This document shows positions 1 through 64,000 of a stretch of DNA of 64,000 nucleotides, piece by piece. The translations under genes were made by a program, and so were the position numbers. The stretch comes from Candidatus Bathyarchaeota archaeon (GTDB lineage: Archaea > Thermoproteota > Bathyarchaeia > 40CM-2-53-6), in assembly GCA_005888745.1 (NCBI GenBank), contig VBBS01000030.1:1-64000 (forward strand), in the 5' to 3' direction. Numbering within the stretch: the stretch's first letter is position 1; each line of letters opens with the position of its first letter. The notes beneath the pieces were generated by a model. The model saw only the letters and a program-made list of their open reading frames with translations. It was not told where the DNA came from and did not search any database.

Positions 1-453
1 TATCCAGGCCGAGGCGACGACAGCTGCTGCTACTATGAGTGGCCAAATTGGGATTGCGATTAGGACGAACAAGATGCCTGGTGCAGTCGAAAAGAAGAGG
101 GGCCGGGCGAGCTCCCAGTAGCCGGTCTTGCCCTGAAACAGTTTCGTGCCAACTAGGAAGACGGTTGCTGACCAAACGAACACGGCAAAATCGGTTATGA
201 TCATGTTCGCTAGGGTTTGTGAGATAACGTAGTCGAGTGATAAGATGCTCTTCTGGATCCCTGTGAAAATGCTGTATCCAAGCCCATAGGATAGGCCTAC
301 TAGGAGTAGGACCGCGACAGCCTGTCCTGTCGCGCTTCTGTCCTCTTTGAGTTCACGGAACGTGTCTTTGTCGAATCTTGTGGTCCGAATGATTCGGGAC
401 CATAGCTCGTGAATCTTCTGCCTGGTTATCGGGCGGGATTGTTCCTGAATCAT
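1..453 (-). CDS. Yip1-like multispanning membrane protein (C-terminus beyond window)
   Basis: Reading the minus strand from ATG at 453 gives 151 codons without a stop before the window edge, so the C-terminus is missing. About 45 charged N-terminal residues, probably cytoplasmic, are followed by at least three hydrophobic segments near residues 48-66, 80-100 and 118-150. This layout resembles YIP1-domain integral membrane proteins, which are common in archaea and have no defined biochemical role. The assignment rests on pattern alone. The gene diverges from the PfkB-type kinase gene, with 59 bases between the two starts. Confidence 0.6.
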   Translation of the reverse strand, partial: MIQEQSRPITRQKIHELWSRIIRTTRFDKDTFRELKEDRSATGQAVAVLLLVGLSYGLGYSIFTGIQKSILSLDYVISQTLANMIITDFAVFVWSATVFLVGTKLFQGKTGYWELARPLFFSTAPGILFVLIAIPIWPLIVAAAVVASAWI

Positions 454-512
454 GTCTCTTGGCCGGTTCTTCTCGACTTGCCCGGTCCAGCCTTATCAAC
501 TAATAGTAGGAA

Positions 513-1610
513 ATGTCACCGATCATGATGGCGACCAAGGTATCTCGGCCCATGTCTGCGCTGAAGGAAAAACTTGCTGAGAAGCCAACATTCAGGGTTG
601 TCGCGATGCCGGACTTCTATCTAGACTACATTCTTGCGTATCCGGGCAAGCTTGACGATATGGCTAAGGCGATGGTTGGTGTTGCTGAAAGGGGAGGCGG
701 GAACATTCTGGGATGGAATCACCTCGTGGGAAGGGGAGGCAATGCGTCGAACTTCTCAGCCCAGCTCTTAAAGATCGGAGCCAACGTGTCTCCGATAATC
801 GAAACCGACGATTTCGGAAAACTTGCTCTCACTCATTTTCTGAAAGGCGCCGATCTATCCCACATAAGTTCGACCGGAGCACTTTCGAGAACTCTCGCCT
901 TCGAGGCTGAATATTCAGGCAGACACGTCAACATCATGGCGAGTGATCCCGGATCTCTATCGAGTTTCGGCCCCGAGAAACTGTCTGATCTCGATAAGGA
1001 GATAATCCGGGAGGCTGACTTTGTCTGCGTTTTCAACTGGAACCAGAACTCGAAAGGAACCGAGCTGGCTGAGAAAGTGTTTCAGATCGCGAAGTCCGAG
1101 GGAAAAGGAGTGACTTTTTTTGATCCAGGCGATCCATCGTCGAGGGCGAGCGAGATTCCAGTGCTCAACGAGCGTGTCCTATCCAAAGGGCTCGTTGACG
1201 TTCTAAGTGTTAACGAGAACGAGCTTACCCAACTTGCCTCTGCGGTTACCGAGGAAACCGGTGAGTTTGAGGGAGAAGAGGAGAATCCGTTATTCCAGGC
1301 CGCCAGCGTCTTTAGTATGCTTGGAAGCAGGGTCGATCTTCACACTCCCGCCTTTTCAGCCACGTTCATCGACGGCCAAAGAGAAAGAGTCCTTTGTGCA
1401 ATGTCGACTCCGTTGAAGGTTACAGGGGCGGGAGATGCTTGGAACGCGGGTGACATTCTGGCTCAAGGAATCGGGCTCGACCACAGGGAACGACTGGTCT
1501 TCGCGAACGCTACAGCGGCTGCATATATGCAGAGGCCTGATCTTGATCCTTGCTCTTTGGACGAGATTCTCGAGCGGGTCGTAGAGATAGAGAAGCTCAA
1601 CGCTCGATAG
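513..1610 (+). CDS. PfkB (ribokinase) family carbohydrate or nucleoside kinase
   Basis: The 365-residue product has the ribokinase fold hallmarks. An N-terminal GRGGNASN stretch near residue 73 binds substrate. The C-terminal PfkB signature TGAGDAWNAG lies near residues 304-313 and contains the catalytic Asp and the anion hole. Family members transfer the ATP gamma-phosphate to a sugar or nucleoside hydroxyl; the substrate cannot be read from sequence. The first ATG is 513, but ATGs at 525 and 528 lie about 29 bases after an AT-rich TTATCAA element near 493, which would suit a leaderless transcript. The gene stands alone before a metallo-hydrolase gene. Confidence 0.9.
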   Translation: MSPIMMATKVSRPMSALKEKLAEKPTFRVVAMPDFYLDYILAYPGKLDDMAKAMVGVAERGGGNILGWNHLVGRGGNASNFSAQLLKIGANVSPIIETDDFGKLALTHFLKGADLSHISSTGALSRTLAFEAEYSGRHVNIMASDPGSLSSFGPEKLSDLDKEIIREADFVCVFNWNQNSKGTELAEKVFQIAKSEGKGVTFFDPGDPSSRASEIPVLNERVLSKGLVDVLSVNENELTQLASAVTEETGEFEGEEENPLFQAASVFSMLGSRVDLHTPAFSATFIDGQRERVLCAMSTPLKVTGAGDAWNAGDILAQGIGLDHRERLVFANATAAAYMQRPDLDPCSLDEILERVVEIEKLNAR

Positions 1611-1781
1611 TCATTCTCGGATCCTTCTTACCTCAGTGGACTGATGATGCGGCGCGGTCGGTTCACCACTCTTAAATTGGATATTGATTGATGAGACACG
1701 AAAGATGGATAGTCTGTGAGCCGAGAAGGTTCTAGAGAAGAAACGCGGGCTTTGAGCTACTGGGGAGGGAAGACTCTGTAG

Positions 1782-2561
1782 TTGCGCAAGGTCGCTGAGG
1801 GAGTCTACCGGGTGCCGGCAAGATCAGCTAACGCGTACCTGGTTGAGGCTCCAAGAGGTCTTGTCTTGGTAGACAGCGGGTTGCCCGGTAGTGAGAAGGG
1901 AATTCTCAAGGCTATCGCCAAGCTCGGAAAGAAACCTTCGGACTTGAAACTTGTATTGTTGACGCATCGGCACCTGGATCATATTGGGAGCGCTGGGGTT
2001 TTGAAGAAAAGGACCGGAGCGAAGCTTGCTTCACATCCGTTCGAGAAGCCCTACGCGGCTGGGACCCTCGTGATACAGGCTCCGAGCGCTTGGAGTCTCT
2101 ACGGAAAAATGGTGAGAAAGCTAACCACGCTTGAATATTGGACGCTGAAGCTGTTTCGTATAATCAAGTTCCAGACCGCACATGTGGATCTTGCAGCGGA
2201 CGAAGAATCCGTCTTGGAGGAGGTTGGTTTGGACGGCTCAGTGGTCTGGACGCCGGGACACACTAAAGGCTCGGTCACGCTTTTTCTCAACCAGTCTAGT
2301 GTGGCTATTGTTGGCGACTTGTTGCGGTCTCGTCGAGGCCGGCTCACAGAGCCGTTGCTAATGGAGAGTATCCCTCAGACTGAGGCGAGCATAAAGCGAG
2401 TCGTGGATTTGGGTCCCGAGATTATCTGTCCAGGGCACGGAAAACCATTACCAGCCTCGAGAATCAAAGTCAAAACACGCGCGGTGAAGCCTGTGATCAT
2501 AGCGAAGAAAAAAGAAGAAGACATCGACCTGGAAAGCCTTGCAAAAGATCTAGCTTCATGA
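1782..2561 (+). CDS. Metallo-beta-lactamase fold hydrolase
   Basis: This 259-residue protein carries the binuclear zinc motifs of the MBL superfamily: THRHLDH near residues 61-67, a GHTKGS histidine near 160, the VGDLL aspartate near 179, and a C-terminal GHGKPL histidine near 220. The family includes glyoxalase II, lactonases and other thioester or ester hydrolases; the substrate is unknown. A lysine-rich tail of about 30 residues follows the catalytic domain. The start is TTG, with GGGAGG about 13 bases upstream. No operon partner is evident. Confidence 0.9.
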   Translation: MRKVAEGVYRVPARSANAYLVEAPRGLVLVDSGLPGSEKGILKAIAKLGKKPSDLKLVLLTHRHLDHIGSAGVLKKRTGAKLASHPFEKPYAAGTLVIQAPSAWSLYGKMVRKLTTLEYWTLKLFRIIKFQTAHVDLAADEESVLEEVGLDGSVVWTPGHTKGSVTLFLNQSSVAIVGDLLRSRRGRLTEPLLMESIPQTEASIKRVVDLGPEIICPGHGKPLPASRIKVKTRAVKPVIIAKKKEEDIDLESLAKDLAS

Positions 2562-2604
2562 TCCGTGTAGGTGCACAACATTTTCGTTCCACCCTCTGAT
2601 TGTA

Positions 2605-2793
2605 ATGGGATTTGCATCAAACAGGTTCTCGGAATCAATACGAGCCCGGTATCGCAAAGGGACAGAAGACCCAACAGGAAAAATAGTGTATCACCTACGA
2701 ATTTACCGAAGGAGCGATGTCGAGACGTTCTTGAAATTCGTTCACATGATCAAAATGAACCAGAAAAGTCTGAGTATGCGAAAAGATGGTTAG
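2605..2793 (+). pseudogene. Possible remnant of a LAGLIDADG-type endonuclease C-terminus
   Basis: A 62-codon frame between two solid genes contains GKIVYHLRIYRRSDVETFL, which resembles the last beta-strand and helix of single-chain LAGLIDADG endonucleases from archaea. No LAGLIDADG helix or upstream domain is visible, so a real element here would be a relic. A chance open frame is the alternative. The assignment is weak and based on memory of the family pattern. Confidence 0.25.
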
Positions 2794-2817
2794 GAAAAAG
2801 AAATAGGGACTTTGGAA

Positions 2818-3426
2818 CTACCGTCGAGCCTTCTCCAATCGCTTCTCCACATCATCCCAATTAACAACATTCCACCAAGCATCAACATACTTCGCCCGAT
2901 CGTTCAGGTAGTCCAAGTAATATGAGTGTTCCCAGACGTCGAGGACGAGTATTGGGGTGGTTCCTTGGATTGTTAGGTCGTTGTGTTTTTCGGCTTGGAG
3001 GGTGATTAGTTGTTGTGTCCATGGTTCGTATGCTAGTATGGCCCAGCCGCTTCCTTCGACTTGTTTGGCGGCGGTGCTGAATTGTTCTTTGAACGAGTCA
3101 AATTTGCCGAAGTCGGTGTTGATCTGGTCGGCTATTTTGCCGCCTGGTTTTCCTCCGCCGTTTGGTTTCATATTGGGCCAGAAGGTGCTGTGCATGGTGT
3201 GGCCTGAGCCGTGGAAGGCGAGGTCTCGCTCGATTGCTTTGGCGTCGACGCCTGCGAATCCTGTTTCGCGGGCTTTCTGGAGCTTGTCTAGGGCGGCGTT
3301 TGCGCCGTTTACGTATGCGAGGTGGTGTTTGTCGTGGTGTAATCGCATTATCTGCTCACTTAGGGTGGGGACGAGTGCGTTGTATGCATAGGGGAGGTCT
3401 GGTAGCTTGTATCTGTGATGGGGCAT
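2818..3426 (-). CDS. sod: Fe/Mn superoxide dismutase
   Basis: This enzyme dismutates superoxide to oxygen and peroxide, normally as a cytoplasmic dimer or tetramer. The 202-residue length is typical. All four metal ligands are visible: a His in the LHHDKHH segment near residues 29-35, the His of AFHGSGHTMHS near 71-81, and Asp and His of the DVWEHSYYLDY signature near 164-174. Metal specificity (Fe, Mn or cambialistic) cannot be fixed from sequence alone. ATG at 3426 lies about 29 bases after a TATA-like element, so the mRNA is probably leaderless. Its presence indicates that the host meets oxygen. Confidence 0.97.
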   Translation of the reverse strand: MPHHRYKLPDLPYAYNALVPTLSEQIMRLHHDKHHLAYVNGANAALDKLQKARETGFAGVDAKAIERDLAFHGSGHTMHSTFWPNMKPNGGGKPGGKIADQINTDFGKFDSFKEQFSTAAKQVEGSGWAILAYEPWTQQLITLQAEKHNDLTIQGTTPILVLDVWEHSYYLDYLNDRAKYVDAWWNVVNWDDVEKRLEKARR

Positions 3427-3450
3427 GAGCCTCGGCTGTTATGCTGTTGA

Positions 3451-3460
3451 TAAAAAACTA
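3451..3460 (-). promoter_or_regulatory. TATA box of the superoxide dismutase gene
   Basis: On the minus strand the element reads TAGTTTTTTA and is centred about 29 bases before the ATG at 3426. That spacing is what an archaeal TATA box needs for transcription to start at or next to the start codon. No Shine-Dalgarno sequence is seen before that ATG, which fits a leaderless mRNA. Confidence 0.5.
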
Positions 3461-3850
3461 TGCTACGGTCTGTGTGATACTAGGTGGAACCACTCTCGCG
3501 TCACGAGACCTTTTGAACGATCCGCCTGAATTTTCTGATAGGTGTTTCTGTCTGGGCGTTGTTCCGGGTTAGTTTCTTCGAGACGGGCGTATTATGGGCT
3601 TGTCTGTGCTTTTTCGATCTCCGTGTTTTCCCCAGTGGGTAAGCGTTGAATATTATGCTCTGGAATTCGTGGGCTTGGAATGGGGATCAGGGCTTGAAAT
3701 GGGCGAATTTTTTCTTCCAGCCAACTGAGATGCTGGTGTTCGTGGAGGTTGTTCTGGTTCGTATAGCTTTTCGTGACCGGGAAACGGGTATAGGATGCCT
3801 ATCGCGCCTAGCGTACTAGGTATGTAGCTTCTCAACGGTCCCTGATTGAT
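3461..3850. other. Intergenic region without a recognisable gene
   Basis: About 390 bases lie between the divergent superoxide dismutase and zincin genes. Short open frames on both strands have low-complexity or unlikely translations and no ribosome-binding site. Only promoter sequence for the flanking genes is expected here. Confidence 0.5.
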
Positions 3851-4240
3851 GTGACGCGTGTGAAAGGAACGGAATACCCCTACCAGTTCGCCGATTTCCT
3901 AGATTTCTTATGCGAGAAGTATCATATGGATAGGAGCCGGTTGTTTGTCGAGTACAGTTCTAGACAGCCTCCCCCACTCAAAGGTACTAGGGCAGGCTAC
4001 TACGAGGGACTGCTCTCGTATCGTGAAAAGAATGGCCATTCCGAGTTTCTGATCACAGTCTTCAAGGCCTCGCGCGAGCCTCTCCTAACCCTTGCACACG
4101 AGTTCGCTCATCTGGTCAAGAACTTGAAGTCCGGAAGCTTTGACAAACATCTAGGTCCCCCAGACGATACGGCCGAGAGAACCGTTGACAACCAGGCGAT
4201 TGATGACCTAGCCGAGTTCCGGGAACTTGGTCATCCTTGA
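3851..4240 (+). CDS. Small HExxH metallopeptidase-like protein
   Basis: A 129-residue protein with HEFAH at about residues 83-87, the gluzincin zinc-binding and catalytic motif. A downstream acidic stretch (ERTVDNQAIDDLAEF, residues 108-122) could supply the third ligand. Size and layout resemble ImmA/IrrE-type minimal zincins, which often cut regulators, but the partner DNA-binding protein usually encoded beside ImmA is absent. The start is GTG at 3851. No signal peptide is present, so it is probably cytoplasmic. Substrate unknown. Confidence 0.65.
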   Translation: MTRVKGTEYPYQFADFLDFLCEKYHMDRSRLFVEYSSRQPPPLKGTRAGYYEGLLSYREKNGHSEFLITVFKASREPLLTLAHEFAHLVKNLKSGSFDKHLGPPDDTAERTVDNQAIDDLAEFRELGHP

Positions 4241-4358
4241 CTCCCTTGCCATCAAGCACTGGGCATTTGGTTTTTTTCAAATCGGGACAGTATGACTCGG
4301 ACGAGATTATAGTAAGTTTCGAACTGGGGGCCGGATTTTGTAGATTCAGAAATATTTC

Positions 4359-4550
4359 TCAGTGTTTGGCTTCTCTTACCTCTTCGAAGACGAGATAAGC
4401 CCCGGCGGTTGCGATTAACGTGAGAACCCCGTGGAGCTGTAGGATGGGACCGATCTGGACTGCGTTGGCAACGCTGCCTGTTATGATCGCTGCACTTGGG
4501 GTTGCCATGGTTACGAGGGCTCCTAGAGAGGTGAAGACGCGTCCGAGCAA
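4359..4550 (-). pseudogene. C-terminal fragment of an MFS_3-type exporter
   Basis: The minus-strand frame encodes 63 residues matching only the last portion of MFS efflux proteins of the EntS/MFS_3 type: GRVFTSLGALVTMATP (the cytoplasmic RGRV-like turn) followed by the final two membrane helices and a short charged tail. Intact relatives are about 400-440 residues; one is encoded at 52940-54265. The upstream ~350 codons are absent, so this is a 5'-truncated relic. On the other strand an unrelated start-less frame begins near 4537, as though sequences had been joined. Confidence 0.55.
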
Positions 4551-4741
4551 GTTCTAGCAGAACTCAAGAGAATCGACAAAATCATAACGGAAGTAGAGAC
4601 CGGCGAAAAGCCTTTTGCAAGGAAACAGAGTGATCCTCATTGGGCTACCTCGCTTCGGAACCGAGGAAAGATAGGCAGAAAATCTGCCCAGTCTTCTGGC
4701 GGAGGCTTTTTTATGAAACAAGCCTTTAGCAGCGGAGGAAT

Positions 4742-6040
4742 TTGGTTCTCTCCACGCCAATAGGCGTCATTGTTATCGGAGTCTTCATCGGCACCTATAT
4801 TCTCATTCTCTCAGACAAGTTCCACAAGCCCTCCTCAGCCGTTCTCGGGGCAACCTTGATGGTGGGAACAGGCATTCTCACCGAAGCCGATCTATTCTCA
4901 GCGATCAACTGGCAGGCTCTAGGCGTTCTGCTCGGGATGTTCATCATTGCCTCATCACTCCGCGAAGCAGGATTCTTCGAATGGGTGGGACTCCACCTTG
5001 CCAGATCAGTGGACGCTCACCCCATCCGCATGTACGTCCTTCTCCCTCTCATGACCGCCGGAATGGCTTCCCTACTCGACATCGTGACTGTTGCGCTCTT
5101 CATAGTTCCACTCACCGTCGAGGTGTTTGAGGGACTGGAAATCGACCCGGTCCCATTTGTCATTGCCGAGGTCCTCGCCGCAAACATAGGCGGACTAGCC
5201 ACTATGGTGGGAGATCCAACAAACATCATTATCGGATCCTCCCTAGGCCTCACCTTTAACCAGTTTCTCCAGAACACAGCCCCCATCGCTCTCACCGCAA
5301 TCGCCGTTAACGGTGGATTACTCTACCTGAAAAATCGAAATTTTCTCCATCGAGACGCAATGAAACGTCACCGTCAGAAACCTGTGCTCGACCTGCGTAG
5401 CCCGTCCGAGGCGGTGAAGGATCGGGGGCTACTAAGGGTCAGCCTCGTATCCCTAGTCCTAGCCGTCAGTTTCCTCGTGGTTCATACTTTTCTGGGGGTC
5501 TCAGCAGCCCTTGCGACTCTTCTCCCCGCTTTCCTGATACTTGTCTATGAGTCGTCCCGGTCGAACGAAGTCCAGCATGTTCTCGCTAGGATAGACTGGC
5601 AGATATTCTTCTTCTTTGGTGGACTCTTCATACTCGTCGCCGCCCTTGGAAAGACAGGAGTTCTCTCGATGCTGGGAAACGAAATGATCCAAGTCTCAGG
5701 GGGAAACCTGGCGCTTTCCGTAACCCTCGTTCTATGGATCACCGCGCTAATATCACAAGTCGTAGACAATGTCCCCTTAGCTACAGTCTTCATACCAGTT
5801 ATCGCGGCCATGGCCAACACGCTTGAAGTGCCCATCGCGCCACTTGCCTGGGCGCTTGCCGTCGGAACTGGGATAGGAGGAATGGCCACGCCCGTAGGTA
5901 CGGCTTCCAACCTTGTCGCCCTGAACATTCTAAACAAGCCTAAACAAAGATTGAGCTTCATACGATTCGCAAAGAGATCCATACCGTTGACAATAATCGA
6001 CCTGGCCATTGCGAATCTGATCCTACTGCTTCGTCTCTAA
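4742..6040 (+). CDS. ArsB/NhaD-type ion permease (IT superfamily)
   Basis: A 432-residue membrane protein with about ten to twelve helices in two repeats. Conserved motifs include VGDPTNIIIG near residue 160 and, in the second half, VVDNVPLAT near 340 and GGMATPVGTASN near 380, typical of the ArsB/NhaD/CitM permease family. Members exchange Na+/H+, extrude arsenite or move dicarboxylates; sequence alone does not decide. It precedes phosphate-transport genes, so an anion-related role (including arsenite) is a plausible inference. The start is TTG with GGAGG a few bases upstream. Confidence 0.85.
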   Translation: MVLSTPIGVIVIGVFIGTYILILSDKFHKPSSAVLGATLMVGTGILTEADLFSAINWQALGVLLGMFIIASSLREAGFFEWVGLHLARSVDAHPIRMYVLLPLMTAGMASLLDIVTVALFIVPLTVEVFEGLEIDPVPFVIAEVLAANIGGLATMVGDPTNIIIGSSLGLTFNQFLQNTAPIALTAIAVNGGLLYLKNRNFLHRDAMKRHRQKPVLDLRSPSEAVKDRGLLRVSLVSLVLAVSFLVVHTFLGVSAALATLLPAFLILVYESSRSNEVQHVLARIDWQIFFFFGGLFILVAALGKTGVLSMLGNEMIQVSGGNLALSVTLVLWITALISQVVDNVPLATVFIPVIAAMANTLEVPIAPLAWALAVGTGIGGMATPVGTASNLVALNILNKPKQRLSFIRFAKRSIPLTIIDLAIANLILLLRL

Positions 6041-6162
6041 CCCGATGGTGACGAGCGTGGTGTCAAGATGAAGGATACAGCACTCTTTTCTAGCCCTTCC
6101 AGGCTGAACTGTCAAGAGTCGTGAGAGGCTGCGCTCTCTCTTTACCACTAGAGGATGATTGC

Positions 6163-6855
6163 TTGAGCCAGGTTATTCGTCGTGTCAAGGGCTTCTTCCA
6201 ACTGGGCGAGAGGGACGCCTTCACCCGAATCGACGAGCTCGCAAGCCTCGGCGAGGAATCATTGCATCTTCTAATCAAGATACTTACCCACTCACCCAAC
6301 GGACTGTCCGACATTGAAACATGCACTAACAGGATTAGTCTCTTGGAGAAACAGGGAGACACGATAGTCCAGTCGCTCGAAGAGATGTTCGGGAAAGGCT
6401 CCATATCGGCGATTCTTATGAGAGAGTTCGAGAGACTGGCTGACTCAGTGGATAGTGTTCTAGACCGAGCCCATGCTCTTTCCCGGCAGATTAGGAGGGT
6501 GACCAAGAGGCCCCTTCGAGAAGCCAAGGAATTCGACGCTATCATCCGGAAAGACCAGGTTCGCCTCATAGAGATCGGACTCGTCCAGCTTCAAGGTCTT
6601 CGGAAGCTCTTCAGCGTCGCAGGCTCGGACATGAAACAATCACTTGAACTGGCTAAGGGGATTGAACGGCTGGAAGAACAGGGAGACGATGTCAAGGACA
6701 ATATGCTCGACGAGATCTACGGGTCCTGGGAAGTTCTTGACTACGCTTCCTTTCACAACTATATCGAGACCACCATCGAGGCGGATGATATCCTCGATCG
6801 CTGCGAGGACGCGTCCGACCTCGTCATCGTGATAATGAAAGGTCTCGGCGCTTAG
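6163..6855 (+). CDS. DUF47 / PhoU-like phosphate transport regulator
   Basis: An all-helical protein of about 230 residues with two PhoU-like repeats. Acidic motifs near ERLADSVDSVLDRAH and ETTIEADDILDRCEDASD match the metal-binding E/DxxxD helices of the DUF47 family. DUF47 genes regularly precede PiT (Pho4) transporter genes and are thought to modulate them, as here. TTG at 6163 has AGAGGATG at good spacing; an upstream GTG at 6121 would add 14 residues that do not look like the family's N-terminus. The stop is 11 bases before the next start, so the two are co-transcribed. Confidence 0.85.
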   Translation: MSQVIRRVKGFFQLGERDAFTRIDELASLGEESLHLLIKILTHSPNGLSDIETCTNRISLLEKQGDTIVQSLEEMFGKGSISAILMREFERLADSVDSVLDRAHALSRQIRRVTKRPLREAKEFDAIIRKDQVRLIEIGLVQLQGLRKLFSVAGSDMKQSLELAKGIERLEEQGDDVKDNMLDEIYGSWEVLDYASFHNYIETTIEADDILDRCEDASDLVIVIMKGLGA

Positions 6856-6866
6856 GAAAACTAGGA

Positions 6867-7793
6867 TTGAACCTTTCTCTCGACACGCTATCCCTTGTCC
6901 TAGCCGGGCTCTTGGGAGCAGTTGTAAGTGGGAACAATCTCTCCGCATGTTGCGGGACAATCATAGGGAGTCGAATGGTCAACAGACGGTCTGGAATCAT
7001 AATCGCAATTACAGGCTATCTCCTTGGATTGTCGATCGAAGGTCCCAAACTCTTCAAGGTAAGACAAGTCTTTCTCCCAGCCGAAACCAGTACAGAGATA
7101 TTCTCGATACTCCTGGTGACGCTACTCATCTTCGTTGGCGGAGAGCTTACAAGGGTCCCTCTATCTCTTTCAAAGACCCTGACTGGAACGATTCTAGGCG
7201 TTAGCTTCGCAATCGGAGCATTGCAACAGACGAGTTATCTGGTTCTGATACTGATCTTCTGGGTGAGTGCCCCCATTGTCGCGACAGCTCTCGGTGTGAT
7301 CCTAATCGCTCTCGATGACAGATATAGTCCCAGAAATCTCTGGATGAAACTCTCCCTTCTGAAAACTGGGCTAACAGTGATGGCCTTCCTCTCCGCATAC
7401 GTCACCGGAAGTAATGCCCTAGGGCTTGTGGCTGGGGTCCCCTCTAACCAGCCTCGGATCGCGACCATTGTCGTAGGCGTTGGGAGCATTCTCGGAACGT
7501 TTGTTCTCGGCCGAGGCGCTCTGCGCAGACTGACAGAGGGGATCTATAGCCTCAGATACCCTAATGCGTTCTATTCACAGTTGTTGGGCGCAGGGACGGT
7601 CGAACTCGCGAACCAGCTCGGGGTCCCGTTGTCAACAACGGAGACTGTTTCTTCGGGAATTATCGGATCTGGGTTAGCGAGCAAGATGCGCGTCATGAAT
7701 TCCCGGAACGTATTCCTCATCATCGCAAGCTGGGTTATCTCACCAGTTCTAGGATTTGCTCTCGGATACGCGTTAACTCTGATCGTTGGGTGA
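6867..7793 (+). CDS. PiT-family inorganic phosphate transporter, divergent paralogue
   Basis: A 308-residue hydrophobic protein organised as two inverted PiT halves. In the first half the canonical GANDxxxx signature is replaced by SGNNLSACCGT near residues 20-30; the second half has VPLSTTETVSSG near 255-266 in the position of the VSTTHxxxG motif. Family members import phosphate with H+ or Na+, and the altered first motif may change the cation or the substrate. It starts with TTG directly after the DUF47 gene and is followed by a second, more canonical PiT gene. Confidence 0.8.
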   Translation: MNLSLDTLSLVLAGLLGAVVSGNNLSACCGTIIGSRMVNRRSGIIIAITGYLLGLSIEGPKLFKVRQVFLPAETSTEIFSILLVTLLIFVGGELTRVPLSLSKTLTGTILGVSFAIGALQQTSYLVLILIFWVSAPIVATALGVILIALDDRYSPRNLWMKLSLLKTGLTVMAFLSAYVTGSNALGLVAGVPSNQPRIATIVVGVGSILGTFVLGRGALRRLTEGIYSLRYPNAFYSQLLGAGTVELANQLGVPLSTTETVSSGIIGSGLASKMRVMNSRNVFLIIASWVISPVLGFALGYALTLIVG

Positions 7794-7916
7794 CTGGGGA
7801 ATAGTAATCTTAGAGGGGCGCTGGTACCACTCGACAAATATTGTCCAGCGCCTCCCCGGCTTCCCGCGTTACGGAGGAACCTTCGAACAGTACGAGGTCT
7901 CGGATGTGTTCGTCTC

Positions 7917-8912
7917 TTGTTGTTGAACGTCGAGATTGGACTGGTGGTGCTGTTCGCTTTAGCTTTCGGAAATGGAGCGAACGATGTGGGTAAGAGTGTG
8001 GCTGCTCTCATGATGGATCCCGATACTGCAGCCTTCAAGCCGAGATACTCACCACTCATCTGGGGAGGCTTGTTCAGTGGCCTTGGTAGTATCTTAGCAA
8101 TCATAATCTCGGTCAGATTATTCTCTGCGTTCACCCCTCAGAGCTTTTTCCAAACAACGCCAGGGGTCTCGTTCATACTAGCGGCTCTGGTAGGAGCAGC
8201 CTCGTGGATACTAATCGCAACTCTTCTCAGGGTTCAGGTTTCGACGACGCACGCAATCGTCGGGGCAATCATAGTCCAGGCCATCTATCTGCTGGGCGCA
8301 TCTAGCTTAGAATGGACTTTCCTCATCTGGAGGATCCTCCTTCCTCTGGCCGCGGGCCCATTTGTCGCCTTAATCGGAGTCTACATTATCAGCAGTTTGC
8401 TTCGCAAACGAGACACCGGGCTCGATGAAGACTCCTCTTCAAAACGTCTCGGAGCAGCCGACTGGATTTCTGCCGCAGGTGTCGCCTTCGCTAGGGGTGT
8501 GAACGATGCTCCTAAGATGGCTGCCCTCGGCGCTTTCCTGTTACTGGGCACGTCAGAAGACGGTGTTTTGCTGCCTTACATTATCGTCGGTGTCGCGGTG
8601 GTGGCAGGCTCGCTCGTGTGGGGGGATCGTGTTGCCAAGACTTTGATCGGGCACACCCCCCTCCAACGCGGGCATAGGCTGAAGGCGCATGGAGCTACCG
8701 CCGTGCTGGTCTCTGCCGGATCATACTTTGGTGATGCCTTTTCGACGACAAACGTCTCTGAAGGTGCGACCGCGGGGCACCATGGGAAGAAGGGGAGACA
8801 GTTCCTGGGCTCGGCCTTACGGGGAATGGCGTTGGCCTGGATGGTGACCCTGCCCGCGGCAGGTCTATTGGCCATTGCAGCCTCAATCCTTGGAGCAAGG
8901 TTCTGGGGCTAG
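7917..8912 (+). CDS. pit: PiT-family inorganic phosphate transporter (Pho4)
   Basis: A 331-residue membrane protein with both PiT signatures: GNGANDVGKSV at about residues 18-28 and GVNDAPKMA near 193-201. Between them lies the conserved VSTTHAIVGA segment. It should import phosphate by cation symport. Three consecutive TTG codons (7917-7925) mark the start; which is used cannot be resolved. It lies 123 bases after the divergent PiT paralogue, probably in the same regulated phosphate block. Confidence 0.93.
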   Translation: MLLNVEIGLVVLFALAFGNGANDVGKSVAALMMDPDTAAFKPRYSPLIWGGLFSGLGSILAIIISVRLFSAFTPQSFFQTTPGVSFILAALVGAASWILIATLLRVQVSTTHAIVGAIIVQAIYLLGASSLEWTFLIWRILLPLAAGPFVALIGVYIISSLLRKRDTGLDEDSSSKRLGAADWISAAGVAFARGVNDAPKMAALGAFLLLGTSEDGVLLPYIIVGVAVVAGSLVWGDRVAKTLIGHTPLQRGHRLKAHGATAVLVSAGSYFGDAFSTTNVSEGATAGHHGKKGRQFLGSALRGMALAWMVTLPAAGLLAIAASILGARFWG

Positions 8913-9073
8913 TCGAGACTAGATTACACCACTAGAGGTCGAGCTGAAAGGGTTCATGGATTCGAGTCCTAGACGTTATCGAAGAGGTTCCCAAACGCGT
9001 GATCTGAGACCCAGGTTTCGTGAAGGATCAATAATCAGTATCAGTCTTTTGTTTTTCGGGATCATTTGACGAG

Positions 9074-9463
9074 ATGAGTCTTGGACCTTTCTTCGCACCT
9101 CTCGTTCGGATTGGCCGGAGGGGCCTTGTCCTTTTCGGAAACAGTCCTGAGATTGTCCTATCGATCGGTCTGGGAACATTGATTCCTGATCCCGACAGGG
9201 AGTACTGGTACGTCAGGCAACAGGTCTACGCCGAAGAGCAGTATCGCCGTGCGAGATTCCACAACGTCTTTATGATACTCGTGGGCTGCTTGGGGAACCC
9301 GTTCTTCTCGCTAGGGATCTTTCTGCACATGTTGCGGGATTCGTTCACGACCACGAAGGACCGAGGTGTCGAATGGTTCTATCCTTTGACGAGGCTCGTT
9401 AAGCGGGGATTGTACGACCAGACCATGAGCCAGAGGAAACATGATCCCAGCGTGAAAGTCTAG
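9074..9463 (+). CDS. Short membrane-associated protein of the YdjM/DUF457 hydrolase type, interrupted by TAG
   Basis: The 129-residue frame has a hydrophobic stretch (MILVGCLGNPFFSLGIFLHML) around residues 66-86, followed by LHMLRDSFTTTKDRGVEW. This resembles the HxxxDxxTxxxGVxxxxP portion of LexA-regulated, membrane-bound metal-dependent hydrolases (DUF457). The frame stops at TAG 9461-9463, but the same frame continues for about 47 more codons with protein-like sequence (LGYVNAADPDLREGAQPVPW). The gene may be a nonsense-mutated pseudogene or carry a sequencing error. Confidence 0.55.
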   Translation: MSLGPFFAPLVRIGRRGLVLFGNSPEIVLSIGLGTLIPDPDREYWYVRQQVYAEEQYRRARFHNVFMILVGCLGNPFFSLGIFLHMLRDSFTTTKDRGVEWFYPLTRLVKRGLYDQTMSQRKHDPSVKV

Positions 9464-9611
9464 TATCAGGAGGACATTCTCGGATATGTCAACGCGGCGG
9501 ACCCTGATCTCAGGGAGGGTGCCCAGCCTGTCCCTTGGAGACGAGTCTACGGATCCGCCCAGAACGGTCACCATCTAGATCGAGGATTCTTGGTTCGCTC
9601 TTTAGCGGTCA

Positions 9612-10040
9612 TTGCGATCCGGTTGGCATACCCGTTTGGATTATCCCATCCGCATCAGTTTCGAGCTCATAGAATCCAACCCGGTGTGGGCGGTCGGCTA
9701 CGCAGCGGTTTCGGTCTTGTCTGCTGCGGGGGAGACTCAGAGGAGAGACAAGCTTCCCAAGCTTCCACAGTTGAAACAGTTTCACGTTCCATTATTTGGA
9801 ATCGGTATCGGTCTCCTAGCGTTTTGGTTCGTCTTGTTCCAGTTCGAAATACTCGCGAACTTGGAGAATATTCTCGCGGATCCGATTCCATTGCTGGCGG
9901 GCATCGTCGCAATCCCCGTAATCTCAATCATCCCCGTTAGATATTACACGCGAGAGGAAGAAAAGCGATCGTGCACCGGATTGCGTCTCGAACCCCAAAG
10001 CGCTAACCAAGGAACCGAATCTGTACCACAGATGTTATGA
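9612..10040 (+). CDS. Hypothetical membrane protein, possibly part of a broken gene
   Basis: The 142-residue frame starts at TTG, with no clear ribosome-binding site. It has hydrophobic spans near residues 27-38, 62-78 and 88-107, the last followed by a basic turn (RYYTREEEKR). It lies one frame away from the read-through portion of the preceding interrupted gene, so it could be that gene's 3' part after a frameshift, or a separate small membrane protein. The family is not recognised. Confidence 0.4.
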   Translation: MRSGWHTRLDYPIRISFELIESNPVWAVGYAAVSVLSAAGETQRRDKLPKLPQLKQFHVPLFGIGIGLLAFWFVLFQFEILANLENILADPIPLLAGIVAIPVISIIPVRYYTREEEKRSCTGLRLEPQSANQGTESVPQML

Positions 10041-10604
10041 ATGGGTTGGAATGATGCTCCGTCTGGAGCGATGGAGTCATTAGCAGTTCCTCCAACCGCT
10101 GAGCCTCGAGGCTCTTCGATCGCTGGGGACGAGTTCGTTTTCCTGAAACTCTTCCTTCGATACACGATGGATTCGTCCTCGCGGGTGAGAGCGGCCCCCA
10201 TTGAACCAGAACTCTTCGGAGTCGAGACCCGAGTAAAAAGGCTCGGTTTCTACTCCGGCCCTCATGTTTCTCAGGTCCTTCAGTCTCAGGGCCGTCTCAA
10301 AGACCGGCGAGCATTGTGCGTCCACGCAAAACTGGAGTGGTAACTGGGCAGGAGAACTCGGATCTTGGACGAGAGGTTCGGTATCGCCTATACCAGAAAT
10401 GCGTACTATACTAGTTTCTTGCCGAAGAACTCGCTCACAACAAAGAGTCTGGTTCTCGTTCGGCAAAGCGAGCAGGCCGTTCGGCCCGGGCCACCGTGAT
10501 CGCGCCTGGGGTCGGGAAGGAATGTTGCGAATGAAAACAAGAATCGAATCATTAGATCGGAACCCCCAACACTTCGCTGTTAGATTCAACCTCGGACGAG
10601 GACC
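10041..10604. other. Region without a convincing gene, upstream of the phosphoesterase
   Basis: Several overlapping open frames occur on both strands, but none has a ribosome-binding site, a recognisable domain or uninterrupted protein-like composition. A plus-strand segment near 10310 (STQNWSGNWAG) hints at secreted-protein sequence but is not sustained in any one frame. The region may be a decayed gene plus the promoter of the next gene. Confidence 0.4.
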
Positions 10605-11975
10605 TTGAAGTTGAGAACTCAATTACTGGTCGCTATACTGATTATCGGGATGATAGCAGTGCCTGCTCTGCCGCGTACACATGCTGCATCAGGAACCTAC
10701 TTCGACAACGTCGTCGTAGTGGCGATGGAGAACCAGAACTATGCTGATGTTATGGGTACGGGCACTGGAAGTTCGAACGCCCCATTCATCACAAGCATGC
10801 TGAACATCGGGGCGACAGTTCCTCTATACCATGGCTACGGCGCCGCTGGAAGAAGCATCAACGGGTGCTCAGCAGGCTGCTACACTGCCGAGATCTCGGG
10901 ATCTGACCAGGGCATATCCGATGGCTACAGCTGTTGCATCAACGCACCGACCCTTATGGACAGCATGGCCTCAGCAGGGATGACCTGGCAGGGCTATTGC
11001 GAAAGCGGGTGCCCAAGAGGCAACGACCACTTCCCGTTCACAGGGTTCAACAGCATCCACAACAGCCCGAACATATTTGCCGGAAGCAGCATTTCGACCG
11101 TCAACTTTGTGGCGGCGGCCAACTCGGCCAGTCCACCTGACTTCCTTTGGTTCACTCCGACCGACGGTCACAACATGCACGATAACAGCATTCAGACAGG
11201 AGATACATATCTCCACAACTTTCTCGTCGGCTCAACCGGAAGTCTCGGAAGCCCTGCAAGCGGCTCTCTTCTCGCGAGCAACATCTTCTTGTCGGGCCAT
11301 AGAACGCTGCTGATTCTCTGGTGGGACGAATACGACCCGGCTCCAATCCTGTTCTATGAGCCTGGCGTTGTCAAGCTTGCCTATGTTTCATCAAGTGACG
11401 TGTATGATGAGTACTCGATTCTGCATTTGATAGAGGACAACTGGGGTCTGTCGACCTTGACGGCCAACGATGCCGCCGCGGCGTCGATGACTGAGATTTT
11501 CGGGACATCAACTCCCCATGGACTAGTAACGAGTTTCACAGTTTCATCGTCAAATCCTATCGTGAACTCGCCGGTGACCTTCACAGCAACCGCTGTGGGA
11601 GGAACGGCCCCTTACACGGTAAGCTGGGATTTCGGTGATGGCGCGACCGGCACGGGAGCTGCGGTCACACATACCTATACGGGTGTTCAGTCATACACGA
11701 TAACCGAAACTGTTCAGGATTCGTCGACTCCGCCGAAGACTACGACCAGCTCTCAGACAGTCAGTGGCAAGTCTGCTTCTGGAGGCTCGGGTGGAGGATC
11801 GGGTTCGAGCGGAGGTTGCCTGCTGTGTGGCACGTTCCCTGTACTCTCTACCAGCATGTGGCTGCTCGTTATCGGCGGGCTCTTTGGCCTGATCGGATCG
11901 CTTGTACTGCTCACTGTTAGAGCGAGAGCAAATCTCGCCCGGACAAGGCGAAGAATGAATCGACAAGGTCGCTAA
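10605..11975 (+). CDS. Secreted, membrane-anchored phosphoesterase (AcpA/PLC type) with PKD domain
   Basis: Of 456 residues, 1-28 form a Sec signal peptide ending near THAAS. A phosphoesterase domain (PF04185-type, as in acid phosphatases and phospholipases C) follows: FDNVVVVAMENQNYADVM near residue 33, with the metal-binding Glu and Asn, FTPTDGHNMHD near 185, and ILWWDEYD near 230. A PKD/Ig-like domain (residues ~305-385, SWDFGDG) and a Gly/Ser linker precede one C-terminal membrane helix and a basic stop-transfer tail. It probably releases phosphate or alcohol from phosphoesters outside the cell, which fits the nearby phosphate transporters. Confidence 0.85.
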   Translation: MKLRTQLLVAILIIGMIAVPALPRTHAASGTYFDNVVVVAMENQNYADVMGTGTGSSNAPFITSMLNIGATVPLYHGYGAAGRSINGCSAGCYTAEISGSDQGISDGYSCCINAPTLMDSMASAGMTWQGYCESGCPRGNDHFPFTGFNSIHNSPNIFAGSSISTVNFVAAANSASPPDFLWFTPTDGHNMHDNSIQTGDTYLHNFLVGSTGSLGSPASGSLLASNIFLSGHRTLLILWWDEYDPAPILFYEPGVVKLAYVSSSDVYDEYSILHLIEDNWGLSTLTANDAAAASMTEIFGTSTPHGLVTSFTVSSSNPIVNSPVTFTATAVGGTAPYTVSWDFGDGATGTGAAVTHTYTGVQSYTITETVQDSSTPPKTTTSSQTVSGKSASGGSGGGSGSSGGCLLCGTFPVLSTSMWLLVIGGLFGLIGSLVLLTVRARANLARTRRRMNRQGR

Positions 11976-12023
11976 TCAATGGCCTTGTAAGATCTAGAAC
12001 GAGAGAGGGTCCGTTAGCTCGAG

Positions 12024-12317
12024 CTAGCTAGCGTTCTTTAGAGTGGTCGACGGTCTGTTGAGGAATGACTCAATATACTGACGAGCTAGTTCCCAATCGA
12101 GTGGCTGAGCCAGGCCAACCCGTCCCATTATGAAGAGAGTGGAATTGTCACCGATTCTTGTCAAGTTTAGGAAAAATGTCTCCGTCCAAGTAAGCATGTC
12201 CATAACGACATGGGCCTCGATGCCTCCTGTTTCTCTGTCCGCTTTGGTAACACTCCATTTTGCCTGCTGGAGAACTGACATGGCAGCGTCCCTGACTCCA
12301 TCGAACGAATATGGCAC
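12024..12317 (-). CDS. Hypothetical small alpha/beta protein
   Basis: A 97-residue product with alternating amphipathic strands and helices (FDGVRDAAMSVLQQAKW at the start, TGGIEAHVVMDMLTW in the middle). The look is of a small lipoprotein-like fold in which a protein segment is tested against a residual norm, but no family is recognised. The start is GTG at 12317, with a TATA-like TCTATAACT roughly 30 bases upstream on the minus strand. There is no signal peptide. It is convergent with the phosphoesterase gene. Confidence 0.6.
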   Translation of the reverse strand: MPYSFDGVRDAAMSVLQQAKWSVTKADRETGGIEAHVVMDMLTWTETFFLNLTRIGDNSTLFIMGRVGLAQPLDWELARQYIESFLNRPSTTLKNAS

Positions 12318-12368
12318 ATCCTAGATTTCGTTTGCCGGCGATTCCGCCTCAGTTATAGAATCTTGAGA

Positions 12369-12774
12369 CTACAATTTTGAGGTTTTCGTCCTCGTGACAG
12401 ATCTGACCGTTGCAGGTTGATATTCTGAGCCCTTCGCCAATGGGAGGGTTTCGCGAGCCGTTTTTCCCTCAAAGACAAGACCATGGTGAGGATGGACGAG
12501 GGTCCCGGGTAGAGCGTAGAAGAGTGTGACGATTGAAATTGCAATGGTGCGTTCGTATCTGGTGTTTGCGCCGAGTAGTACTAAGGCTCCGTTAACGATC
12601 CAGGTCGCTCCTAGGAAGAGAAAAGGGAAAGGCCATGTCTCCAGGTCGTATTCCGAGTGCGGAGACGATTGTTGCCCAGCGTCCCGGTCCTATCGTATGT
12701 TCTCCAGTATAGTAGCACGTTAGCAGTTTTCGTGCGCTGTCGAAGTCGAGCCAGGCTCCGAGGACAAAGCTCAA
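12369..12774 (-). pseudogene. Frameshifted membrane protein gene
   Basis: Two minus-strand frames together read as one protein. From TTG 12774 the first frame gives LGAWLDFDSARKLL through ALGIRPGDMAFPF. Near 12617-12630, in a run of A/G on the plus strand, the sense moves to another frame giving LFLGATWIVNGALVLLGANT, further hydrophobic sequence and a stop at 12371-12369. The second frame has no start of its own. A one-base indel explains this. Function unrecognised; three or four membrane helices are likely. It may be a real pseudogene or a base-calling error. Confidence 0.55.
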
Positions 12775-12853
12775 GATCGTAATGGTGAGGTTGTGAGGCT
12801 AGGTCTCTGCATACACCTGGATCTTCCGTGGTGTTTCTTATTAGACGGGAGGA

Positions 12854-13177
12854 TTGATCATTCTGTCTATGACTGACTCTGGTCCTGCACTTTCCGATAT
12901 GGAAGAGGGCGGGGATGGTATGGCAAAGTACGCGGTTATGGTCTTGGAGTTCATCAAGAAGGACGTGTTCGAGGACCGTAAACAGGTCTCCGTGGAAGAG
13001 GTCGTCACTCTGATTGCAGCGTTGACTGACATCTCAGTTAGTCTGCTGTCACGCTTTCGGAAGGACCAGGTTGACCCCACCAAAACGACAGAAGTTGGAC
13101 GGGATGTTTTCAAGTACATGGTTGGACGACTAGGATTCGACATCGACAAACTAGGCAAATCAAACATCTACGTCTGA
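12854..13177 (+). CDS. Hypothetical helical protein with paralogous relic elsewhere in the window
   Basis: A 107-residue acidic, largely helical protein with no membrane segment (EFIKKDVFEDRKQVSVEEVV in the centre). No family is recognised. The start is TTG 12854 or ATG 12869; a GGGAGG at 12845 lies too close to the TTG to be decisive. Its last 13 codons are repeated almost exactly (34 of 38 bases) at 41554-41591 without the rest of the gene, showing that a second copy once existed there. Confidence 0.6.
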   Translation: MIILSMTDSGPALSDMEEGGDGMAKYAVMVLEFIKKDVFEDRKQVSVEEVVTLIAALTDISVSLLSRFRKDQVDPTKTTEVGRDVFKYMVGRLGFDIDKLGKSNIYV

Positions 13178-13209
13178 ATCCGTCCAAGGCGGTTGGCTAA
13201 CTGAATCCT

Positions 13210-14676
13210 GTGGGAGAGGGGTTGGGAATCAAAGGTTGGCTGAGAGGTCCGAAACGCAAAGGCGCGGATCCGAGGATAGGGGAGATCACGGGGAGAGAGC
13301 GAATCGCAATCCTCCCCTTCATGAACATTAGCCCTGATCCAAAGGACGAGTATTTTGCTGACGGGATGACCGAGGAGTTGATCTCGACTCTCTCGAAGAT
13401 TGGAAAGCTAAGAGTGATCTCGAGAACGTCTGTGATGAGATACAAGCAGACCGCCAAGAGTATTGAAGAGATATCGAAAGAACTCAACGTTGGCAGTATC
13501 CTTGAGGGGAGCGTGAGGAAGTCGGCGGATGATCTGAGGATCACCGTGAAGCTGATTGATGTTCAGCGCGACGAGCATGTATGGTCTCGGGACTATGAGA
13601 GGAAGATCGAGAACGTCTTCGCGGTGCAGAAGGAGATAGCCAGAAATGTCGTTGACTCGTTGCGGGTGGAACTGTTGCCAGGGGACGAGCGGAACATCGA
13701 GAAACAGGGGACGAAGAATGTCCAAGCTTACGAGCTTTACTTGAAGGGCCGGTTTCTATGGAACAAGCGCTCAAAGGAAGGGATGACTGAGGCAATAGAT
13801 TATTTCCGGGCTGCGGCTCAAAAGGACCCGTTATTTGCTCTGCCTCATGTCGGAATCGCGGACTGCCACTCTTTGCTCGTTATCAATGGCTACTTGCCAG
13901 CGAAGGATGGGTACCCGACAGCGGAGAAAGAGATTGCCCAGGCGTTGGAGCTGGACAAGAATCTCGCTGAAGCGCACGCATCGCTAGGCTTATTCCGGTC
14001 AGACGCCGACTGGGACTGGATTGCCTCTGAACGAGAGTATCGGAGGGCGATCGAGCTTAACCCTAACTATGCCACAGCTCACCACTGGCTTTCGATACTT
14101 CTCGGCCCAACTCTGGGACGTATGGACGAGGGGATGGCGGAGGCGAAGAAGGCGCTTGAGCTTGACCCATTGTCTCCGATCATCAACGTCAATCTCGGCC
14201 ACGGATACGAGTCGATGGGGGACCTCGAGATTGCAGGGGAATACGCGCGGAAGGCACTCGAATTGGATCCGAGCTTTATCGGGGGTCTTGCGTTGCTGGC
14301 CTTGCTAGCGGTCGAAAAGGGGTCGTATGGAGAGGCGATTGATCTCATTGAGAAGATTGCCTCTCTCTTCCCATCAGGGTACAAGGCGATTAAGATTGGG
14401 TTAGCCTGCGTGTATGCTAAGGCTGGGAACCTTGCGAAGGCGAAACAGGTCTTCGAGGAGACTGCTGCGGTGCCAGGGAAGGATCAGGTCACTGCGTTCC
14501 ATCTCGCCCGATACTATACGGTCATAGGAGATAGGGATCGGGCGTTCGACTTGCTGCATAGAGCGTTTGTGGATCGCGATCCTGATCTCTGCACCGTTAG
14601 AGCCGAGCCATGGCTCCGAAGCCTCGCACCCGACGCACGATTCGCAGATCTCCTCAAAAAGATGAAACTACGATAG
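13210..14676 (+). CDS. TolB-N-like / tetratricopeptide repeat protein
   Basis: The 488-residue product begins with an alpha/beta domain (residues ~30-150: IAILPFMNISPDPKDEYF, then DGMTEELISTLSKI and VWSRDYER). This domain is seen in bacterial TPR-containing adenylate cyclases and CadC-like regulators, where it usually follows the output domain. From about residue 170 there are seven or more TPR units, for example AEAHASLGLF and ALELDPLSPIINVNLGHGYESMGD. No DNA-binding or cyclase domain and no membrane segment is present. The likely role is protein-protein scaffolding. The bacterial flavour suggests past transfer. Confidence 0.8.
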   Translation: MGEGLGIKGWLRGPKRKGADPRIGEITGRERIAILPFMNISPDPKDEYFADGMTEELISTLSKIGKLRVISRTSVMRYKQTAKSIEEISKELNVGSILEGSVRKSADDLRITVKLIDVQRDEHVWSRDYERKIENVFAVQKEIARNVVDSLRVELLPGDERNIEKQGTKNVQAYELYLKGRFLWNKRSKEGMTEAIDYFRAAAQKDPLFALPHVGIADCHSLLVINGYLPAKDGYPTAEKEIAQALELDKNLAEAHASLGLFRSDADWDWIASEREYRRAIELNPNYATAHHWLSILLGPTLGRMDEGMAEAKKALELDPLSPIINVNLGHGYESMGDLEIAGEYARKALELDPSFIGGLALLALLAVEKGSYGEAIDLIEKIASLFPSGYKAIKIGLACVYAKAGNLAKAKQVFEETAAVPGKDQVTAFHLARYYTVIGDRDRAFDLLHRAFVDRDPDLCTVRAEPWLRSLAPDARFADLLKKMKLR

Positions 14677-14761
14677 AACAGAATGGAGGGGGGTTCACTG
14701 GGTTTCTTCGGGAGCGTTCGACTTGGGTAGGTCACTGGTCACGAAAAAATTCGTCCATTAC

Positions 14762-14806
14762 CTGGTTTCAAGAACGCGGTTTCGAGAACTGGATTTCAAA
14801 AACGCG
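14762..14806. repeat. Two short imperfect direct repeats (CTGGTTTCAAGAACGCG type)
   Basis: CTGGTTTCAAGAACGCG at 14762-14778 recurs as CTGGATTTCAAAAACGCG at 14789-14806, 27 bases later. A weaker third echo (GTGGTTTTCAACTGG) lies near 14830. The repeats are in the 226-base gap between the convergent TPR and response-regulator genes. Function unknown. Confidence 0.35.
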
Positions 14807-14902
14807 TGTCCAGAGCATGATTCGGAGAAGTGGTTTTCAACTGGCCATTTTCTGTTGTGATCTCCCGTAGTTGATTATTCAACTCGTTCGGGGTGCTGCT
14901 CT

Positions 14903-15406
14903 CTACTCCTCGGCGTTCGGCAACAGCTCTGGGTCCATAGGTTTGCGTTTGCTTCTGTTCCGTCTGGTCTCCTCGTATCGAGACTCCACCCAGCCGACCA
15001 CCTTCTGCTCGGTCATCTGCTCTGCCTCCAGCTGCTTGTCCATGTTCTCCGCGACCACTTTGAGGAATGTCTCCGGGTTCACCGGCTTGATGATATACGC
15101 GTCCGCCTGCAAGTTGACAGAATCAACCGCGTTCTCCAACGACGGGTACCCGGTGATCATGATCTTCCGCGTTCGTGGAAGAATTTCGTGAACCCTCGCC
15201 AACAAATCCGTCCCGTCAACATCCCGCAACTTGATGTCAATAATCGCTAGGTTGTACGGGCGAGCCTTGCACTTCTCAACTGCTTCAACTCCAGTCTCCG
15301 CAGTATCGACACTGTACCCCTCCGGGGCTAAAATATCCTTGAAGCTCTTCAGAATCGCCCGATCGTCATCGACAATCAGGATGTTCTTTCCCATTCTGAT
15401 GCTCAC
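14903..15406 (-). CDS. Response regulator receiver-domain protein
   Basis: A 167-residue protein with a CheY-like receiver over residues ~7-125. The acidic pocket is visible in ILIVDDDRA, the phospho-acceptor Asp in LAIIDIKLRDVDG, the conserved Thr in KIMITGYPSL and the Lys in YIIKPVNP. A 40-residue basic tail follows with no recognised output domain. It overlaps the large histidine kinase gene by four bases (ATGA type), so the two are translationally coupled and form a cognate pair. It probably works through protein contacts rather than direct DNA binding. Confidence 0.95.
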   Translation of the reverse strand: MSIRMGKNILIVDDDRAILKSFKDILAPEGYSVDTAETGVEAVEKCKARPYNLAIIDIKLRDVDGTDLLARVHEILPRTRKIMITGYPSLENAVDSVNLQADAYIIKPVNPETFLKVVAENMDKQLEAEQMTEQKVVGWVESRYEETRRNRSKRKPMDPELLPNAEE

Positions 15407-18400
15407 CTCCTCAAGTCGAGTGGTATTTCGACCGTCAAAGTCGTCCCCTCACCCACTTTAGAAAAGACCTTGATCTCGCCCTTGTGCGCTTCAATCAGAC
15501 GCTTGGTCACTGCCAGCCCGAGTCCCACACCCTTCTCTCTCGTCGTGAAGAGCGGGTTGAACATCTTGGCCTTGACATCCTCTGGAATGCCAATCCCTGT
15601 GTCCTGGAAGCTCACTGCAGCGATGTTATGACTCGTCCACGCTCTAATCTTCAGCTTCCCACCATCAGGCATAGCTTGCAGAGCATTGGTGATAATGTTG
15701 GTAAAGGCGCGGCGAAGCAAGCCTGGGTCGACTTTCAGTTTCGGAAAGCCCGTCTCAAGGCTGGATGAAACCTCCACGGACTTGGGTACCGGGATTGAGG
15801 AGAGAGAATCATTGATCAGCCTTTGCACGTCATACTCAACGAAGGTCGGCTTCGACTGTTTAGCATAGTCTTGCAGATCGGACACGATCTTGTTCATGAA
15901 ATCAGCCTGCTCCCGGATCGTCTCCAACGCATTCTCAACACGAGGGTCCTTCTCAGTCGGTGCTGAATTCGTTTTCATAGCCTCCTTCGCGAGATGAATC
16001 GTGTTGATTATCGTCTGCAAAGGGTTTCGGAGATCATGGCCGACCATCCCTGCCGTTTCTCCAATAGCCGCCAACCGGGTAGTGTTACTTAACATCCTAG
16101 ATCTCTCCTCAACCAAGTCCTCCAAGTGTTCAGAACGTGCCCTAAGCTTCGCCTCACCCTGTTTCAAACGGTCGATATCGACAAAGGCCAAGACCGCTCC
16201 CTCGATCTTGTTATCCGCAGTCCTGTATGGACCTATCCGGACCAGAAACCAGTGCCCCTGCGGACCCTTGGCCTCTATCTCTTTGCTGATGGTGTTGTCA
16301 ACTACCTCGTTTATCGTCTCCTTGAGATCCGGAATCTGGAAGCCAAGGTTGATGTCAAAGATAGATCTGCCGAGATCGCTGGCCTTCAAATTGAACAGTT
16401 TATCGGCAAGTGGGCCCCAACGACGCAATCGGAGATCACTTCCCATCATGAGGACCGGTACGTTCACGCTCGCGTTGAGGTTTGTCATATCATTGTTGAC
16501 CTGCGTCAGCTCAAGGTTTCTGTTCTGAAGCTCCTCGTTAACAGTGGTCAGCTCTTCATTCGTTGACTGAAGCTCCTCCTTGGATGTTTCAAGCTCCTCG
16601 TTAGTGCTTTGCAACTCCTCGTTGGCGGATTGTATCTCCTCATTGGCAGCCTTCAGTTCCTCATTGGCCGCTTCCTTGTCTTCAATGATTGACTGGAGAT
16701 AGTCCTTAGTCGCAGAGAGTTCCTGCTGGAGCCGGACAAGCTTGAGATCCTCCGCCCTCTTCAGCTTCTTACTCTTCTCGCCTCCAGTTCTTCTCAACGC
16801 CACTGAAGAACCAGGATTTGGCAAAGATTCCTCGAACGCCACGAGAAAACTGGGCTGAGTTTGATTGGTCTTCAGCGGCACTACTTCCAGGTTCACATCC
16901 AAGTATTTCCCATCGGACCTGATCGCGATCGCTTCCTTCCTAACTGTCTCGCCGGTCCTTTTCGCTCTATCTAGTGCATTTCTGAGGTCCGTCATCATGC
17001 CCTCGCGGGCCATCTTCAAAACGTTGAGACTAGCTTTCCCGGGTGCAGGTTCGAGGAAGGAACCTGTGCGTCCTCGAAACTGGATAATCTCCAGCTCACT
17101 GTTCACGATGACGCTGGCCGGCGTGTACTTTGTCAGCAAGATCCGGTCCGCTTCCTTGAAAATTTCTGGTTCCGGGAATTGACTCTCCGATGGTCGATTG
17201 ACTGCCGGCTTGCCAACTTGCCTTTCAGCAATATAGGTCGTCGAAAAATCAAGGGGCTTACGGGTGACTACGGGTTTCTTGGAATAGATCTTGAAGCGCT
17301 TGTTTGCCACCTTGAAGATGTTGTCGAATGCACCTACAGTCTCGAAGTCTCCCAAGACGAGGAACCCCGTTGGCTTGAGCGAGTAGTGGAATATTGGGAG
17401 CAGCTTCTTTTGCAAAGCTGGCCCGAGATATATCAGTAGGTTCCGGCAGATGATGATGTCAAGCTTCGAAAACGGGGGGTCTGCCGTGACGTCCTGCCTG
17501 GCGAAGACGCACATTCGGCGAATCGTCTTGTTTACCTGGTAGGAGCCATTCGTTTTTGCGAAAAAACGTCGTAATCGTTCGGCCGATATTGAAGCGGATG
17601 CGGCGTACACGCCGTCCCGAGCTTTCTCCAACACGGTCTCATTCACGTCGGTTGCAAAGATCTGGATCGGCGGGTGGACCGAGGAATGATCCAGGTACTC
17701 CACGAGGATGATGGCTAGCGAGTAGACTTCTTCTCCGGTTGAGCAGCCTGGAATCCATATCCTGATGGGGTCATCAGCGGACCTTTTCTTCATAATGTTG
17801 GGAAATACTTCCTGCTTCAACGCATCAAACGTTTGAGGCTCGCGGAAGAATCCGGTCACATTGATTAGAATGTCTTGGAATAGGGAGCTTAATTCGCCCG
17901 GGTTTGTCTTTAGATTGTTCAGGTAATCCTCCATCTTGTTCGTCTTGAGGATCAGCATTCGTCTCAGGATCCTTCTCTTTATGGTCGCATGTTTGTAGTC
18001 TGCAAAATCGACCCCGGTTGCCTTTCTCAGTAGACTGAAGATCTTGTCGAGGTCGCTCTGCGGTAGTAGTTTCTCCGCAGTCTCAGTTTCCAGGTAAGGC
18101 ACGTAGGGATGTTGGCTCAGCTTGACGAGCTCTTGCGCGATGTCTTGTGGCCGGAGGATTAGGTCGACGCAGCCTGCCGCGACTGCACTCCGGGGAAGGT
18201 CGTAGTACTTGGCCGACTTCTCGTCTTGGGCAATTGTGATTCCCCCCTCATCCTTGATAGCCCTCAATCCATGAATACCGTCCATGGAAGTTCCGGAGAG
18301 GATGACACCGATCGCTCTGCTCTTCTGGTCCTCAGCGAGGGACTCTAGGAATTGGTCGATGGGGGTATGCCTACGGTCGATCTCGACGCGAGGTTTGAGG

Positions 18401-18807
18401 TGTAGAGTGCGCTTGGAAATGGTCATGGTTGTGTTCGGCGGAATTACGTAGACATGTCCAGGCTTCACCCGGGTCCCATCAGTAACTTCTTCCACCGCCA
18501 GCTTCGTTGTCCTGGAGAGAAGCTCGGTCAACAAGCTCTTGTAGGTAGGGTCAAGGTGCTGTACCAGTACCAGTGCCATGTTAATGGTTGAGGGGAGATC
18601 TTGGAGCAGCTGCGTGAAAGCTTCGAGTCCCCCTGCAGAAGCACCGATCCCCACTATTGAGAACGAATCGTCACGAGTTCGATCGCCGACAAGGACCTCC
18701 GTGCTCTTTCGTGTGGTTGACTCCGCGGGCCGAGAAACCAGTTTCCTCTCCCGGGCACCCACATGCCTCTTCTTCACACGTCGTAACTCGACGAGTTTTT
18801 GGACCAA
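15403..18807 (-). CDS. CheB/CheR-PAS hybrid sensor histidine kinase
   Basis: A 1134-residue soluble protein. Residues ~50-235 are a CheB methylesterase domain with its Ser (GIGASAGG), His (LVQHLDP) and Asp (LSGTSMDG). Residues ~260-530 are a CheR methyltransferase with the SAM loop WIPGCSTGEEVYS and IICRNLLIYL. A PAS-like domain (~575-690) leads into a long coiled coil rich in NEEL repeats (~710-790), another PAS (~795-905), a HisKA dimerisation domain with MVGHDLRNPLQ, and a HATPase with ITNALQAMPDGG, DTGIGIP and GVGLGLAVTKRL. Such proteins link methylation-type chemistry to phosphorelay. The start is TTG; the receiver gene follows with a 4-base overlap. Confidence 0.95.
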   Translation of the reverse strand: MVQKLVELRRVKKRHVGARERKLVSRPAESTTRKSTEVLVGDRTRDDSFSIVGIGASAGGLEAFTQLLQDLPSTINMALVLVQHLDPTYKSLLTELLSRTTKLAVEEVTDGTRVKPGHVYVIPPNTTMTISKRTLHLKPRVEIDRRHTPIDQFLESLAEDQKSRAIGVILSGTSMDGIHGLRAIKDEGGITIAQDEKSAKYYDLPRSAVAAGCVDLILRPQDIAQELVKLSQHPYVPYLETETAEKLLPQSDLDKIFSLLRKATGVDFADYKHATIKRRILRRMLILKTNKMEDYLNNLKTNPGELSSLFQDILINVTGFFREPQTFDALKQEVFPNIMKKRSADDPIRIWIPGCSTGEEVYSLAIILVEYLDHSSVHPPIQIFATDVNETVLEKARDGVYAASASISAERLRRFFAKTNGSYQVNKTIRRMCVFARQDVTADPPFSKLDIIICRNLLIYLGPALQKKLLPIFHYSLKPTGFLVLGDFETVGAFDNIFKVANKRFKIYSKKPVVTRKPLDFSTTYIAERQVGKPAVNRPSESQFPEPEIFKEADRILLTKYTPASVIVNSELEIIQFRGRTGSFLEPAPGKASLNVLKMAREGMMTDLRNALDRAKRTGETVRKEAIAIRSDGKYLDVNLEVVPLKTNQTQPSFLVAFEESLPNPGSSVALRRTGGEKSKKLKRAEDLKLVRLQQELSATKDYLQSIIEDKEAANEELKAANEEIQSANEELQSTNEELETSKEELQSTNEELTTVNEELQNRNLELTQVNNDMTNLNASVNVPVLMMGSDLRLRRWGPLADKLFNLKASDLGRSIFDINLGFQIPDLKETINEVVDNTISKEIEAKGPQGHWFLVRIGPYRTADNKIEGAVLAFVDIDRLKQGEAKLRARSEHLEDLVEERSRMLSNTTRLAAIGETAGMVGHDLRNPLQTIINTIHLAKEAMKTNSAPTEKDPRVENALETIREQADFMNKIVSDLQDYAKQSKPTFVEYDVQRLINDSLSSIPVPKSVEVSSSLETGFPKLKVDPGLLRRAFTNIITNALQAMPDGGKLKIRAWTSHNIAAVSFQDTGIGIPEDVKAKMFNPLFTTREKGVGLGLAVTKRLIEAHKGEIKVFSKVGEGTTLTVEIPLDLRR

Positions 18808-18940
18808 TCAGCAAACGCTTGAGGATAATTCCCGCAGCAGACTCGGCCTCGTAGAATATAAAAGAACGACCCCACGAACTATACAACGACGGTTGAGAAC
18901 GCAATGAGTCTTCAACCGCCTCCCTCATAGTTGACAAGAG

Positions 18941-19723
18941 ATGGTTACTCATGCAGAAGCAAAGATCCACCGCGTCGGCCCACGACACACCATATACCTC
19001 GCGAAGGATCTAGTCGAGGATAGCACCTTTCCATTCCGCGTTGATGAGGATCTTACTGTGAGGATCGAAGGAGACGCCCTGATAATAGACAAGGACGGAA
19101 GGAGTGGCCGCCGGCCAACAAAGCTGGACGAGGCCCATGGCTATAAAGACAAGATATTGACGAAGACTCTGGACATCCTCAGCTTTTCTCCTCTCACTTC
19201 AAAAGCAGAGAGAATCAACCAGATGCTGAGCGAGATTCATGAAGCCGAAATGCTCGAATCACGCGTAAGACACATGCCAAAAAATGAGCACGCCATCTTC
19301 CTCTGGGAGGAAGAGACATTCCTCGACATGGTCTTATCAGAATTCTTCGATCAAGGAGCAACTGGCAAAGCACCGAAGGGCCTGTTTTCGCAAAAAGACC
19401 TCTCAGGTCTAGACAAGCCCGAAGCGATCAAGAAGATAAGAGGTTGGATGGCCGAGGTGCACGCATCAAACGAAACCAATCTCCCAACCAGAATCGCAGT
19501 GGAAGACTACTCCTGGTTCTTACAAAATGGATTGAGCAAGGGACTAATGGACTTGGAGCAGAGCATCGGGCGCAGAGTGAAGGAGAACATGACAATCCTC
19601 TGCGGATACAACGTTTCGAAGCTAACCGATCCCAAGCCTTTGGAGATGTTGCTCGGTTTCCACGGCTATGCGATTCTTGACCAGCCCTTCAGAGCATATA
19701 GAAGAGAAGAGGCGGCCCGATGA
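18941..19723 (+). CDS. AbrB-like / MEDS-type sensory protein
   Basis: The 260-residue product has an N-terminal ~50-residue beta-rich segment (HTIYLAKDLVEDSTFPF) resembling archaeal AbrB-like domains. Its C-terminal part (residues ~110-255) resembles the MEDS (DcmR sensory) domain: an early HAIFLWEEETFLDMVLSEFF and a terminal ILCGYNVSKL followed by LGFHGYAILDQP. MEDS domains bind small hydrophobic ligands and sit in regulators and kinases. The gene diverges from the CheB/CheR kinase over a shared 133-base region, suggesting a common signalling module. The MEDS call is moderately sure, the AbrB call less so. Confidence 0.65.
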   Translation: MVTHAEAKIHRVGPRHTIYLAKDLVEDSTFPFRVDEDLTVRIEGDALIIDKDGRSGRRPTKLDEAHGYKDKILTKTLDILSFSPLTSKAERINQMLSEIHEAEMLESRVRHMPKNEHAIFLWEEETFLDMVLSEFFDQGATGKAPKGLFSQKDLSGLDKPEAIKKIRGWMAEVHASNETNLPTRIAVEDYSWFLQNGLSKGLMDLEQSIGRRVKENMTILCGYNVSKLTDPKPLEMLLGFHGYAILDQPFRAYRREEAAR

Positions 19724-19777
19724 AAATTCTCCTCGACGAGGTCGCAAAAAGAGGACTGCGGCCGGGATTATGGGACA

Positions 19778-19798
19778 GTGTATAAATTGTTATATACC
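19778..19798 (+). promoter_or_regulatory. Palindromic TATA/operator element, copy 1
   Basis: The 21-base sequence is an imperfect inverted repeat: arm GTGTATAA, spacer ATTG, arm TTATATAC, then C. It contains the TATA box of the following small gene, whose ATG lies 39 bases further on, and differs in one base from the element at 20263-20283. A dimeric repressor bound here would block TATA recognition. Confidence 0.6.
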
Positions 19799-19837
19799 TA
19801 CACGACTGGCGAAAGTGAAGGGCGGAGGGCATCAACC

Positions 19838-20089
19838 ATGGCCAAATTTATGCTATCAATTCGCGAAGAAGCATTCCAGATAATATCTGCGGAAGCGAGG
19901 GATAGAGGCGTGTCAGTGCAAGAATTATTGAGAGCTGTGATCTTGCCAGAATGGGTTAAAGACAATGTCGGACCGTCCACCTTGCACCCGCCTTTAGGGG
20001 AGGCTGGGCCACAGATGGCTAGGTACTCGATGCCTTCGAAACAACCGGATCCCTTCATCAAAATCCAATCGGCCGGGTCAAGAATCTAG
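19838..20089 (+). CDS. Small RHH/CopG-like hypothetical protein
   Basis: 83 residues starting at ATG 19838, preceded by GGCGGAGG eight bases upstream. Upstream in-frame start codons overlap the promoter and are unlikely. The first ~45 residues (FMLSIREEAFQIISAEARDRGVSVQELLRAVILPEWV) have the strand-helix-helix spacing of ribbon-helix-helix DNA-binding proteins; the rest is Pro-rich and probably disordered. It could be the regulator that binds the palindromic element in its own promoter. The RHH assignment is an inference from pattern. Confidence 0.6.
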   Translation: MAKFMLSIREEAFQIISAEARDRGVSVQELLRAVILPEWVKDNVGPSTLHPPLGEAGPQMARYSMPSKQPDPFIKIQSAGSRI

Positions 20090-20262
20090 GCCCCAGGCGC
20101 TCAAGACCAGAAATTCCTCACCGGACCCCTTCTGACTGTAACGACTAATATTCCGATCTGAGGCAAACCTGCCCAGAGTCATCTTCAGTCCGGACTCTCC
20201 AGAACCAGCCCTTACAGGATTAGCAGCTAGGCGAGAACTTGGATTTTAAAATCTCTGACTAG

Positions 20263-20283
20263 GTGTATAAAATGTTATATACC
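20263..20283 (+). promoter_or_regulatory. Palindromic TATA/operator element, copy 2
   Basis: GTGTATAA, spacer AATG, TTATATAC, then C. It is identical to copy 1 at 20 of 21 positions, while the surrounding sequence is unrelated. It supplies the TATA box for the small gene that starts at 20347, giving a leader of about 50 bases that includes a Shine-Dalgarno sequence. Confidence 0.6.
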
Positions 20284-20346
20284 AATTGAACCCGTAGTAG
20301 AATATTCTTGGAAGCGCAAGATATACCCGATTTCGGAGGTGAACTG

Positions 20347-20562
20347 ATGGAGAAACTCAAACCTGGAGATAGAGTATGGGTCAAGAACCCGCGCTCGGTA
20401 GCAGAACGCAAGATCGGCACGATAATGTCGACAAAGAAAACGAGGAACGGCCAACGATACATTGTAGAATGGGACGTTGATCTGGAAGAAACCCCGAACC
20501 ATCACCCAGGATACCTCGAGAAGGAAATAGCTCCCATGAACCGCAGAGGTATCAGCAAATAG
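20347..20562 (+). CDS. Small SH3/KOW-like basic protein
   Basis: 71 residues from ATG 20347, chosen because GGAGGTGA lies a few bases before it; a TTG at 20308 would be close to the predicted transcription start. The sequence (KLKPGDRVWVKNPRSV, then GTIMSTKKTRNGQRYIVEWD) looks like a small SH3/KOW-type beta-barrel with a basic surface, often nucleic-acid or ribosome associated. It shares its promoter element with the upstream small gene, so the two are probably co-regulated. Function unknown. Confidence 0.7.
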   Translation: MEKLKPGDRVWVKNPRSVAERKIGTIMSTKKTRNGQRYIVEWDVDLEETPNHHPGYLEKEIAPMNRRGISK

Positions 20563-20932
20563 AGGAAAAGCTGAAAGATCGCTCCTACTAAGTACGATAA
20601 CTACACCCCGATTGTGAAGATATCAAAACCTGCCCGCTAATTCATCTTCTGAAAGCATCGGGAGCTTTACTCAACCGACTAACAAATTCAACTTCCGGCG
20701 AAGAATACTTCTAGAGTCTCTCACCGTGGGCCTTTTCCGCGTAGAATAGCTCCTAGCTCGTCGAATGAAAACCTAGTCTAGTCATCGTCGAGTGTTAGTC
20801 GGAGGCTTTTTGCCTGACGAATTCGACGAGTCCATCCTTGAACTTGGTGCTCGCCTGACTGCAGTTGCAGAATGGCCTGTTGATTGACACTCCGATCGCC
20901 CTGCCGCCTCCGAGAATGGCTCATGCCTAGGA
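20563..20932. other. Intergenic region with possible gene debris
   Basis: No complete gene is seen. On the minus strand, roughly 20900 to 20796, a frame reads SINRPFCNCSQASTKFKDGL and continues briefly to a stop. It looks protein-like but has no start and borders the alpha/beta-hydrolase remnant on the other strand, suggesting two gene fragments joined near 20905-20930. Confidence 0.3.
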
Positions 20933-21463
20933 GGGGACCCGACCCAGGTCTTCAACTTCGTCCCGATCTCTGGAGAGGTCGACTTGTACATCAAGCCGAG
21001 CCTCTTCCCATCGTGCTTCGCAAACGACCTGAAAGCCGACAAAGCTGCCGTCCTAGCTTCTGAGCAGCGCCCAGTGGCTCTTGGTGTACTGGAGGAGAAG
21101 TCGAGAGTACCTGCATGGAAGACAATTCCGTCATGGTACCTGATCGGAACACTCGATCTAGTAATTCCGCCATTCGCGCAGTTCTTCATGGCCCAACGTG
21201 CACACGCAACAATCACCTACGCTAACGCGGCGCACCCATCCATGATATCTCATCCCAGAGCAGTGGCCGATCTGATCATTCAAGCGGCACAAAGCCAAGG
21301 CAAATCCAACAAACTCGGAACTAGGCACTCACACCAAATAGTCTCTAGGAATCAGCGATTCCACAACCGCTCTTGCGTCGCGAGGTGCTCGGTGCAATAC
21401 CTCCCTTCCCTTTTTCTAGATGAAATTTCTTGTGAGGCAGGGTTTCTTGTCGAGACAGGCTGA
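20933..21463 (+). pseudogene. C-terminal remnant of an alpha/beta hydrolase
   Basis: The frame resembles only the last ~120 residues of alpha/beta-hydrolases of the esterase/epoxide-hydrolase-like type: LYIKPSLFPSCFANDL, then RVPAWKTIPSWYLIGTLD, which holds the acid residue region, and ANAAHPSMISHPRAVADLI with the catalytic-His position near AAHPSM. The nucleophile (GxSxG) half is absent, and there is no start codon near the family-like beginning (~20940). After ~21303 the frame runs on as unrelated sequence to 21463. This is a 5'-truncated relic. Confidence 0.6.
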
Positions 21464-21511
21464 TCAAAGGCGTTAATCCGGGTTTTGATGATAACGGAAG
21501 ATACCGGGAGT

Positions 21512-22225
21512 CTAGAGCTCTATCCGAAAGATTTCCGCTCGGGTTTCTAAGGGATTCCCAGATTCGAGATCAAGGCTGACTCTGGACGAGTCTTGCAGAC
21601 CTCTCCTCTGTACTCGCGTCATACGGTTGAACCAGAATGAGACGATCGGCACAAACCAGATCAATAGCCTAACGTGTACTCCGAGGAAGAACCAGTCCCA
21701 TGGAACTGTGAGAGAGAACAGCACTACTATAGTCAGGACTGTTAGTCTGCTTCGTATTTTTCGAAACCTTATCATTTGGTCGCTGTCGACGAGCTGCTTT
21801 TCCTCTTGTGCGATCAAGTGGGCAAATCCAGCCATTATGGAGAGAGAGCCCGCATGGACGAACGTGAACAGGGTGGAAGCATAGTTCTGAACATCCTGTG
21901 TATTGTTCAAAGACACTGCTTGGTCGAATAGGTAAGGAATGATCGCGACAAGGATCAGTAGCACGACGTTTAGGAACGTTACAAGACGTGTCTCAACAGG
22001 CAGAACCGACATGTCACTGGTGTAGATTATCCAGCTCGTAATGAGGATCAGAAAGACGAATAGAAACTCTAGAATGTTCCTGTTGATATCACCTGCATTC
22101 GATGCCGTGCTATTGGTTATCACCAGGCTGATCGCGCCGATCGAGAGGGAGAGTCCATAGATCAGATCGGACAATGTCTCAAGTCGCGGTCGAGGATGTC
22201 GATTTTGCTGCTCACCCTGTTGCAT
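21512..22225 (-). CDS. TMEM175-like / DUF1211-type six-helix membrane protein
   Basis: A 237-residue protein with an N-terminal RLETLSDLIYGLSLSIGAI segment at residues 15-33. It resembles the R-x-x-x-(F/L)SDxxx signature of TMEM175-family potassium channels. Five further hydrophobic helices and a polar tail follow. The family conducts K+ or H+ leak currents in endosomes and many prokaryotes, so a channel role is an inference. A second, 5'-truncated copy with long stretches of identical DNA lies at 40515-41026. ATG at 22225 is the only reasonable start. Confidence 0.65.
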   Translation of the reverse strand: MQQGEQQNRHPRPRLETLSDLIYGLSLSIGAISLVITNSTASNAGDINRNILEFLFVFLILITSWIIYTSDMSVLPVETRLVTFLNVVLLILVAIIPYLFDQAVSLNNTQDVQNYASTLFTFVHAGSLSIMAGFAHLIAQEEKQLVDSDQMIRFRKIRSRLTVLTIVVLFSLTVPWDWFFLGVHVRLLIWFVPIVSFWFNRMTRVQRRGLQDSSRVSLDLESGNPLETRAEIFRIEL

Positions 22226-22405
22226 GGGTATTCTTGGATCCTCGACCCTTAAAACTCGGCTAATAGAAAACTAGCTATCTAAGCGGATCGAAAACCTCCA
22301 AGGAGCATTTTCCTTCAATGCGCGAGAATGATAACGTCTCGTGCAGACCTTAGGTTCAAGTAGCTGCGAATGCTATATGGACGTTTCAAGGTAACTATCG
22401 TCGCT

Positions 22406-22645
22406 TCAGATCAGTTTAGGGTCCCTGAATACTGGGAGCTTCGGTTTTTCTTGGGGACGGATGCCTACATCGTAGCGTGTGGAGACTTCTATTCGGAAAA
22501 TCAGCATCAGCTCTTTGATCTTCATTGGAACGGACTCTTTGTCCTCCCACGTCTCATAAACGTCGAGGATTTCTCTTACGAATCCCGGAGCCAGACCAAT
22601 GTATTCCAGACCCAAAACAGTCCTCCCATCGAGGCTTCGTTGCAA
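22406..22645 (-). CDS. Hypothetical small protein
   Basis: The 79-residue minus-strand frame from TTG 22645 has globular composition (GRTVLGLEYIGLAPGFVREILDV segment, residues 7-29) and is preferred over the opposite-strand frame of similar length. No domain, signal peptide or operon partner is recognised. Frame choice is uncertain. Confidence 0.35.
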   Translation of the reverse strand: MQRSLDGRTVLGLEYIGLAPGFVREILDVYETWEDKESVPMKIKELMLIFRIEVSTRYDVGIRPQEKPKLPVFRDPKLI

Positions 22646-22831
22646 GAACTTAGACAGGTCAGCTAGCTGAAACTACTCGCCTTATCGTAATGACTACGGC
22701 GAATCACTCTAACCTAACTTGAACACTACAACTGGTTTATGCGAGGCAAAACCTTCAGAAGACGTCGCTTCGCTTCACTATCAAGCTAGAGCATAAGAGT
22801 TAAAGAAATTATCGGATGAACGGGCGCGTAC

Positions 22832-23314
22832 ATGCAAAAGATCACGCCTTTCCTCTGGTTCGACGACAAAGCGGAGGAGGCCGCGAAATTCTACACTTCG
22901 ATTTTTAATAATTCAAAGATTGGAAGGATCAGCCGCTACGGAAAAGCGGGTTATGAGGTCCACCGCAGGCCTGCGGGAACTGTAATGACCGTGGAATTCC
23001 AAATTGAGGGGCAAAAATTCATAGCACTAAACGGCGGGCCTCCGTTCAAATTCACAGAGGCCGTGTCATTCTCCGTCGACTGCAAAACGCAGAAGGAGGT
23101 GGACGAGCTTTGGGAGAAGCTCACCGACGGGGGAGATGAAGGAGCGTGCGGCTGGCTTAAGGACAAGTACGGTTTGTCATGGCAGATCAATCCTACGATT
23201 TTGGGTGAGATGCTACAGGATAAGGATCCTAAGAAAGCCGGACGGGTAATGGAGGCAATGCTCAAGATGAAGAAGATCGACATCATGGCTCTGAAAAATG
23301 CATACGAGGGTTAG
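22832..23314 (+). CDS. VOC-fold protein of the PhnB/YjdN type
   Basis: 160 residues with the typical opening [19 protein letters not shown] and the second-repeat [17 protein letters not shown] near residues 76-92. It ends in the W-hydrophobic-P element (LSWQINP) and a C-terminal helix. These betaalpha-betabetabeta (vicinal oxygen chelate) proteins include demethylubiquinone-methyltransferase-like and fosfomycin-resistance-like members; most PhnB-like ones have unknown substrates. ATG at 22832 is about 30 bases after an AT-rich AGTTAAAGAAATTA region. Single gene. Confidence 0.93.
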
Positions 23315-23406
23315 GTTATCTAACTAGGAAACTATCTTTTACCTAATCGGCCTCAGAAGTAAAATCATTTATACTACCGTGCTCGTGCGAGTATAGAGGC
23401 ATTTAC

Positions 23407-23949
23407 TTGAGTGACGATATCGGGGACATACGAAAAGAGCTGCGAGAGGAATTCAAGTCGCTGAAGAATGAGATACGACGCCAAGTCTCCCAAGCTCTAG
23501 ACAAGCCTGGAAATGGTTCAATCAGGGTTGATATCAACAAGGATGACATGGCTCAGACCGAGCCCTCCTTCGTTGTCGTGAAGGACCTCGTCAAACAGAT
23601 TCGCGAGAACGTGAAATCGAGCCTGGCTACACGAGGAGAGATTGCTGTCGATGAGCTTGTCGATAGCATGCCTGAGACTACTGCAGCCGAGCTCCTGAAA
23701 TCGCTGGCCAACACTGACAGACTCAAGATGGTCAAGGTCCTGTACACCTCGAAGAAGACTTTCTCAGACTTCAAAACAGTCACCGGGCTTGAGGCGGCCT
23801 CTGTCAACAATCACTTGAAGAGCCTGCTGAACATCGGGCTCGTCTCACACAGCGACGAGGGAGGCTACGAGCTCACCACGAGAGGGAGGATCCTCGTCAG
23901 GACTTTAGCGTTGATGAGCGAAGCGCTCGGAGGAGAACACGTTGATTGA
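23407..23949 (+). CDS. ArsR-type winged-helix transcriptional regulator
   Basis: 180 residues. The first ~45 form a charged helix (IRKELREEFKSLKNEIRRQV) suited to coiled-coil dimerisation. Residues ~105-175 are a winged helix with ANTDRLKMVKVLYTSKK, the recognition-helix region ASVNNHLKSLLNIGLV and a wing. It starts with TTG, after an imperfect palindrome ATACT..AGTAT at 23373-23396 that may be an operator or contain the TATA. The stop overlaps the next start by eight bases, so this regulator and the following membrane protein are coupled. Confidence 0.85.
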   Translation: MSDDIGDIRKELREEFKSLKNEIRRQVSQALDKPGNGSIRVDINKDDMAQTEPSFVVVKDLVKQIRENVKSSLATRGEIAVDELVDSMPETTAAELLKSLANTDRLKMVKVLYTSKKTFSDFKTVTGLEAASVNNHLKSLLNIGLVSHSDEGGYELTTRGRILVRTLALMSEALGGEHVD

Positions 23950-25201
23950 GATAGGACGAGACTCGGGGCTGTCGCTAGCGACGAGACGAATCGCAGCCAC
24001 ATTGATTGGAGTGTCAGCGATTCTCGCCCTCGTCTGGATCATCAGGGGACCCCTCGGAATCCAACAGTACTCCCTTTCCTTACTTCTCGCCGGTTTCAGC
24101 TTGGGGTTCCTGGGCCGGGTCTTTCGCACAGAGACTATCTCGGGAGCGGGTAGAGCGCTTGTCAGCTTCCTCTGGAACCTAACGTGGGCAGTTGTCGGAA
24201 TCATACTGGGAATCTGGATTTTCGGTTGGGTGGCATCCCTGCAGTCCGACGTCTTTCCAGCTGCCATTTCAAGCCGGACTCCCAGTCTTGTGGTTGCGGC
24301 GATAGCTGCCGGTCTAGGAGCATACGCAGCGCAGAGGCTTGGCTTGGCGCGGAGGTGGAGGGCGACTCCCTTCATCGTCACCGAGGGCAAAGGGCCGACA
24401 ATGGAAGGAACCAAACTAACCGTGAAACAAGACACAGTGGGCATGCCGATCAGGCGCGAGGGACGGACCATCGGATGTGTGCTGATGGGTGAGGTTTCAA
24501 CCACTTTTAAGACCCCCATGGGAACGGTGAGCGCATCGCTACCAGGTCCAGTCACAACAGTAGGAATCCCATTCCAAGGGAAAACAACGACCAACGGCGA
24601 GGTCGTGAAGATGACTGGAAAATCGGCGAACGAACTGTTTGCGGAGACAAGTTCGCGGGGAGACGAGTTGGACGTTGGACGGATAAGACTTCGCGACGGC
24701 TGCATGGGCGACCGATGGAAGATTGGCCCACTCATCTTCGACTGGGACGGAGACGGGGAGCATCATCCAAAAGAGCGATGGCTGGCGAAGGGAACTGGTA
24801 ACGCCTACATCACTACAAACGGTCACCATGCTATGGCAAAGTGGAACGGAAGCACTCTTTCTGTAGGGGATGGTTTGATGGAGCTCTCGGCTGGGTCTGA
24901 CAGTTTCTCCTACTCTCCCACTGAGGTGCGGACGGCATCTCCACTTCATGCGCTCCGCATCACCCAGGACAAGATCACACTTGACATTCGAAGGTTCACC
25001 CTGAAGGTTTCAGGGGACACCGTCGTCCTCAGAACTGAGGACAAGACGAGCAGGACAGAATCGAAGGCACTTGCTAACGATCTTCGATCTCTGCTCACAG
25101 AGACGGCAAAGAAGCAGGTGAGAGATGTGATGGAAGGAAACCCGATCGACATCAGCGAGATGCTAAACACCACTGAGGAGGCGCTTGCGAAATATGATTG
25201 A
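23942..25201 (+). CDS. Membrane-anchored beta-rich protein, partner of the wHTH regulator
   Basis: 419 residues. Residues ~15-140 hold four hydrophobic helices (for example IAATLIGVSAILALVWII and ALVSFLWNLTWAVVGIILG). Residues ~150-390 are beta-rich and Gly/Thr-rich with repeated short strands (GTKLTVKQDTVGMPI, FSYSPTEVRT), and a helical tail ends the protein. No known domain is recognised. The start TTG overlaps the upstream wHTH gene by eight bases, so the two are translationally coupled. A surface or membrane stress-response role is a guess. The long open frame on the opposite strand at 23905-24735 is a shadow. Confidence 0.75.
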   Translation: MIEIGRDSGLSLATRRIAATLIGVSAILALVWIIRGPLGIQQYSLSLLLAGFSLGFLGRVFRTETISGAGRALVSFLWNLTWAVVGIILGIWIFGWVASLQSDVFPAAISSRTPSLVVAAIAAGLGAYAAQRLGLARRWRATPFIVTEGKGPTMEGTKLTVKQDTVGMPIRREGRTIGCVLMGEVSTTFKTPMGTVSASLPGPVTTVGIPFQGKTTTNGEVVKMTGKSANELFAETSSRGDELDVGRIRLRDGCMGDRWKIGPLIFDWDGDGEHHPKERWLAKGTGNAYITTNGHHAMAKWNGSTLSVGDGLMELSAGSDSFSYSPTEVRTASPLHALRITQDKITLDIRRFTLKVSGDTVVLRTEDKTSRTESKALANDLRSLLTETAKKQVRDVMEGNPIDISEMLNTTEEALAKYD

Positions 25202-25211
25202 GGAATCTGCA

Positions 25212-26297
25212 ATGATCACCGAATCAGAACAAGTTGAGACGGGACTCATGAAAGCGATTGTCCGCGACCGATACGGATCACCGGACGTACTCCAGCTTAA
25301 GGAGTTGGAGAAACCTGTTCCGAACGATGTTCGCGGAGTATTGGTAAAGATCCATGCGTCCTCCGTGAATCCCGCTGACCGGCATGATGTGAGAGGGCCG
25401 CCCTTCTTGTTACGACTTGTCCTGCCCCTGTTCGGATTAGGCATGGGAGCGCGCCGGCCAAAAGAACCCGGAGTCGGCAGCGATTTCGCCGGGAGAGTCG
25501 AGGCTGTCAGCAGTAATGTGACTCAGTTCAAACCCGGAGATGAAGTATATGGTGTATGCAATGCCGGCTACGCCGAGTACGCGACTGCTCGTGAAAACAG
25601 GATAGCTCTGAAGCCAACGAATCGTTCTTTTGAAGAAGCCGCTGCCGTCCCCATCGCCGGATTCACCGCACTACAAGCTCTCCACAACCATGGGCACCTC
25701 CAGCCCGGACAGAAGGTATTGATCAACGGCGCGGGCGGTGGAGTAGGAACGTTCGCGGTGCAGATTGCCAAGGCTTTCGGAGCCGAAGTCACGGCCGTGA
25801 CCAACACAGGGAATATAGACCTGGTCCGCTCCCTCGGCGCAGATCACGTAATCGACTATACCAAGGAAGATTTCGCCAAGAACGGACCACGCTACGACCT
25901 GATCTGCGACATAGCCGCTAGTCATTCAATATCTGACTACAAACGCATAATGAATCCCCACGGGATCTTCGTCCTTGTCGGTATGAGAGACAAGATCATC
26001 CGGCGCTTGCTCTATTTTGCAATTCGAAGGCCATTGGCGTCAAGGGGAGACAAGAAGTTTATCTTTTTCATAGCAAAATCAAACCAGGAGGACCTCGTGA
26101 CATTGAAGAGGCTCATGGAAGAAGGAAAGGTCGTGCCCGTGATCGATAGACGCTATACGTTGAGTGAGACTGCCGACGCTATTAGATACCTTGAAGAAGG
26201 CCAAGCCAGGGGAAAAGTGATTATCACGGTAAGTCATACTGATCAAAATCCGGTCCTGTCAGGCTCACACATTTCGTCTATGAGAGAGTTGCTATGA
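25212..26297 (+). CDS. Zinc-independent quinone oxidoreductase-like MDR enzyme
   Basis: A medium-chain dehydrogenase/reductase. The catalytic-domain opening MKAIVRDRYGSPDVLQLKEL begins at ATG 25248; ATG 25212 gives a 12-residue leader and has GAGG upstream. NADPH is bound by VLINGAGGGVGTFAVQIAKA near residue 165. The pattern matches NADPH:quinone reductases, which lack the zinc ligands of alcohol dehydrogenases. It probably reduces quinones or alpha,beta-unsaturated carbonyls. The stop overlaps the next gene (ATGA), an epimerase-like protein, giving a two-gene operon. Confidence 0.92.
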   Translation: MITESEQVETGLMKAIVRDRYGSPDVLQLKELEKPVPNDVRGVLVKIHASSVNPADRHDVRGPPFLLRLVLPLFGLGMGARRPKEPGVGSDFAGRVEAVSSNVTQFKPGDEVYGVCNAGYAEYATARENRIALKPTNRSFEEAAAVPIAGFTALQALHNHGHLQPGQKVLINGAGGGVGTFAVQIAKAFGAEVTAVTNTGNIDLVRSLGADHVIDYTKEDFAKNGPRYDLICDIAASHSISDYKRIMNPHGIFVLVGMRDKIIRRLLYFAIRRPLASRGDKKFIFFIAKSNQEDLVTLKRLMEEGKVVPVIDRRYTLSETADAIRYLEEGQARGKVIITVSHTDQNPVLSGSHISSMRELL

Positions 26298-27238
26298 TTC
26301 TCGTCGTCGGCGGCCTGAACGGCTTCATAGGGTCGAACACAACAGAAGCCCTGGTTGAACATGGCCAGGACTGCGTGGTTACTAGGCACGAGAACACAGA
26401 GGTTCCTGGTTTCCTTCGGGATCACATTGATCATCGCCGTGTGATTGTTGAACCTGCCGACTCGACCTCACTTGCGGACTTACGAAAGATCGGCGGGAAG
26501 CACAAGATTGACGGCATCGTTAACGTCGCAGGAGGCTTCGCCTCAGGAGAGGGCCCGCTACGCGGTCTCCGGGGATACTTCGACATGCTCGACGCCACCT
26601 TCCGAGTGGCACATGACTGGAAGGTCAAACGGGTGACATTTTCCAGTACAGGCGGAATGTACCTCGGGCTTCAAGGAACAGTAGACGAGGAGGCTCCCAT
26701 TTCTCTCCCAAGCATGTTCCCCATTCTAGCATACCAGAAGATTGTCGAAGTGGCCGCAGACCAGTTCGCAAAGAAGACCGGCATCAACACCATATGCGCT
26801 CGACTAATGGGAATGTACGGCCCATTTGACGGAAATCAGCTCGGCCTCGAGGCACGACTAGTTCATGCGGCCGTAAGCGGGAAACCACCGAACCTTGAGA
26901 ACGTGTTTTTCGGTAACGCCGAAGATACGGGAGATCTATGCTATATCAAGGACTTGGCACGCGCCATCGCACTCGTTCATACCGCCGAGAAGTTGCAGTA
27001 TGACGTTTACAACATAGGCTCAGGCAAGCTCACTCCAAATAGGGAAGTGGTGGAAGCGGTCAAGAGAGCGGTCCCGAATTTCAAAGTAGAGCTTCCCCCA
27101 GGGCATTTTCCATTTCCACCCCTACCTCTCATGGAGACCAAACGGTTACAGGAGGACACCGGCTTCGTACCAAATTTCGACATTCAATCGGCCATTCGAC
27201 ATTATGTCGACTGGCTCAAAGCGGGCAACCCGAAGTAG
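26294..27238 (+). CDS. Extended SDR (NAD-dependent epimerase/dehydratase-like) with altered active site
   Basis: 314 residues. The NAD-binding GGLNGFIGSNT glycine motif is at residues 6-16, the FSSTGGMYL active-site serine strand is near 115-123, and a substrate-binding C-terminal half follows. In the expected catalytic YxxxK position the sequence is ILAYQKIVEV, where neither register gives Tyr and Lys four residues apart. The enzyme may be shifted by one residue or may not use the usual proton relay. It overlaps the quinone reductase gene by four bases, so the pair likely acts on one substrate path. Confidence 0.85.
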   Translation: MILVVGGLNGFIGSNTTEALVEHGQDCVVTRHENTEVPGFLRDHIDHRRVIVEPADSTSLADLRKIGGKHKIDGIVNVAGGFASGEGPLRGLRGYFDMLDATFRVAHDWKVKRVTFSSTGGMYLGLQGTVDEEAPISLPSMFPILAYQKIVEVAADQFAKKTGINTICARLMGMYGPFDGNQLGLEARLVHAAVSGKPPNLENVFFGNAEDTGDLCYIKDLARAIALVHTAEKLQYDVYNIGSGKLTPNREVVEAVKRAVPNFKVELPPGHFPFPPLPLMETKRLQEDTGFVPNFDIQSAIRHYVDWLKAGNPK

Positions 27239-27315
27239 TAGAGAGCACCCGAAAGACTAGTCGACCTTTTTTGTCAGCAAGAAAAGCTTAGTCACAAGAA
27301 CTTATACGGGTCAGG

Positions 27316-27783
27316 CTAGCCAAAACTGACCGCCATGGCCGTTAAGAACATGGCAAATGCGACCATCGCCGCCCAAGGTCTTACAGCGGCGAACCGCTCC
27401 CATCGGCTCACCATCGTTCGCCAGTTCTTGGGTGGCGCGCTGGGATCCCAGTCGAGGATGGCCGCATTGATAGCTGCTGTTCCGGGGATTGTGACCACAG
27501 CCCAGGTGAGCAATGCGAGGACGCCTACAGAACGGAAGACAAAGCCTGGGCCGAAACCATCGACGGCAGTTACCGCGGCCCCTAACAAGATCGTCTGCAC
27601 AAAGAAGGCGGGCACCAAGAACCGTAGACGGCGAATGAGTGCCTGACGCAAAAGGGTCTGCGGCCGCTCCTCAAGACCGGCGAGCGGTGTCCGCACCCCG
27701 TAGTAGATCACCAACTCCTCGCCCGCAAGGATACCCCCTAAGAACAAGTTAGCGAACCCGAGAACCTCGACAGCTGAATTCAT
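27316..27783 (-). CDS. DUF1772-like four-helix membrane protein
   Basis: 155 residues from ATG 27783, eight bases after the stop of the upstream gene, with GGAGGG about ten bases before it. A TTG at 27804 would overlap that gene. Four hydrophobic helices are seen, with the helix-1 segment LFLGGILAGEELVIYY and PPKNWRTMVSRWERF before helix 4, as in DUF1772 (anthrone-oxygenase-like) proteins. Members bind small aromatic or other substrates; the role here is unknown. It probably forms an operon with the MBL-like gene upstream. Confidence 0.7.
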   Translation of the reverse strand: MNSAVEVLGFANLFLGGILAGEELVIYYGVRTPLAGLEERPQTLLRQALIRRLRFLVPAFFVQTILLGAAVTAVDGFGPGFVFRSVGVLALLTWAVVTIPGTAAINAAILDWDPSAPPKNWRTMVSRWERFAAVRPWAAMVAFAMFLTAMAVSFG

Positions 27784-27791
27784 TCGGTCCG

Positions 27792-28439
27792 CTAGCCCTC
27801 CCAAGGTGGGAGTTCCAATGCGCGCTCATAGGCCGCGCGGCTATGCACTGGTTCATGGTCGGCATGCGAAATAATGACCTGCTCAAACGGAAGCTTCAGC
27901 AGCTCTCGTAGCGCTGGCAACGCTCGCTTCTCATGCCACGGCGAACCCCAGACCCGAAGTTCACCAGCCCGTTCCGTTAGTGCGTCTCCAAAGACTATCA
28001 CCCGCTGCTCAGGGAGCCAGAGAGGCGTCTCGAGACGCCCTCTCCCGTCGTAAAGCGCAACAAAGCCTCCCGGAAGAACTCGGTCCGGTTCGATAATCTC
28101 CAGCGCAGTCTTGGGGACGTCATCAGGCCAGAAAAGCCTCGGGCCGAAGGGACGAACCCTGTAGAGGCGGACAAACTCTTCAATGTCCCGGACATGATCA
28201 GGGATGAGGACCACAGCCATTGTCGGCGGTCGGTTGCCTAGACGCTTCCACAATTCCTCGGCGCCCGTCTTCGGGACGAGTGGGTCCATCACGAGCCTCT
28301 CACCTCTCGATTCGACATAGGTCGATGTCACAATCGGTTGCCAGTCGTCGCCAGGCTTCCAGTGATGATGTTCCGCACGCCAGATCCATAGGCCGGGTGC
28401 CACATCGTGGATCTCGACCTTACTGGTTATGGACTGCAT
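27792..28439 (-). CDS. Metallo-beta-lactamase-like protein with degenerate zinc site
   Basis: 215 residues with MBL-fold spacing. The usual HxHxDH loop is replaced by IPDHVRD (residues ~80-86). The later ligands look kept: GDALTERAGELRVWG around 151-165 and ISHADHEPVH near 191-200. Loss of most of the first-site ligands suggests one metal or a non-hydrolytic role. Starting at ATG 28439, it is followed eight bases later by the DUF1772-like gene. Homology to active MBL hydrolases is inferred from pattern. Confidence 0.7.
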   Translation of the reverse strand: MQSITSKVEIHDVAPGLWIWRAEHHHWKPGDDWQPIVTSTYVESRGERLVMDPLVPKTGAEELWKRLGNRPPTMAVVLIPDHVRDIEEFVRLYRVRPFGPRLFWPDDVPKTALEIIEPDRVLPGGFVALYDGRGRLETPLWLPEQRVIVFGDALTERAGELRVWGSPWHEKRALPALRELLKLPFEQVIISHADHEPVHSRAAYERALELPPWEG

Positions 28440-28513
28440 AATACATCCCCTAGGTCGTTCGTTGAGTTAAGAATTACTGAAAGTATGACCTTCCTGGTTT
28501 GTCGATTAGGGAC

Positions 28514-28918
28514 CTACGAGCTGTGGGCGGCTCGTCCCTTGCCGAAGAAACTCTTAGGGCCGGCCCGAGTCAAGTACAGCGGGATGACTATTCCAGCCAC
28601 CATTCTGATGACGCCGCCTATCCCTCCGACAGTACCCCCGTACAATATCTCCAGGATTCCGAGCAGGATCGAGACAATGTAGATCACGATTCCTCCCATC
28701 CAGGCCCAGCGAGTTCCAGTGTAGAACCCGACGCCCAGTGATAAGCCCAGGATGCCGAAGAACACTACTACTATTGCCAGCCAGGTGGGACCCGTGGCGT
28801 TGCCGGAAAAGATGGATGCAGCCCCGAACAATGACAGCAAGCCTCCAGCAGCAGCAACTAGCGCGATTATTCTGACTCCAACTGGCCTCTTCGGTTTCGA
28901 TTGAGACTGCATATCCAT
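28514..28918 (-). CDS. Hypothetical four-helix membrane protein
   Basis: 134 residues from ATG 28918. Upstream in-frame codons read like non-coding sequence. A short basic N-terminus (SKPKRPVGVR) precedes four hydrophobic segments, and a KSFFGKGRA tail ends the protein. The helix pattern and GTRWAWMGGIVIYIVSILLG segment are common in archaeal small membrane proteins without known function. No partner gene is evident. Confidence 0.75.
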   Translation of the reverse strand: MDMQSQSKPKRPVGVRIIALVAAAGGLLSLFGAASIFSGNATGPTWLAIVVVFFGILGLSLGVGFYTGTRWAWMGGIVIYIVSILLGILEILYGGTVGGIGGVIRMVAGIVIPLYLTRAGPKSFFGKGRAAHSS

Positions 28919-28976
28919 TTCGAGGGTCCCTAAAGTTGGTGCAATAAGAAGTATTCTCGTGTCGGATTTGTACGCT

Positions 28977-29417
28977 TTATTTCGCACGGGCCGCGGCCGC
29001 TTTGGCGGCGAGTGCCGTGAACTCCTGACGACCAAAGGCTGTACCTGAGAGCCCCCAACCGCCCTCTGCCGCCTCAGTAAGTATCACCCGGGTTCGACTT
29101 GCCTGTGTGGGGTCGCGTGAGATCTTGGTGATGATCTCGGTTATTTCTCTAACGAGTTGCTTCTGGCCTTCGCGGGTTAATGCCGCTGGAGGCGTGATGA
29201 CCTGAACGCGTACGGTGCGGGCGGAATCGGTGGCTGCGGTGTGAATCGCGTGCTGGTCCATTCGATGGATGAAAGCCGCAGTGTTGTTGAGGTGGAAGGG
29301 AGCCGGGGTTGCGACACCCTCAGCTTAGAGAACAGCCATGGTGAGCTCCTTGCCAAGCCGACCGTCGGTGCCGGCCGGGAAAAGGTCTGCTGGTGCATAA
29401 ACGTCAATCATAGGCAT
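28977..29417 (-). pseudogene. Tautomerase-family protein interrupted by an in-frame TAA
   Basis: One continuous minus-strand frame from ATG 29417 to the stop at 28977 gives ~146 codons resembling 4-oxalocrotonate tautomerase-like proteins: PMIDVYAPADLFPAG at the start, the second-strand TVRVQVITPPAALT, helix LVREITEIITKI, and TRVILTEAAEGGWGLSG near the end. Codon 31 is TAA (29327-29325). The part after the stop has an internal ATG at 29261 and could make a 94-residue fragment lacking the first half. Either a nonsense mutation or a read error. Confidence 0.65.
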
Positions 29418-29590
29418 GGTAAAGCGGCCAAAGTTAGGACAAGGCTGGATATATACATCAATCGGCGCAAGACAAACTAGCTCCCGAGGCTGACGGAAGC
29501 GGAAAGTGTTTCAAGCGGGTTCTTGGCGGTGCGCGGTCTAATTGGTTTCCCGAGGGGCCAGTGATAGGATTAGAGAAGGGATAGGAATCA

Positions 29591-29598
29591 TTTAATAG
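29591..29598 (+). promoter_or_regulatory. TATA box of the vapBC operon
   Basis: TTTAATAG, centred 28-29 bases before ATG 29623. The position supports a leaderless transcript from that ATG rather than from the ATG at 29611. Confidence 0.45.
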
Positions 29599-29622
29599 TA
29601 GGAATTCGAAATGTGTCCTATC

Positions 29623-29844
29623 ATGACTCAGGAGGTCGTGGTTACGAGACGAGGGCAGACTACAATACCGCAAGAGATTCGGAAGAAACTGGACATCCGC
29701 GAGGGAACGAGGCTAACGGTAGAGACTGAGGGAGGAAGGATAGTCTTCAGCAAAGTGCCGTCGATTTTTGACCTTGCTGGAAAGAGCAGGATGACCAAGG
29801 GTGAGGCGTTCCGGCTTCTTGACAAGATGCGGGAAGAAAGCTAG
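29623..29844 (+). CDS. vapB: VapB-type AbrB/SpoVT antitoxin
   Basis: 73 residues with the AbrB swapped-hairpin beta-barrel: EVVVTRRGQTTIPQEIRKKLDI followed by GTRLTVETEGGRIVFSK. A C-terminal ~25-residue tail (GKSRMTKGEAFRLLDKM) would wrap the toxin. It binds operator DNA and neutralises VapC. The downstream toxin gene starts at the last base of this stop codon, a one-base overlap typical of these operons. ATG 29623 is favoured by the TATA spacing. Confidence 0.9.
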   Translation: MTQEVVVTRRGQTTIPQEIRKKLDIREGTRLTVETEGGRIVFSKVPSIFDLAGKSRMTKGEAFRLLDKMREES

Positions 29845-30212
29845 TGCTCTTCGACACTCGTTATTTCTGGGCCGTATTCACCTCGAAGAACCCTGAATTC
29901 TCTCAGAAACTGAGAAGTATCTTCGACAGTTCCAAGACCGCATTCGCTTCTTCGATAAGCTTGTACGAGGTCTACAAGCTCTCGATCAGCCACGAAGACC
30001 GCACCGTTGCGGACCTCCGCGTTAACTCGATCAAGAAAGAGTTCACGATAATAGACGTTGATCCAGAGATCGCGGAGGAAGCGGCGAGAATAAGCCACCG
30101 TGCTAAGGTCCCCATGGCCGACGCGCTAATAATGGCGACCGCGAGAAAACTTCGGATCCCCTGCGCCACCGACGATCCTCACTTCACCGAAGTAAAGCGA
30201 ATCTGGGTCTAG
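29844..30212 (+). CDS. vapC: VapC-type PIN-domain ribonuclease toxin
   Basis: 122 residues with the PIN acidic quartet: Asp in MLFDTRYFW (residue 4), Glu in SLYEVYKLSIS (~42), Asp in KVPMADALIMATA (~92) and Asp in ATDDPHF (~110). PIN toxins cut tRNA or rRNA when freed from the antitoxin. GTG at 29844 overlaps the antitoxin stop. All catalytic residues are present, so the toxin should be active. Confidence 0.92.
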   Translation: MLFDTRYFWAVFTSKNPEFSQKLRSIFDSSKTAFASSISLYEVYKLSISHEDRTVADLRVNSIKKEFTIIDVDPEIAEEAARISHRAKVPMADALIMATARKLRIPCATDDPHFTEVKRIWV

Positions 30213-30400
30213 GAGACTCCCGACCATATGGAAGATCGCCATGTTGACCCACAGAGGTTGCAGTTGTGGAAGCCATCAACCGTAAAGCATCGGGCCATCT
30301 GCCCGCACACCGGGCAACGGTGAATGGGATCGTACGCAAGATCTCCAACTTGCCCCGATGATCCCAGTTTCATCGAATCCTTCTCTGCTGTGGATTGCAT
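30209..30400 (-). CDS. Small zinc-ribbon protein
   Basis: 63 residues with two CxxC knuckles, CPVCGQMARCF and NLCGSTW, forming one zinc ribbon after a ~28-residue leader. Such proteins are often nucleic-acid-binding accessory factors. It overlaps the 3' end of the convergent vapC gene by four bases. The gene upstream on the same strand ends 13 bases before this start, so they may be co-transcribed. Confidence 0.6.
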   Translation of the reverse strand: MQSTAEKDSMKLGSSGQVGDLAYDPIHRCPVCGQMARCFTVDGFHNCNLCGSTWRSSIWSGVS

Positions 30401-30413
30401 TTTGATGTGCCTC

Positions 30414-30650
30414 TCACCTGATCTGGTTCTTCAAGCTATACAGGTAGGCCTGGTTCCGCTTACGCTCGATCTCTGCAAGCACCCTCACGCCTAGGGGGCT
30501 TCTGACCCAGAGGACTGTGGGCTGGACCCTTGGAGAATTTACCATGCTATCGCCGCCTCTTTCCACCGCTCCGCTTGTATGGGGTGTAAACGCTTGGAAG
30601 AAATTGTGAATGCTCTGTGCGATTCTCATCCAATCTTCTCGAACTGCCAT
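30414..30650 (-). CDS. Hypothetical small basic protein
   Basis: 78 residues from ATG 30650: REDWMRIAQSIHNFFQAFT, a Gly/Ser-rich middle, and a helical C-terminus (VRVLAEIERKRNQAYLYSLK). No family is recognised. It is followed after 13 bases by the zinc-ribbon gene and faces the Bat-type regulator gene across a ~100-base divergent region. Confidence 0.5.
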   Translation of the reverse strand: MAVREDWMRIAQSIHNFFQAFTPHTSGAVERGGDSMVNSPRVQPTVLWVRSPLGVRVLAEIERKRNQAYLYSLKNQIR

Positions 30651-30809
30651 CTTTTTTTCATCTGACGATGAGAACGTTGTTCTGCCGGATTATGTTTGAG
30701 CCGTCCTGCGCTGGTAGTTGATTCACCGTTGTCCGACTGCTATTAGTTGCTGGCGCACGCCGGCACTTTTGTTATATGCCCGGGATGGCTATCGGGTCTC
30801 GTTCAGAAC

Positions 30810-31628
30810 TTGTTTGAGCTGTTCTTTCGGTTTCAGCCGACGACGGGGCATGAGGATCACTACAACCAGTTGACCACGAAATTTCCAACAGCGAGGTTCT
30901 CTTTGTGGTGTAATGGAAGCACGGACGTTCTTGAAATAGAAGCCGCTGGGTTCGCTTCGCTCGAGGAACTTCAAAACGAGATAACCAAGACCACAAAGGC
31001 ACACCTCGATGGGAAGATCATCTCAAAAACATACTACCAGGACAAGTTCCAGCTAGTGGCCCGAACATGTTGTTGCGGCTCGGACCACAAGGGGACCCCT
31101 ATCAGTCCAATAATCGAGCGACACAACTTCATGCCCATACCTCCCCTAGTCTTGGCAGGAGGATGGGAATACCATCGTCTGGTGGGTTATGACGATCATG
31201 ATCTCAGGGGATTGCTCAGAGGATTGGACAAGATCGGCGCAACAGAGGTTTTACACAAAAAGTCAGTCTCGGTAGGCGTCACCGACGATACATTTCTCCT
31301 GTCACTGAGCAGCTTGTTCGGCCAGCTGACCGAGAAACAATTGAAAGCGTTGCTATCCGCGGTGGAAGGGGGATATTATGAGATTCCGAAACGGATAACA
31401 GCGGACGATCTGGCTCGGAAGCAAGGGCAGCCTAGGAGTACTCTGGAGGAGCATATTCGGAAGGCTGAGAGCAAGGTTATCTTGGCTATGGCGCCCTACA
31501 TGATGATGTATGCAAGGGTCCCCGAGAATCCCTTCATGAACAAGACCAAAGCCGCAGGCGCCACCGTCGGCGCAAGAATCATGAAACAGGTAGCCATGCA
31601 ACTAGCCGCGAAAAGCCGAAACGCATAG
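30810..31628 (+). CDS. Bat-type HTH-10 transcriptional regulator
   Basis: The C-terminal ~60 residues (LTEKQLKALLSAVEGGYYEIPKRITADDLA...) match HTH_10 of the archaeal bacterio-opsin activator family, an HTH with the LTxxQxxAL...GYYxxPR pattern. The ~190-residue N-terminal part, with FSLWCNGSTDVLEIEA and ARTCCCGSDHKG, is an unassigned sensor; its CCC cluster could bind metal. A TATA-like GTTATATG at ~30772 suggests initiation at TTG 30810 rather than at the TTG at 30747 upstream of it. Targets unknown. Confidence 0.85.
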   Translation: MFELFFRFQPTTGHEDHYNQLTTKFPTARFSLWCNGSTDVLEIEAAGFASLEELQNEITKTTKAHLDGKIISKTYYQDKFQLVARTCCCGSDHKGTPISPIIERHNFMPIPPLVLAGGWEYHRLVGYDDHDLRGLLRGLDKIGATEVLHKKSVSVGVTDDTFLLSLSSLFGQLTEKQLKALLSAVEGGYYEIPKRITADDLARKQGQPRSTLEEHIRKAESKVILAMAPYMMMYARVPENPFMNKTKAAGATVGARIMKQVAMQLAAKSRNA

Positions 31629-31652
31629 CCCACTGTACATTTGTGCTGACTA

Positions 31653-31988
31653 TTATGGAGAAAGGCGCTGTTTTCGAAACGCAGTGATCTTTCGAGCATC
31701 ATTGTAAGCCAACGTGATCAATTCCTTTGCTGCCTCAACATCCCCATCAGATCGTACGTGGAAGGTAACCCATCCCGCTCGTGCCGGTGTGAACCGGTGA
31801 CGCTCAGCCTTGCCTTCACGCAGCACTCGTTCCTGGTCTTCCCGCGACAAATGAATATCCAAATATCTTGGACCATGGTTGTGCATGAACTGGCGACCGT
31901 TAACCTGATACTCAGTTCCGCCGAAACTATGTGGTGCCTCAACAACATCCGGCAATTGTAACAACCACTCTTTCAGTCCATTAGTCAC
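31653..31988 (-). CDS. Luciferase-like DUF5519 family protein
   Basis: 111 residues with the family spacing LPDVVEAPHSFGGTEYQV, then GRQFMHNHGPRYLDIHL, ARAGWVTFHV and LAYNDAR at the end. These are the H/GG/E and H-x-H positions of the DUF5519 family, named for weak luciferase-like similarity. Biochemical role unknown; no signal peptide. It is encoded alone, convergent with the Bat-type regulator. Confidence 0.65.
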   Translation of the reverse strand: MTNGLKEWLLQLPDVVEAPHSFGGTEYQVNGRQFMHNHGPRYLDIHLSREDQERVLREGKAERHRFTPARAGWVTFHVRSDGDVEAAKELITLAYNDARKITAFRKQRLSP

Positions 31989-32140
31989 GGTCTCAATCGC
32001 TTCCCGAAAGTACTGGTGGTTGAATTATCATAAAAGGACTGGATCCTAATCTGCTTCGTCACAGGAAAAAGTGGGCACAGGAGAAGAATGTCGAAATCAA
32101 AGGGCGACTCCGGTCCGGACCCGGTCTTTGCCTTTGATTC

Positions 32141-33001
32141 CTACCCGCGATAAGAAGCGAGTTCGGAGTTCCGTTCTACTAGCCTATTTGCTTCCGCAAG
32201 TGTCGGTGCGCCTTCGAGAAGATTTCCATAGGTCCCACTTTCGCGAAGCTCCTGAGCGATCCTCTTGACTAAGCCGAGAGTTGCTCGTGCGGGTCCGCTT
32301 CCCACACTGACGCGCCGGACCCCCAGACGTTTGAGTTCGGCGACTGGAGGCACGTCCTTGGCTGCTAGGATGTTGACGGGGCCGCTGACTTGTTTGACGA
32401 TTTCAGAGATTGTTTGCGGATCGATTGCCCCCACCGGGAAGAAACAATCCGCGCCCGCTTTCCTGTACTCTTTTCCACGGGCTATTGCATCCTTCAATCT
32501 GTTTGAACTATCTCCCTTGCCGAGGACGAGGACGTCCGTCCTAGCGTTTACCACGAGGGGAACCTCCAGGGAGCTCGCAACCTTCCCGATCATCCTAATC
32601 TTCTGTATCTGCGTTTCCACATCGTACAAGGGATTCTCAGGCCTCTTCGTTGAATCTTCTAAGTTAAGGCCGACTGCTCCGGCGGATATCACTCTCATGG
32701 CTGTCTTGGCAACGTCAGCCACGCTTTCTCCGTAGCCAGCTTCCACGTCAGCGGTCACCGGAATGGAAACTGACCGAGCGATTCTCGCTACCACTTGCAT
32801 CATTTCATCTCGGCTTATTTTTTGACCATCCGGATATCCGAGAGATAGAGCTATGCCCGCGCTGGTTGTCCCTATCGCAGGGAAGCCTGCCTGCTCAAAG
32901 ATCCGGGCGCTCGGGACATCCCAAGCATTCGCCAAGACAAGCATGTCCCCTGACAGATGCATTCCACGGAATTTCAAGGCCTTCTCCCTCTGAGACTTCA
33001 A
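32141..33001 (-). CDS. Isocitrate lyase / PEP mutase family enzyme
   Basis: 286 residues with the TIM-barrel signatures of the ICL/PEPM superfamily: ANAWDVPSARIFEQAGFPAIGT, TADVEAGYG (the Mg2+-binding Asp pair), VGLNLEDSTKRPENPLYD and VVNARTDVLVLG. The catalytic Cys loop of true isocitrate lyases (KKCGH) is not present, pointing to a carboxyvinyl-carboxyphosphonate or 2-methylisocitrate-lyase-like C-C or P-C lyase of unknown substrate. The start is TTG at 33001. The gene stands alone. Confidence 0.9.
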   Translation of the reverse strand: MKSQREKALKFRGMHLSGDMLVLANAWDVPSARIFEQAGFPAIGTTSAGIALSLGYPDGQKISRDEMMQVVARIARSVSIPVTADVEAGYGESVADVAKTAMRVISAGAVGLNLEDSTKRPENPLYDVETQIQKIRMIGKVASSLEVPLVVNARTDVLVLGKGDSSNRLKDAIARGKEYRKAGADCFFPVGAIDPQTISEIVKQVSGPVNILAAKDVPPVAELKRLGVRRVSVGSGPARATLGLVKRIAQELRESGTYGNLLEGAPTLAEANRLVERNSELASYRG

Positions 33002-33196
33002 CTAGGTGCCTCCTGACCCAAAACGTTCGCTGGTCCCAAAAAATATCCCTTCATCCTATGTTGACCAGAACTGTTGAGGCCGGCAGAACAGGCCTATTAG
33101 AGGATTCGCTGCGAAAGGGGTCTTTGGGCTCTTGCATCGTGCGCATTGTGTAGGCATCTATTTTAGCAACGTAGGCACGTTGTCCTATCAGAGAGT

Positions 33197-33484
33197 ATGG
33201 GAAAGAAGGAAGCTCCGAAGGAGCCGAAAAAGCAGAGCGAGGTTACGAAGGCCGCGAAGGGATTCTTCTATGGTATGGCTCTGCACGGAATGGTGACCTA
33301 CGCGTTGAGGCTGAGAATGCATATGGAGAACTTGTTCATGCTTATCACCATGGGCGACATGCTTGGGATACCAGTCCTGCCGCCCTACTACAGTCTCAGG
33401 CTCCTTCCCTACGCGGTCCCGTCTTTGAAGACGTGGAAACAGACACTGCTGAGAGATCGCGACATTACCGACTCATTGTACTAG
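33197..33484 (+). CDS. Conserved-looking small protein ahead of the ArsA pair
   Basis: 95 residues: a basic, Lys-rich start (GKKEAPKEPKKQSE), a hydrophobic, Met-rich centre (GMVTYALRLRMHMENLFMLIT) that may form one membrane-associated helix, then LGIPVLPPYYSLRLLPYAVP. It lies 18 bases before the first ArsA-type ATPase and so is likely co-transcribed. A role as membrane receptor or adaptor for the ATPases is an inference. ATG at 33197 follows TATCAGAGAGT. Confidence 0.6.
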   Translation: MGKKEAPKEPKKQSEVTKAAKGFFYGMALHGMVTYALRLRMHMENLFMLITMGDMLGIPVLPPYYSLRLLPYAVPSLKTWKQTLLRDRDITDSLY

Positions 33485-33502
33485 GGGGCGTCGAAGGCGG
33501 CC

Positions 33503-34501
33503 GTGAGCGCTGCGGTCAAAGCAGGCATGGCCGATTACTTTGCAAGTAATTCTGATGTCAAGTACATCCTCTTCGGCGGTAAGGGCGGACTCGGCAAGAC
33601 AACTCTCTCAGCGGCGACTGCCTATTGGCTAGCGAGTAGAGGAAAGAGGGTCTGCGTCTTTTCAACTGATCCCCAAGCCAGTCTCTCTGATATTTTCGAG
33701 AGAAAGATCTTCGGCCAGGGAGAAGTCGAGCTCGCTGCGAACCTCTATGCTGTTGAGATTGACGCCGATCGACGGATCGCAGAGTATCAGGAGGAGATTA
33801 GGAAGAAGATCAAGGACATGTACAAGATGGAGACGATTCCAGAGGAAGTGGAAGACTACATCAACTCCTCGGCCGCGGAGCCGGCCATGGCTGAATCAGC
33901 CACGTTCGATGCCATGGTTGAACTGATGACCGCAGGCAAGTTCGAATATTACGTGTTTGACATGATGCCCCACGGACACGCGATAAGATTCCTAGGTATG
34001 GCCGACATTCTGGACCAGTGGGTCGAGAAGATTGTCACCGTGAGGAAAAAAGCCGGGGAGTATGGGGAGGCAGCGACTGTGATTGGTAGCAAGGGAAGCC
34101 TCGCCCAGGAAGATCTTGTCCTGAAAGAGCTTGAGTACATCAGAGGACGTCTAGACTTTGTCAGCACCATGGTCCGCGATCGAAAACATACCGCGTTCTT
34201 CTACGTGCTCATTCCGGAACTGATGCCCATCCTCGACACACGAAAAGCACTGGAGATGTTCCGCGAGTTCAACGTGACTGTGAGCGGAGTCGTAATGAAC
34301 CAGGTATACCCCAGAGAGTTGAAGGACCAGCCGGATGTTCCAGTATTCCTGAAGAACAAGATATCCTCCCAGCAAGAATACGTACAACAAATCCAGAGCG
34401 AGTTCGGGAGCCTCATCAGAGGAATTGTGCCGATGCTTGACCGAGAACCGAAAGGTCTGAAGATGATATCGAAGGTAGCAGACATACTCTACGGATCATA
34501 A
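33503..34501 (+). CDS. ArsA/Get3-family ATPase, paralogue 1
   Basis: 332 residues with the deviant Walker A GGKGGLGKTTLSAA at about 24-37 and the switch segment FDMMPHGHAIR near residue 152. The usual DTAPTGH consensus is changed to DMMPHGH. This family comprises ArsA arsenite-pump ATPases and Get3/TRC40 tail-anchored-protein targeting factors; archaeal members are mostly Get3-like. It begins at GTG 33503, in tandem with a second paralogue (6-base gap) and a small upstream partner. A heterodimer is plausible. Confidence 0.92.
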   Translation: MSAAVKAGMADYFASNSDVKYILFGGKGGLGKTTLSAATAYWLASRGKRVCVFSTDPQASLSDIFERKIFGQGEVELAANLYAVEIDADRRIAEYQEEIRKKIKDMYKMETIPEEVEDYINSSAAEPAMAESATFDAMVELMTAGKFEYYVFDMMPHGHAIRFLGMADILDQWVEKIVTVRKKAGEYGEAATVIGSKGSLAQEDLVLKELEYIRGRLDFVSTMVRDRKHTAFFYVLIPELMPILDTRKALEMFREFNVTVSGVVMNQVYPRELKDQPDVPVFLKNKISSQQEYVQQIQSEFGSLIRGIVPMLDREPKGLKMISKVADILYGS

Positions 34502-34507
34502 CCGGCC

Positions 34508-35530
34508 ATGGAGACAACGAAACCGGGCCTGCCCTTCCCTTCGTTCATCGCCCGAAAGAAGGACTTGAAGTATCTCTTCTTTGGCGGGAAGGGAGGAGTT
34601 GGAAAGACAGCAGTAGCCGGTGCAGCAGCCTATTATCTCTCAGAAACGCTCGGAAAGAAAACACTGATCTCCTCCACCAATCCTGTCCACAGCCTTTCAA
34701 GCCTGTTTGGCCAGGATCTCTGGAAGAAGGGGACCCGGAAAGTTGAAGGAACCAAGAATCTCTACGCCGACGAGATAGACATTTCCTCAACCATAGAGAG
34801 ATACAAGGGTGAGATCAAGGAACGTCTCGTCCAATTTCTGAAGTTCGCAGATATTCCTGTGGATATTGAGCCGTTTATCGAGATCGCTACCACAAATCCT
34901 TCTTTCGAGGAGTCGGCCATGTTCGATGACATGGTTGACTTGATCCTGAACGAAAAATTTGACGCGTACGTTTTCGACACGGCACCTGTCGCACACACCT
35001 ACAGACTCTTGGGTATGTCCAAGGTCTACAACCTCTGGCTCAACAAGATGATCAAGAGCCGTGAAGAGTCTATGTCTCTGCGGGCGAAACTGTCTTTCCG
35101 GAAAGAGAAAATCGTTCAGGAGTTGAGAAAGGACCCTCTTCTAATCTCGCTAGCTGGAACCAAGAAGAAAACAGAGGAGGCCAGAAGACTTCTCACAGAC
35201 TCAGAGAGGACCGCGTTCTTCTTTGTGACATTGCCGCTCGCGCTTCCTATCGCGGTGATTGAACGGTTCATTACCTGGGTCCAGGCCTTCCAGATTCCTA
35301 TTGGAGGAGTAATCGTCAACGAAGTTATTCCAACGGTTAACTCCGAGAAGTTGTCGCCGTATGTTGCGAATCGGACGAATGAACAGGCGGGATACTTGAA
35401 AATGGCTGAACAGAAGTTTCCGGGAATGATAAGAGCGGTTCTGCCTCTGTTCGAGAGGGAGGTTAACGGCCTGGATATGGTTTCCAAGATGGCTCAGAGC
35501 CTGTCTTTAGGCTCAGAAGCGAGAATCTGA
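34508..35530 (+). CDS. ArsA/Get3-family ATPase, paralogue 2
   Basis: 340 residues with GGKGGVGKTAVAGA near 28-41 and the switch segment FDTAPVAHTYRLLGM, where the consensus glycine of DTAPTGH is replaced by Ala. A hydrophobic mid-section resembles the Get3 client-binding region. ATG at 34508 follows paralogue 1 by six bases. The two probably form a symmetric or asymmetric dimer for protein targeting or metal efflux; no arsenite-permease gene lies next to them. Confidence 0.92.
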   Translation: METTKPGLPFPSFIARKKDLKYLFFGGKGGVGKTAVAGAAAYYLSETLGKKTLISSTNPVHSLSSLFGQDLWKKGTRKVEGTKNLYADEIDISSTIERYKGEIKERLVQFLKFADIPVDIEPFIEIATTNPSFEESAMFDDMVDLILNEKFDAYVFDTAPVAHTYRLLGMSKVYNLWLNKMIKSREESMSLRAKLSFRKEKIVQELRKDPLLISLAGTKKKTEEARRLLTDSERTAFFFVTLPLALPIAVIERFITWVQAFQIPIGGVIVNEVIPTVNSEKLSPYVANRTNEQAGYLKMAEQKFPGMIRAVLPLFEREVNGLDMVSKMAQSLSLGSEARI

Positions 35531-35580
35531 GCGTTTTCTCTCCTATTATGCCTTATAAAGCCTCAAATTACCCACTATTC

Positions 35581-35588
35581 TTATATTT
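35581..35588 (+). promoter_or_regulatory. TATA box of the cstA gene
   Basis: TTATATTT centred ~36 bases before the TTG at 35620, giving a short leader. A second AT-rich element (CTTATAAAG) lies ~30 bases further upstream. Confidence 0.4.
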
Positions 35589-35619
35589 TGGACGTCTCGC
35601 TCCGCGTACGTGATCTGAA

Positions 35620-37425
35620 TTGTATGAATCGCTCATAGTAATGCTGAGCGGTATCATCGTCTACAGTGTCGTCTATCAGTTCTATGTGAAATGGTTCGAC
35701 CGGAGTGTCGTGCAGTCTGATCCAAATCGTCCCACGCCAGCCCATACGTACATGGATGGTGTCGAGTTCTTTCCATCAAACAAGTATGTCATGTTGGGCT
35801 GGCACTGGAAGAGCATCGCAGCGCTCGGACCAGTGACAGGGCCCGCCTTAGCAATAGTCTGGGGATGGTTGCCCGGATTTCTCTGGATACTGATCGGAAA
35901 TTCGTTGTTGGGCTGGTTACACGACTACAATTCGATGGTCTCATCTGTAAGAAACGAGGGCGCATCTCTTGGACCTTTAACGTATCAGCTGATAGGAACT
36001 AGGGCGCGAAAGGTACTTGTCGCCTTTCTCGCGTTCTACTCGATCCTCATATTCGCGGCTTTCCTGGGGGCGCTCCTTCCTGTGGTCAAGGGCACGGGCG
36101 CGGGAGGTGCAGCCGCGATGGTATCGTTCCTTCTGATCGCAACAATAGGAGCCGTGTCTGGCTTTGCAATATTCAGGGCCAAGATCAATGTTGTAGCCGT
36201 TACCGGAATCTCTCTAGCAGCGGTCGCTCTATCCGTCTATCTCAGCCAGGTCGTGTTTGGAACGGTGATCAACTCAGCCTTCATCTCCGCCGTACCTGAT
36301 GTACAGTTGCAGGAGGATATCCTCTTGGTTTCCATGCTAGGATTCAGTTTTCTCGGAGCGGTCCTGCCGCTCTGGAGTTTTGCCATGCCGATAAACTATC
36401 TGGGATTCTACGTAGCCTACTTCGTGATCGCAGCAATCATAGGAAGCTCGTTCGTTGCGCCTCAGACTTTTGCTCAGCCTCTCTTCACAAACTGGTTCGC
36501 GCCCGTCTCGATAGGCGCCGGATCCGGGCTGATCAGTACCATATCGTTTCCTCTATGGCCTCTCCTCTTCGTCACTATAGCGTGTGGTGCGTGCTCGGGT
36601 TGGCATGGCCTGATTGGGTCGTCTCTTTCATCCAAGCAGTTGGACAATGAGGCTGACGCTCACTTCGTTGGCGGAGGTGGAATGTTGCTTGAAGGGATCC
36701 TGGGGCTTACATCAGTGGTCGCGGTTGGGGCCCTTACATCGACAAAAGGTGGTGCACTATCCCTCTATGTGAGTGGTGGAGCCAAGTACCTTAGTAACCT
36801 GCTGATCCCGTCGGCCGCATCGACCGCGATCATGGCCCTTATGGTTCTGATACTGGGGCTCACGCTGACCCAGCTGGCCCTCCGGTTTGCGAGGCTGGCC
36901 ATCTCAGAGATGGTTGGACGGCGTTTTCTCAAGAACATCTACGTTACCTCGATTGTCGTGTCGATAATCACATTCTTGCTTACGAGCACGAGGTTCAGTG
37001 CTCCTTGGGGTTTCATCTGGACTCTGTTTGGTGGCTCCAACCAACTCCTTGCCGGTGTAACACTCCTCGTTACAACACTTTGGCTCGCAAAGATCCGAAG
37101 GACAACATTGTTGACGGGTATACCGGCAATATTCATGCTAGGCACAACCATCGTTGCGCTAGGCTATACTGCCTATGCCACGCTCGACATTGCTATGACG
37201 ACGAGCACACCATTGAAGATCTACGGAAACGCAATTGCGGGCGGAATCGCAATAATACTGACGATTCTTGGCATAGTGCTGTCATATGATGGCTTCCGCG
37301 CCTATCGGCGGATCAGAGTCGGGGTAGTCGGCGTGCCGCCCATGATTCCGGGACCAGTGCTCGCCAAGTCTATCGAAGCGGAGACGCCGCAACCAAGCCT
37401 CACTAACGAGTTCGCTGAAAAGTAG
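35620..37425 (+). CDS. cstA: CstA-family carbon-starvation / pyruvate-type transporter
   Basis: 601 residues with at least fifteen hydrophobic helices. Family motifs are present: DPNRPTPAHTYMDGVEFFPS near residues 32-50, GHW-like MLGWHWKSIAALGPVTGPA near 58-76, and CGACSGWHGLIGSSLSSKQL near 325-344. Bacterial CstA and BtsT import pyruvate or peptides with H+. The substrate of archaeal members is not established. Slightly shorter than E. coli CstA. The start is TTG; the gene is monocistronic or coupled to the 213-residue protein 38 bases downstream. Confidence 0.92.
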   Translation: MYESLIVMLSGIIVYSVVYQFYVKWFDRSVVQSDPNRPTPAHTYMDGVEFFPSNKYVMLGWHWKSIAALGPVTGPALAIVWGWLPGFLWILIGNSLLGWLHDYNSMVSSVRNEGASLGPLTYQLIGTRARKVLVAFLAFYSILIFAAFLGALLPVVKGTGAGGAAAMVSFLLIATIGAVSGFAIFRAKINVVAVTGISLAAVALSVYLSQVVFGTVINSAFISAVPDVQLQEDILLVSMLGFSFLGAVLPLWSFAMPINYLGFYVAYFVIAAIIGSSFVAPQTFAQPLFTNWFAPVSIGAGSGLISTISFPLWPLLFVTIACGACSGWHGLIGSSLSSKQLDNEADAHFVGGGGMLLEGILGLTSVVAVGALTSTKGGALSLYVSGGAKYLSNLLIPSAASTAIMALMVLILGLTLTQLALRFARLAISEMVGRRFLKNIYVTSIVVSIITFLLTSTRFSAPWGFIWTLFGGSNQLLAGVTLLVTTLWLAKIRRTTLLTGIPAIFMLGTTIVALGYTAYATLDIAMTTSTPLKIYGNAIAGGIAIILTILGIVLSYDGFRAYRRIRVGVVGVPPMIPGPVLAKSIEAETPQPSLTNEFAEK

Positions 37426-37463
37426 ATAGCATTCTGTCGGGTGCTGGCCCCTAGTTACTAGTC

Positions 37464-38105
37464 TTGGTCTTCTCGGATATCGAAGTTGTCGCGGCTCTAG
37501 CCACTATCCTCGTCGTCGTCTATTTTCTCGGGACCTACTACAAGCACAGGATTCTTAAGCGATACGCTCACTGGTTCGAGGAGAGATTCTCCCGGAGGGC
37601 CAGGGTGAAGTTTGCATCGTTCGGGCATGCTGGTCTCAGAATAAAGTGTGAGATGAACAGTTCATCTGACGGGTTCAAGGAGCTAGAGTTCGCGTTAACG
37701 CTAGGTGCCAGAGAGAATCTGATCTACTACCCCTACTCGTTGATTACCCGGGATTCTGACAGGCTGAATTGCTGGGCTACCCTGACCGACCCAGTAAAGT
37801 TCCAGGTTGAGATTACGAGGCTGAGGAAGAACATGAAGCTCACCTGGGATACAGCTGGCATTGAAGAAGTCAAGATCCCACAACTCAGTGAACTGGGGTA
37901 CAGGGTCTATTCGAAGGGTGTCGATTTTGCGAACCAACTGGTCGACCGGAGTGGTTTGGTTGCGAGATTGAAAGATCTGAACACCGTTGATTCTCTGATG
38001 CTTGAGGAGGAACCGTCGAGGCTCCACCTCGTGGCGAGGCTGCGCATGGACGAGCTGGCTAAGACGATTGATCTTATCTCTCTGGTTGGACGATCGATCG
38101 AGTGA
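37464..38105 (+). CDS. Hypothetical protein with N-terminal membrane anchor
   Basis: 213 residues: one membrane helix at ~5-25 (VVAALATILVVVYFLGTYY), a basic linker, then a soluble alpha/beta region (LIYYPYSLITRDSDRL, VKIPQLSELGYRV, PSRLHLVARLRMDEL). No family is recognised. The start is TTG, 38 bases after cstA, possibly one operon. The last ~200 bases overlap a minus-strand gene that converges on it. Confidence 0.65.
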   Translation: MVFSDIEVVAALATILVVVYFLGTYYKHRILKRYAHWFEERFSRRARVKFASFGHAGLRIKCEMNSSSDGFKELEFALTLGARENLIYYPYSLITRDSDRLNCWATLTDPVKFQVEITRLRKNMKLTWDTAGIEEVKIPQLSELGYRVYSKGVDFANQLVDRSGLVARLKDLNTVDSLMLEEEPSRLHLVARLRMDELAKTIDLISLVGRSIE

Positions 38106-38488
38106 GAAACTCGGGTCGAGGCTATTCGACCGGAGCGCTCTAACGCGTCGAGTATCGATGCTCTTAGCTCTTCGTAGCCCGGAAATTTGTTGAAGACCTT
38201 GTTCCCTTGAATCAAGATGCATGGAGTCCTTAGGATTCGGTGCCTGATCGATAACCAGACTCCTTGCGGCGACGCCGAGTCCACTGGATCGAGTACTACT
38301 GACCCGCCGAACTCTGTCTTGAGCTTCTGCGCTATCTCAGAGAGCTGGAAATATTGCTTCTTAACATCCTCCGGGTAGTCTTCCAGCTGTTCCGAATAAG
38401 GAGCCATGCCGGTCGCGTGCATGACCTCCATACAGTGCTGGCAGTGAGCGAACAGAGTGGGCATGATGCCGACAAAAGTAACCTTCAA
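37907..38488 (-). CDS. Thioredoxin-fold protein with antisense C-terminal extension
   Basis: From TTG 38488 the product begins KVTFVGIMPTLFAHCQHCM, a thioredoxin-like strand and CxxC pair (C-Q-H-C). It ends naturally around FPGYEELRASILDALERS (near 38140). The frame then continues ~75 codons through the antisense of the neighbouring 213-residue protein to a stop at 37907, probably an effect of stop-codon loss. A thiol-redox or metal-chaperone role is likely from the CxxC. An ATG further upstream (38665) would add non-conserved-looking sequence. Confidence 0.6.
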   Translation of the reverse strand: MKVTFVGIMPTLFAHCQHCMEVMHATGMAPYSEQLEDYPEDVKKQYFQLSEIAQKLKTEFGGSVVLDPVDSASPQGVWLSIRHRILRTPCILIQGNKVFNKFPGYEELRASILDALERSGRIASTRVSHSIDRPTREIRSIVLASSSMRSLATRWSLDGSSSSIRESTVFRSFNLATKPLRSTSWFAKSTPFE

Positions 38489-38774
38489 GGGAACACTAGG
38501 CGAAGAAGAGTGACCCGGTCTCACACTATTCGATTCCTCGTTCTGACATATAAGCGAACTTTCTCCTGTCAAGTGTGGGATAAGGATCTGACCCGCTGCC
38601 CGATCTCTTGTAGCGTCCCCTCTATTCAATGATATTCGAGTCTCTCCGAGGCTACCGTAGTCCACTTTCGATCATACTTGAGGAATAGGACTCTCAGTGA
38701 GAGTCCCTGATTCTCTTAAATGGTCACCGTCAGACGAAACGCGGGCAATGTGATGAGAAGGAGGTGTGTTGATT

Positions 38775-39299
38775 TTGAATAGAAAAGAAGGAATCATTGT
38801 GACCATTGTAGTACTCGCCACTTTCATCACTGGGACGTTCGCATCTGCATCGGCATCTCAGGTGCTCAACGTGTTCGTCACAAACTTCCCCAAGACCCAC
38901 CTTGGACAAGAACCCGCGTCACTTGTCACGCTTCGCTGTCAAGGCTCTCTCGTGATAGCTCGCGAACTGTTCTGTACTAGATCGCATTCTGATGGAACTG
39001 TACAAGAGAATTTCACGGTTCCAGCGGGTTCGGTCTTGGTCGTGACCGATGTCTCTTGGAGAATAGATCGGGGCAGGGGCGATGCGGGGAACTCGACGAT
39101 TTTCACCATCGAACTCAGACAACACTTAAGCAACCAGCGAAGCTTGGTTTTCATCTCCTACCAAGTAGCCGACGTGGATGGCGTCGCGTTCAAGGATGAG
39201 CATCTGACAGCAGGTTTCGTCGTTTCACCCGGAGTTACGATGATGGCACCATCGGACTCGCTTGCCATGTTGTATGGATATCTGGTGAAAACTGGATAA
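38775..39299 (+). CDS. Secreted beta-rich hypothetical protein
   Basis: 174 residues. The first ~25 (NRKEGIIVTIVVLATFITGTF) form a signal peptide, followed by a beta-rich domain of ~150 residues (GSVLVVTDVSWRIDRGRGD, LVFISYQVADVDGV). TTG 38775 was chosen because AAGGAGGTG (38758-38766) lies eight bases before it; GTG 38766 overlaps that sequence. The exported domain has no recognised family. Confidence 0.7.
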   Translation: MNRKEGIIVTIVVLATFITGTFASASASQVLNVFVTNFPKTHLGQEPASLVTLRCQGSLVIARELFCTRSHSDGTVQENFTVPAGSVLVVTDVSWRIDRGRGDAGNSTIFTIELRQHLSNQRSLVFISYQVADVDGVAFKDEHLTAGFVVSPGVTMMAPSDSLAMLYGYLVKTG

Positions 39300-39558
39300 T
39301 TCCTGATGGTGCTAGAAGTCGTCGCGGAAAAACTGTCAAACTCCCTCTTTTTTCCTAAGCCCGATAATCTTGACTGTATGGTCGTGTTAATTTTTCGCCG
39401 AATCCCGAACTGAACAGATCCTGCCAAGAGAGAGGAAGTGCACGATCGCTCACGGGTCAGGGTAAGATCTCCAAGCAACCCGCTTCAATGATCAGGTTGC
39501 CGCGAATTTTGCTCTACCAAGGGCATAGTCCGGCGTTCTTCACGCGAAAATATCTGCA

Positions 39559-40461
39559 CTATTGTGCTGGCTTTATCCTGATCTTCTTGTGCCCGCGGGC
39601 TTTCGAGGGAACCCACCCGCCATCCTTGGTTCGCTTGTAGCTTTCATTGTAGTATTGTCCAAAGTCGCTGGGGTTGAGGAGGGCGTCTGCTGGGACTAGG
39701 GCCCCCCAGCCCCGTCCTCTCATGAAGATCTCATTGAAGTCCGGATTGTGGATCAGATCCTTCGAGTTGTCGGGGCGGTCGTGCCAGACCTCCATATCGA
39801 GTATACGCAGGAGTTCTCCCCGATCCGCGATCAGTTGGGAAGCATCATCCGGCCCAGTTGGCTTTCCAATCAGGTCCCCCCGATGGACGGCGATTTCTTT
39901 GTCGTTGAATCTGAGGGTTCCCGACCCTTCGAGAATCAGATAGTATTCATCGACTTCGCTGTGGCTGTGTAATCGAGCGGCCGATTCCCCATTCTCGATC
40001 ACTTCGACCCTGAAGGCAGTCCGGCCGGGCCCGAGCAACGGCATGAGGAATCGTGTATAGTATCCTTCTCGTTTCCTCGTTAGCGAACGTTCAGATCCGT
40101 CTAGCTTACTATCATCAAAGACGTTTATGACAGGTTTCCTCCAGAGGTTCTCTGAAAGCACCCCGTCCTTCTTCAGGTAAACTTCGTTTGACCAGAAAGA
40201 TGCTAGGCGTAACAAGAAATCCATTCCCTGCTCGCTCAGGGAGGGTATCGTCAGAGTCAGCTCGCTGCTAGAGTTCCGGTTCAGGTTTCCTGCTTTCTTG
40301 CCGAGCTCGTCCCAGAGCCAGTTTGTAAACGGTATCAGTCTTCCGCCGTGTCCTTCGGGGATTGTTGGCTTCTCAAAGAATAAGGTCCAGGCCAGGTCTA
40401 CTCTTATTGCTCCCTCACGTACGATTTCTTCGAGTATCAGCTTCATGGTTCCAGATGTCAT
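39559..40461 (-). CDS. Cupin-domain protein
   Basis: 300 residues. The C-terminal half (residues ~145-230) is a cupin with AARLHSHSEVDEYYLILEGSGTL-type metal-binding His and Glu residues, followed by the second motif HRGDLIGKPTGPDDASQL. The N-terminal ~130 residues (TLFFEKPTIPEGHGGRLIPF) are unassigned. Cupins of this kind bind Fe, Mn or Ni and act as dioxygenases, isomerases or storage-like proteins; the reaction is unknown. The start is ATG at 40461. Confidence 0.8.
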   Translation of the reverse strand: MTSGTMKLILEEIVREGAIRVDLAWTLFFEKPTIPEGHGGRLIPFTNWLWDELGKKAGNLNRNSSSELTLTIPSLSEQGMDFLLRLASFWSNEVYLKKDGVLSENLWRKPVINVFDDSKLDGSERSLTRKREGYYTRFLMPLLGPGRTAFRVEVIENGESAARLHSHSEVDEYYLILEGSGTLRFNDKEIAVHRGDLIGKPTGPDDASQLIADRGELLRILDMEVWHDRPDNSKDLIHNPDFNEIFMRGRGWGALVPADALLNPSDFGQYYNESYKRTKDGGWVPSKARGHKKIRIKPAQ

Positions 40462-40514
40462 GTTGGAATGTATTGATGAGGGTTATCCTTCTCGGAGGTT
40501 CAGCGTCGTAGATT

Positions 40515-41026
40515 TTACGAGGTCTTTGGAATGCTGGGAAGACCGAAGGGCCTGCTTCTCAATGGGTTTGACCAGAATGAGATGATGGGAACATACCAGA
40601 TGAAGAGCCTAACGTGTACTCCGAGGAAGAACCAGTCCCATGGAACAGCCAGAGATAGTAAGACTACGATTGTCAGGAGAGTTAGCCTGTTTCGGGTCCT
40701 TCGAAGCCTTACCATCTGGTCGCCGTCGACAAGTTGTTTCTCTTCTTGTGAGATGATGTGTGCGAATCCAGCGAGGATGAGAAGTGTGCCTGCGTAGTCG
40801 ATCGTGAATAGGATTGACCCGTAGTCTTGATCCACAGCAGTGTTGTACAGGGACACTGCCTGGTCGAACAGGTAGGGGATTATCGCGACAAGGATCAACA
40901 GTAACACGTTCAGGAATGTTACGAGACGGGTCTCGACCAGCAATACGGACATGTCGCTGGTACAGATTATCCAGCTGGTGATCAGGATCAGAAAGACGAA
41001 GAGAAACTCGAGAATGTTCCTGTTGA
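40515..41026 (-). pseudogene. 5'-truncated copy of the TMEM175-like gene
   Basis: The frame matches residues ~50-205 of the intact copy at 21512-22225, with long stretches of identical DNA (for example a ~40-base block at 40609-40650 including ACCAGTCCCATGGAAC). Similarity ends abruptly at about 41026. The N-terminal signature and first helix are absent, and the tail differs (SNPLRSRPFGLPSIPKTS). ATG 40952 could start a shortened protein, but it would lack the channel signature. Confidence 0.75.
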
Positions 41027-41219
41027 AGACTTCGGACTCGCGACGACAATTGAGGAATCTGCTGGAATACCGCCGCTTATCTTGATCGCTCTTGGGACCA
41101 TAGGTGGCGCTCTTGTTGCAGGCTTTGCTGCAAAGATGGGTCCGATACTTGGGATTACCTCAAGAAGAAAATTGTCAATGTCGCCCACAAACCTCGAAAC
41201 TGTGAGGGCACGCGAATAG
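41027..41219 (+). pseudogene. 3' fragment of a gene encoding a membrane-anchored protein
   Basis: The plus-strand frame reads FGLATTIEESAGIPPLILIA, then hydrophobic Gly-rich sequence (LGTIGGALVAGFAA) and a charged end, to a stop at 41217-41219. It looks like the C-terminal membrane anchor of a surface protein. No start codon lies at its beginning: the frame opens exactly where the TMEM175 copy's similarity stops. It appears to be a truncated gene joined head-to-head with another truncated gene. Confidence 0.5.
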
Positions 41220-41248
41220 AACATCTTTTTCATTACAATGGAGCAAAA

Positions 41249-41554
41249 GTGTCATGCACACTAAGAACCAAGGACTCGAGTGTTGTGCAGAAGGCGCTTG
41301 ACGAATGGAAGAACGTTCTCACCGAAGTCCAAGATATGGCAGAGAAAAAAAACTTACCGGGAGATGAATCGTATATCTACTTTCATTTCCGAGAGGAGCA
41401 TTGGAGAATAGATGATGCGACCATCATGAAACCATTCTTCGATCGCGTTAGGTTCGATTACACAACCGGCAAGTGGAGATCAGTAGATCCACATGCAAAC
41501 AGGATTCAGAGACTTTCAGAGAAAGATGAAGAAAGGAGAATTGTCAGAAGATGA
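41249..41554 (+). CDS. Hypothetical acidic protein, start uncertain
   Basis: 101 residues from GTG 41249, but the frame is open for some 100 bases upstream without ATG, so the true N-terminus may be missing as part of the rearrangement at 41027. Sequence DESYIYFHFREEHWRIDD and FDRVRFDYTTGKWRSVD suggest a beta-rich domain preceded by a helix (VVQKALDEWKNVLTEVQDMAE). Family not recognised. A relic of another gene begins at its stop codon. Confidence 0.5.
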   Translation: MSCTLRTKDSSVVQKALDEWKNVLTEVQDMAEKKNLPGDESYIYFHFREEHWRIDDATIMKPFFDRVRFDYTTGKWRSVDPHANRIQRLSEKDEERRIVRR

Positions 41555-41591
41555 GGATTCGACCCCGAGAAACTAGGCAGATCAAACATCT
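41554..41591 (+). repeat. Relic of the 3' end of the gene at 12854-13177
   Basis: Matches 13132-13169 at 34 of 38 bases and would encode FDPEKLGRSNI then a stop, against GFDIDKLGKSNIYV in the intact gene. Nothing upstream is shared, so only the 3' tail survived. It sits 0.5 kb from the truncated TMEM175 copy, another duplicate of a gene located in the 12-22 kb part of the window. Confidence 0.6.
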
Positions 41592-41762
41592 GAAATGAAG
41601 ATCTACAAGCGGGCGGAATGAGTCACCAAGGACCTGTATGCCAAAGTCTCAACCAGCTTGGCACGATCACATATGAGACGGAACGACTTGCATAGGTCGT
41701 CGAGGAGAATTGGCCCTGTTAGGTCGCTCCCCTGGTTTCGGAAAAAATTCGCTACTATTCAG

Positions 41763-44333
41763 CTAGGACAGTTCCTGCAAGGATATAGGGGCAATCTTCC
41801 GGTAAGCCTCGCCCGGGTTCAAGCGTCTTTCCTGAACAGTCAACAGAGTCTCGACAGATATTCCGAATAGCCGTTCGTTTTCCTCTAGGAATGGAAGGAT
41901 CAACTCCCAATCCTCCTTGGTGAAGTCCTCCAGCAGTCCTCCGTTCAGCTGCTTATCCGTAACCTTTCGATATGGATCACGAATGAATATCGCTCCACCT
42001 GAGGCCAGTGAGAACAGGTTGCTTCCCGGATACGGATATTCTTGTTCAACGAATTGTCCATCAAAGGATGGTTTCAATCCGTTGACAACGACAAACCCTC
42101 CGCCACTATGCGGGTCTCCAGCCATGAACGACTCTGCAAGATAATCCAAGCATGTTCCGTTAATCACTACTCTCGGCCTTCCTACTGCGTTGATCAGTGG
42201 GCGTCCTGCTGCGTTGCCCAGCACGTACACGTCACCGCCCTTTGCTGCGTACATGAATGCCTGGCCCACATCGCCGTGAACCACTAGCTTTCCGTACTTG
42301 AGAATCTGCGCGGCCTGGTCTTGAGCAGCCCCATGAACCGTGATCTCGCAGCCATCAATGCCTGAGGCGACGTAATCGCCGACATCTCCGTAGCAATCAA
42401 TCTTCAAGCCGTTCGTTCTTGGCCCTAGGCCGCTTCCGATGAATCTATGGCCTCGCAGGTTGTAGAGCAGAATGTTCTTCCAGCCTTGACCATACGCCTC
42501 GACAACGAACCTTGCAGCGCTCTCACTTCCTTCAGCCGGGAACTCTAGAGTATCAACAACTAGTACCTGTTCGTCCACCAGTGGATGGACCAATTTCGCT
42601 CTGTTCTTCCAATCCAACCGAGTATACAAATCATAGTTCGACATCGAGATAGAAGCGAAGACATCGTTCAATGCTTCGTGGTATAGTTGCAGTAGTGAGC
42701 TTCGTTTCTTTCTCCCTGTGTCGTAGATTCTGTCGTAGAGTAGTGAGAGTGCTTTTATCGCGAACTGTTGGGACTCTTGTCCCTTCATAGCCAGCCGTTT
42801 CAGCTCTTCAAGAATCTCCCCCACGTACTGGAAGCCAGCATCCTTCAACGCGGGACGAACATATTCATAGAATCCCAACGGGTCCTGCGTACCGGGACCC
42901 TTCTGCAGCTGAATCGCAATACTAGCGTTCAGAGAGACACTAGAACCCACATTCGGCAGCCAGTCCTGCTCCGGAAGCTCTATCGTCTTTCCAAACTTGT
43001 CAGCACACTCCAGTTCCTTCCCATCCTCACCATCTTTCACAGTAAAGAGGAATGCTCCACCATCCGTGAAGCTTCCACCCCTCGCATTCCAGTACGAATC
43101 CGCAAATCTACTTGGAATTTTCTGATCTTCCTGCAGCTTTCCTAGAACCGCATTGATCGCTTGTCTCTCTGACGCGATAATCCCGATCTTGACCGGACCC
43201 TCCTGAACGGCAAACACTTGCGGTCTCAGCATCGACGTATCAGTTATCCCGAGCAACTGCCACGCATTCCGCTCCACATCATTACGTGCAACAATGAAGA
43301 ACCATGGCCCATCAGGGGACCCGTGAATATGCGTCGACTGGATCAATCGATAGATCTTTTTCTTGTCCTCCGGCAGCATCTCAAAATCTCTCTCAGTTGT
43401 CGGTGCCAGAGCTTCGATCAGATACTCCAACGGATACTTGTAGACACGGCTGAGAAGGTCGAACAGTAACACAGAAACCTCCGTATCCGTCAAGAATAAC
43501 GGGTGAATGTTCCGCTGGGCCAGATACTCCATTATCGAATGATAATTCGCAAAATCACCATTATGCACCAACGCCTCGTGCAATCCAACGAACGGATGCG
43601 CACCGCCTGGATGCCAGACCCGGCCCTTCGTCGGATACCTATGATGACCAATCCAGACATGAGCCTTGAAATCCTCTAGACGGTAGTACCTGACAACATC
43701 ATCTCCATAACCCACCAGCTTCAATACAACCATGTTTTTCCCATGGCTGACGACGAAGGCCTTCTTCTCCCCCAGCGACGAGTAAAACTGCTGATTCAGT
43801 CGGTAAGAGTTCTGGTAAAGAAATTCATCCTCTACTTCGTTTTCCTTGAGCCCCTCTAAACCATTCTTATGAGCAAAATCCGCAAGAACGTCTCTCTTAA
43901 TTCTTACAAAGTACCTGAAAACCTGTGGCGGTTCCACCTCTAGACCCGGAACTGATCGATAGTCATCAACGGCATCCACTTTCCCCTCGTAGTCAACAAA
44001 AAAGAAAGGCCGAATGTGCTCGTCCTCGACCCGTTTTCTAACAGACCGATCCAGATACGCAACCTGCAATATGTAGTCCTCCTCCAGAATTTTCTTAGAG
44101 ACGCCTAGCTGTTCTGGGACCAGTCCGACAGCTGCAATCCCACCACCTTTCCCGTTTCCGCGGTTCCGCATCTGGACAAGAGATTGGAGGAGATATTTTC
44201 CTTCAAGTGGGGCGTTACATGCCAGGCCTACGACGCCGCATCCGCCCTCCGCCTCTTGGCTGCCGACCTGGATCCTTGATACTGGCAGTGATCTTCTTGA
44301 ATCAATAATCTGTTGTCCAGACAATGCTCTCAC
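41763..44333 (-). CDS. Glutamate synthase-like protein: class II glutamine amidotransferase fused to GXGXG domain
   Basis: 856 residues. A short propeptide of ~31 residues precedes the catalytic Cys32 (GGCGVVGLACN). The class II amidotransferase domain follows with GHHRYPTKG near 232-240 and ALVHNGDFANY near 259-269. Residues ~600-800 form the GXGXG beta-helix (GSGLGPRTNGLKI, HGDVGQAFMYAAKGG). The domain releases ammonia from glutamine and channels it to an FMN enzyme, here encoded separately upstream on the same strand. Archaeal split glutamate synthases use comparable parts; N-methylglutamate synthase is another possible relative. ATG at 44333. Confidence 0.85.
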   Translation of the reverse strand: MRALSGQQIIDSRRSLPVSRIQVGSQEAEGGCGVVGLACNAPLEGKYLLQSLVQMRNRGNGKGGGIAAVGLVPEQLGVSKKILEEDYILQVAYLDRSVRKRVEDEHIRPFFFVDYEGKVDAVDDYRSVPGLEVEPPQVFRYFVRIKRDVLADFAHKNGLEGLKENEVEDEFLYQNSYRLNQQFYSSLGEKKAFVVSHGKNMVVLKLVGYGDDVVRYYRLEDFKAHVWIGHHRYPTKGRVWHPGGAHPFVGLHEALVHNGDFANYHSIMEYLAQRNIHPLFLTDTEVSVLLFDLLSRVYKYPLEYLIEALAPTTERDFEMLPEDKKKIYRLIQSTHIHGSPDGPWFFIVARNDVERNAWQLLGITDTSMLRPQVFAVQEGPVKIGIIASERQAINAVLGKLQEDQKIPSRFADSYWNARGGSFTDGGAFLFTVKDGEDGKELECADKFGKTIELPEQDWLPNVGSSVSLNASIAIQLQKGPGTQDPLGFYEYVRPALKDAGFQYVGEILEELKRLAMKGQESQQFAIKALSLLYDRIYDTGRKKRSSLLQLYHEALNDVFASISMSNYDLYTRLDWKNRAKLVHPLVDEQVLVVDTLEFPAEGSESAARFVVEAYGQGWKNILLYNLRGHRFIGSGLGPRTNGLKIDCYGDVGDYVASGIDGCEITVHGAAQDQAAQILKYGKLVVHGDVGQAFMYAAKGGDVYVLGNAAGRPLINAVGRPRVVINGTCLDYLAESFMAGDPHSGGGFVVVNGLKPSFDGQFVEQEYPYPGSNLFSLASGGAIFIRDPYRKVTDKQLNGGLLEDFTKEDWELILPFLEENERLFGISVETLLTVQERRLNPGEAYRKIAPISLQELS

Positions 44334-44337
44334 CTGG

Positions 44338-44712
44338 TCACATCTTTTCCAGGATCGGTTGGAGGTCAGGCGGCCTCCAGTTCTTCGCCTTCAGTATCTT
44401 GCCGTTCGGGGCGCGGAGGACCCTGGGATCTCCCTTGCTCATGTTCGACTCATGAACCTCTCTGAAGATGGGTTCGAGATCGATTCCATAAGAGACGCCG
44501 GTTCCGTAGATGACATACAGGAGATCGGCGAGCGCATCGGCTATCTTGACTAGATTCTTATCGTTCGCCGCTTTCTCGAACTCTCCCTGTTCCTCACGGA
44601 TCAACTTTATCCTGAGTTCCCTAGTCGCTTCGTCTACAAGACCAGGGGAAGAACGGATGAAGACCCCGAACCGGCGGTGGAACTCCTTGGCCATCAGTTG
44701 TTCTGAATTCAT
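44338..44712 (-). CDS. MazG-type all-alpha NTP pyrophosphohydrolase
   Basis: 124 residues with the helical MazG/PRA-PH-like metal-binding residues: EEQGEFEKA near ~43-51 and KIADALADLLYVIYGTG near 61-77 (E..E and D..D pattern). The family cleaves nucleoside triphosphates or phosphoribosyl-ATP between phosphates. ATG 44712 overlaps the upstream stop by four bases and the gene ends four bases before the amidotransferase gene, so it is embedded in the glutamate-synthase-like operon. Why a pyrophosphohydrolase sits there is unclear; it may tie the pathway to nucleotide metabolism. Confidence 0.85.
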   Translation of the reverse strand: MNSEQLMAKEFHRRFGVFIRSSPGLVDEATRELRIKLIREEQGEFEKAANDKNLVKIADALADLLYVIYGTGVSYGIDLEPIFREVHESNMSKGDPRVLRAPNGKILKAKNWRPPDLQPILEKM

Positions 44713-45359
44713 TTGTACCGCACCAGCAGGTCTCTTCTTCCGCGAAGCTCTCGGACACTCTCCAGCCCGAAACCAGTCAATATGGATCTTAGCCGCTTCG
44801 ACCATGCAGTGAAGAGATTGACAATCCTCGTCTCCCCCCACTCAGGATCGACAAGTCGAGACAGTTCCGGGTCCGTCGTTGTTATCCCGACCTGGCAACC
44901 GCGTCCCCTCTCACAATTACCACAATGCGTGCAACCGACGGCCACCGCTTCAGCAGTCGCCACCACACAACCATCAGCACCCAATGCAATCGCTTTCGCT
45001 ACATCGTCAGCGGTCCTGATACCACCACTAGCTATCAACACAGTATCGTCCCGGACCCCTTCAGATTCTAGATAATCGTGGACCTTTGGAATCGCATACT
45101 CGATCGGCATTGCAATGTTCTTCTTCGCAATCTCCGGCGCCGCCCCCGTCCCGCCGTAGCCACCGTCGATATGGATGATGTTCGCGCCAGCATAGTAGCT
45201 CCCTATCGCCACCATGTCCACATCCGTCGGCGTGGACACTTTCACAGACACAAGCGCGCGAGGATTAACCGTCTTTATCCAGTCAACATGCTTCTTGTGA
45301 TCCTCCACCGAATAGGGAGTAAAGACTAGTAAACATTGATGACTCCCGCATCTTCGCAA
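44709..45359 (-). CDS. Glutamate synthase FMN/[3Fe-4S] subunit, C-terminal part after frameshift
   Basis: The frame continues the protein begun at 45969. It holds VNPRALVSVKVSTPTDVDMV, the FMN-binding IIHIDGGYGGTGAAP, IASGGIRTADDVAKAIALGAD, and a cysteine-rich cluster (VGCTHCGNCERGRGCQVGI, residues ~160-178) that would hold the iron-sulfur centre. A TIM-barrel split at this point cannot fold alone, so the gene is a fragment of one ~400-residue subunit. Its own apparent start has no ribosome-binding site. It overlaps the MazG gene by four bases. Confidence 0.75.
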   Translation of the reverse strand: MRRCGSHQCLLVFTPYSVEDHKKHVDWIKTVNPRALVSVKVSTPTDVDMVAIGSYYAGANIIHIDGGYGGTGAAPEIAKKNIAMPIEYAIPKVHDYLESEGVRDDTVLIASGGIRTADDVAKAIALGADGCVVATAEAVAVGCTHCGNCERGRGCQVGITTTDPELSRLVDPEWGETRIVNLFTAWSKRLRSILTGFGLESVRELRGRRDLLVRYK

Positions 45360-45969
45360 CCTCCGACGTGACCTTGTCCGCTAGTAAATGCCCGCCAAGA
45401 CCCGGCTTCGCTCCCTGCGCATACTTGAACTCGACAATCGGCGCGTACTGTATCGTCTCCTCCCGGACCCCGAACATGCCCGTCGCCACCTGTGTAATCA
45501 CATGATCACGATACGGAACAATAGCATCCGGATAACCACCCTCACCAGTAGACGTGTAGGTCCCGATCTTCTTCGCAGCCCGCGCCCTCGCGAGCATAAA
45601 GTTGAGAGAGATCGATCCAAAAGACATTCCCCCACCATAAATCGGCAAAGGAATCTCGATCTTCCGACCTTCCCCCCTCTTGTTCAGCGAGATTGAAAGG
45701 TCAACGCTATCCTGATCAACTTTCGGAAAACCGTTGTTCTTCCATCCGAGAACGTCAAAACCCCCACCCGAATCCCCAATCTTATACTCCAAACCGTTCT
45801 TCGGCAAATCCCCCGTCAACGCCATCGCGTAAGTCGCCAGAATCAGCTCCGCGGTCCAGCGCTTGTTTCCCAGCCCCGCCGGCAGACCGTGCCGCAAGGT
45901 CGGAAGAACCTCTAGCCCGTGATGGATTCTTTCCGAATGTTTTTCCACAATGAGTTCTATGTTGCCCAT
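45283..45969 (-). CDS. Glutamate synthase FMN subunit, N-terminal part before frameshift
   Basis: 228 residues. The first ~200 (EVLPTLRHGLPAGLGNKRWT, IPLPIYGGGMSFGSISL, STGEGGYPDAIVPYRD, EFKYAQGAKPGLGGHL) match the front of the FMN-binding glutamate synthase barrel. After KVTSEVAKMRE the frame runs into unrelated sequence and stops at 45283, while another frame picks up PYSVEDHKKHVDW. An indel near 45310-45345 separates the halves. It starts at ATG 45969, overlapping the upstream gene by 13 bases. Confidence 0.8.
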   Translation of the reverse strand: MGNIELIVEKHSERIHHGLEVLPTLRHGLPAGLGNKRWTAELILATYAMALTGDLPKNGLEYKIGDSGGGFDVLGWKNNGFPKVDQDSVDLSISLNKRGEGRKIEIPLPIYGGGMSFGSISLNFMLARARAAKKIGTYTSTGEGGYPDAIVPYRDHVITQVATGMFGVREETIQYAPIVEFKYAQGAKPGLGGHLLADKVTSEVAKMRESSMFTSLYSLFGGGSQEAC

Positions 45970-47345
45970 GCTATCCCCTTGAACGACTGCTCTCGCAGTT
46001 CCGCGTCCATCATCGACCGGCCAATATCCCCGCGCATCCGTCTAACATCGCGCATGCCCATCGCGCTGAGAATCTCGATCAATTGATCATGCCAAACCCC
46101 AAACAGATTCACAAGACGCTGCGCACCCCACGCTGGGTCAATTTTTTTTGGTTTCAGTTGACAGTTCGCTCTGTCCCGGGTCTCGCCCTGGAACTCTGCT
46201 TGTAAAGCCACGAGAACAGTTGTATCGATTCCGACAAGATCCGCGCCGCAGATGATCGCCTTCGGAACATGCTCCGCGAGAGTTATTCCTCCACTCGCAA
46301 TGATCGTGACCTGGTCCCTGAGTCCCTCTTTCACTAGCCGCTGGTGGACCTCTTTTAGCGAAGCCGAGACATGCTTGGTTTCCTTCGAATAATCCTGACC
46401 ATGATAATCAGCATACAAGTGCAACCCGTGCACTCCCTCTCGTGCCAGTTCGCATGCAACCGTTCCAGTGTCCTCCCGCAGAGGAATTCTCGCAATAACA
46501 ATTGAGGATGGAAGCCGGCTCGCCAGCTTCTCGAACAAATCTGATCTTTCAGCATGATATTCCACAACAGCCGGTTTCTTCTCTATCGATTCATCGAAGC
46601 TGTTCTCATCAACAATCGGAACGAGATTCCGGCCGAGGTCCCCCATCGTCTGGTCATGGGAAACAAACAAGGTCCCAAGCTTCTTCGATGCTATTCCGAC
46701 AGCCTCTCGAACACTCCTGTCTCCGGTAGGTAGTTCATCGAAGACTATCGGCACTGGAACCTCGACAGCGAGAGGACTACGATCTATCTTGCCAAAATCC
46801 ACGCTCGCAAGCTTTCCGCCAATATCAACACAGGTCGAAATATACTCGCGACCATAAACACCATCCCTGGTCGGACGGACAATCTCTGACATATCCGTCC
46901 AAATACCATCAAACCCCTTCCCACCGAACGCGCCCTTGTAGCCCATTCCCTTGACCGGAATCCTCGCGGTCGACGCCTCATTCCAGATGGTGAAGACCGC
47001 TTCCGGCGTCCAGAACGAATCACCCAGTCTCTTGTATTCTTCCGACTGTTTCACCGTCATAATGTGTGGATATTCCTGGACACACCTCATGCACCCGACA
47101 CACTTGTGTTTCAACGGCTTGAACCCGCCAAACCGCCCACCGAAAACCCCGTAGATGCAAGGCCTGCTGAGAACGACTTCCTTGTTGAGCTTGAACTCGA
47201 AAGCCTCATGCACCAACATCGCCGCAAGCCGGAGCTTACGCGCGCTCACATCAAACTTGTTCGGAATCTGATAGACATGTGGAGCCGGTTTAGTTTCTAT
47301 CTTGAAACGCTCATACTTAGAGGGCTTGGCGGTTTCAGAGTCCAA
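45957..47345 (-). CDS. Glutamate synthase FMN-domain paralogue with ferredoxin-like segment
   Basis: 462 residues. Near 77-90 is CVGCMRCVQEYPHI, three cysteines of a [4Fe-4S] ferredoxin motif with Tyr at the fourth position; C62 (RPCIYG) could complete it. The remainder is a glutamate-synthase-like TIM barrel (IIASGGITLAEHVPKAIICGAD), but the C-terminal iron-sulfur cysteines of the partner subunit are missing (DRANCQLKPKKIDP). It may deliver electrons to the partner. The start is TTG; the gene is the first of the operon. Confidence 0.8.
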   Translation of the reverse strand: MDSETAKPSKYERFKIETKPAPHVYQIPNKFDVSARKLRLAAMLVHEAFEFKLNKEVVLSRPCIYGVFGGRFGGFKPLKHKCVGCMRCVQEYPHIMTVKQSEEYKRLGDSFWTPEAVFTIWNEASTARIPVKGMGYKGAFGGKGFDGIWTDMSEIVRPTRDGVYGREYISTCVDIGGKLASVDFGKIDRSPLAVEVPVPIVFDELPTGDRSVREAVGIASKKLGTLFVSHDQTMGDLGRNLVPIVDENSFDESIEKKPAVVEYHAERSDLFEKLASRLPSSIVIARIPLREDTGTVACELAREGVHGLHLYADYHGQDYSKETKHVSASLKEVHQRLVKEGLRDQVTIIASGGITLAEHVPKAIICGADLVGIDTTVLVALQAEFQGETRDRANCQLKPKKIDPAWGAQRLVNLFGVWHDQLIEILSAMGMRDVRRMRGDIGRSMMDAELREQSFKGIAWAT

Positions 47346-47509
47346 GACCTAGCCTCACTATTGCCCTCTACAAACGCTCAGGAGAGGGGGAATATGCCGT
47401 ACAAATATAAGCTCTACGCGATTTGGACTAAACGTTTGTCCAGAAACTGCGGTCGAACCATCACATAAGCAAATTACGATCTGAAAGCTCGAAAGTGCTG
47501 AAGGCTTTC

Positions 47510-47809
47510 ATGAATAAGAGGAATGGCGAGACCGTCGAGACGACACTTGGCTTTGTTCTCGGAGTATCGGCCATGGTCTTTGGTTACGGGCTTTTCATCA
47601 ATGGTTGCAACTCCGTTTTTCCCAGTCCTTCGAGCATTTCCTCCTGTCGACTAGCCGGCTCCAACTTTGGTGGACTTTCGGGAATAGTTCTCATGTTACT
47701 CGGACTAATAGTCGTAGCTGCGAGCATCGCGGTCTTGAGAGGAAGAAATACCCAAAACACATGGGTAGGTGTCAGAGGATTATCTGGCACTATCTTATTG
47801 GTAGATTAA
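47510..47809 (+). CDS. Small two-helix membrane protein
   Basis: 99 residues from ATG 47510 with GAAGG six bases upstream. Two membrane helices (FVLGVSAMVFGYGLFI and GIVLMLLGLIVVAASIAVL) flank a short loop with three cysteines (INGCNSVF...ISSCRLAG). The loop could form a disulfide outside the cell. Family unknown. Confidence 0.6.
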   Translation: MNKRNGETVETTLGFVLGVSAMVFGYGLFINGCNSVFPSPSSISSCRLAGSNFGGLSGIVLMLLGLIVVAASIAVLRGRNTQNTWVGVRGLSGTILLVD

Positions 47810-47868
47810 GGAATGGATGTAATAGCTTACCAATTGATAAGCAGCATTTGCTGTGAAGGACCACTTGT

Positions 47869-48297
47869 ATGGAGAACACTTATGTCGAGCTTCAAGAGAT
47901 ACCTGTCCTCCGCGTCCGAGCCGATATGAAGGGGAAAGGGCCATCTGCCGCGTTCGACCTGTTGGAGTCCAAGCTTCTTTCTCTGAAGGGACGCAAGTTC
48001 TACGGCACCTTCCAGCCTACGCCCGACGGAGAAGAGTACTACGCCTGCGTCGCGCGAATAGATTCTGACGATCCCCAGATGCCGCTGGAGACAGGAGTGA
48101 TCCCAGGTGGATGGTACGTTCGCCGCAAACTCATGGATTGGGAGAAGAACCTCTCCACGCTACCCCGTCTCTTCGAAGAAATGGCTCGCACTCATGACGT
48201 AGACCCGAAACGTCCCTCACTGGAGTTCTACCGAAGCCAAGCAGAAATGCATCTCTTCCTTCCCGTGAAGAGTCATCCTCCGATCGAAGCAACATAG
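47869..48297 (+). CDS. GyrI-like small-molecule-binding domain protein
   Basis: 142 residues: NTYVELQEIPVLRVRADMKG at the start and GGWYVRRKLMDWEKNL in the middle follow the GyrI/AraC-effector-binding fold (two SHS2 repeats), as in BmrR-like ligand domains. There is no DNA-binding domain, so it may bind a hydrophobic compound or act as an inhibitor. ATG 47869 has an in-frame ATG close by but no clear ribosome-binding site. Confidence 0.65.
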   Translation: MENTYVELQEIPVLRVRADMKGKGPSAAFDLLESKLLSLKGRKFYGTFQPTPDGEEYYACVARIDSDDPQMPLETGVIPGGWYVRRKLMDWEKNLSTLPRLFEEMARTHDVDPKRPSLEFYRSQAEMHLFLPVKSHPPIEAT

Positions 48298-48459
48298 GTG
48301 ACCGTTCTTCACCGTCGAGAACTCATATGCATGTGCCTTCGTGTACGATGCGCTTAAGTGTCCAGGGAGAGAGATTCTAGTCTGGTCGAAGCAAGGAGGT
48401 AGAACGTCTTCCGAAACGGTCTGGGCTCCAGAACGGTAATCGTTATACTACTGACGCTC

Positions 48460-49338
48460 ATGATTTTCGGAACCGTTGGTCTAACGAGACCAGTTCTTGC
48501 AACAACTCCAGATTTCACAGTGTCTGCGAACCCGGCCAGGGTCGTTGTCCCGTTGGGATTCTGGGCTGAGACTATGCTCACCATTACTAGCTTGAATGGT
48601 TTCGAGGGCACAGTCCAGCTTGAAGCACCGGTTGGACCCAGCACGGGTCTTGATGGAGCAGGGTTTTCAACCGGGATGACGCTAAGCCCGAATGGTAACG
48701 TGAACACCGATCTTCAGCTAACCCCTGGAGACACTCCCGGCAACTATGATCTGACAATCGTTGCGACAATCGGTTCCATATTCCACTCCCTCGTGATACC
48801 GGTCACAGTCTCGCCAGTGTCAGGTCCAGACTTTACCACGCGGCTTTGGGGATCATATTCAACCCTTCAAGAAAGGAGCATCATGATTAAGGAGGAGGTG
48901 GTCAGCCTCGGCGGCTTCAGAGGCCAAGTGAGCCTGTCGGCCACGGTCACACCGGAAATCACGGACGCTCCGATAGTATCTTTCTTGCCGAACACCGTCG
49001 ATCTTTCAGCAGGCACTCAGGCCGTTTACACCACAATGGTTTCTACAGTCAGGACAACCCCCATCGGAAATTATGTCGTGGCTATCTCGGCATCGAACGG
49101 GACAATATCCCATGTTTACCAAGCGATCGTGATGGTTGGAGACTACCGGCCACCCTCGGAACAGCCTGCGCCAGGTAACAGCACCACGACGGGCAACAGT
49201 CAGCCCTTCATTAGCGCGGCCAATGTATCATCGGCAGTGTCCACACTCCGCTCGTTCTGGTGGCTGCAAACAATCATCGGACTCTCCATTGCAACCTTGG
49301 TTGTCTACCGGAGAAGACCCACTCTCAAGGAACATTGA
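48460..49338 (+). CDS. Surface protein with Ig-like repeats and C-terminal membrane anchor
   Basis: 292 residues from ATG 48460. The hydrophobic leader (MIFGTVGLTRPVLA) is short; in-frame codons upstream (TVIVILLTL) would complete a signal peptide but contain no ATG, GTG or TTG before a TAG, so the real start may be unusual. Two Ig-like/NEW3-type beta domains (residues ~18-118 and ~120-230) precede a Ser/Thr-rich linker and a membrane helix (LQTIIGLSIATLVV) with a basic tail. Probably cell-surface displayed. Confidence 0.7.
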   Translation: MIFGTVGLTRPVLATTPDFTVSANPARVVVPLGFWAETMLTITSLNGFEGTVQLEAPVGPSTGLDGAGFSTGMTLSPNGNVNTDLQLTPGDTPGNYDLTIVATIGSIFHSLVIPVTVSPVSGPDFTTRLWGSYSTLQERSIMIKEEVVSLGGFRGQVSLSATVTPEITDAPIVSFLPNTVDLSAGTQAVYTTMVSTVRTTPIGNYVVAISASNGTISHVYQAIVMVGDYRPPSEQPAPGNSTTTGNSQPFISAANVSSAVSTLRSFWWLQTIIGLSIATLVVYRRRPTLKEH

Positions 49339-49819
49339 CCGAGAGAGCAAAGCGAAGGGCGTGGGCGTGCCATCGGTACTTTATGCTTCTTCCTTCTGCT
49401 CCACGTTCGCATGCGTAACGTGAGAAAGACTGGATACTGATCTTTTTCTCTCGCGTAACTTTTCTTTCCCCGTAACTCCTCTTTTCTGCTAACTATTATG
49501 TGACCCCCCGGGCAATTCGGCGACCCGCACTATCTCCGCGCCAAGAGCCCAAAAGCGTTTCTGCGAAAAACGGTAGACGAACTATGTTGGTCGTCTCCTT
49601 CGGGTCGGATAGCCTGGGATGACCCGATAATTCCAGGGATTGAAGGATGCTCCTCGATGATCCTAAAATCTCAAATATTCACTCTCAGCCGAGAGAAGCT
49701 GAAATCCATTGAACTGATGTGTCCTGGTATTTCTTTCCGGGACCCCGGCGGATCTCTCTGTTGCCTTGCATGAGCGCCGAGGAGGGGCGCCTTGATAGAA
49801 ATACCCAGGAATGTGGTAG
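49339..49819. other. Intergenic region with pyrimidine-rich terminator-like tract
   Basis: No protein-like frame is seen over ~480 bases. Positions 49440-49495 are pyrimidine-rich (repeated CTTTTCTTT- and CTCCTCTTTT-like runs), which fits archaeal transcription termination after the surface-protein gene. The last ~60 bases before 49832 probably contain the next promoter. Confidence 0.45.
49440..49495 (+). terminator. Pyrimidine-rich transcription termination tract
   Basis: Archaeal RNA polymerase terminates at oligo-T runs without a need for hairpins. This stretch has several T3-T5 runs interrupted by C and a semi-repeated TAACT unit, and lies ~100 bases after the surface-protein stop codon. 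Confidence 0.35.
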
Positions 49820-49831
49820 GTGGAAAATGAT

Positions 49832-50353
49832 ATGAAAATGAAGCTAGCAGCTCTAGTTCTCGTAGTTCTTTTACCAGTTCTAGCAGTAACCGCCGCCTAC
49901 GCAACAAAACCCGCGATTGGGACCGGAACGGTAACTCTCTTCAGTAGCAACCCAGTTGGATCATCGCGACCGGCCGGGGGCAACACGATTGCCACATTCA
50001 AGAACACCTTCCTCCTCACAGGAACTCTAACGGGGACAGCTGTGGCGCTAGAAAGGGATGTAACCCACACATCAGGCGACAGTAGCTTCACAACCTTCCA
50101 TGGAGAAGCCAACTTCACCGCCTCCAACGGCGAAGCCTCCTCAGGCACGCTAGTCATCCGCTACGTCGGAATTAACAACGGGACATTCGTCCACGGCCAG
50201 TTCGTGATCGTCGGCAATAGCGGCACAGACAGCTTTGCAGACTTCCATGGACAGGGATCCTTCTCCGGCAAAGCAGGCATAGGGGTGGCAATGAACTACA
50301 CCCTGAAGTGGCATATCGACCCGGCATCACCAAAGACGAAAACCACCGCCTAA
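49832..50353 (+). CDS. Secreted DUF3224-like beta-barrel protein
   Basis: 173 residues from ATG 49832 (AGGTGG upstream; GTG 49820 is less likely). Residues 1-23 (KLAALVLVVLLPVLAVTAAYA) are a signal peptide. The mature part has Gly/Thr-rich strands, FLLTGTLTGTAVALERDVTH, FTTFHGEANFTASNGEASSG, HGQFVIVGNSGTDSFADFHG and GQGSFSGKAG, spaced like DUF3224/allene-oxide-cyclase-like barrels. The substrate is unknown. A hairpin terminator overlaps its stop codon. Confidence 0.75.
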   Translation: MKMKLAALVLVVLLPVLAVTAAYATKPAIGTGTVTLFSSNPVGSSRPAGGNTIATFKNTFLLTGTLTGTAVALERDVTHTSGDSSFTTFHGEANFTASNGEASSGTLVIRYVGINNGTFVHGQFVIVGNSGTDSFADFHGQGSFSGKAGIGVAMNYTLKWHIDPASPKTKTTA

Positions 50354-50382
50354 CCTCCAAAGGTTAGGCCCCGACCCTTTTT
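50348..50382 (+). terminator. Intrinsic-type hairpin terminator overlapping the stop codon
   Basis: GCCTAACCT (50348-50356), loop CCAA, then AGGTTAGGC (50361-50369) form a perfect 9-bp stem. A T5 run follows at 50378-50382. The TAA stop of the secreted DUF3224-like gene lies inside the stem. Placement and T-run fit transcription termination. Confidence 0.6.
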
Positions 50383-50730
50383 CCTCGCCTTGAACTGAAG
50401 CGGAGCTTCTTGCCTTCCGGGGATATCGGAAAATCTCTGGCACACGATGACATGCACAAACCATGATCGAAATCTTATCTGCAGTGACCAAACTCTAGGG
50501 TCGATAATTGGTAGAACGGTAGAGGCATTATCTATTTCTCCACCTATCCGCGAGATGGTCATCCACGTCTTTAGTACCTTGTTGCGTAAGTTTATTCTAT
50601 TGTGGGGCGAACGCGATAGTACTGTGGAGTCTTGCTCTAGGTTTCGATTGGCTTAACCTTCAACAGTAAACGTTGCTTATCCGGCGAGGACGGATAGCAA
50701 AACGGAGGAGAGACGGCCACGCGTTACATA
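50383..50730. other. Intergenic region before the intein-containing gene unit
   Basis: About 350 bases contain short frames on both strands without domain-like sequence or ribosome-binding sites. GGAGGAGA at 50703-50710 is a strong Shine-Dalgarno-like sequence lying 20 bases before the first good start codon, TTG 50731. A promoter for the downstream unit should lie here. Confidence 0.4.
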
Positions 50731-50940
50731 TTGACAGTTGACTTCGAAGAAGACAACGACATCGACAGTTTCATCCGGTTTGTCCAGTACCACACTAAAC
50801 GCTTGAAGTGTCCCAGCAAGGACGTGTTCATCCGGCTCGCTCACGAATGGGAAAAACAGCTGGTGAGCCACCCTGAGCCAAACAACGGCATTGGAATCAA
50901 GAAAGAGAAGAAAAAAACGCTCAAAGAACCATCCGAGTAA
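50731..50940 (+). CDS. Small hypothetical protein preceding the intein-containing gene
   Basis: 69 residues: acidic N-terminus (VDFEEDNDIDSFIRFVQYHT) and a Lys-rich C-terminus (IGIKKEKKKTLKEPSE). It starts with TTG, with GGAGGAGA some distance upstream. It overlaps the next gene by 50 bases in another frame. No homologue recognised; probable partner of the intein-bearing protein. Confidence 0.5.
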   Translation: MTVDFEEDNDIDSFIRFVQYHTKRLKCPSKDVFIRLAHEWEKQLVSHPEPNNGIGIKKEKKKTLKEPSE

Positions 50941-52267
50941 ATTCAAGATCCGGGTACGATACAAGTACCACTACTACCGCTGGATCAACACCCAAGACTA
51001 CGGCAGCTTCAAAGACATCTACGAAAAATACAAAGACCAAGGATACTCCTTCTGGTGTGTCCCAAAAGGAGACACTGTGTTCACCAATCCCGGAATACAA
51101 TCAATGGGTGAGCAACTAGACTCGATAGTATCCGCAAATGGAAATTACGAGCTTCCAACTCGATATTTTGAAAGAGATTATGCTGGAGACCTCGTCGTCG
51201 TAAAGCCTTTCCTCCTACCTGAGACGAGGCTAACTCCGGAACATCCAGTCCTATCGTGCGAATCAAATCCACAGAAATCAAAGTGGTACGATCCTCAGAC
51301 GAGACCGTTATTGAAAAAAACTTGGAAGTCCGCAGGAGAGTTAACTGAAAGAGATTGGGTCTTCTTCCCACTCTTCAAAGGCAACAGAGAGGGAGATCCC
51401 GAGCTCCTCTACCTCCTCGGCCTATACATGGCCGAAGGGTATCCCACAGGCAGTCAAGTGTACTTTGCACTGGGACACAAAGAACGACAACTGGCCGAGC
51501 ACATTCTTCAGATGGCGGAAAAGCACTGGAGCGTCAAGGGCACCATAAACAGTCACAGAAATGGACTGCTAGTACGCTTTTCCAAACCAGCTTTGGCCGA
51601 CTTCATGAGGAAAGAGTTCGGCAGCAGAGCAGTTAGTAAGAAGATCCCGTCGTGGATCATAGAACAACGCGATCCTCAACCCTTCCTCGAAGGATGGCTG
51701 AAGGGAGACGGCTTCAAGCGAGGAAATACGTGGAGACTCGCGACGTCATCCAAAACAGCCGCTTACCAGGCGCTGCTCATGGGTTCTCGGCTTGGCATTC
51801 TACCCGCCATTTACAAGGACCATAGAAAGAAACGAGGGATAATCCAAGGGCAAAAGGTCAACGCGAAGCCATCATACGAGATACGATTCCATCAAAACGG
51901 CAGCAAATACTCAAACGAGGCAAGTCACGTAGTAAGGACAGACAACGGCTTCTGGGTCAAGATAAACAACATACAGAGAGAAAAATTCTCGGGCAAAGTC
52001 TGCAATATGGAGACGCCTTCAAACACCTATCTTCTATCCTTCATCGTTCACAACTGTGCGGATTTGCCTCCGGAGTATTCTAGCCAGGATGGAACTTGGA
52101 CAGGCTACCGACTAGACGGCGACAAAACCCATACCGAATCCACTTTGAAAAGATACGGACGACATAAAGCGTGGATCGACACCAGCTACAAATTCGAGGG
52201 AAAAAACGTGATCCTAGTATACAACGCCGCGACAAAACGACATTCGAAATTGCTTAAGGATCAATAG
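50891..52267 (+). CDS. Unrecognised short host protein carrying a large intein
   Basis: 458 residues. Residues 56-388 are a complete intein (see separate entry), so the spliced product would have only ~125 residues: a basic N-extein of 55 residues ending in KYKDQGYSFW and a C-extein of 70 residues beginning CADLPPEYSSQDG. The joined sequence does not suggest a known family. Start TTG 50891 lies inside the preceding gene; the real N-terminus could be slightly later. Inteins usually occupy conserved replication or metabolic enzymes, so a short orphan host is unusual. Confidence 0.85.
   Translation: MESRKRRKKRSKNHPSKFKIRVRYKYHYYRWINTQDYGSFKDIYEKYKDQGYSFWCVPKGDTVFTNPGIQSMGEQLDSIVSANGNYELPTRYFERDYAGDLVVVKPFLLPETRLTPEHPVLSCESNPQKSKWYDPQTRPLLKKTWKSAGELTERDWVFFPLFKGNREGDPELLYLLGLYMAEGYPTGSQVYFALGHKERQLAEHILQMAEKHWSVKGTINSHRNGLLVRFSKPALADFMRKEFGSRAVSKKIPSWIIEQRDPQPFLEGWLKGDGFKRGNTWRLATSSKTAAYQALLMGSRLGILPAIYKDHRKKRGIIQGQKVNAKPSYEIRFHQNGSKYSNEASHVVRTDNGFWVKINNIQREKFSGKVCNMETPSNTYLLSFIVHNCADLPPEYSSQDGTWTGYRLDGDKTHTESTLKRYGRHKAWIDTSYKFEGKNVILVYNAATKRHSKLLKDQ
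51056..52054 (+). mobile_element. Intein with LAGLIDADG homing-endonuclease domain (residues 56-388)
   Basis: Block A is CVPKGDTVFTN with Cys1; block B is LTPEHPVLSC with the conserved TxxH-like histidine. Two dodecapeptides, LYLLGLYMAEGYP and LEGWLKGDGFKRG, mark the homing-endonuclease domain. Block F is FSGKVCNMETPSNTYLLSF and block G ends IVHN followed by Cys+1. All class 1 splicing residues are present, so protein splicing should be active. It is 333 residues long. Intein genes home by double-strand-break repair. Confidence 0.9.
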
Positions 52268-52451
52268 GGCCCTCACCTTTCTCTCACGTTTTCAGCTCTC
52301 TCTAACGGCTAAGTATTCTCTGCATTCTGGGGGGCCTCGTTTGAGGCGTTCTCTAGCTCTCAGCCGTACGAGAGGGAGAACCCAAGAGCAGTATGTATCG
52401 AGGCTTTGAGGGCAATTCAGCTTCTGCCCTAGGAGGAGTCGGTGAGGTCTG

Positions 52452-52877
52452 ATGAACAAGGCAAGATTAGAGAGAATCATCCGATCTCTTGCTTATCGCA
52501 AACCGATGTCATCTGAAGTCCGACCCAGACAAATTAGCGGGGCCCAGAAGACTGCTGCCGTACTATATTCAAAGATTGTGCCCGAACACAACGCGAAATT
52601 CGCCTCAAGAAGGAGGGAATTGCTTTCGAAAGGAGTTCAACTCATATACGTTGACCTAAAGGGGCATGAGAAACCAGATCTCACTTGGTTCGGTGGAAAG
52701 AGCATAGTCAGTGAGGACGTTAAGTCCACTGGGCACAAGTCAGATAGAAACGGAAATTATCGTGACTTGTTGCACCTCCATGGTAAGTTGCGGTTTCATA
52801 CTAGACGCGATTCATTTGCCTTGTCGTGTGAGAGCACGATTGACTCGATCCAAGAGGTTGCTCGTCACTACACGTGA
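52452..52877 (+). CDS. Putative PD-(D/E)xK nuclease-like protein
   Basis: 141 residues, ATG 52452 with GGTGAGG about seven bases before it. The core YVDLKGHEKPDLTWFGG then SEDVKSTGH contains PD and, ~14 residues later, DVK in the spacing of a PD-DxK nuclease motif. A basic N-terminal helix precedes it. This could be a Holliday-junction or restriction-type nuclease. It follows the intein-bearing gene by 184 bases in the same direction. The nuclease call rests on one motif. Confidence 0.5.
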   Translation: MNKARLERIIRSLAYRKPMSSEVRPRQISGAQKTAAVLYSKIVPEHNAKFASRRRELLSKGVQLIYVDLKGHEKPDLTWFGGKSIVSEDVKSTGHKSDRNGNYRDLLHLHGKLRFHTRRDSFALSCESTIDSIQEVARHYT

Positions 52878-52939
52878 CTGTCGAATGTGGCCACGTGAAG
52901 TGAGCGACCCTTAAGAGGCGCGATTCAATCCCAACTCGT

Positions 52940-54265
52940 ATGGAGACAGCGATCGTCCAGAAGGAGGCCCTCTGGCGGAACTCCAACTTTCTGAAGCTCT
53001 GGACTTCGGAGACTATATCCCAATTCGGCAGCCAGTTCACCGGGCTAGCCCTTCCTCTAACGGCCATAATCATTCTAAGCGCGGACTCCGTTCAGGTGGG
53101 AATACTGAACTTCGCGGGGACCGTGCCCTGGTTGATGTTCGGGCTGCTAGCCGGGGTCTGGATTGACAGGCATCGCAAACAGCGCATCATGGTGACCTCC
53201 AACATACTTCGGGGATCGATACTCGCCCTAATTCCAATAGCAGCCGTCTTGGGAGTCATAACGAAACTCGGAATTCCATTCCTTTACGCGATAAGCTTCG
53301 CTGTCGGGTTCCTACAGGTTTTCTTCGACATAACCTACCAATCCTACCTGCCTTCCCTGGTGCGGAGGAATCAGCTGGTAGAAGGAAACCGCAACCTGCA
53401 GGCAAGCGCATCCACAGCCCAAGTGGCTGGACCCACGATAGCAGGGATCATCATCAGCATAATCACCGCACCTATCGCGATTGCCATTGATGCAGCCTCT
53501 TTCTTCGCATCTGCACTTGCGCTAGGACGGATCGAGCATGAAGAGGTGATCGATAGAGAAATTGCAAAGCCTTCCGTATTGGCTGATATTCGGGAGGGAC
53601 TTCACGTCGTCTTAGGCGACAGACGACTTCGGATGATCGCAGGCTGCACAGGAACCTCCAATTTCTTCTCAACCGGTCTGGGCACCCTCTTCCTACTTTA
53701 CCTGATCCAGCCTAGCCCTGCTGGACTTGGAGTTTCCAAGGATCTCGCTGGAGTTACCGCGGGGATCATATTCAGCGTGGCAAGTGTCGGCGCTCTGGTC
53801 GGAGTCGCAATCTCCACTAGGGCGGCAAAGAGCATTGGAGTTGGACCCGCCATAATTGGAAGCATACTCATCGGCGGACTCGGAGCGATTCCCTACTATC
53901 TCTCCGGATCTCTTACGGTATCTCCCTTGTTTACACTGGGAGGCTTTGGGGTTAACGGGAGCATGCTATCTATCATGGCAGGCCAATTCGTTAGCTTCAT
54001 CGCGACCGTAGTTTACAACGTCAACCAGGTCAGTCTGAGACAGGCGATAGTACCGCTTCGTCTACAGGGACGAATGAACGCAACAATGCGGTTCCTGGTC
54101 TGGGGGACAATACCTCTCGGCGCTCTCACCGGCGGATTACTAGGCGAGTTTCTCGGATTGCGGACCGCGATTGGAATAGCGATACTAGGCGGCTCGTTGG
54201 CGTTTCTCTGGGTTCTTTTATCCCCTGTCCGTTCGCTACAGAATATACCCGAACCTCTCGAATAG
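52940..54265 (+). CDS. MFS_3-family exporter
   Basis: 441 residues with twelve predicted helices. Motifs are GVWIDRHRKQRIMVTSNILRG in loop 2-3 (the MFS signature) and RRNQLVEGNRNLQASASTAQVAGP near residue 145, typical of EntS/macrolide-exporter-like MFS_3 proteins. It would pump an organic solute out with protons. ATG at 52940. The remnant at 4359-4550 is from a related gene. Its stop lies 16 bases from that of the convergent aldo/keto reductase. Confidence 0.92.
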   Translation: METAIVQKEALWRNSNFLKLWTSETISQFGSQFTGLALPLTAIIILSADSVQVGILNFAGTVPWLMFGLLAGVWIDRHRKQRIMVTSNILRGSILALIPIAAVLGVITKLGIPFLYAISFAVGFLQVFFDITYQSYLPSLVRRNQLVEGNRNLQASASTAQVAGPTIAGIIISIITAPIAIAIDAASFFASALALGRIEHEEVIDREIAKPSVLADIREGLHVVLGDRRLRMIAGCTGTSNFFSTGLGTLFLLYLIQPSPAGLGVSKDLAGVTAGIIFSVASVGALVGVAISTRAAKSIGVGPAIIGSILIGGLGAIPYYLSGSLTVSPLFTLGGFGVNGSMLSIMAGQFVSFIATVVYNVNQVSLRQAIVPLRLQGRMNATMRFLVWGTIPLGALTGGLLGEFLGLRTAIGIAILGGSLAFLWVLLSPVRSLQNIPEPLE

Positions 54266-54281
54266 AAAGGACCCGAACTGT

Positions 54282-55115
54282 TTATGAGAACGCTTTAGCT
54301 AGTCTCTGATAGTCTTCCCTGTCTAGTTTCCATTCAGCTACCTCAGCGTTTTCTTTGACATGATCCGTGGCCACCGCCTTCGGGATCGCAACTACAGAAT
54401 CGTGTTGTAGAACCCAGCTCAGAGCCACCTGGTTTCGACTCTTTCCCAGATTTCCCGCTATCTCGTCCAAGACTTTGAACGATGATCCCTTTCCTCTCGG
54501 AATTTTTCCCTGGCCAAGCGGGCTGTACGCGATCATGGTTAAGCCCGCTTTCTGGCAATACTGCAGGATTCCCGCCTCCACACTTCTATAGATCAGACTG
54601 AACTCGACCTGGTTAGAGACAATTTTCTCACGAGATAGAGAGTGTTGCGCCTCTTTCATCTGCTCGACCGAGAAATTGCTTACCCCGATGTGACGGATGA
54701 GGCCGTCGCCAACGAGCTTCTCCATCGCCTTCATTGTCTCTGAAATAGGAATCCTCGGGTTCGGCCAATGCAACTGGTACAGGTCCATCTGCTTCAATCC
54801 GAGCCTTTTCAAGCTCCTCTTCGCCGCTGCCAACACGTCATCATATGCGAAATGTCTTGGGGAAACCTTCGAAGCCACAAAGACCCTATCACGACGTCCT
54901 TCCAGGACTCGGGCCACAACTTCCTCAGTGTGCCCTGCCCCATACATTTCTGCCGTATCGATAAATTTCATCTCAAGATCCAAGCCTAGCCCGAGAGCCT
55001 CGATCCCAGCCCTGTCTTGCGAAGAATCCGGTCCCATCTCGCCCCCGATTCCCCATGTTCCGAGTCCAACGACCGGGATTGATTCGTGAGTGCGTCCTAA
55101 GTGTCTAAACTGCAT
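54282..55115 (-). CDS. Aldo/keto reductase
   Basis: 277 residues with the AKR tetrad: Asp and Tyr in MKFIDTAEMYGAGHTEEV (~50-62), Lys in FVASKVSP (~82) and His in DLYQLHWPNPR (~112), plus NADP(H)-binding SNFSVEQMKEA and AIPKAVATDHVKENAE at the C-terminus. It reduces aldehydes or ketones with NADPH. ATG at 55115; convergent with the MFS exporter gene. Confidence 0.95.
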   Translation of the reverse strand: MQFRHLGRTHESIPVVGLGTWGIGGEMGPDSSQDRAGIEALGLGLDLEMKFIDTAEMYGAGHTEEVVARVLEGRRDRVFVASKVSPRHFAYDDVLAAAKRSLKRLGLKQMDLYQLHWPNPRIPISETMKAMEKLVGDGLIRHIGVSNFSVEQMKEAQHSLSREKIVSNQVEFSLIYRSVEAGILQYCQKAGLTMIAYSPLGQGKIPRGKGSSFKVLDEIAGNLGKSRNQVALSWVLQHDSVVAIPKAVATDHVKENAEVAEWKLDREDYQRLAKAFS

Positions 55116-55514
55116 AGTGTCTCACACTTACGACTCGAGAAAAGTGCCTTGCGGCATCAAACTTAGCTCGACGCTACGCTAAGAAAGACAGTACTATGCG
55201 TCACGAAAATGCTTTTTCCCCATCTGCTCGAAGATACTCAAAAAGAAACGCCAAACCGATGGCGCCCGACCGTAAATCGCCCATTTTCAGCCCCGATCCA
55301 TGATCTGGGACCATGCCCCTATCTCGCTCCCTGAATCATTCGAAGATCGCCCTAGATCTACTATTCTTTTCCTCTGCCGATAAAGCCTGGTCTGTGGTCT
55401 GAACCGCGAGACTCGCTCGGAATCAACACCGGAAGGGAAAATAGTTTCTAGAAAAAAGGGGTCTTAGCGACCGACCCCTGCGTCGCATGAGAGGTGTTTC
55501 TCTTTTGCCCCATC
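55116..55514. other. Intergenic region with hemC terminator hairpin
   Basis: No gene is seen in ~400 bases between the hemC-like and aldo/keto reductase genes. It contains the reductase promoter region (near 55140-55200) and, at 55451-55479, a hairpin with a T-run on the minus strand. Confidence 0.45.
55451..55479 (-). terminator. Hairpin terminator downstream of the hemC-like gene
   Basis: On the minus strand AGGGGTC (55479-55473), a 9-base loop and GACCCCT (55463-55457) form a 7-bp stem followed by TTTTTT (plus-strand A-run 55452-55457). It lies 36-64 bases after the hemC-like stop codon and so is placed for transcription termination. Confidence 0.6.
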
Positions 55515-56444
55515 TTAGCGACGAGCGTTTCGCCAGGTCATCTCGATCCTGCTCGCCCCCTTTGCGATGAGCTCCTCTCCTATTTCTCGAGCCAGTCTCA
55601 CGCCTTCTCTAGCAGGACCAGACCTTTCAGCAAACAATCGTTCCTTTCCATCGACTGAGAGGATACACGCCCTCACTTGAATCCGGTCTCCTCTAGCCGC
55701 GGCAAGCCCACCGAAGGGAACCTTGCTAGTTCCCTCGAGAATCCGCACTAGTTCCCTCTCGGCATCCACCTCCGTCCGAGTCGGCTGGTGCTCAATCGAC
55801 CTCAACGTCGCAATGACCTTCAGATTATCCCGTCTCGCAACAATAGCCAACGCTCCTTGACCAGGAGCCGGCATGAACTCTTCGATCGGCAACCGCTCCG
55901 AGACTCTCTGGGCAATACCCAACCTGGCGAGACCGGCCTCGGCCAGTATAGTCGCATCGAACTCTCCCTTGTCCACTCTCTCGACCCTTGTCTCAACGTC
56001 TCCCCACAGAGGTTCAGGGCGCAGATCCGGCCTGGCACGTCTAAGCTGCGCGACCCTGACAGGGTTGCTCGTTCCAACCCGGCTACCCTTAACGAGATCC
56101 CTCAACATTCTATCTCCACTGCTAACCAAGGCCTCCGCTGGAGATCCCCTCTCAGGAACACTTGCAATCACGAGCCGCGCACTCCTATCGATAATCGGCA
56201 CGTCCTTCATGTTGTGAACTGCAAAGTCGACCCTGCCTTCCAAGATCTGTTGATCGACATCTTTGTCGACTATTCCTCTTTGTTCGAGAGAAAGCATCGA
56301 CCTGCCATCGTTAGCATCGCCCGCTGTCTCGATTATCTTTCGTTCGATTCTTAGACCAGCGTTTTTTTGGACTATTCGGTCGACAACAAGATCGGTCTGA
56401 ACCAGCGACAGTTTGCTGTTTCGAGAACCGACCTTGAGAAACAT
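55515..56444 (-). CDS. hemC: Porphobilinogen deaminase (hydroxymethylbilane synthase)-like protein, catalytic site altered
   Basis: 309 residues with overall HemC layout: VGSRNSKLSLVQTD at the start, FAVHNMKDVP with the catalytic Asp near residue 84, VGTSNPVRVAQLRRARPDL near 128, GDVETRVERVDKGEFDATILAEAGL, and a C-terminal domain. However, the dipyrromethane-cofactor cysteine is replaced (LEGTSKVPFGG where LEGGCxVPxG is expected), and the arginines usual in GTSSLRR and LRGN are Val and Trp here. The protein may not be able to polymerise porphobilinogen normally. No other heme genes are nearby. ATG at 56444. Confidence 0.8.
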   Translation of the reverse strand: MFLKVGSRNSKLSLVQTDLVVDRIVQKNAGLRIERKIIETAGDANDGRSMLSLEQRGIVDKDVDQQILEGRVDFAVHNMKDVPIIDRSARLVIASVPERGSPAEALVSSGDRMLRDLVKGSRVGTSNPVRVAQLRRARPDLRPEPLWGDVETRVERVDKGEFDATILAEAGLARLGIAQRVSERLPIEEFMPAPGQGALAIVARRDNLKVIATLRSIEHQPTRTEVDAERELVRILEGTSKVPFGGLAAARGDRIQVRACILSVDGKERLFAERSGPAREGVRLAREIGEELIAKGASRIEMTWRNARR

Positions 56445-56535
56445 CCTCGGCTCACCGTGGTGGAGGTTTCAACGACAGCATCGACCGCGCAGAATCGAAC
56501 AGGACGACTCGAGTCTTTGCGATAATAAGCGTATC

Positions 56536-56829
56536 TTAGAGATCGGTGGGAACTTCGCTCGAACCCTGCGAGGCCACGTCGCTCTTCGGTGAGTGCTGCA
56601 ACGTCCTCACCACATCCTCCAGTCTTAGATGAGTCTTGTGGAGTCGTATCTCGTCCTCTTCAAAGCCCAGCTCTACCATTCCGTGATCTGTTAGAAACTT
56701 AGCGGCCCAAGAAACAGCGTTCCTCGGAATACGCAGCTGTTTCGATATCTCGTCGAGCTTGTGCCAGGCGCCATCTACTATATGCATCCAGACGTACCAG
56801 AGAAGCATCGGTCGTGGTCCGCCAGGCAT
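56536..56829 (-). CDS. Winged-helix DNA-binding protein
   Basis: 97 residues with a wHTH (residues ~10-75): MHIVDGAWHKLDEISKQL, recognition helix NAVSWAAKFLTDHGMVELG and a wing. No effector domain is present. It probably represses a nearby promoter. Starts at ATG 56829; 91 bases separate it from the downstream hemC-like gene on the same strand, so the two could be co-transcribed. Confidence 0.75.
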   Translation of the reverse strand: MPGGPRPMLLWYVWMHIVDGAWHKLDEISKQLRIPRNAVSWAAKFLTDHGMVELGFEEDEIRLHKTHLRLEDVVRTLQHSPKSDVASQGSSEVPTDL

Positions 56830-56957
56830 TGTCTATAGGCTCCCCTATTCCCACAACAGCCCCTGTATCCTACTAACCCTAGTGTAACTATGCGATTTTT
56901 CACCGAGTAACACGCGAGCGAACCGCAACCCCTTGGGCCCCAGAGTCTCAACCGTTC

Positions 56958-57401
56958 ATGGGTCCGAGAGGAAAGATTCTCACCTTACTCTTCCTGATCA
57001 TAGTCATCGTTGCCGTCTGGCAGTTCACAGGCCCCGCACTCATTCCTTCAGTCGGGACGAAATACCTCTCCTCAACACAATACGCGAACCGTGGAAGCTG
57101 GGTGCTTTTGGAAGTCTCCGGTTACGGGAGAGTCTTTCTGGCGTTCTCTATCGCAAATCTGACCTATCCTCGGACAACTCTCCCGACCTCTTACTCGCTC
57201 ATCATCGGCAAAGTGAACGAGACCGCGCCATCCTCATACGCCCGAGGCCTTACTCTGAAGATTACAGCGTTGCGCATCCAAGACAACTATGATGGCTCCA
57301 TTTCCAGCGGGCGCCATCAGGGAACTTTCCAGACGCGGCTCAGGCTACAACCCGGTTCAACTTCAAAACCTCAACAAACCATCAGCTCAAGTTCACAATA
57401 A
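56958..57401 (+). CDS. Membrane-anchored hypothetical protein
   Basis: 147 residues: a membrane anchor at ~6-26 (ILTLLFLIIVIVAVWQFTG), then a beta-rich extracellular domain of ~85 residues (GSWVLLEVSGYGRVFLAFSI, SYSLIIGKVNETAPS) and a Ser/Gln-rich tail. ATG at 56958; a longer alternative frame from 56933 is out of frame. No family recognised. Confidence 0.65.
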   Translation: MGPRGKILTLLFLIIVIVAVWQFTGPALIPSVGTKYLSSTQYANRGSWVLLEVSGYGRVFLAFSIANLTYPRTTLPTSYSLIIGKVNETAPSSYARGLTLKITALRIQDNYDGSISSGRHQGTFQTRLRLQPGSTSKPQQTISSSSQ

Positions 57402-57555
57402 GCTACCAGCTCTACGAGATCCTTGTCTTAGGCTGACTCCTAGATCACTTCTCGACCCAGGTATTCAATATAACCCAGAGTGTCGTCTGATCATTTTCCG
57501 ATTCCGCTAAAGGATTATTTATCTCGCGCTGAGGCTCGGTTCCGATTGTTGAGTT

Positions 57556-58185
57556 TTGGCCATAACCTACGACTATATTGACGATTATCTGTATCGCATC
57601 GCACAACCAAGAGATCTCCTGTTTCAAAAGATGGAAGAGGAAGCTGACTCCGGAGCAGTTCCTATCATCGGACCGCTCGTCGGTCGACTCCTGTACAATC
57701 TCGCCCGCAGTAGCCAGAGCAAGAACGTCCTTGAGATAGGAACCGCCATCGGCTACTCAGGAATCTGGCTCGGAAGAGCAGTCGCCCCACTCAGAGGATC
57801 CGTCACAACCATCGACAAAGACGCAGAACGCGTCAAACGCGCTGAGAAAAACATCGCTGAGGCCAAGCTTCAGAAGGTCATCACGGTCCTGAGAGGAGAC
57901 GCCTTGCACATCCTACCAACTCTCAAAGACGAATACGATCTTGTCTTCCTGGATTCTGACAAGGACATTTACCTCGACGCGTTCAAGTTGAGCGTGAAAA
58001 AGCTCCGCAAAGGAGGCCTGTTCATCGCCGACAACACGTTGTGGGGCGGCGACGTGGCGAAAGGCGGCAAGTCCGAGCTGACTCAGACGATGATCAAGTT
58101 CAACAAGGAAGTATCCGGATACCAGGGAATGTCGACTGTAATTGTCCCGTTACGCGACGGAGTTCTAGTGGGACTGAAAGAGTAG
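57556..58185 (+). CDS. O-methyltransferase (catechol/caffeoyl-CoA type)
   Basis: 209 residues with the SAM-binding VLEIGTAIGYSGIWLGRA near 59-76, the acidic strand TIDKDAERV near 85-93, YDLVFLDSDKDIYLDAF near 130-146 and FIADNTLWGG near 155-164. These match the cation-dependent class I O-methyltransferases (COMT/CCoAOMT). The metal-binding Asp residues of that family are in place. Substrate unknown. It starts with TTG 57556, preceded by an AT-rich TTATTTAT at ~57513. Confidence 0.92.
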   Translation: MAITYDYIDDYLYRIAQPRDLLFQKMEEEADSGAVPIIGPLVGRLLYNLARSSQSKNVLEIGTAIGYSGIWLGRAVAPLRGSVTTIDKDAERVKRAEKNIAEAKLQKVITVLRGDALHILPTLKDEYDLVFLDSDKDIYLDAFKLSVKKLRKGGLFIADNTLWGGDVAKGGKSELTQTMIKFNKEVSGYQGMSTVIVPLRDGVLVGLKE

Positions 58186-58366
58186 ATGTTTCAAAAACCA
58201 TTGCACTCTACGGCGCATATATCCCGGGAGGATTTTCCGGGTTACACTACAAGTTTATACGATTCTGTACAAATCTCTTTAATTAGCGGACACGATGTTT
58301 GGGGGCTACTCCTGCAGTTCTCGGCTCCGAGGTACGGGGAAGAAGTATAGGAGTTAGGAAAGAACA

Positions 58367-61300
58367 ATGGAAATCCAACAAATACCGAAGGTTCCCCAAG
58401 GGGAATTCAGATACCCGAGATCATACACGAAACCCGGCATTCACCCATACGACGCGGTGAAATGGGAGACCAGAGACGCCGTCATAACCGACCACAAAGG
58501 ACAGACAATCTTCGAACAGAAGAACGTCGAAGTTCCCTCATTCTGGTCCCAAACAGCCACAAACATCGTCGCCTCAAAATACTTCCGCGGAAGACTCGGG
58601 ACCCCAGGAAGAGAAAGCAGCGCCAAACAACTCATAGGCCGCGTCGCAGGAACCATCGCCCGCTGGGGCCGAAAAGGAAACTACTTCCTCGATGAGGAGG
58701 AAGCTGAGACATTCGAGTCGGAACTCACACACATACTCCTCCACCAGATGGCCGCCTTCAACAGCCCCGTCTGGTTCAACGTCGGAGTCGAGGACCGCCC
58801 CCAATGCTCCGCCTGTCAACCATACGACGCGATGATAAGCACTCCATACGGCATGACTCCCATTGGCGACATCGTATCACACAACCTCCTAGGGCTGCCG
58901 GTTTATGATTCCCACGGGATCACTATAGTAACAGGTGTGAAGCAAAATGGAGTCAAGAAAGTATATCGGATTACAGTATCCAACGGAATCTCAGTCGATG
59001 TCACAGCAGACCACGTTGTACTTGCCTCATCCCAAAGACGAACCGCAGGGACTTGGCAGCGTGTCGATGAGCTAAAGATAGGCGCGAAGTTACAACTTCA
59101 CGCACATAAAGGAATAGAAGCATCCAGACCCAAATTCAACGGAAATATTAATGATCTCGTCCCTGAGGACGAGGCGGCCCTTGCTGGCTGGCGTCAATCT
59201 GACGGATTCGTAGGCCAGTACCAGAGTGGAACTAACAGGTCGATGACCCTTGAATTCGAGACAGCGAACCAAGAATACGATTTCGTGCTAGGCAAGGTAA
59301 ATAGGGTCTTTCAGAACGCTCATTACAATGTAACCCCAGTCAAAGTCAAGAGTCCAGATCTCAACTATAGGAGGGTGAGGACGTACGGTGAGACACCAGC
59401 ACCCTTCGTAACGAAATACAATCTTCTCAACAGAGGGACAGCGATGCAAGCTCACAAGAATCTGGTTGGAGCGAGCAAAGAGGCCATTGTCGAATACCTG
59501 AGAAGTCTCTTTCAGGCTGAGGGATACGTAGCCCTGTCTTCAAACAGCAAGAGTTCTCGCGTCGGTTTCGCCGTGATCAGTAGGTCGCTGGCCAGAGACG
59601 TTCAACGGTTGTTGCTTTGCTTGGGAATCTACAGCAGACTCCGTATGAAGAAAGAGAAGAGGCCCGATAGATATGATCTCTGGGAGGTCGACATAAGCAT
59701 AGGAAGTGAAAGAAAGAAGTTTTCAGAGCTGATTGGTTTCATCAGCACTCGCAAACAAGAACGCCTGCAAGACTCTCTGAAGAACCCGGGCAAGAACTGT
59801 CCGGACGTCCGATGGGAAACCATAGTTTCGATCGAAGAACTCGGAGAAAAGCCCGTCTACGACATACAAACACTGAGCGGTCAATACCTCTCGGAGAACA
59901 TCGTCGTACACAATTGCTTCATCAATTCCGTCCAGGACGATATGCGTTCGATAATGCAGCTCGCCCAGACGGAAGGCATGCTATTCAAATTCGGGTCGGG
60001 AACCGGGTCAAATCTTTCATCTTTGCGATCGTCAAAGGAGCACTTGTCGACTGGGGGAAAGGCGAGTGGTCCTGTTTCGTTCATGAAGGGTTTCGATGCG
60101 TTCGCAGGTGTGATAAAATCCGGTGGACGGACTCGTCGTGCGGCGAAGATGGTTATTCTCAACGTTGACCATCCTGATATTGAGGAGTTCATCTGGTCGA
60201 AGGCGAAGGAGGAGAAGAAGGCTTGGGCCCTAATCGACGCAGGCTATGACGGTGCCGTTGATGGAGAGGCCTACGGCTCCATTTTCTTCCAGAACGCGAA
60301 CCACAGCGTCCGTGTCACCGACGAGTTCATGCACGCAGTAACGGAGGACAAGGAATGGAAGACCCGGTACATCACCAATCACCAAGTAGCAGAGGTCTAC
60401 AAGGCCCGGAACCTGATGAGAGAGATGGCCGAGGCGGCCTATATCTGCGGCGATCCTGGAATCCAGTTCGACACAATAGTCAACAAATGGCACCCGTGTC
60501 CGAACACGAACCGGATCAACGCGTCCAACCCGTGTTCAGAGTACATGTTTCTCGACGACTCCGCATGCAACCTCGCGTCCCTCAACCTCATGAAGTTTAG
60601 AACGGTAGACGGCGAGTTCGACGTTGAATCCTTCGAACATGCAGTCGAGATCGTGATCACCGCCCAAGAGATCCTCGTTAGCAACGCAGGCTATCCCACT
60701 CCAGCCATCGAGAAGAACAGCCACGATTTTCGTCCCCTCGGACTTGGCTACGCAAACCTAGGCGCCCTCCTGATGGCGCGCGGCCTCCCGTACGACAGCG
60801 ACGAAGGCCGAAACTACGCCGCCGCCATATCCGCCCTAATGTCCGGTCGAGCTTACGCCGCATCCGCCCGCATCGCCAAAAGGCAAGGCCCATTCAAGGG
60901 ATATTCTGTGAACGAGAAACCTTTCCTCAACGTTATCGACATGCACAGGGCCCACGCGTACAAGATTCCTGCTGAGGGAATTTCTGACGAACTCTTGAAA
61001 GCTGCTCTCAAGTCTTGGGATGACGCTCTCTCGTTAGGCGAGAGATTCGGATTCAAGAACGCGCAGATATCAGTGATCGCCCCAACGGGAACGATCGCGT
61101 TCATGATGGACTGCGATACCACCGGTATAGAGCCCGACATTGCCCTGGTCAAATACAAGTGGCTTGTTGGAGGCGGGGTGATCAAGATCGTCAACAATAC
61201 CGTTCCCGAAGCGCTAACAAAGCTTGGCTATTCGAAGACCGAGGCCAGCGAGATTCTCAAGTACCTCGAAGACCACGACACAATAGAAGGCGCGCCTCAT

Positions 61301-62197
61301 CTCAAGCCAGGCCACCTTCCAGTCTTTGATTGCGCGTTCAAACCTGCAAAGGGTACGAGAAGCATACACTATATGGGTCATGTGAAGATGATGGCCGCTG
61401 TTCAGCCCTTCATCTCTGGAGCAATTTCCAAGACAGTGAACATGCCTGGCAACGTCTCGGTGGACGAAATCGTCGAGACCTACATTACTGTCTACCGTGA
61501 CGGCTCCAAGAGAACCCAGCCCCTGACCACAACCATTCAGGACAAGGGCAAAGCTGCCGAGAAGACTAAGGAGCAAGTGGTCTTCAAGCCATTCCGACGC
61601 CGCCTCCCGGAAGAGAGAGAGGCGATAATACACAAGTTCTCGATCGCCCAGAACGAAGGCTACCTCATGGTCGGCCTCTACGATGACAATACTCCCGGTG
61701 AAATATTTGTGGTTATGTCGAAGGAGGGAAGCACTATCTCGGGATTGATGGACGCGTTCTCAACTTCAATTTCCCTCGCCCTACAGTACGGCGTCCCATT
61801 GAAGGTGCTTGTGAACAAGTTCACCCATACACGATTCGAGCCAGCAGGCATTACTACCAACCAGGAAATTCGATTCGCAAAGTCCGTAGTCGATTACATT
61901 TTCCGATGGCTCGGCCTGAAGTTCCTTCCAAAAGAGGAACAGGAGGCGCTCGGGCTTGCGAGGACAACCCTGGAGAACGGGACGCAGGTAAAACTGGTTG
62001 AGCCAGTTGGTTCAAGGGCCGCGGCGCCGATAGTTTCAGAGATCAATGCTCGAGATGCTCCTGAGCTTGCGACCCCCCTAGCGAGCTTCGACAACCAATC
62101 CGACGCACCTGCATGTGAGAACTGCGGCATGATCATGGTCCGGGCAGGGTCGTGCTACAAGTGCAATAACTGCGGCAACACTAGCGGTTGCGGATGA
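58367..62197 (+). CDS. nrdJ: Adenosylcobalamin-dependent (class II) ribonucleotide reductase with intein
   Basis: 1276 residues, ~909 after intein removal. Class II RNR makes deoxynucleotides using a B12-generated thiyl radical. Extein motifs: the intein interrupts PQCSA/CFINSVQDD, the active-site cysteine region; NPCSEYMFLDDSACNLAS holds the NPCSE redox loop; VIAPTGTIAFMMDCDTTGIEP is the PTGT/active-site loop; a zinc-binding tail (CENCG...CYKCNNCG) ends the protein. The C-terminal Cys pair regenerates the enzyme. ATG 58367. It indicates a need for cobalamin; no vitamin B12 genes are in the window. Confidence 0.97.
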   Translation: MEIQQIPKVPQGEFRYPRSYTKPGIHPYDAVKWETRDAVITDHKGQTIFEQKNVEVPSFWSQTATNIVASKYFRGRLGTPGRESSAKQLIGRVAGTIARWGRKGNYFLDEEEAETFESELTHILLHQMAAFNSPVWFNVGVEDRPQCSACQPYDAMISTPYGMTPIGDIVSHNLLGLPVYDSHGITIVTGVKQNGVKKVYRITVSNGISVDVTADHVVLASSQRRTAGTWQRVDELKIGAKLQLHAHKGIEASRPKFNGNINDLVPEDEAALAGWRQSDGFVGQYQSGTNRSMTLEFETANQEYDFVLGKVNRVFQNAHYNVTPVKVKSPDLNYRRVRTYGETPAPFVTKYNLLNRGTAMQAHKNLVGASKEAIVEYLRSLFQAEGYVALSSNSKSSRVGFAVISRSLARDVQRLLLCLGIYSRLRMKKEKRPDRYDLWEVDISIGSERKKFSELIGFISTRKQERLQDSLKNPGKNCPDVRWETIVSIEELGEKPVYDIQTLSGQYLSENIVVHNCFINSVQDDMRSIMQLAQTEGMLFKFGSGTGSNLSSLRSSKEHLSTGGKASGPVSFMKGFDAFAGVIKSGGRTRRAAKMVILNVDHPDIEEFIWSKAKEEKKAWALIDAGYDGAVDGEAYGSIFFQNANHSVRVTDEFMHAVTEDKEWKTRYITNHQVAEVYKARNLMREMAEAAYICGDPGIQFDTIVNKWHPCPNTNRINASNPCSEYMFLDDSACNLASLNLMKFRTVDGEFDVESFEHAVEIVITAQEILVSNAGYPTPAIEKNSHDFRPLGLGYANLGALLMARGLPYDSDEGRNYAAAISALMSGRAYAASARIAKRQGPFKGYSVNEKPFLNVIDMHRAHAYKIPAEGISDELLKAALKSWDDALSLGERFGFKNAQISVIAPTGTIAFMMDCDTTGIEPDIALVKYKWLVGGGVIKIVNNTVPEALTKLGYSKTEASEILKYLEDHDTIEGAPHLKPGHLPVFDCAFKPAKGTRSIHYMGHVKMMAAVQPFISGAISKTVNMPGNVSVDEIVETYITVYRDGSKRTQPLTTTIQDKGKAAEKTKEQVVFKPFRRRLPEEREAIIHKFSIAQNEGYLMVGLYDDNTPGEIFVVMSKEGSTISGLMDAFSTSISLALQYGVPLKVLVNKFTHTRFEPAGITTNQEIRFAKSVVDYIFRWLGLKFLPKEEQEALGLARTTLENGTQVKLVEPVGSRAAAPIVSEINARDAPELATPLASFDNQSDAPACENCGMIMVRAGSCYKCNNCGNTSGCG
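58814..59914 (+). mobile_element. NrdJ intein with homing-endonuclease domain (residues 150-516)
   Basis: 367 residues. Block A is CQPYDAMISTPYG with Cys1; block B is VDVTADHVVLAS with a conserved His; the endonuclease dodecapeptides read ALAGWRQSDGF and LRSLFQAEGYVAL; block G is SENIVVHN followed by Cys+1. Splicing would restore PQCSACFINSVQ, the RNR active-site cysteine sequence. In the second dodecapeptide the usual Asp is Glu, so endonuclease activity may be reduced while splicing should remain. Confidence 0.92.
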
Positions 62198-62205
62198 GAC
62201 CTTGC

Positions 62206-62508
62206 CTACGACTCGACCAGGAGCACTAACCCGTCGGTTTCTCTGACTTTCACAAGGGTCCCTTTTTGTATCATCCCACTTGACGTCTTCGCAGAGAACT
62301 CTTCGCTGTTAACAAGTACCGTGCCCGTGGATTCTGTAATGTCAGATGTTGCACGACCGGTTGATCCTATCAATCTCTTGAGAGTTTCCTCAGTCAAATT
62401 CGAAGGCGGTTTAGTTTCGCCCGAAAACGCGTAGAACAGAAACCATAGTACGAAGCCTCCAACAATTACAGCGATTATTCCATACAACGCAAGATCGATA
62501 GCACTCAT
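62206..62508 (-). CDS. NfeD-like protein, short form
   Basis: 100 residues: one membrane helix at ~10-30 (GIIAVIVGGFVLWFLFYAF), a linker, then an OB-fold of the NfeD type (IGSTGRATSDITESTGTVLV, MIQKGTLVKVRETDGLVLLVE). NfeD proteins associate with stomatin-like proteases in membrane quality control; the short form lacks the ClpP-like protease domain. ATG at 62508, convergent with nrdJ. Confidence 0.8.
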   Translation of the reverse strand: MSAIDLALYGIIAVIVGGFVLWFLFYAFSGETKPPSNLTEETLKRLIGSTGRATSDITESTGTVLVNSEEFSAKTSSGMIQKGTLVKVRETDGLVLLVES

Positions 62509-62817
62509 ACAGTATTCGTCCTCAAACCGTGAAACCCGGGATTAAGTTTTGCTGACGGCTACTGTTCAGAACGTTAAACGCTTCTCCGAAACACTTTCGG
62601 GTCCCCCGACAACAAAGAGGTAATGGTCTGCGATAATCACATTGTGTGACTACGAGAAGTGAACCGACATTATAAGCGGCGACAGCACTGTTCCATTCTT
62701 GAGGCGAAAAAATTTATGAAATGTTACCCGCGCCAGAACTCTGAGAAGATCGAGACAGCTGTCAGCTGGATTAACAGGAACCCTTTGGGGCTAACGCTCC
62801 GCTAGGAGTGCTGAGAG
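62509..62817. other. Promoter region of the beta-solenoid gene, with a possible short ORF
   Basis: No longer gene is present. CATTATAAGCG near 62669 and GAAAAAATTTATGAAATG near 62705 are TATA-like. Between them and the solenoid gene, ATG 62716 to TAG 62805 could encode 29 residues (KCYPRQNSEKIETAVSWINR...). GGAG at 62805-62808 follows it and serves as Shine-Dalgarno for ATG 62818. Whether the short frame is translated is unknown. Confidence 0.35.
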
Positions 62818-64000
62818 ATGGGCGATGTTACTGTCCCTCGAAACGCTGCCGTGAAGCTTGCAAAGGTGGATGGCCAACTTCACCTTTTGGACAGAGCTAG
62901 AGTACAGGCGGAAGGAGAATCGCCCATCGAGGTCTCAGGCGAAGTAATTTGTGAGGGAGACGCTGAGTTCGAAGCCAGTCTCACCTGCTCAAGACTAAGC
63001 ATTGAACATGGAAGAGTAGAGATCTCAGGCGACCTGAAGACGAGCGGTGATATCGAAGTGGATCACGGAGAGTTACGTGTCCGTGGCTCTCTGGAAGCTG
63101 GCTCAGTAGAAGTCGATTCTCGCCTATTCGTTGGAAAGTCCGCGACAGCTCACGACTTCGAGGTTGGAGGAACGCTGGACATTGGAGGCTCAATCAGCGC
63201 AACCAAGGTCGATGTCGGAGGATCCTTCAAAGTCGAAGGCGACGCGAATGTTGAGGATATCGATGTTGGAGGCCGGATCGAGGTCAACGGCAAGATCCAG
63301 TGTGAGAGACTAGACGCGGGCGGAAGTGCTGAGGTTGGAGGCGGTGAAATCTCTCGAATAATTGATGTTGGAGGTTCGTTCCGGTCCTCCAAGCCTTTGA
63401 AGTTCGACAAGATTGACGTTGGAGGAACCGTGTCGCTCGACCAGGGAGGCGAAGGGAGAACCATCGACGTGGGAGGAAGATTCGAGAGCAAAGGGGACTT
63501 GACCTTCGAATCGATAGATGTTGGAGGAATGGTCGACATCGCTGGGAACGGAGAAGGAGAGGAAGTGGATATCGGAGGCATGCTGCAAGTTTCTGGCAAC
63601 CTCCATCTCAAACGCGATCTAGAGATGGGTGGAACGGCCCGAATTGGAGGAAGCCTGAGGCTTGCCTCGTTAGAGGTCGGCGGCATGATAGAAGCGGATC
63701 TGATAGTTGCTGAAGACGAGGTAGAAATTGGAGGGCGTTTGCGGACAACAAAAGGAACGAAAGCAAAGACAATCCAGCTCGGTCAACGGTCAGAAGTATT
63801 GGGGGTCCTTGTTGGCGAGCATGTAAAGATCGGAGACAATGCTAGGGTTGAAGACGTCTACGCCGACACTCTAGACATGGGCGAGAAAGTCCGAGCCCGA
63901 AACGTCTACGCTAAAGACGCCCGTTTCGAATCTCGTTGCCGAATAAGCGGGGAGGTAAAGTACCTCAATAGGATCGAGTCGGAACCTGACGTAGAGTTCG
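62818..64000 (+). CDS. Large DVGG-repeat beta-solenoid (bactofilin-like) protein, C-terminus beyond window
   Basis: From ATG 62818 (GGAG nine bases upstream) the frame is open to the window edge, 394 codons. From about residue 45 it consists of short strand units of ~20-25 residues, at least fifteen of them ending in VGG, IGG or AGG (KVDVGG, DIDVGG, KIDVGG, SIDVGG, EVDIGG), interspersed with turns. This resembles the polymer-forming beta-solenoid of bactofilins and related archaeal proteins, but is far longer than a single bactofilin domain (~120 residues). No signal peptide or membrane helix is seen; it may form filaments or scaffolds inside the cell. Confidence 0.75.
   Translation, partial: MGDVTVPRNAAVKLAKVDGQLHLLDRARVQAEGESPIEVSGEVICEGDAEFEASLTCSRLSIEHGRVEISGDLKTSGDIEVDHGELRVRGSLEAGSVEVDSRLFVGKSATAHDFEVGGTLDIGGSISATKVDVGGSFKVEGDANVEDIDVGGRIEVNGKIQCERLDAGGSAEVGGGEISRIIDVGGSFRSSKPLKFDKIDVGGTVSLDQGGEGRTIDVGGRFESKGDLTFESIDVGGMVDIAGNGEGEEVDIGGMLQVSGNLHLKRDLEMGGTARIGGSLRLASLEVGGMIEADLIVAEDEVEIGGRLRTTKGTKAKTIQLGQRSEVLGVLVGEHVKIGDNARVEDVYADTLDMGEKVRARNVYAKDARFESRCRISGEVKYLNRIESEPDVEF

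Follow-up and report, generated by a model that had tools for sequence, protein, structure and literature searches.

A head-to-head junction of two 5'-truncated genes in a soil Bathyarchaeota genome, probably produced by local deletion in a variable interval

The closest described parallel to the locus presented here is formed by the pseudogenes that are left at deletion junctions in prokaryotes, with which it shares 5'-truncated stumps, promoter loss, an early stop, a frameshift, and conserved flanks that enclose variable content. No feature sets the locus apart from such cases, except that none of the genomes searched contained the ancestral gene pair, and it looks like ordinary gene decay at a position where gene content changes often. 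The hallmarks of an insertion sequence or integron junction (a transposase or integrase, terminal repeats and a target duplication) were not found: the ORFs between positions 36000 and 46000, read by eye and without a transposase-library scan, together with the repeats around the junction, revealed no recognisable transposase, integrase or target duplication, and no repeat is present at the junction itself.

With regard to protein families, one of the two genes involved had been labelled TMEM175, a group of potassium channels (PF06736) for which the published description places an FSD motif at the start of helix 1, the helix that lines the pore (PMC7176437). The LtrA membrane proteins (PF06772) represent the second family with which this gene was compared.

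The window, i.e. the whole stretch of 64,000 nucleotides that was analysed, is part of a contig (C38) of 217,161 bases belonging to a draft genome (G000) of 2,195,209 bases in 75 contigs with an estimated completeness of 93%. The features of the window that are relevant to the analysis are as follows:

21512..22225, minus strand: intact paralog of the truncated minus-strand gene, identified by sequence match
39559..40461, minus strand: cupin gene, the conserved left neighbour (ORF and neighbourhoods in relatives)
40408..40411, no strand: approximate point of a second rearrangement, at which the cupin 5' end passes from native sequence to that of the copy accompanying the TMEM175-like gene
40515..41026, minus strand: 5'-truncated copy of a membrane-protein gene (TMEM175/LtrA-like), defined by comparison with the paralog and with genome G016
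41026..41027, no strand: junction, 41026 being the last base common to the intact copies
41028..41140, plus strand: plus-strand gene piece in its first frame (profile positions approximately 37-66 of a family of ~190 residues)
41141..41551, plus strand: the same plus-strand gene in another frame (profile positions 67-190)
41540..41592, plus strand: 52-base 3' tail of a multi-copy small-protein gene, with an intact paralog at 12854-13177
41763..44333, minus strand: large glutamate-synthase-like gene, the conserved right neighbour (ORF and neighbourhoods in relatives)

The junction and the truncated minus-strand gene

The original prediction placed a rearrangement junction at about 41027 on the basis that a minus-strand copy resembles the gene at 21512-22225 only as far as about 41026, and both statements hold. 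Alignment of 40565-41026 with 21625-22086 of the paralog (78% DNA identity) ends at 41026, while a closer intact relative (G016:C59), which is 90% identical over 40297-41026, ceases to match at the same base; the breakpoint is therefore the same in two comparisons. The G016 gene extends approximately 49 codons past this point to a start codon at 4028 and encodes a product of 223 residues. All three copies are alike through ...CTGTTGA, beyond which only the two intact copies agree. The junction at 41026/41027 is real, and it joins two 5'-truncated genes head to head.

The minus-strand remnant lacks its first ~49 codons and its promoter, its frame has no start at the position used by intact copies, and its first ATG is internal (40952). 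In an alignment of seven intact proteins the most conserved stretch, LSDLIYGLSLSIGAISLV (helix 1), falls inside the part that the remnant has lost. The remnant also terminates five codons earlier than the G016 gene and is altered at positions that are invariant elsewhere (Y to C and P to L). When substitutions were assigned to branches using six outgroup copies, four synonymous and seven non-synonymous changes fell on the window branch and 14 and 6, respectively, on the G016 branch, with 13 placed on neither; the contrast is not significant (Fisher p = 0.13), and the lean of the window branch towards non-synonymous changes is suggestive only. Since this contrast is not significant and the pairwise dN/dS between the remnant and the G016 gene is still low (0.159), the truncation may be recent.

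The TMEM175 label is a weak one, as judged from Pfam scores that do not reach the family's gathering threshold: the intact copy in the window attains 21.8 bits and the G016 copy 18.7 bits against a cut-off of 25, and the match of the former covers its first 97 residues. The LtrA family gives 18.4 bits (residues 16-196) and 25.4 bits (residues 45-197) for these two copies, respectively, again below the cut-off (31.9); for the G016 copy, LtrA is the higher-scoring family of the two. At the start of helix 1 the intact copy carries LSD where TMEM175 has FSD, and this LSD is invariant in the seven intact relatives. It differs from TMEM175 proteins in the score, and in the lack of any match in a PDB profile search with the seven intact membrane proteins; the truncated copy begins after the motif and is devoid of helix 1. 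A structure model of the intact paralog displays seven helices, as compared to the six transmembrane helices per repeat expected of TMEM175, but its mean pLDDT (52.6) is too low to support a fold search. Should the TMEM175 label be correct, the remnant would be unable to form the channel pore, as the residues matching FSD would have been lost with the truncation.

Among the relatives of this gene, a further copy (G006:C67) carries a frameshift near codon 44 (approximately 9476-9483), close to the position of the truncation in the window copy. An apparent frame break in the copy of G015 proved to be no more than its natural stop. In the window (22448-22678) as well as in G016 (4173-4402), the intact gene has a conserved small-protein stretch upstream, and stretches similar to 22448-22678 are multi-copy in the genus.

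The broken plus-strand gene

On the plus strand an open frame without ATG, GTG or TTG crosses 41027 and stops at 41219, in agreement with the prediction of a start-less frame at the junction. This frame had been read as the C-terminus of a surface protein, and its 64-residue peptide indeed contains a hydrophobic stretch followed by basic residues, as in membrane anchors. Yet a search of the genus (17 other genomes, E<=0.001) yielded no relative of the peptide and Pfam gave no match, and when the threshold was relaxed to E<=10 its best outside match had an E-value of 0.016. The gene does not end at 41219 either, as it continues in another frame to about 41551. The frame at 41213-41551 matches proteins of approximately 190-210 residues in 9 other genomes among 256 of the class (10/256 with the present one) and in 2 others among 398 genomes of a phylum sample. 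Pfam, NCBIfam and PHROGs provide no usable name for this family.

A profile of the family was built from eight homologs, with the window left out. It aligns the second frame from approximately 41141 at positions 67-190, i.e. the C-terminal two thirds of the family, and places the piece at 41027-41140 at positions 38-59 or, in a read-through of both pieces, at 37-66, immediately ahead of the second frame. The first piece thus lies in another frame than the remainder but in the right register. The read-through scores 89.4 bits versus 84.1 bits for the second frame alone, a value reached by 7 of 3000 shuffles of the first piece; the first piece on its own scores -0.9 bits against the profile, and against a single homolog (G011) it is not significant, 610 and 349 of 5000 shuffles scoring as high. 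Family positions 1-36 are absent and the N-terminal ~66 positions are not in one frame with the rest, which identifies a broken copy. The third-codon-position GC contents of the two pieces are alike (45.9 and 46.0%), and both are lower than the value for any of the 45 non-overlapping window ORFs that encode 150 or more residues (52.8-72.6%).

Judging from these alignments, 41028-41551 reads best as one broken gene of an uncharacterised archaeal family of ~190 residues, lacking its first ~36 residues and bearing a frameshift near 41140 that is either true or an assembly indel. The supposed surface-protein C-terminus is most likely an out-of-frame impression, and its last part is contradicted by the family match of the second frame, which starts at about 41141 and overlaps it. 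We consider it improbable that 41027-41219 encodes a true surface-protein C-terminus lying beside a start-less remnant of the ~190-residue protein, so that three separate stumps would be present. The anchor-like composition of the peptide would suit such an arrangement, as would the weakness of its best relatives (E 0.016 or worse), but the last ~75 bases of the anchor would then be out of frame with the homologous sequence, and the first piece fits the family in register and shares the unusual third-position composition of the second frame. The locus serves mostly as a warning to annotators: gene counts should include neither stump, and the name surface protein is inappropriate for the plus-strand frame.

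The claim that both genes have lost their 5' ends therefore stands, for the minus strand by ~49 codons and for the plus strand by ~36 residues, with the qualification that the plus-strand gene is also frameshifted. No other copy of the latter was found in the genome.

Origin of the junction and fate of the missing DNA

The cupin gene and the large gene at 41763-44333, which we take from its sequence to be a glutamate synthase (gltB), flank the same interval in G016, G005 and G013, with differing contents. Among 11 gltB loci, the cupin gene is nearby in four (the window and these three genomes); in three of the other seven a contig end lies within about 1.5 kb, which is not so in the remaining four. 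The interval measures about 1.3 kb in the window, about 1.0 kb in G005 (where it holds one other gene), about 3.9 kb in G013 and about 8.8 kb in G016. In the latter it contains genes for a 689-residue FG-GAP protein, the intact minus-strand gene, a divergent gene for a 746-residue protein and a transporter-like gene (named by eye), so that the order is cupin, intact minus-strand gene, a divergent plus-strand gene different from that of the window, and glutamate synthase. The best explanation of these arrangements is that genes are often gained and lost in this interval within the genus, a group of soil Bathyarchaeota. A search of plasmid records with 39500-42000 returned no match. The 3' part of the glutamate-synthase-like gene (41763-42660) is approximately 75-82% conserved in the genus, as compared to 87-90% for 42850-43800 in the seven closest genomes. 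Recombination in the G016 gene, whose 3' part is 75% identical to that of G000, was considered and rejected, as this part is less conserved in other genomes too.

The original prediction offered a deletion, an inversion or a chimeric assembly as the cause of the junction, and of these deletion is retained. Searching the G016 segment 3884-9460 in 18 genomes of the genus gave matches in G000 only at 22087-22224, which is the 5' end of the paralog, and at 22448-22678, where a small gene lies upstream of the paralog. Apart from these two matches, the lost 5' region and the DNA beyond it, as known from G016, were thus not found elsewhere in the genome, and an inversion or translocation has no support. 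Within the limits set by the 93% completeness of the genome, the sequence is therefore more likely to have been lost than to have been inverted or moved.

A chimeric assembly is also improbable. The genome is a metagenomic draft and composition shifts at about the junction, both of which would suit a chimeric or locally wrong contig, but both sides occur in the same interval in G016, the two neighbours are native and recur in G005 and G013, and the window is free of N runs. Moreover, a foreign piece of approximately 0.5-0.7 kb would need to have been placed between flanks whose order is correct. The likelihood of a long-range chimera is low because both flanks keep the order seen in a separate genome, while a local assembly fault is possible.

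Local deletion or deletions in the variable interval provide the explanation that we favour, with reasonable though not full confidence. The interval would earlier have held two genes pointing away from each other, namely the TMEM175/LtrA-like gene on the minus strand and an acquired member of the ~190-residue family. A deletion would then have removed the shared upstream region (the divergent promoter) together with the 5' end of each gene, so that their stumps now meet head to head at 41026/41027, and the plus-strand stump would afterwards have become frameshifted (or acquired an assembly indel). A single deletion of the shared upstream region would yield precisely such a join if the ancestor had a G016-like layout with the acquired gene, and it was probably a single event that removed both ends. 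The two genes would accordingly have been divergent beforehand, and both stumps are presumably non-functional pseudogenes. An intact divergent pair of the minus-strand gene and a gene of the ~190-residue family is absent from the genomes searched, i.e. the order preceding the deletion was not observed.

The plus-strand gene was probably acquired, as it is AT-rich relative to its surroundings: the GC content of 41141-41551 is 43%, below the values of 99.95% of equally sized windows. Its composition also bears on a replacement, in which foreign DNA carrying an already broken plus-strand gene was inserted or recombined in, taking the place of the minus-strand gene's 5' end. This course of events is rather unlikely. 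It would agree with the deviating GC content at all positions and at third codon positions, with the distribution of the ~190-residue family, which otherwise occurs mostly in other families of the order, and with the presence of another recombination point 600 bases leftward. Imported genes can nevertheless reside for a long time before a deletion, and the surroundings of the junction contain no recognised integrase, transposase or target duplication.

Further remnants within the interval

Deletion in the interval may not have been confined to 41027. Tentatively, and with less confidence than in the deletion itself, the interval could be viewed as a turnover site across the genus in which acquired genes are eroded by successive deletions, leaving layered stumps at approximately 40410, 41027 and 41540. 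If so, it would preserve a modest dated history of how genes were gained and lost in a group of archaea that is uncultured.

The stump at 41540-41592 consists of the tail only, with stops, and matches coding sequence at the 3' end of a gene for a small protein, of which relatives have several copies. An RNA or tRNA origin was rejected: the segment has no match in Rfam, the window contains no tRNA, and the sequence matched is coding. The intact paralog at 12854-13177 encodes a small uncharacterised protein of 107 residues, for which PHROGs, NCBIfam and Pfam give no family name.

At the left end, G016 possesses two copies of the cupin 5' end (481-615 and 3168-3302; 135 bases, 85% alike), which flank the gene for the 689-residue FG-GAP protein. 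The single cupin 5' end of the window is a hybrid, native-like to about 40408 and, from approximately 40411 onwards, similar to the copy that accompanies the minus-strand gene (site counts of 8 to 3 versus 5 to 16; Fisher p = 0.02). Either the window lineage lost a segment by recombination between the repeats or the linked piece was recombined in, and either way this constitutes a second rearrangement 600 bases from the junction at 41027.

Follow-up and report, generated by a model that had tools for sequence, protein, structure and literature searches.

An apparently mobile class 1 LAGLIDADG intein in a small orphan gene restricted to one family of soil Bathyarchaeia

How does a complete intein come to persist in a gene for a short protein that resembles no known family? 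Inteins have usually been reported from ancient, widely conserved enzymes, and about two thirds of those in archaea lie in proteins of DNA replication, recombination and repair (PMC5874633). The locus considered here lies in a stretch of 64,000 nucleotides of a Candidatus Bathyarchaeota archaeon contig (VBBS01000030.1, assembly GCA_005888745.1), referred to below as the window. The favoured reading, with a probability of roughly 0.9, is that a homing-competent class 1 LAGLIDADG intein sits at codon W|C in a small gene (the host) that is conserved and restricted to one family, and that this intein is mobile. The features of the locus are as follows.

50615..50658, + strand: conserved upstream element (GATAGTACTGTGGA and GGTTTCGATTGGCTTAAC), kept in 15 genomes, which the sequence further upstream is not
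50731..50940, + strand: small gene 'up', overlapping the host out of frame; 73 codons in relatives; dN/dS well below 1
50891-52267, + strand: intein-bearing ORF, 458 aa, with TTG as start codon
50891..51055, + strand: N-extein, 55 aa in the window and 62 aa where an upstream ATG is used, with a basic N-terminal tail and the end ...YSFW
51056..52054, + strand: class 1 intein with a LAGLIDADG homing endonuclease domain, 333 aa, missing at this site in genomes G003, G009 and G012
51233..51244, + strand: block B TPEH (intein T60-H63), unchanged across 11 copies
51404..51439, + strand: first LAGLIDADG motif LLYLLGLYMAEG, with E127 (G in genome G015)
51680..51712, + strand: second LAGLIDADG motif PFLEGWLKGDG, with D218
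52055..52267, + strand: C-extein, 70 aa, from C+1 ADLPPE through the stop
52431..52736, + strand: decayed C-terminal remnant of an endonuclease-like ORF that is intact in genomes G015 and G016

The intein is inserted between W and CADLPPE, and once the residues encoded by 51056-52054 are removed, the spliced host has 55 + 70 = 125 aa. The original prediction of a complete 333-residue intein holds: all class 1 splicing residues (C1, T60-P-E-H63, H332, N333 and C+1) were found, and they are identical in 11 complete copies. Blocks F and G read VCNMETPSNTYLLSFIVHN, with C+1 directly after them. The acidic residues of both LAGLIDADG motifs (GLYMAEG and WLKGDG) are in place in the window; E127 is lost in G015 only, and the remaining complete inteins keep both residues. 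Pfam LAGLIDADG_3 (PF14528) matches the intein in two stretches (E=2.9e-9), and the Pfam Intein_splicing model gives no match to it. The AlphaFold model of the whole precursor (pLDDT 40) is too poor for use on the Hint fold. The dN/dS of the intein, calculated for eight of the 11 complete copies, is about 0.07, and the splicing and endonuclease parts have similar values (about 0.06), which indicates purifying selection on both.

When 151 genomes were searched with the joined exteins, the gene turned up in 15, every one in the window's own family of soil Bathyarchaeia. In 12 of them, the window's included and three genera of the family represented, the intein sits at the same codon; 11 of these copies are complete, with an invariant length of 333 aa, and the twelfth (G014) is split over two contigs and was left out of the 11. 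The intein-free alleles that were sought at the same insertion point are present in G003, G009 and G012, where W|CADLPPE is intact and the gene encodes 122-126 aa from ATG in an uninterrupted frame of 124-128 codons from stop to stop. A further 6 genomes of the family gave no host match; their completeness is 52-87% and one carries a truncated 'up', so the absence is uncertain. Because three genomes have uninterrupted genes, the 11 copies share length and codon, and dN/dS is low, the comparison of sequences confirms a genuine class 1 LAGLIDADG intein within the ORF 50891-52267, as opposed to a chance ORF.

The TTG start of the host gene is plausible since the same codon is ATG in G013, G015 and G016. 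For both genes, the ATG from which relatives start is altered in the window's clade, to ACG for 'up' (50722-50733) and to CTG for the host (50873-50893); therefore, both probably begin at downstream TTG or ATG codons. The gene 'up' is kept in every genome with the host and has no match in family and structure libraries. The upstream element at 50615..50658 is a possible promoter of both genes. The locus is syntenic, with divergent glutamate-synthase-type genes upstream and an MFS transporter gene downstream. In the glutamate synthase region (41766-47348), the enzyme is encoded by several separate minus-strand genes, which diverge from 'up' and the host.

As for the host protein, a spliced form of about 125 residues belonging to no known family had been expected, and this proved correct: the 125-aa sequence has no relative in Pfam, NCBIfam, PHROGs or PDB sequences. 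Its AlphaFold model (pLDDT 68.6) is of alpha/beta type, and Foldseek found no fold match for this model in the PDB at E<=0.001. No catalytic signature was found in the host. Outside its own family, the host was not detected among 398 sampled genomes of the phylum, nor were relatives found in viral contigs or in phage and plasmid collections; profiles of the host and 'up' gave nothing convincing outside the family, the matches at E 0.003-0.1 being short and scattered. A viral or plasmid origin of the host gene was ruled out by this lack of viral, phage and plasmid relatives and by the chromosomal, syntenic locus. A larger protein split by frameshifts was also ruled out, as the relatives are complete, stand-alone ORFs of about 123 aa with their own stops at a syntenic chromosomal locus. 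On these sequence searches, the host is a lineage-specific, family-restricted orphan gene and not a widely conserved core enzyme; the argument that an intein marks an essential enzyme, and that the host should be one, is not supported.

Members of the host family are approximately 74-88% identical to the first aligned sequence, with invariant runs at residues 26-34, 62-69, 76-89 and 91-100. The intein is inserted between residues 62 and 63, where the more invariant half of the host begins, and thereby borders the most conserved block of the protein, a position general for inteins. The site is invariant in relatives, so the case of an intein in a random non-conserved ORF did not occur. The suggestion that YSFW/CADLPPE marks a conserved active site is borne out as to conservation, and beyond conservation the active site found no support. 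An unrecognised enzyme with W|CADLPPE as its active site and Cys63 as a catalytic or metal-binding residue is unlikely. It would account for the invariant runs from residue 62 onward and for a Cys63 that is unchanged in empty and occupied alleles, and a Cys also follows two further inteins encoded in this genome, those of endonuclease IV and a 4Fe-4S protein. However, splicing itself needs Cys+1, so that any site open to an intein should show a conserved Cys, and neither the lack of a family or fold match nor the family-restricted distribution fits an enzyme of this kind. We tentatively suggest instead, as a weak inference, that the host may be a small protein that associates with nucleic acid or the ribosome and is produced along with the overlapping 'up', since it has a basic N-terminal tail and shares the conserved upstream element with 'up'.

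The distribution of the intein was compared with the rpoB tree. Two of the empty genomes are sisters of occupied ones (G003 of G008, and G009 of G017), G012 is also empty, and at least three changes are needed to explain the presence of the intein on this tree; the empty alleles may represent losses or gains still to come. G013 and G015 are sisters in the rpoB tree, and their inteins are not (AU p=0.023). That the genus g1 inteins form a single clade apart from the G018 and G020 inteins was likewise rejected (AU p=0.026); a grouping that unites the clade A inteins and leaves out G020 was not rejected (AU p=0.36).

Further signs of movement were obtained by comparing G013 with G015. Up to the insertion, the two sequences are 88-99% identical, with six mismatches between -457 and -12; identity then falls no more than about 10 nt from the insertion point, to roughly one mismatch per 8 nt through the intein. 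After the intein, an unalignable stretch is followed by 97-100% identity from about 2 kb downstream. This divergent tract spans the intein, the C-extein and the downstream ORF, and for its 3' part in G015, including the downstream ORF, G016 is nearest (86%). Such a tract would be expected from the repair of an endonuclease cut at the insertion site, with the reservation that the genomes are metagenome-assembled and strain mixing could distort tracts. Co-conversion of flanks during intein homing has been described for haloarchaeal MCM inteins (PMC10643990).

The intein appears to be still mobile, with lateral movement into empty alleles, because sister genomes differ, the intein tree conflicts with rpoB and the G015/G013 tract is present. 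In the proposed sequence of events, the precursor would be translated and the intein (C1, TxxH, H332-N333, C+1) would excise itself and join the exteins into the protein of about 125 aa, a step that we infer from the residues and the empty alleles. After DNA exchange between related cells, the endonuclease of the intein probably cleaves the corresponding site in empty alleles, and repair would copy the intein and its 3' flank into the cut allele; these homing steps are supported by the same tract, sister genomes and tree conflict. Alternatively, the intein might be an immobile, vertically inherited relic, the empty genomes having arisen by independent precise losses through recombination. The occupancy of most gene-bearing genomes across three genera would agree with this, and losses alone could yield the pattern on the rpoB tree. 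Such a history is nevertheless improbable, given the 5' edge of the G013/G015 tract at the insertion site, the conflict between the trees and an endonuclease constrained as much as the splicing domain.

A possible helper of homing is the downstream endonuclease-like ORF. It is intact in G015 (L024:7911-8477) and G016 (L025:2631-3197), where it encodes about 190-200 aa 3' of the host; it is decayed in G018 and in the window, and was found in none of the rest of the 61 genomes. Both its PWNKGLK stretch and its PD...EDIK pattern resemble, as we assume, NUMOD3 and PD-(D/E)XK nucleases, and Pfam and PHROG searches gave no match to these or to any nuclease. In phage T4, a free-standing endonuclease helps a neighbouring element, whose own endonuclease is defunct, to home in trans (mobE and I-TevIII; cited in PMC10643990). 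The present situation is similar in that a nuclease-like ORF lies beside the mobile element and apparently moved with it; unlike the T4 case, the present intein has its own, mostly intact endonuclease, and the ORF is a putative nuclease. Homing driven in trans by this ORF rather than by the LAGLIDADG domain would be in line with its position directly downstream, its limitation to intein-bearing genomes and to this locus, and its travel with the intein in G015, whose E127 is lost. This possibility is nonetheless very remote, as the ORF is intact in 2 of the 12 intein-bearing genomes, no Pfam or PHROG match speaks for a nuclease, and inteins other than that of G015 retain both acidic residues.

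Unexpected conservation was noted in the 5' half of the host gene. Among codons for the same residue in clade A, synonymous differences amount to 4% in the N-extein; the corresponding figures are 44% for the C-extein, 33% for the intein, 38% for rpoB and 29% for EF-1A. The last 38 N-extein codons, which 'up' does not overlap, give 5%, and 0 of 520 equal-length windows of five other genes are as low, although these windows overlap and the genomes are related, so that this is not a formal probability. The near-frozen stretch in clade A (50731-51055, the end of 'up' and the N-extein) stops at the insertion point of the intein. In clade B, which includes intein-free genomes, the effect is weaker (17% in the N-extein vs 54% in the C-extein; 5 of 546 windows as low), and therefore the freeze is independent of the intein. 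Co-conversion of the 5' flank as its cause was ruled out, the intein being far more diverged than the flank. A third overlapping frame was rejected since conserved stops interrupt most other frames; one forward frame does stay open over the roughly 43 codons before the insertion point, and it reads as low complexity.

The low synonymous difference, together with a conserved block that extends from the upstream element as far as the insertion point and is also present, though weaker, in intein-free genomes, would suit a functional element at the nucleotide level (RNA or DNA) formed by 'up' and the N-extein segment, with the intein at its 3' edge. We regard this as rather doubtful. The frozen segment has no Rfam match, its folding energy is ordinary (z=0.25) and there is almost no compensatory change, so that an RNA element was rejected on all three counts. 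In addition, where its codons end in a pyrimidine, that base is almost always C, a pattern shared with some ribosomal protein genes, and codon selection may contribute; high expression may play a part, yet EF-1A is not frozen likewise. A more elaborate version, which we consider improbable, is that the intein and its companion downstream endonuclease are specialised on such an element, synonymous constraint rather than enzyme essentiality keeping the target available.

Among known systems, archaeal class 1 LAGLIDADG inteins (PI-PkoII, PDB 2cw7; haloarchaeal MCM and PolB) have C1, TxxH, HN|C and two LAGLIDADG motifs in common with this one; like it, they lie in conserved regions, are patchily distributed and show signs of homing (PMC10643990, PMC4071816). 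In contrast to these, the host here is a family-restricted orphan of about 125 aa, and the similarity to PI-PkoII is slight (profile E=0.0037). Inteins of phage DNA methyltransferase and thymidylate synthase align over the full length (1-333) with 22-25% identity and differ in their phage hosts and insertion sites; no near relative of the intein was found in phages or plasmids. The intein is ordinary in kind and unusual in its host. The part of the open-access full-text literature that was covered for Bathyarchaeota/Bathyarchaeia inteins contains no report of this allele, and the allele and its orphan host are likely new. The persistence of a homing-competent intein in a gene of one family suggests that an invariant target site suffices and a universal enzyme is not required. 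The empty and occupied sister alleles, with the conversion tract, preserve in these uncultured soil archaea a natural trace of intein homing, and the intein flags an unannotated, strongly constrained two-gene unit ('up' and the host).

The window's genome is rich in inteins, which were found in MCM, a Hel308-like helicase, class II ribonucleotide reductase, endonuclease IV and a 4Fe-4S protein; further loci match the splicing model. Those in the five named proteins are also of the LAGLIDADG type, and their hosts differ from the present one in being other, widely known proteins. The ribonucleotide reductase gene, located in the window at 58358-62194, carries a second, unrelated LAGLIDADG intein with a Pfam Intein_splicing match; descent of the host's intein from this one, 6 kb away, was rejected for want of usable similarity. 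The nearest intein found in the genome is that of endonuclease IV (AP_endonuc_2, L089:1496-3472; E=6e-26). This intein and that of the NuoI-like 4Fe-4S protein (L090:1752-3344) each sit before a conserved Cys, and both proteins are, to our knowledge, unusual intein hosts. An intein is also probable in EF-2, because the frames reach about 1060-1275 aa in several genomes (L141 and other loci), compared with 731 aa in G003 and G012.
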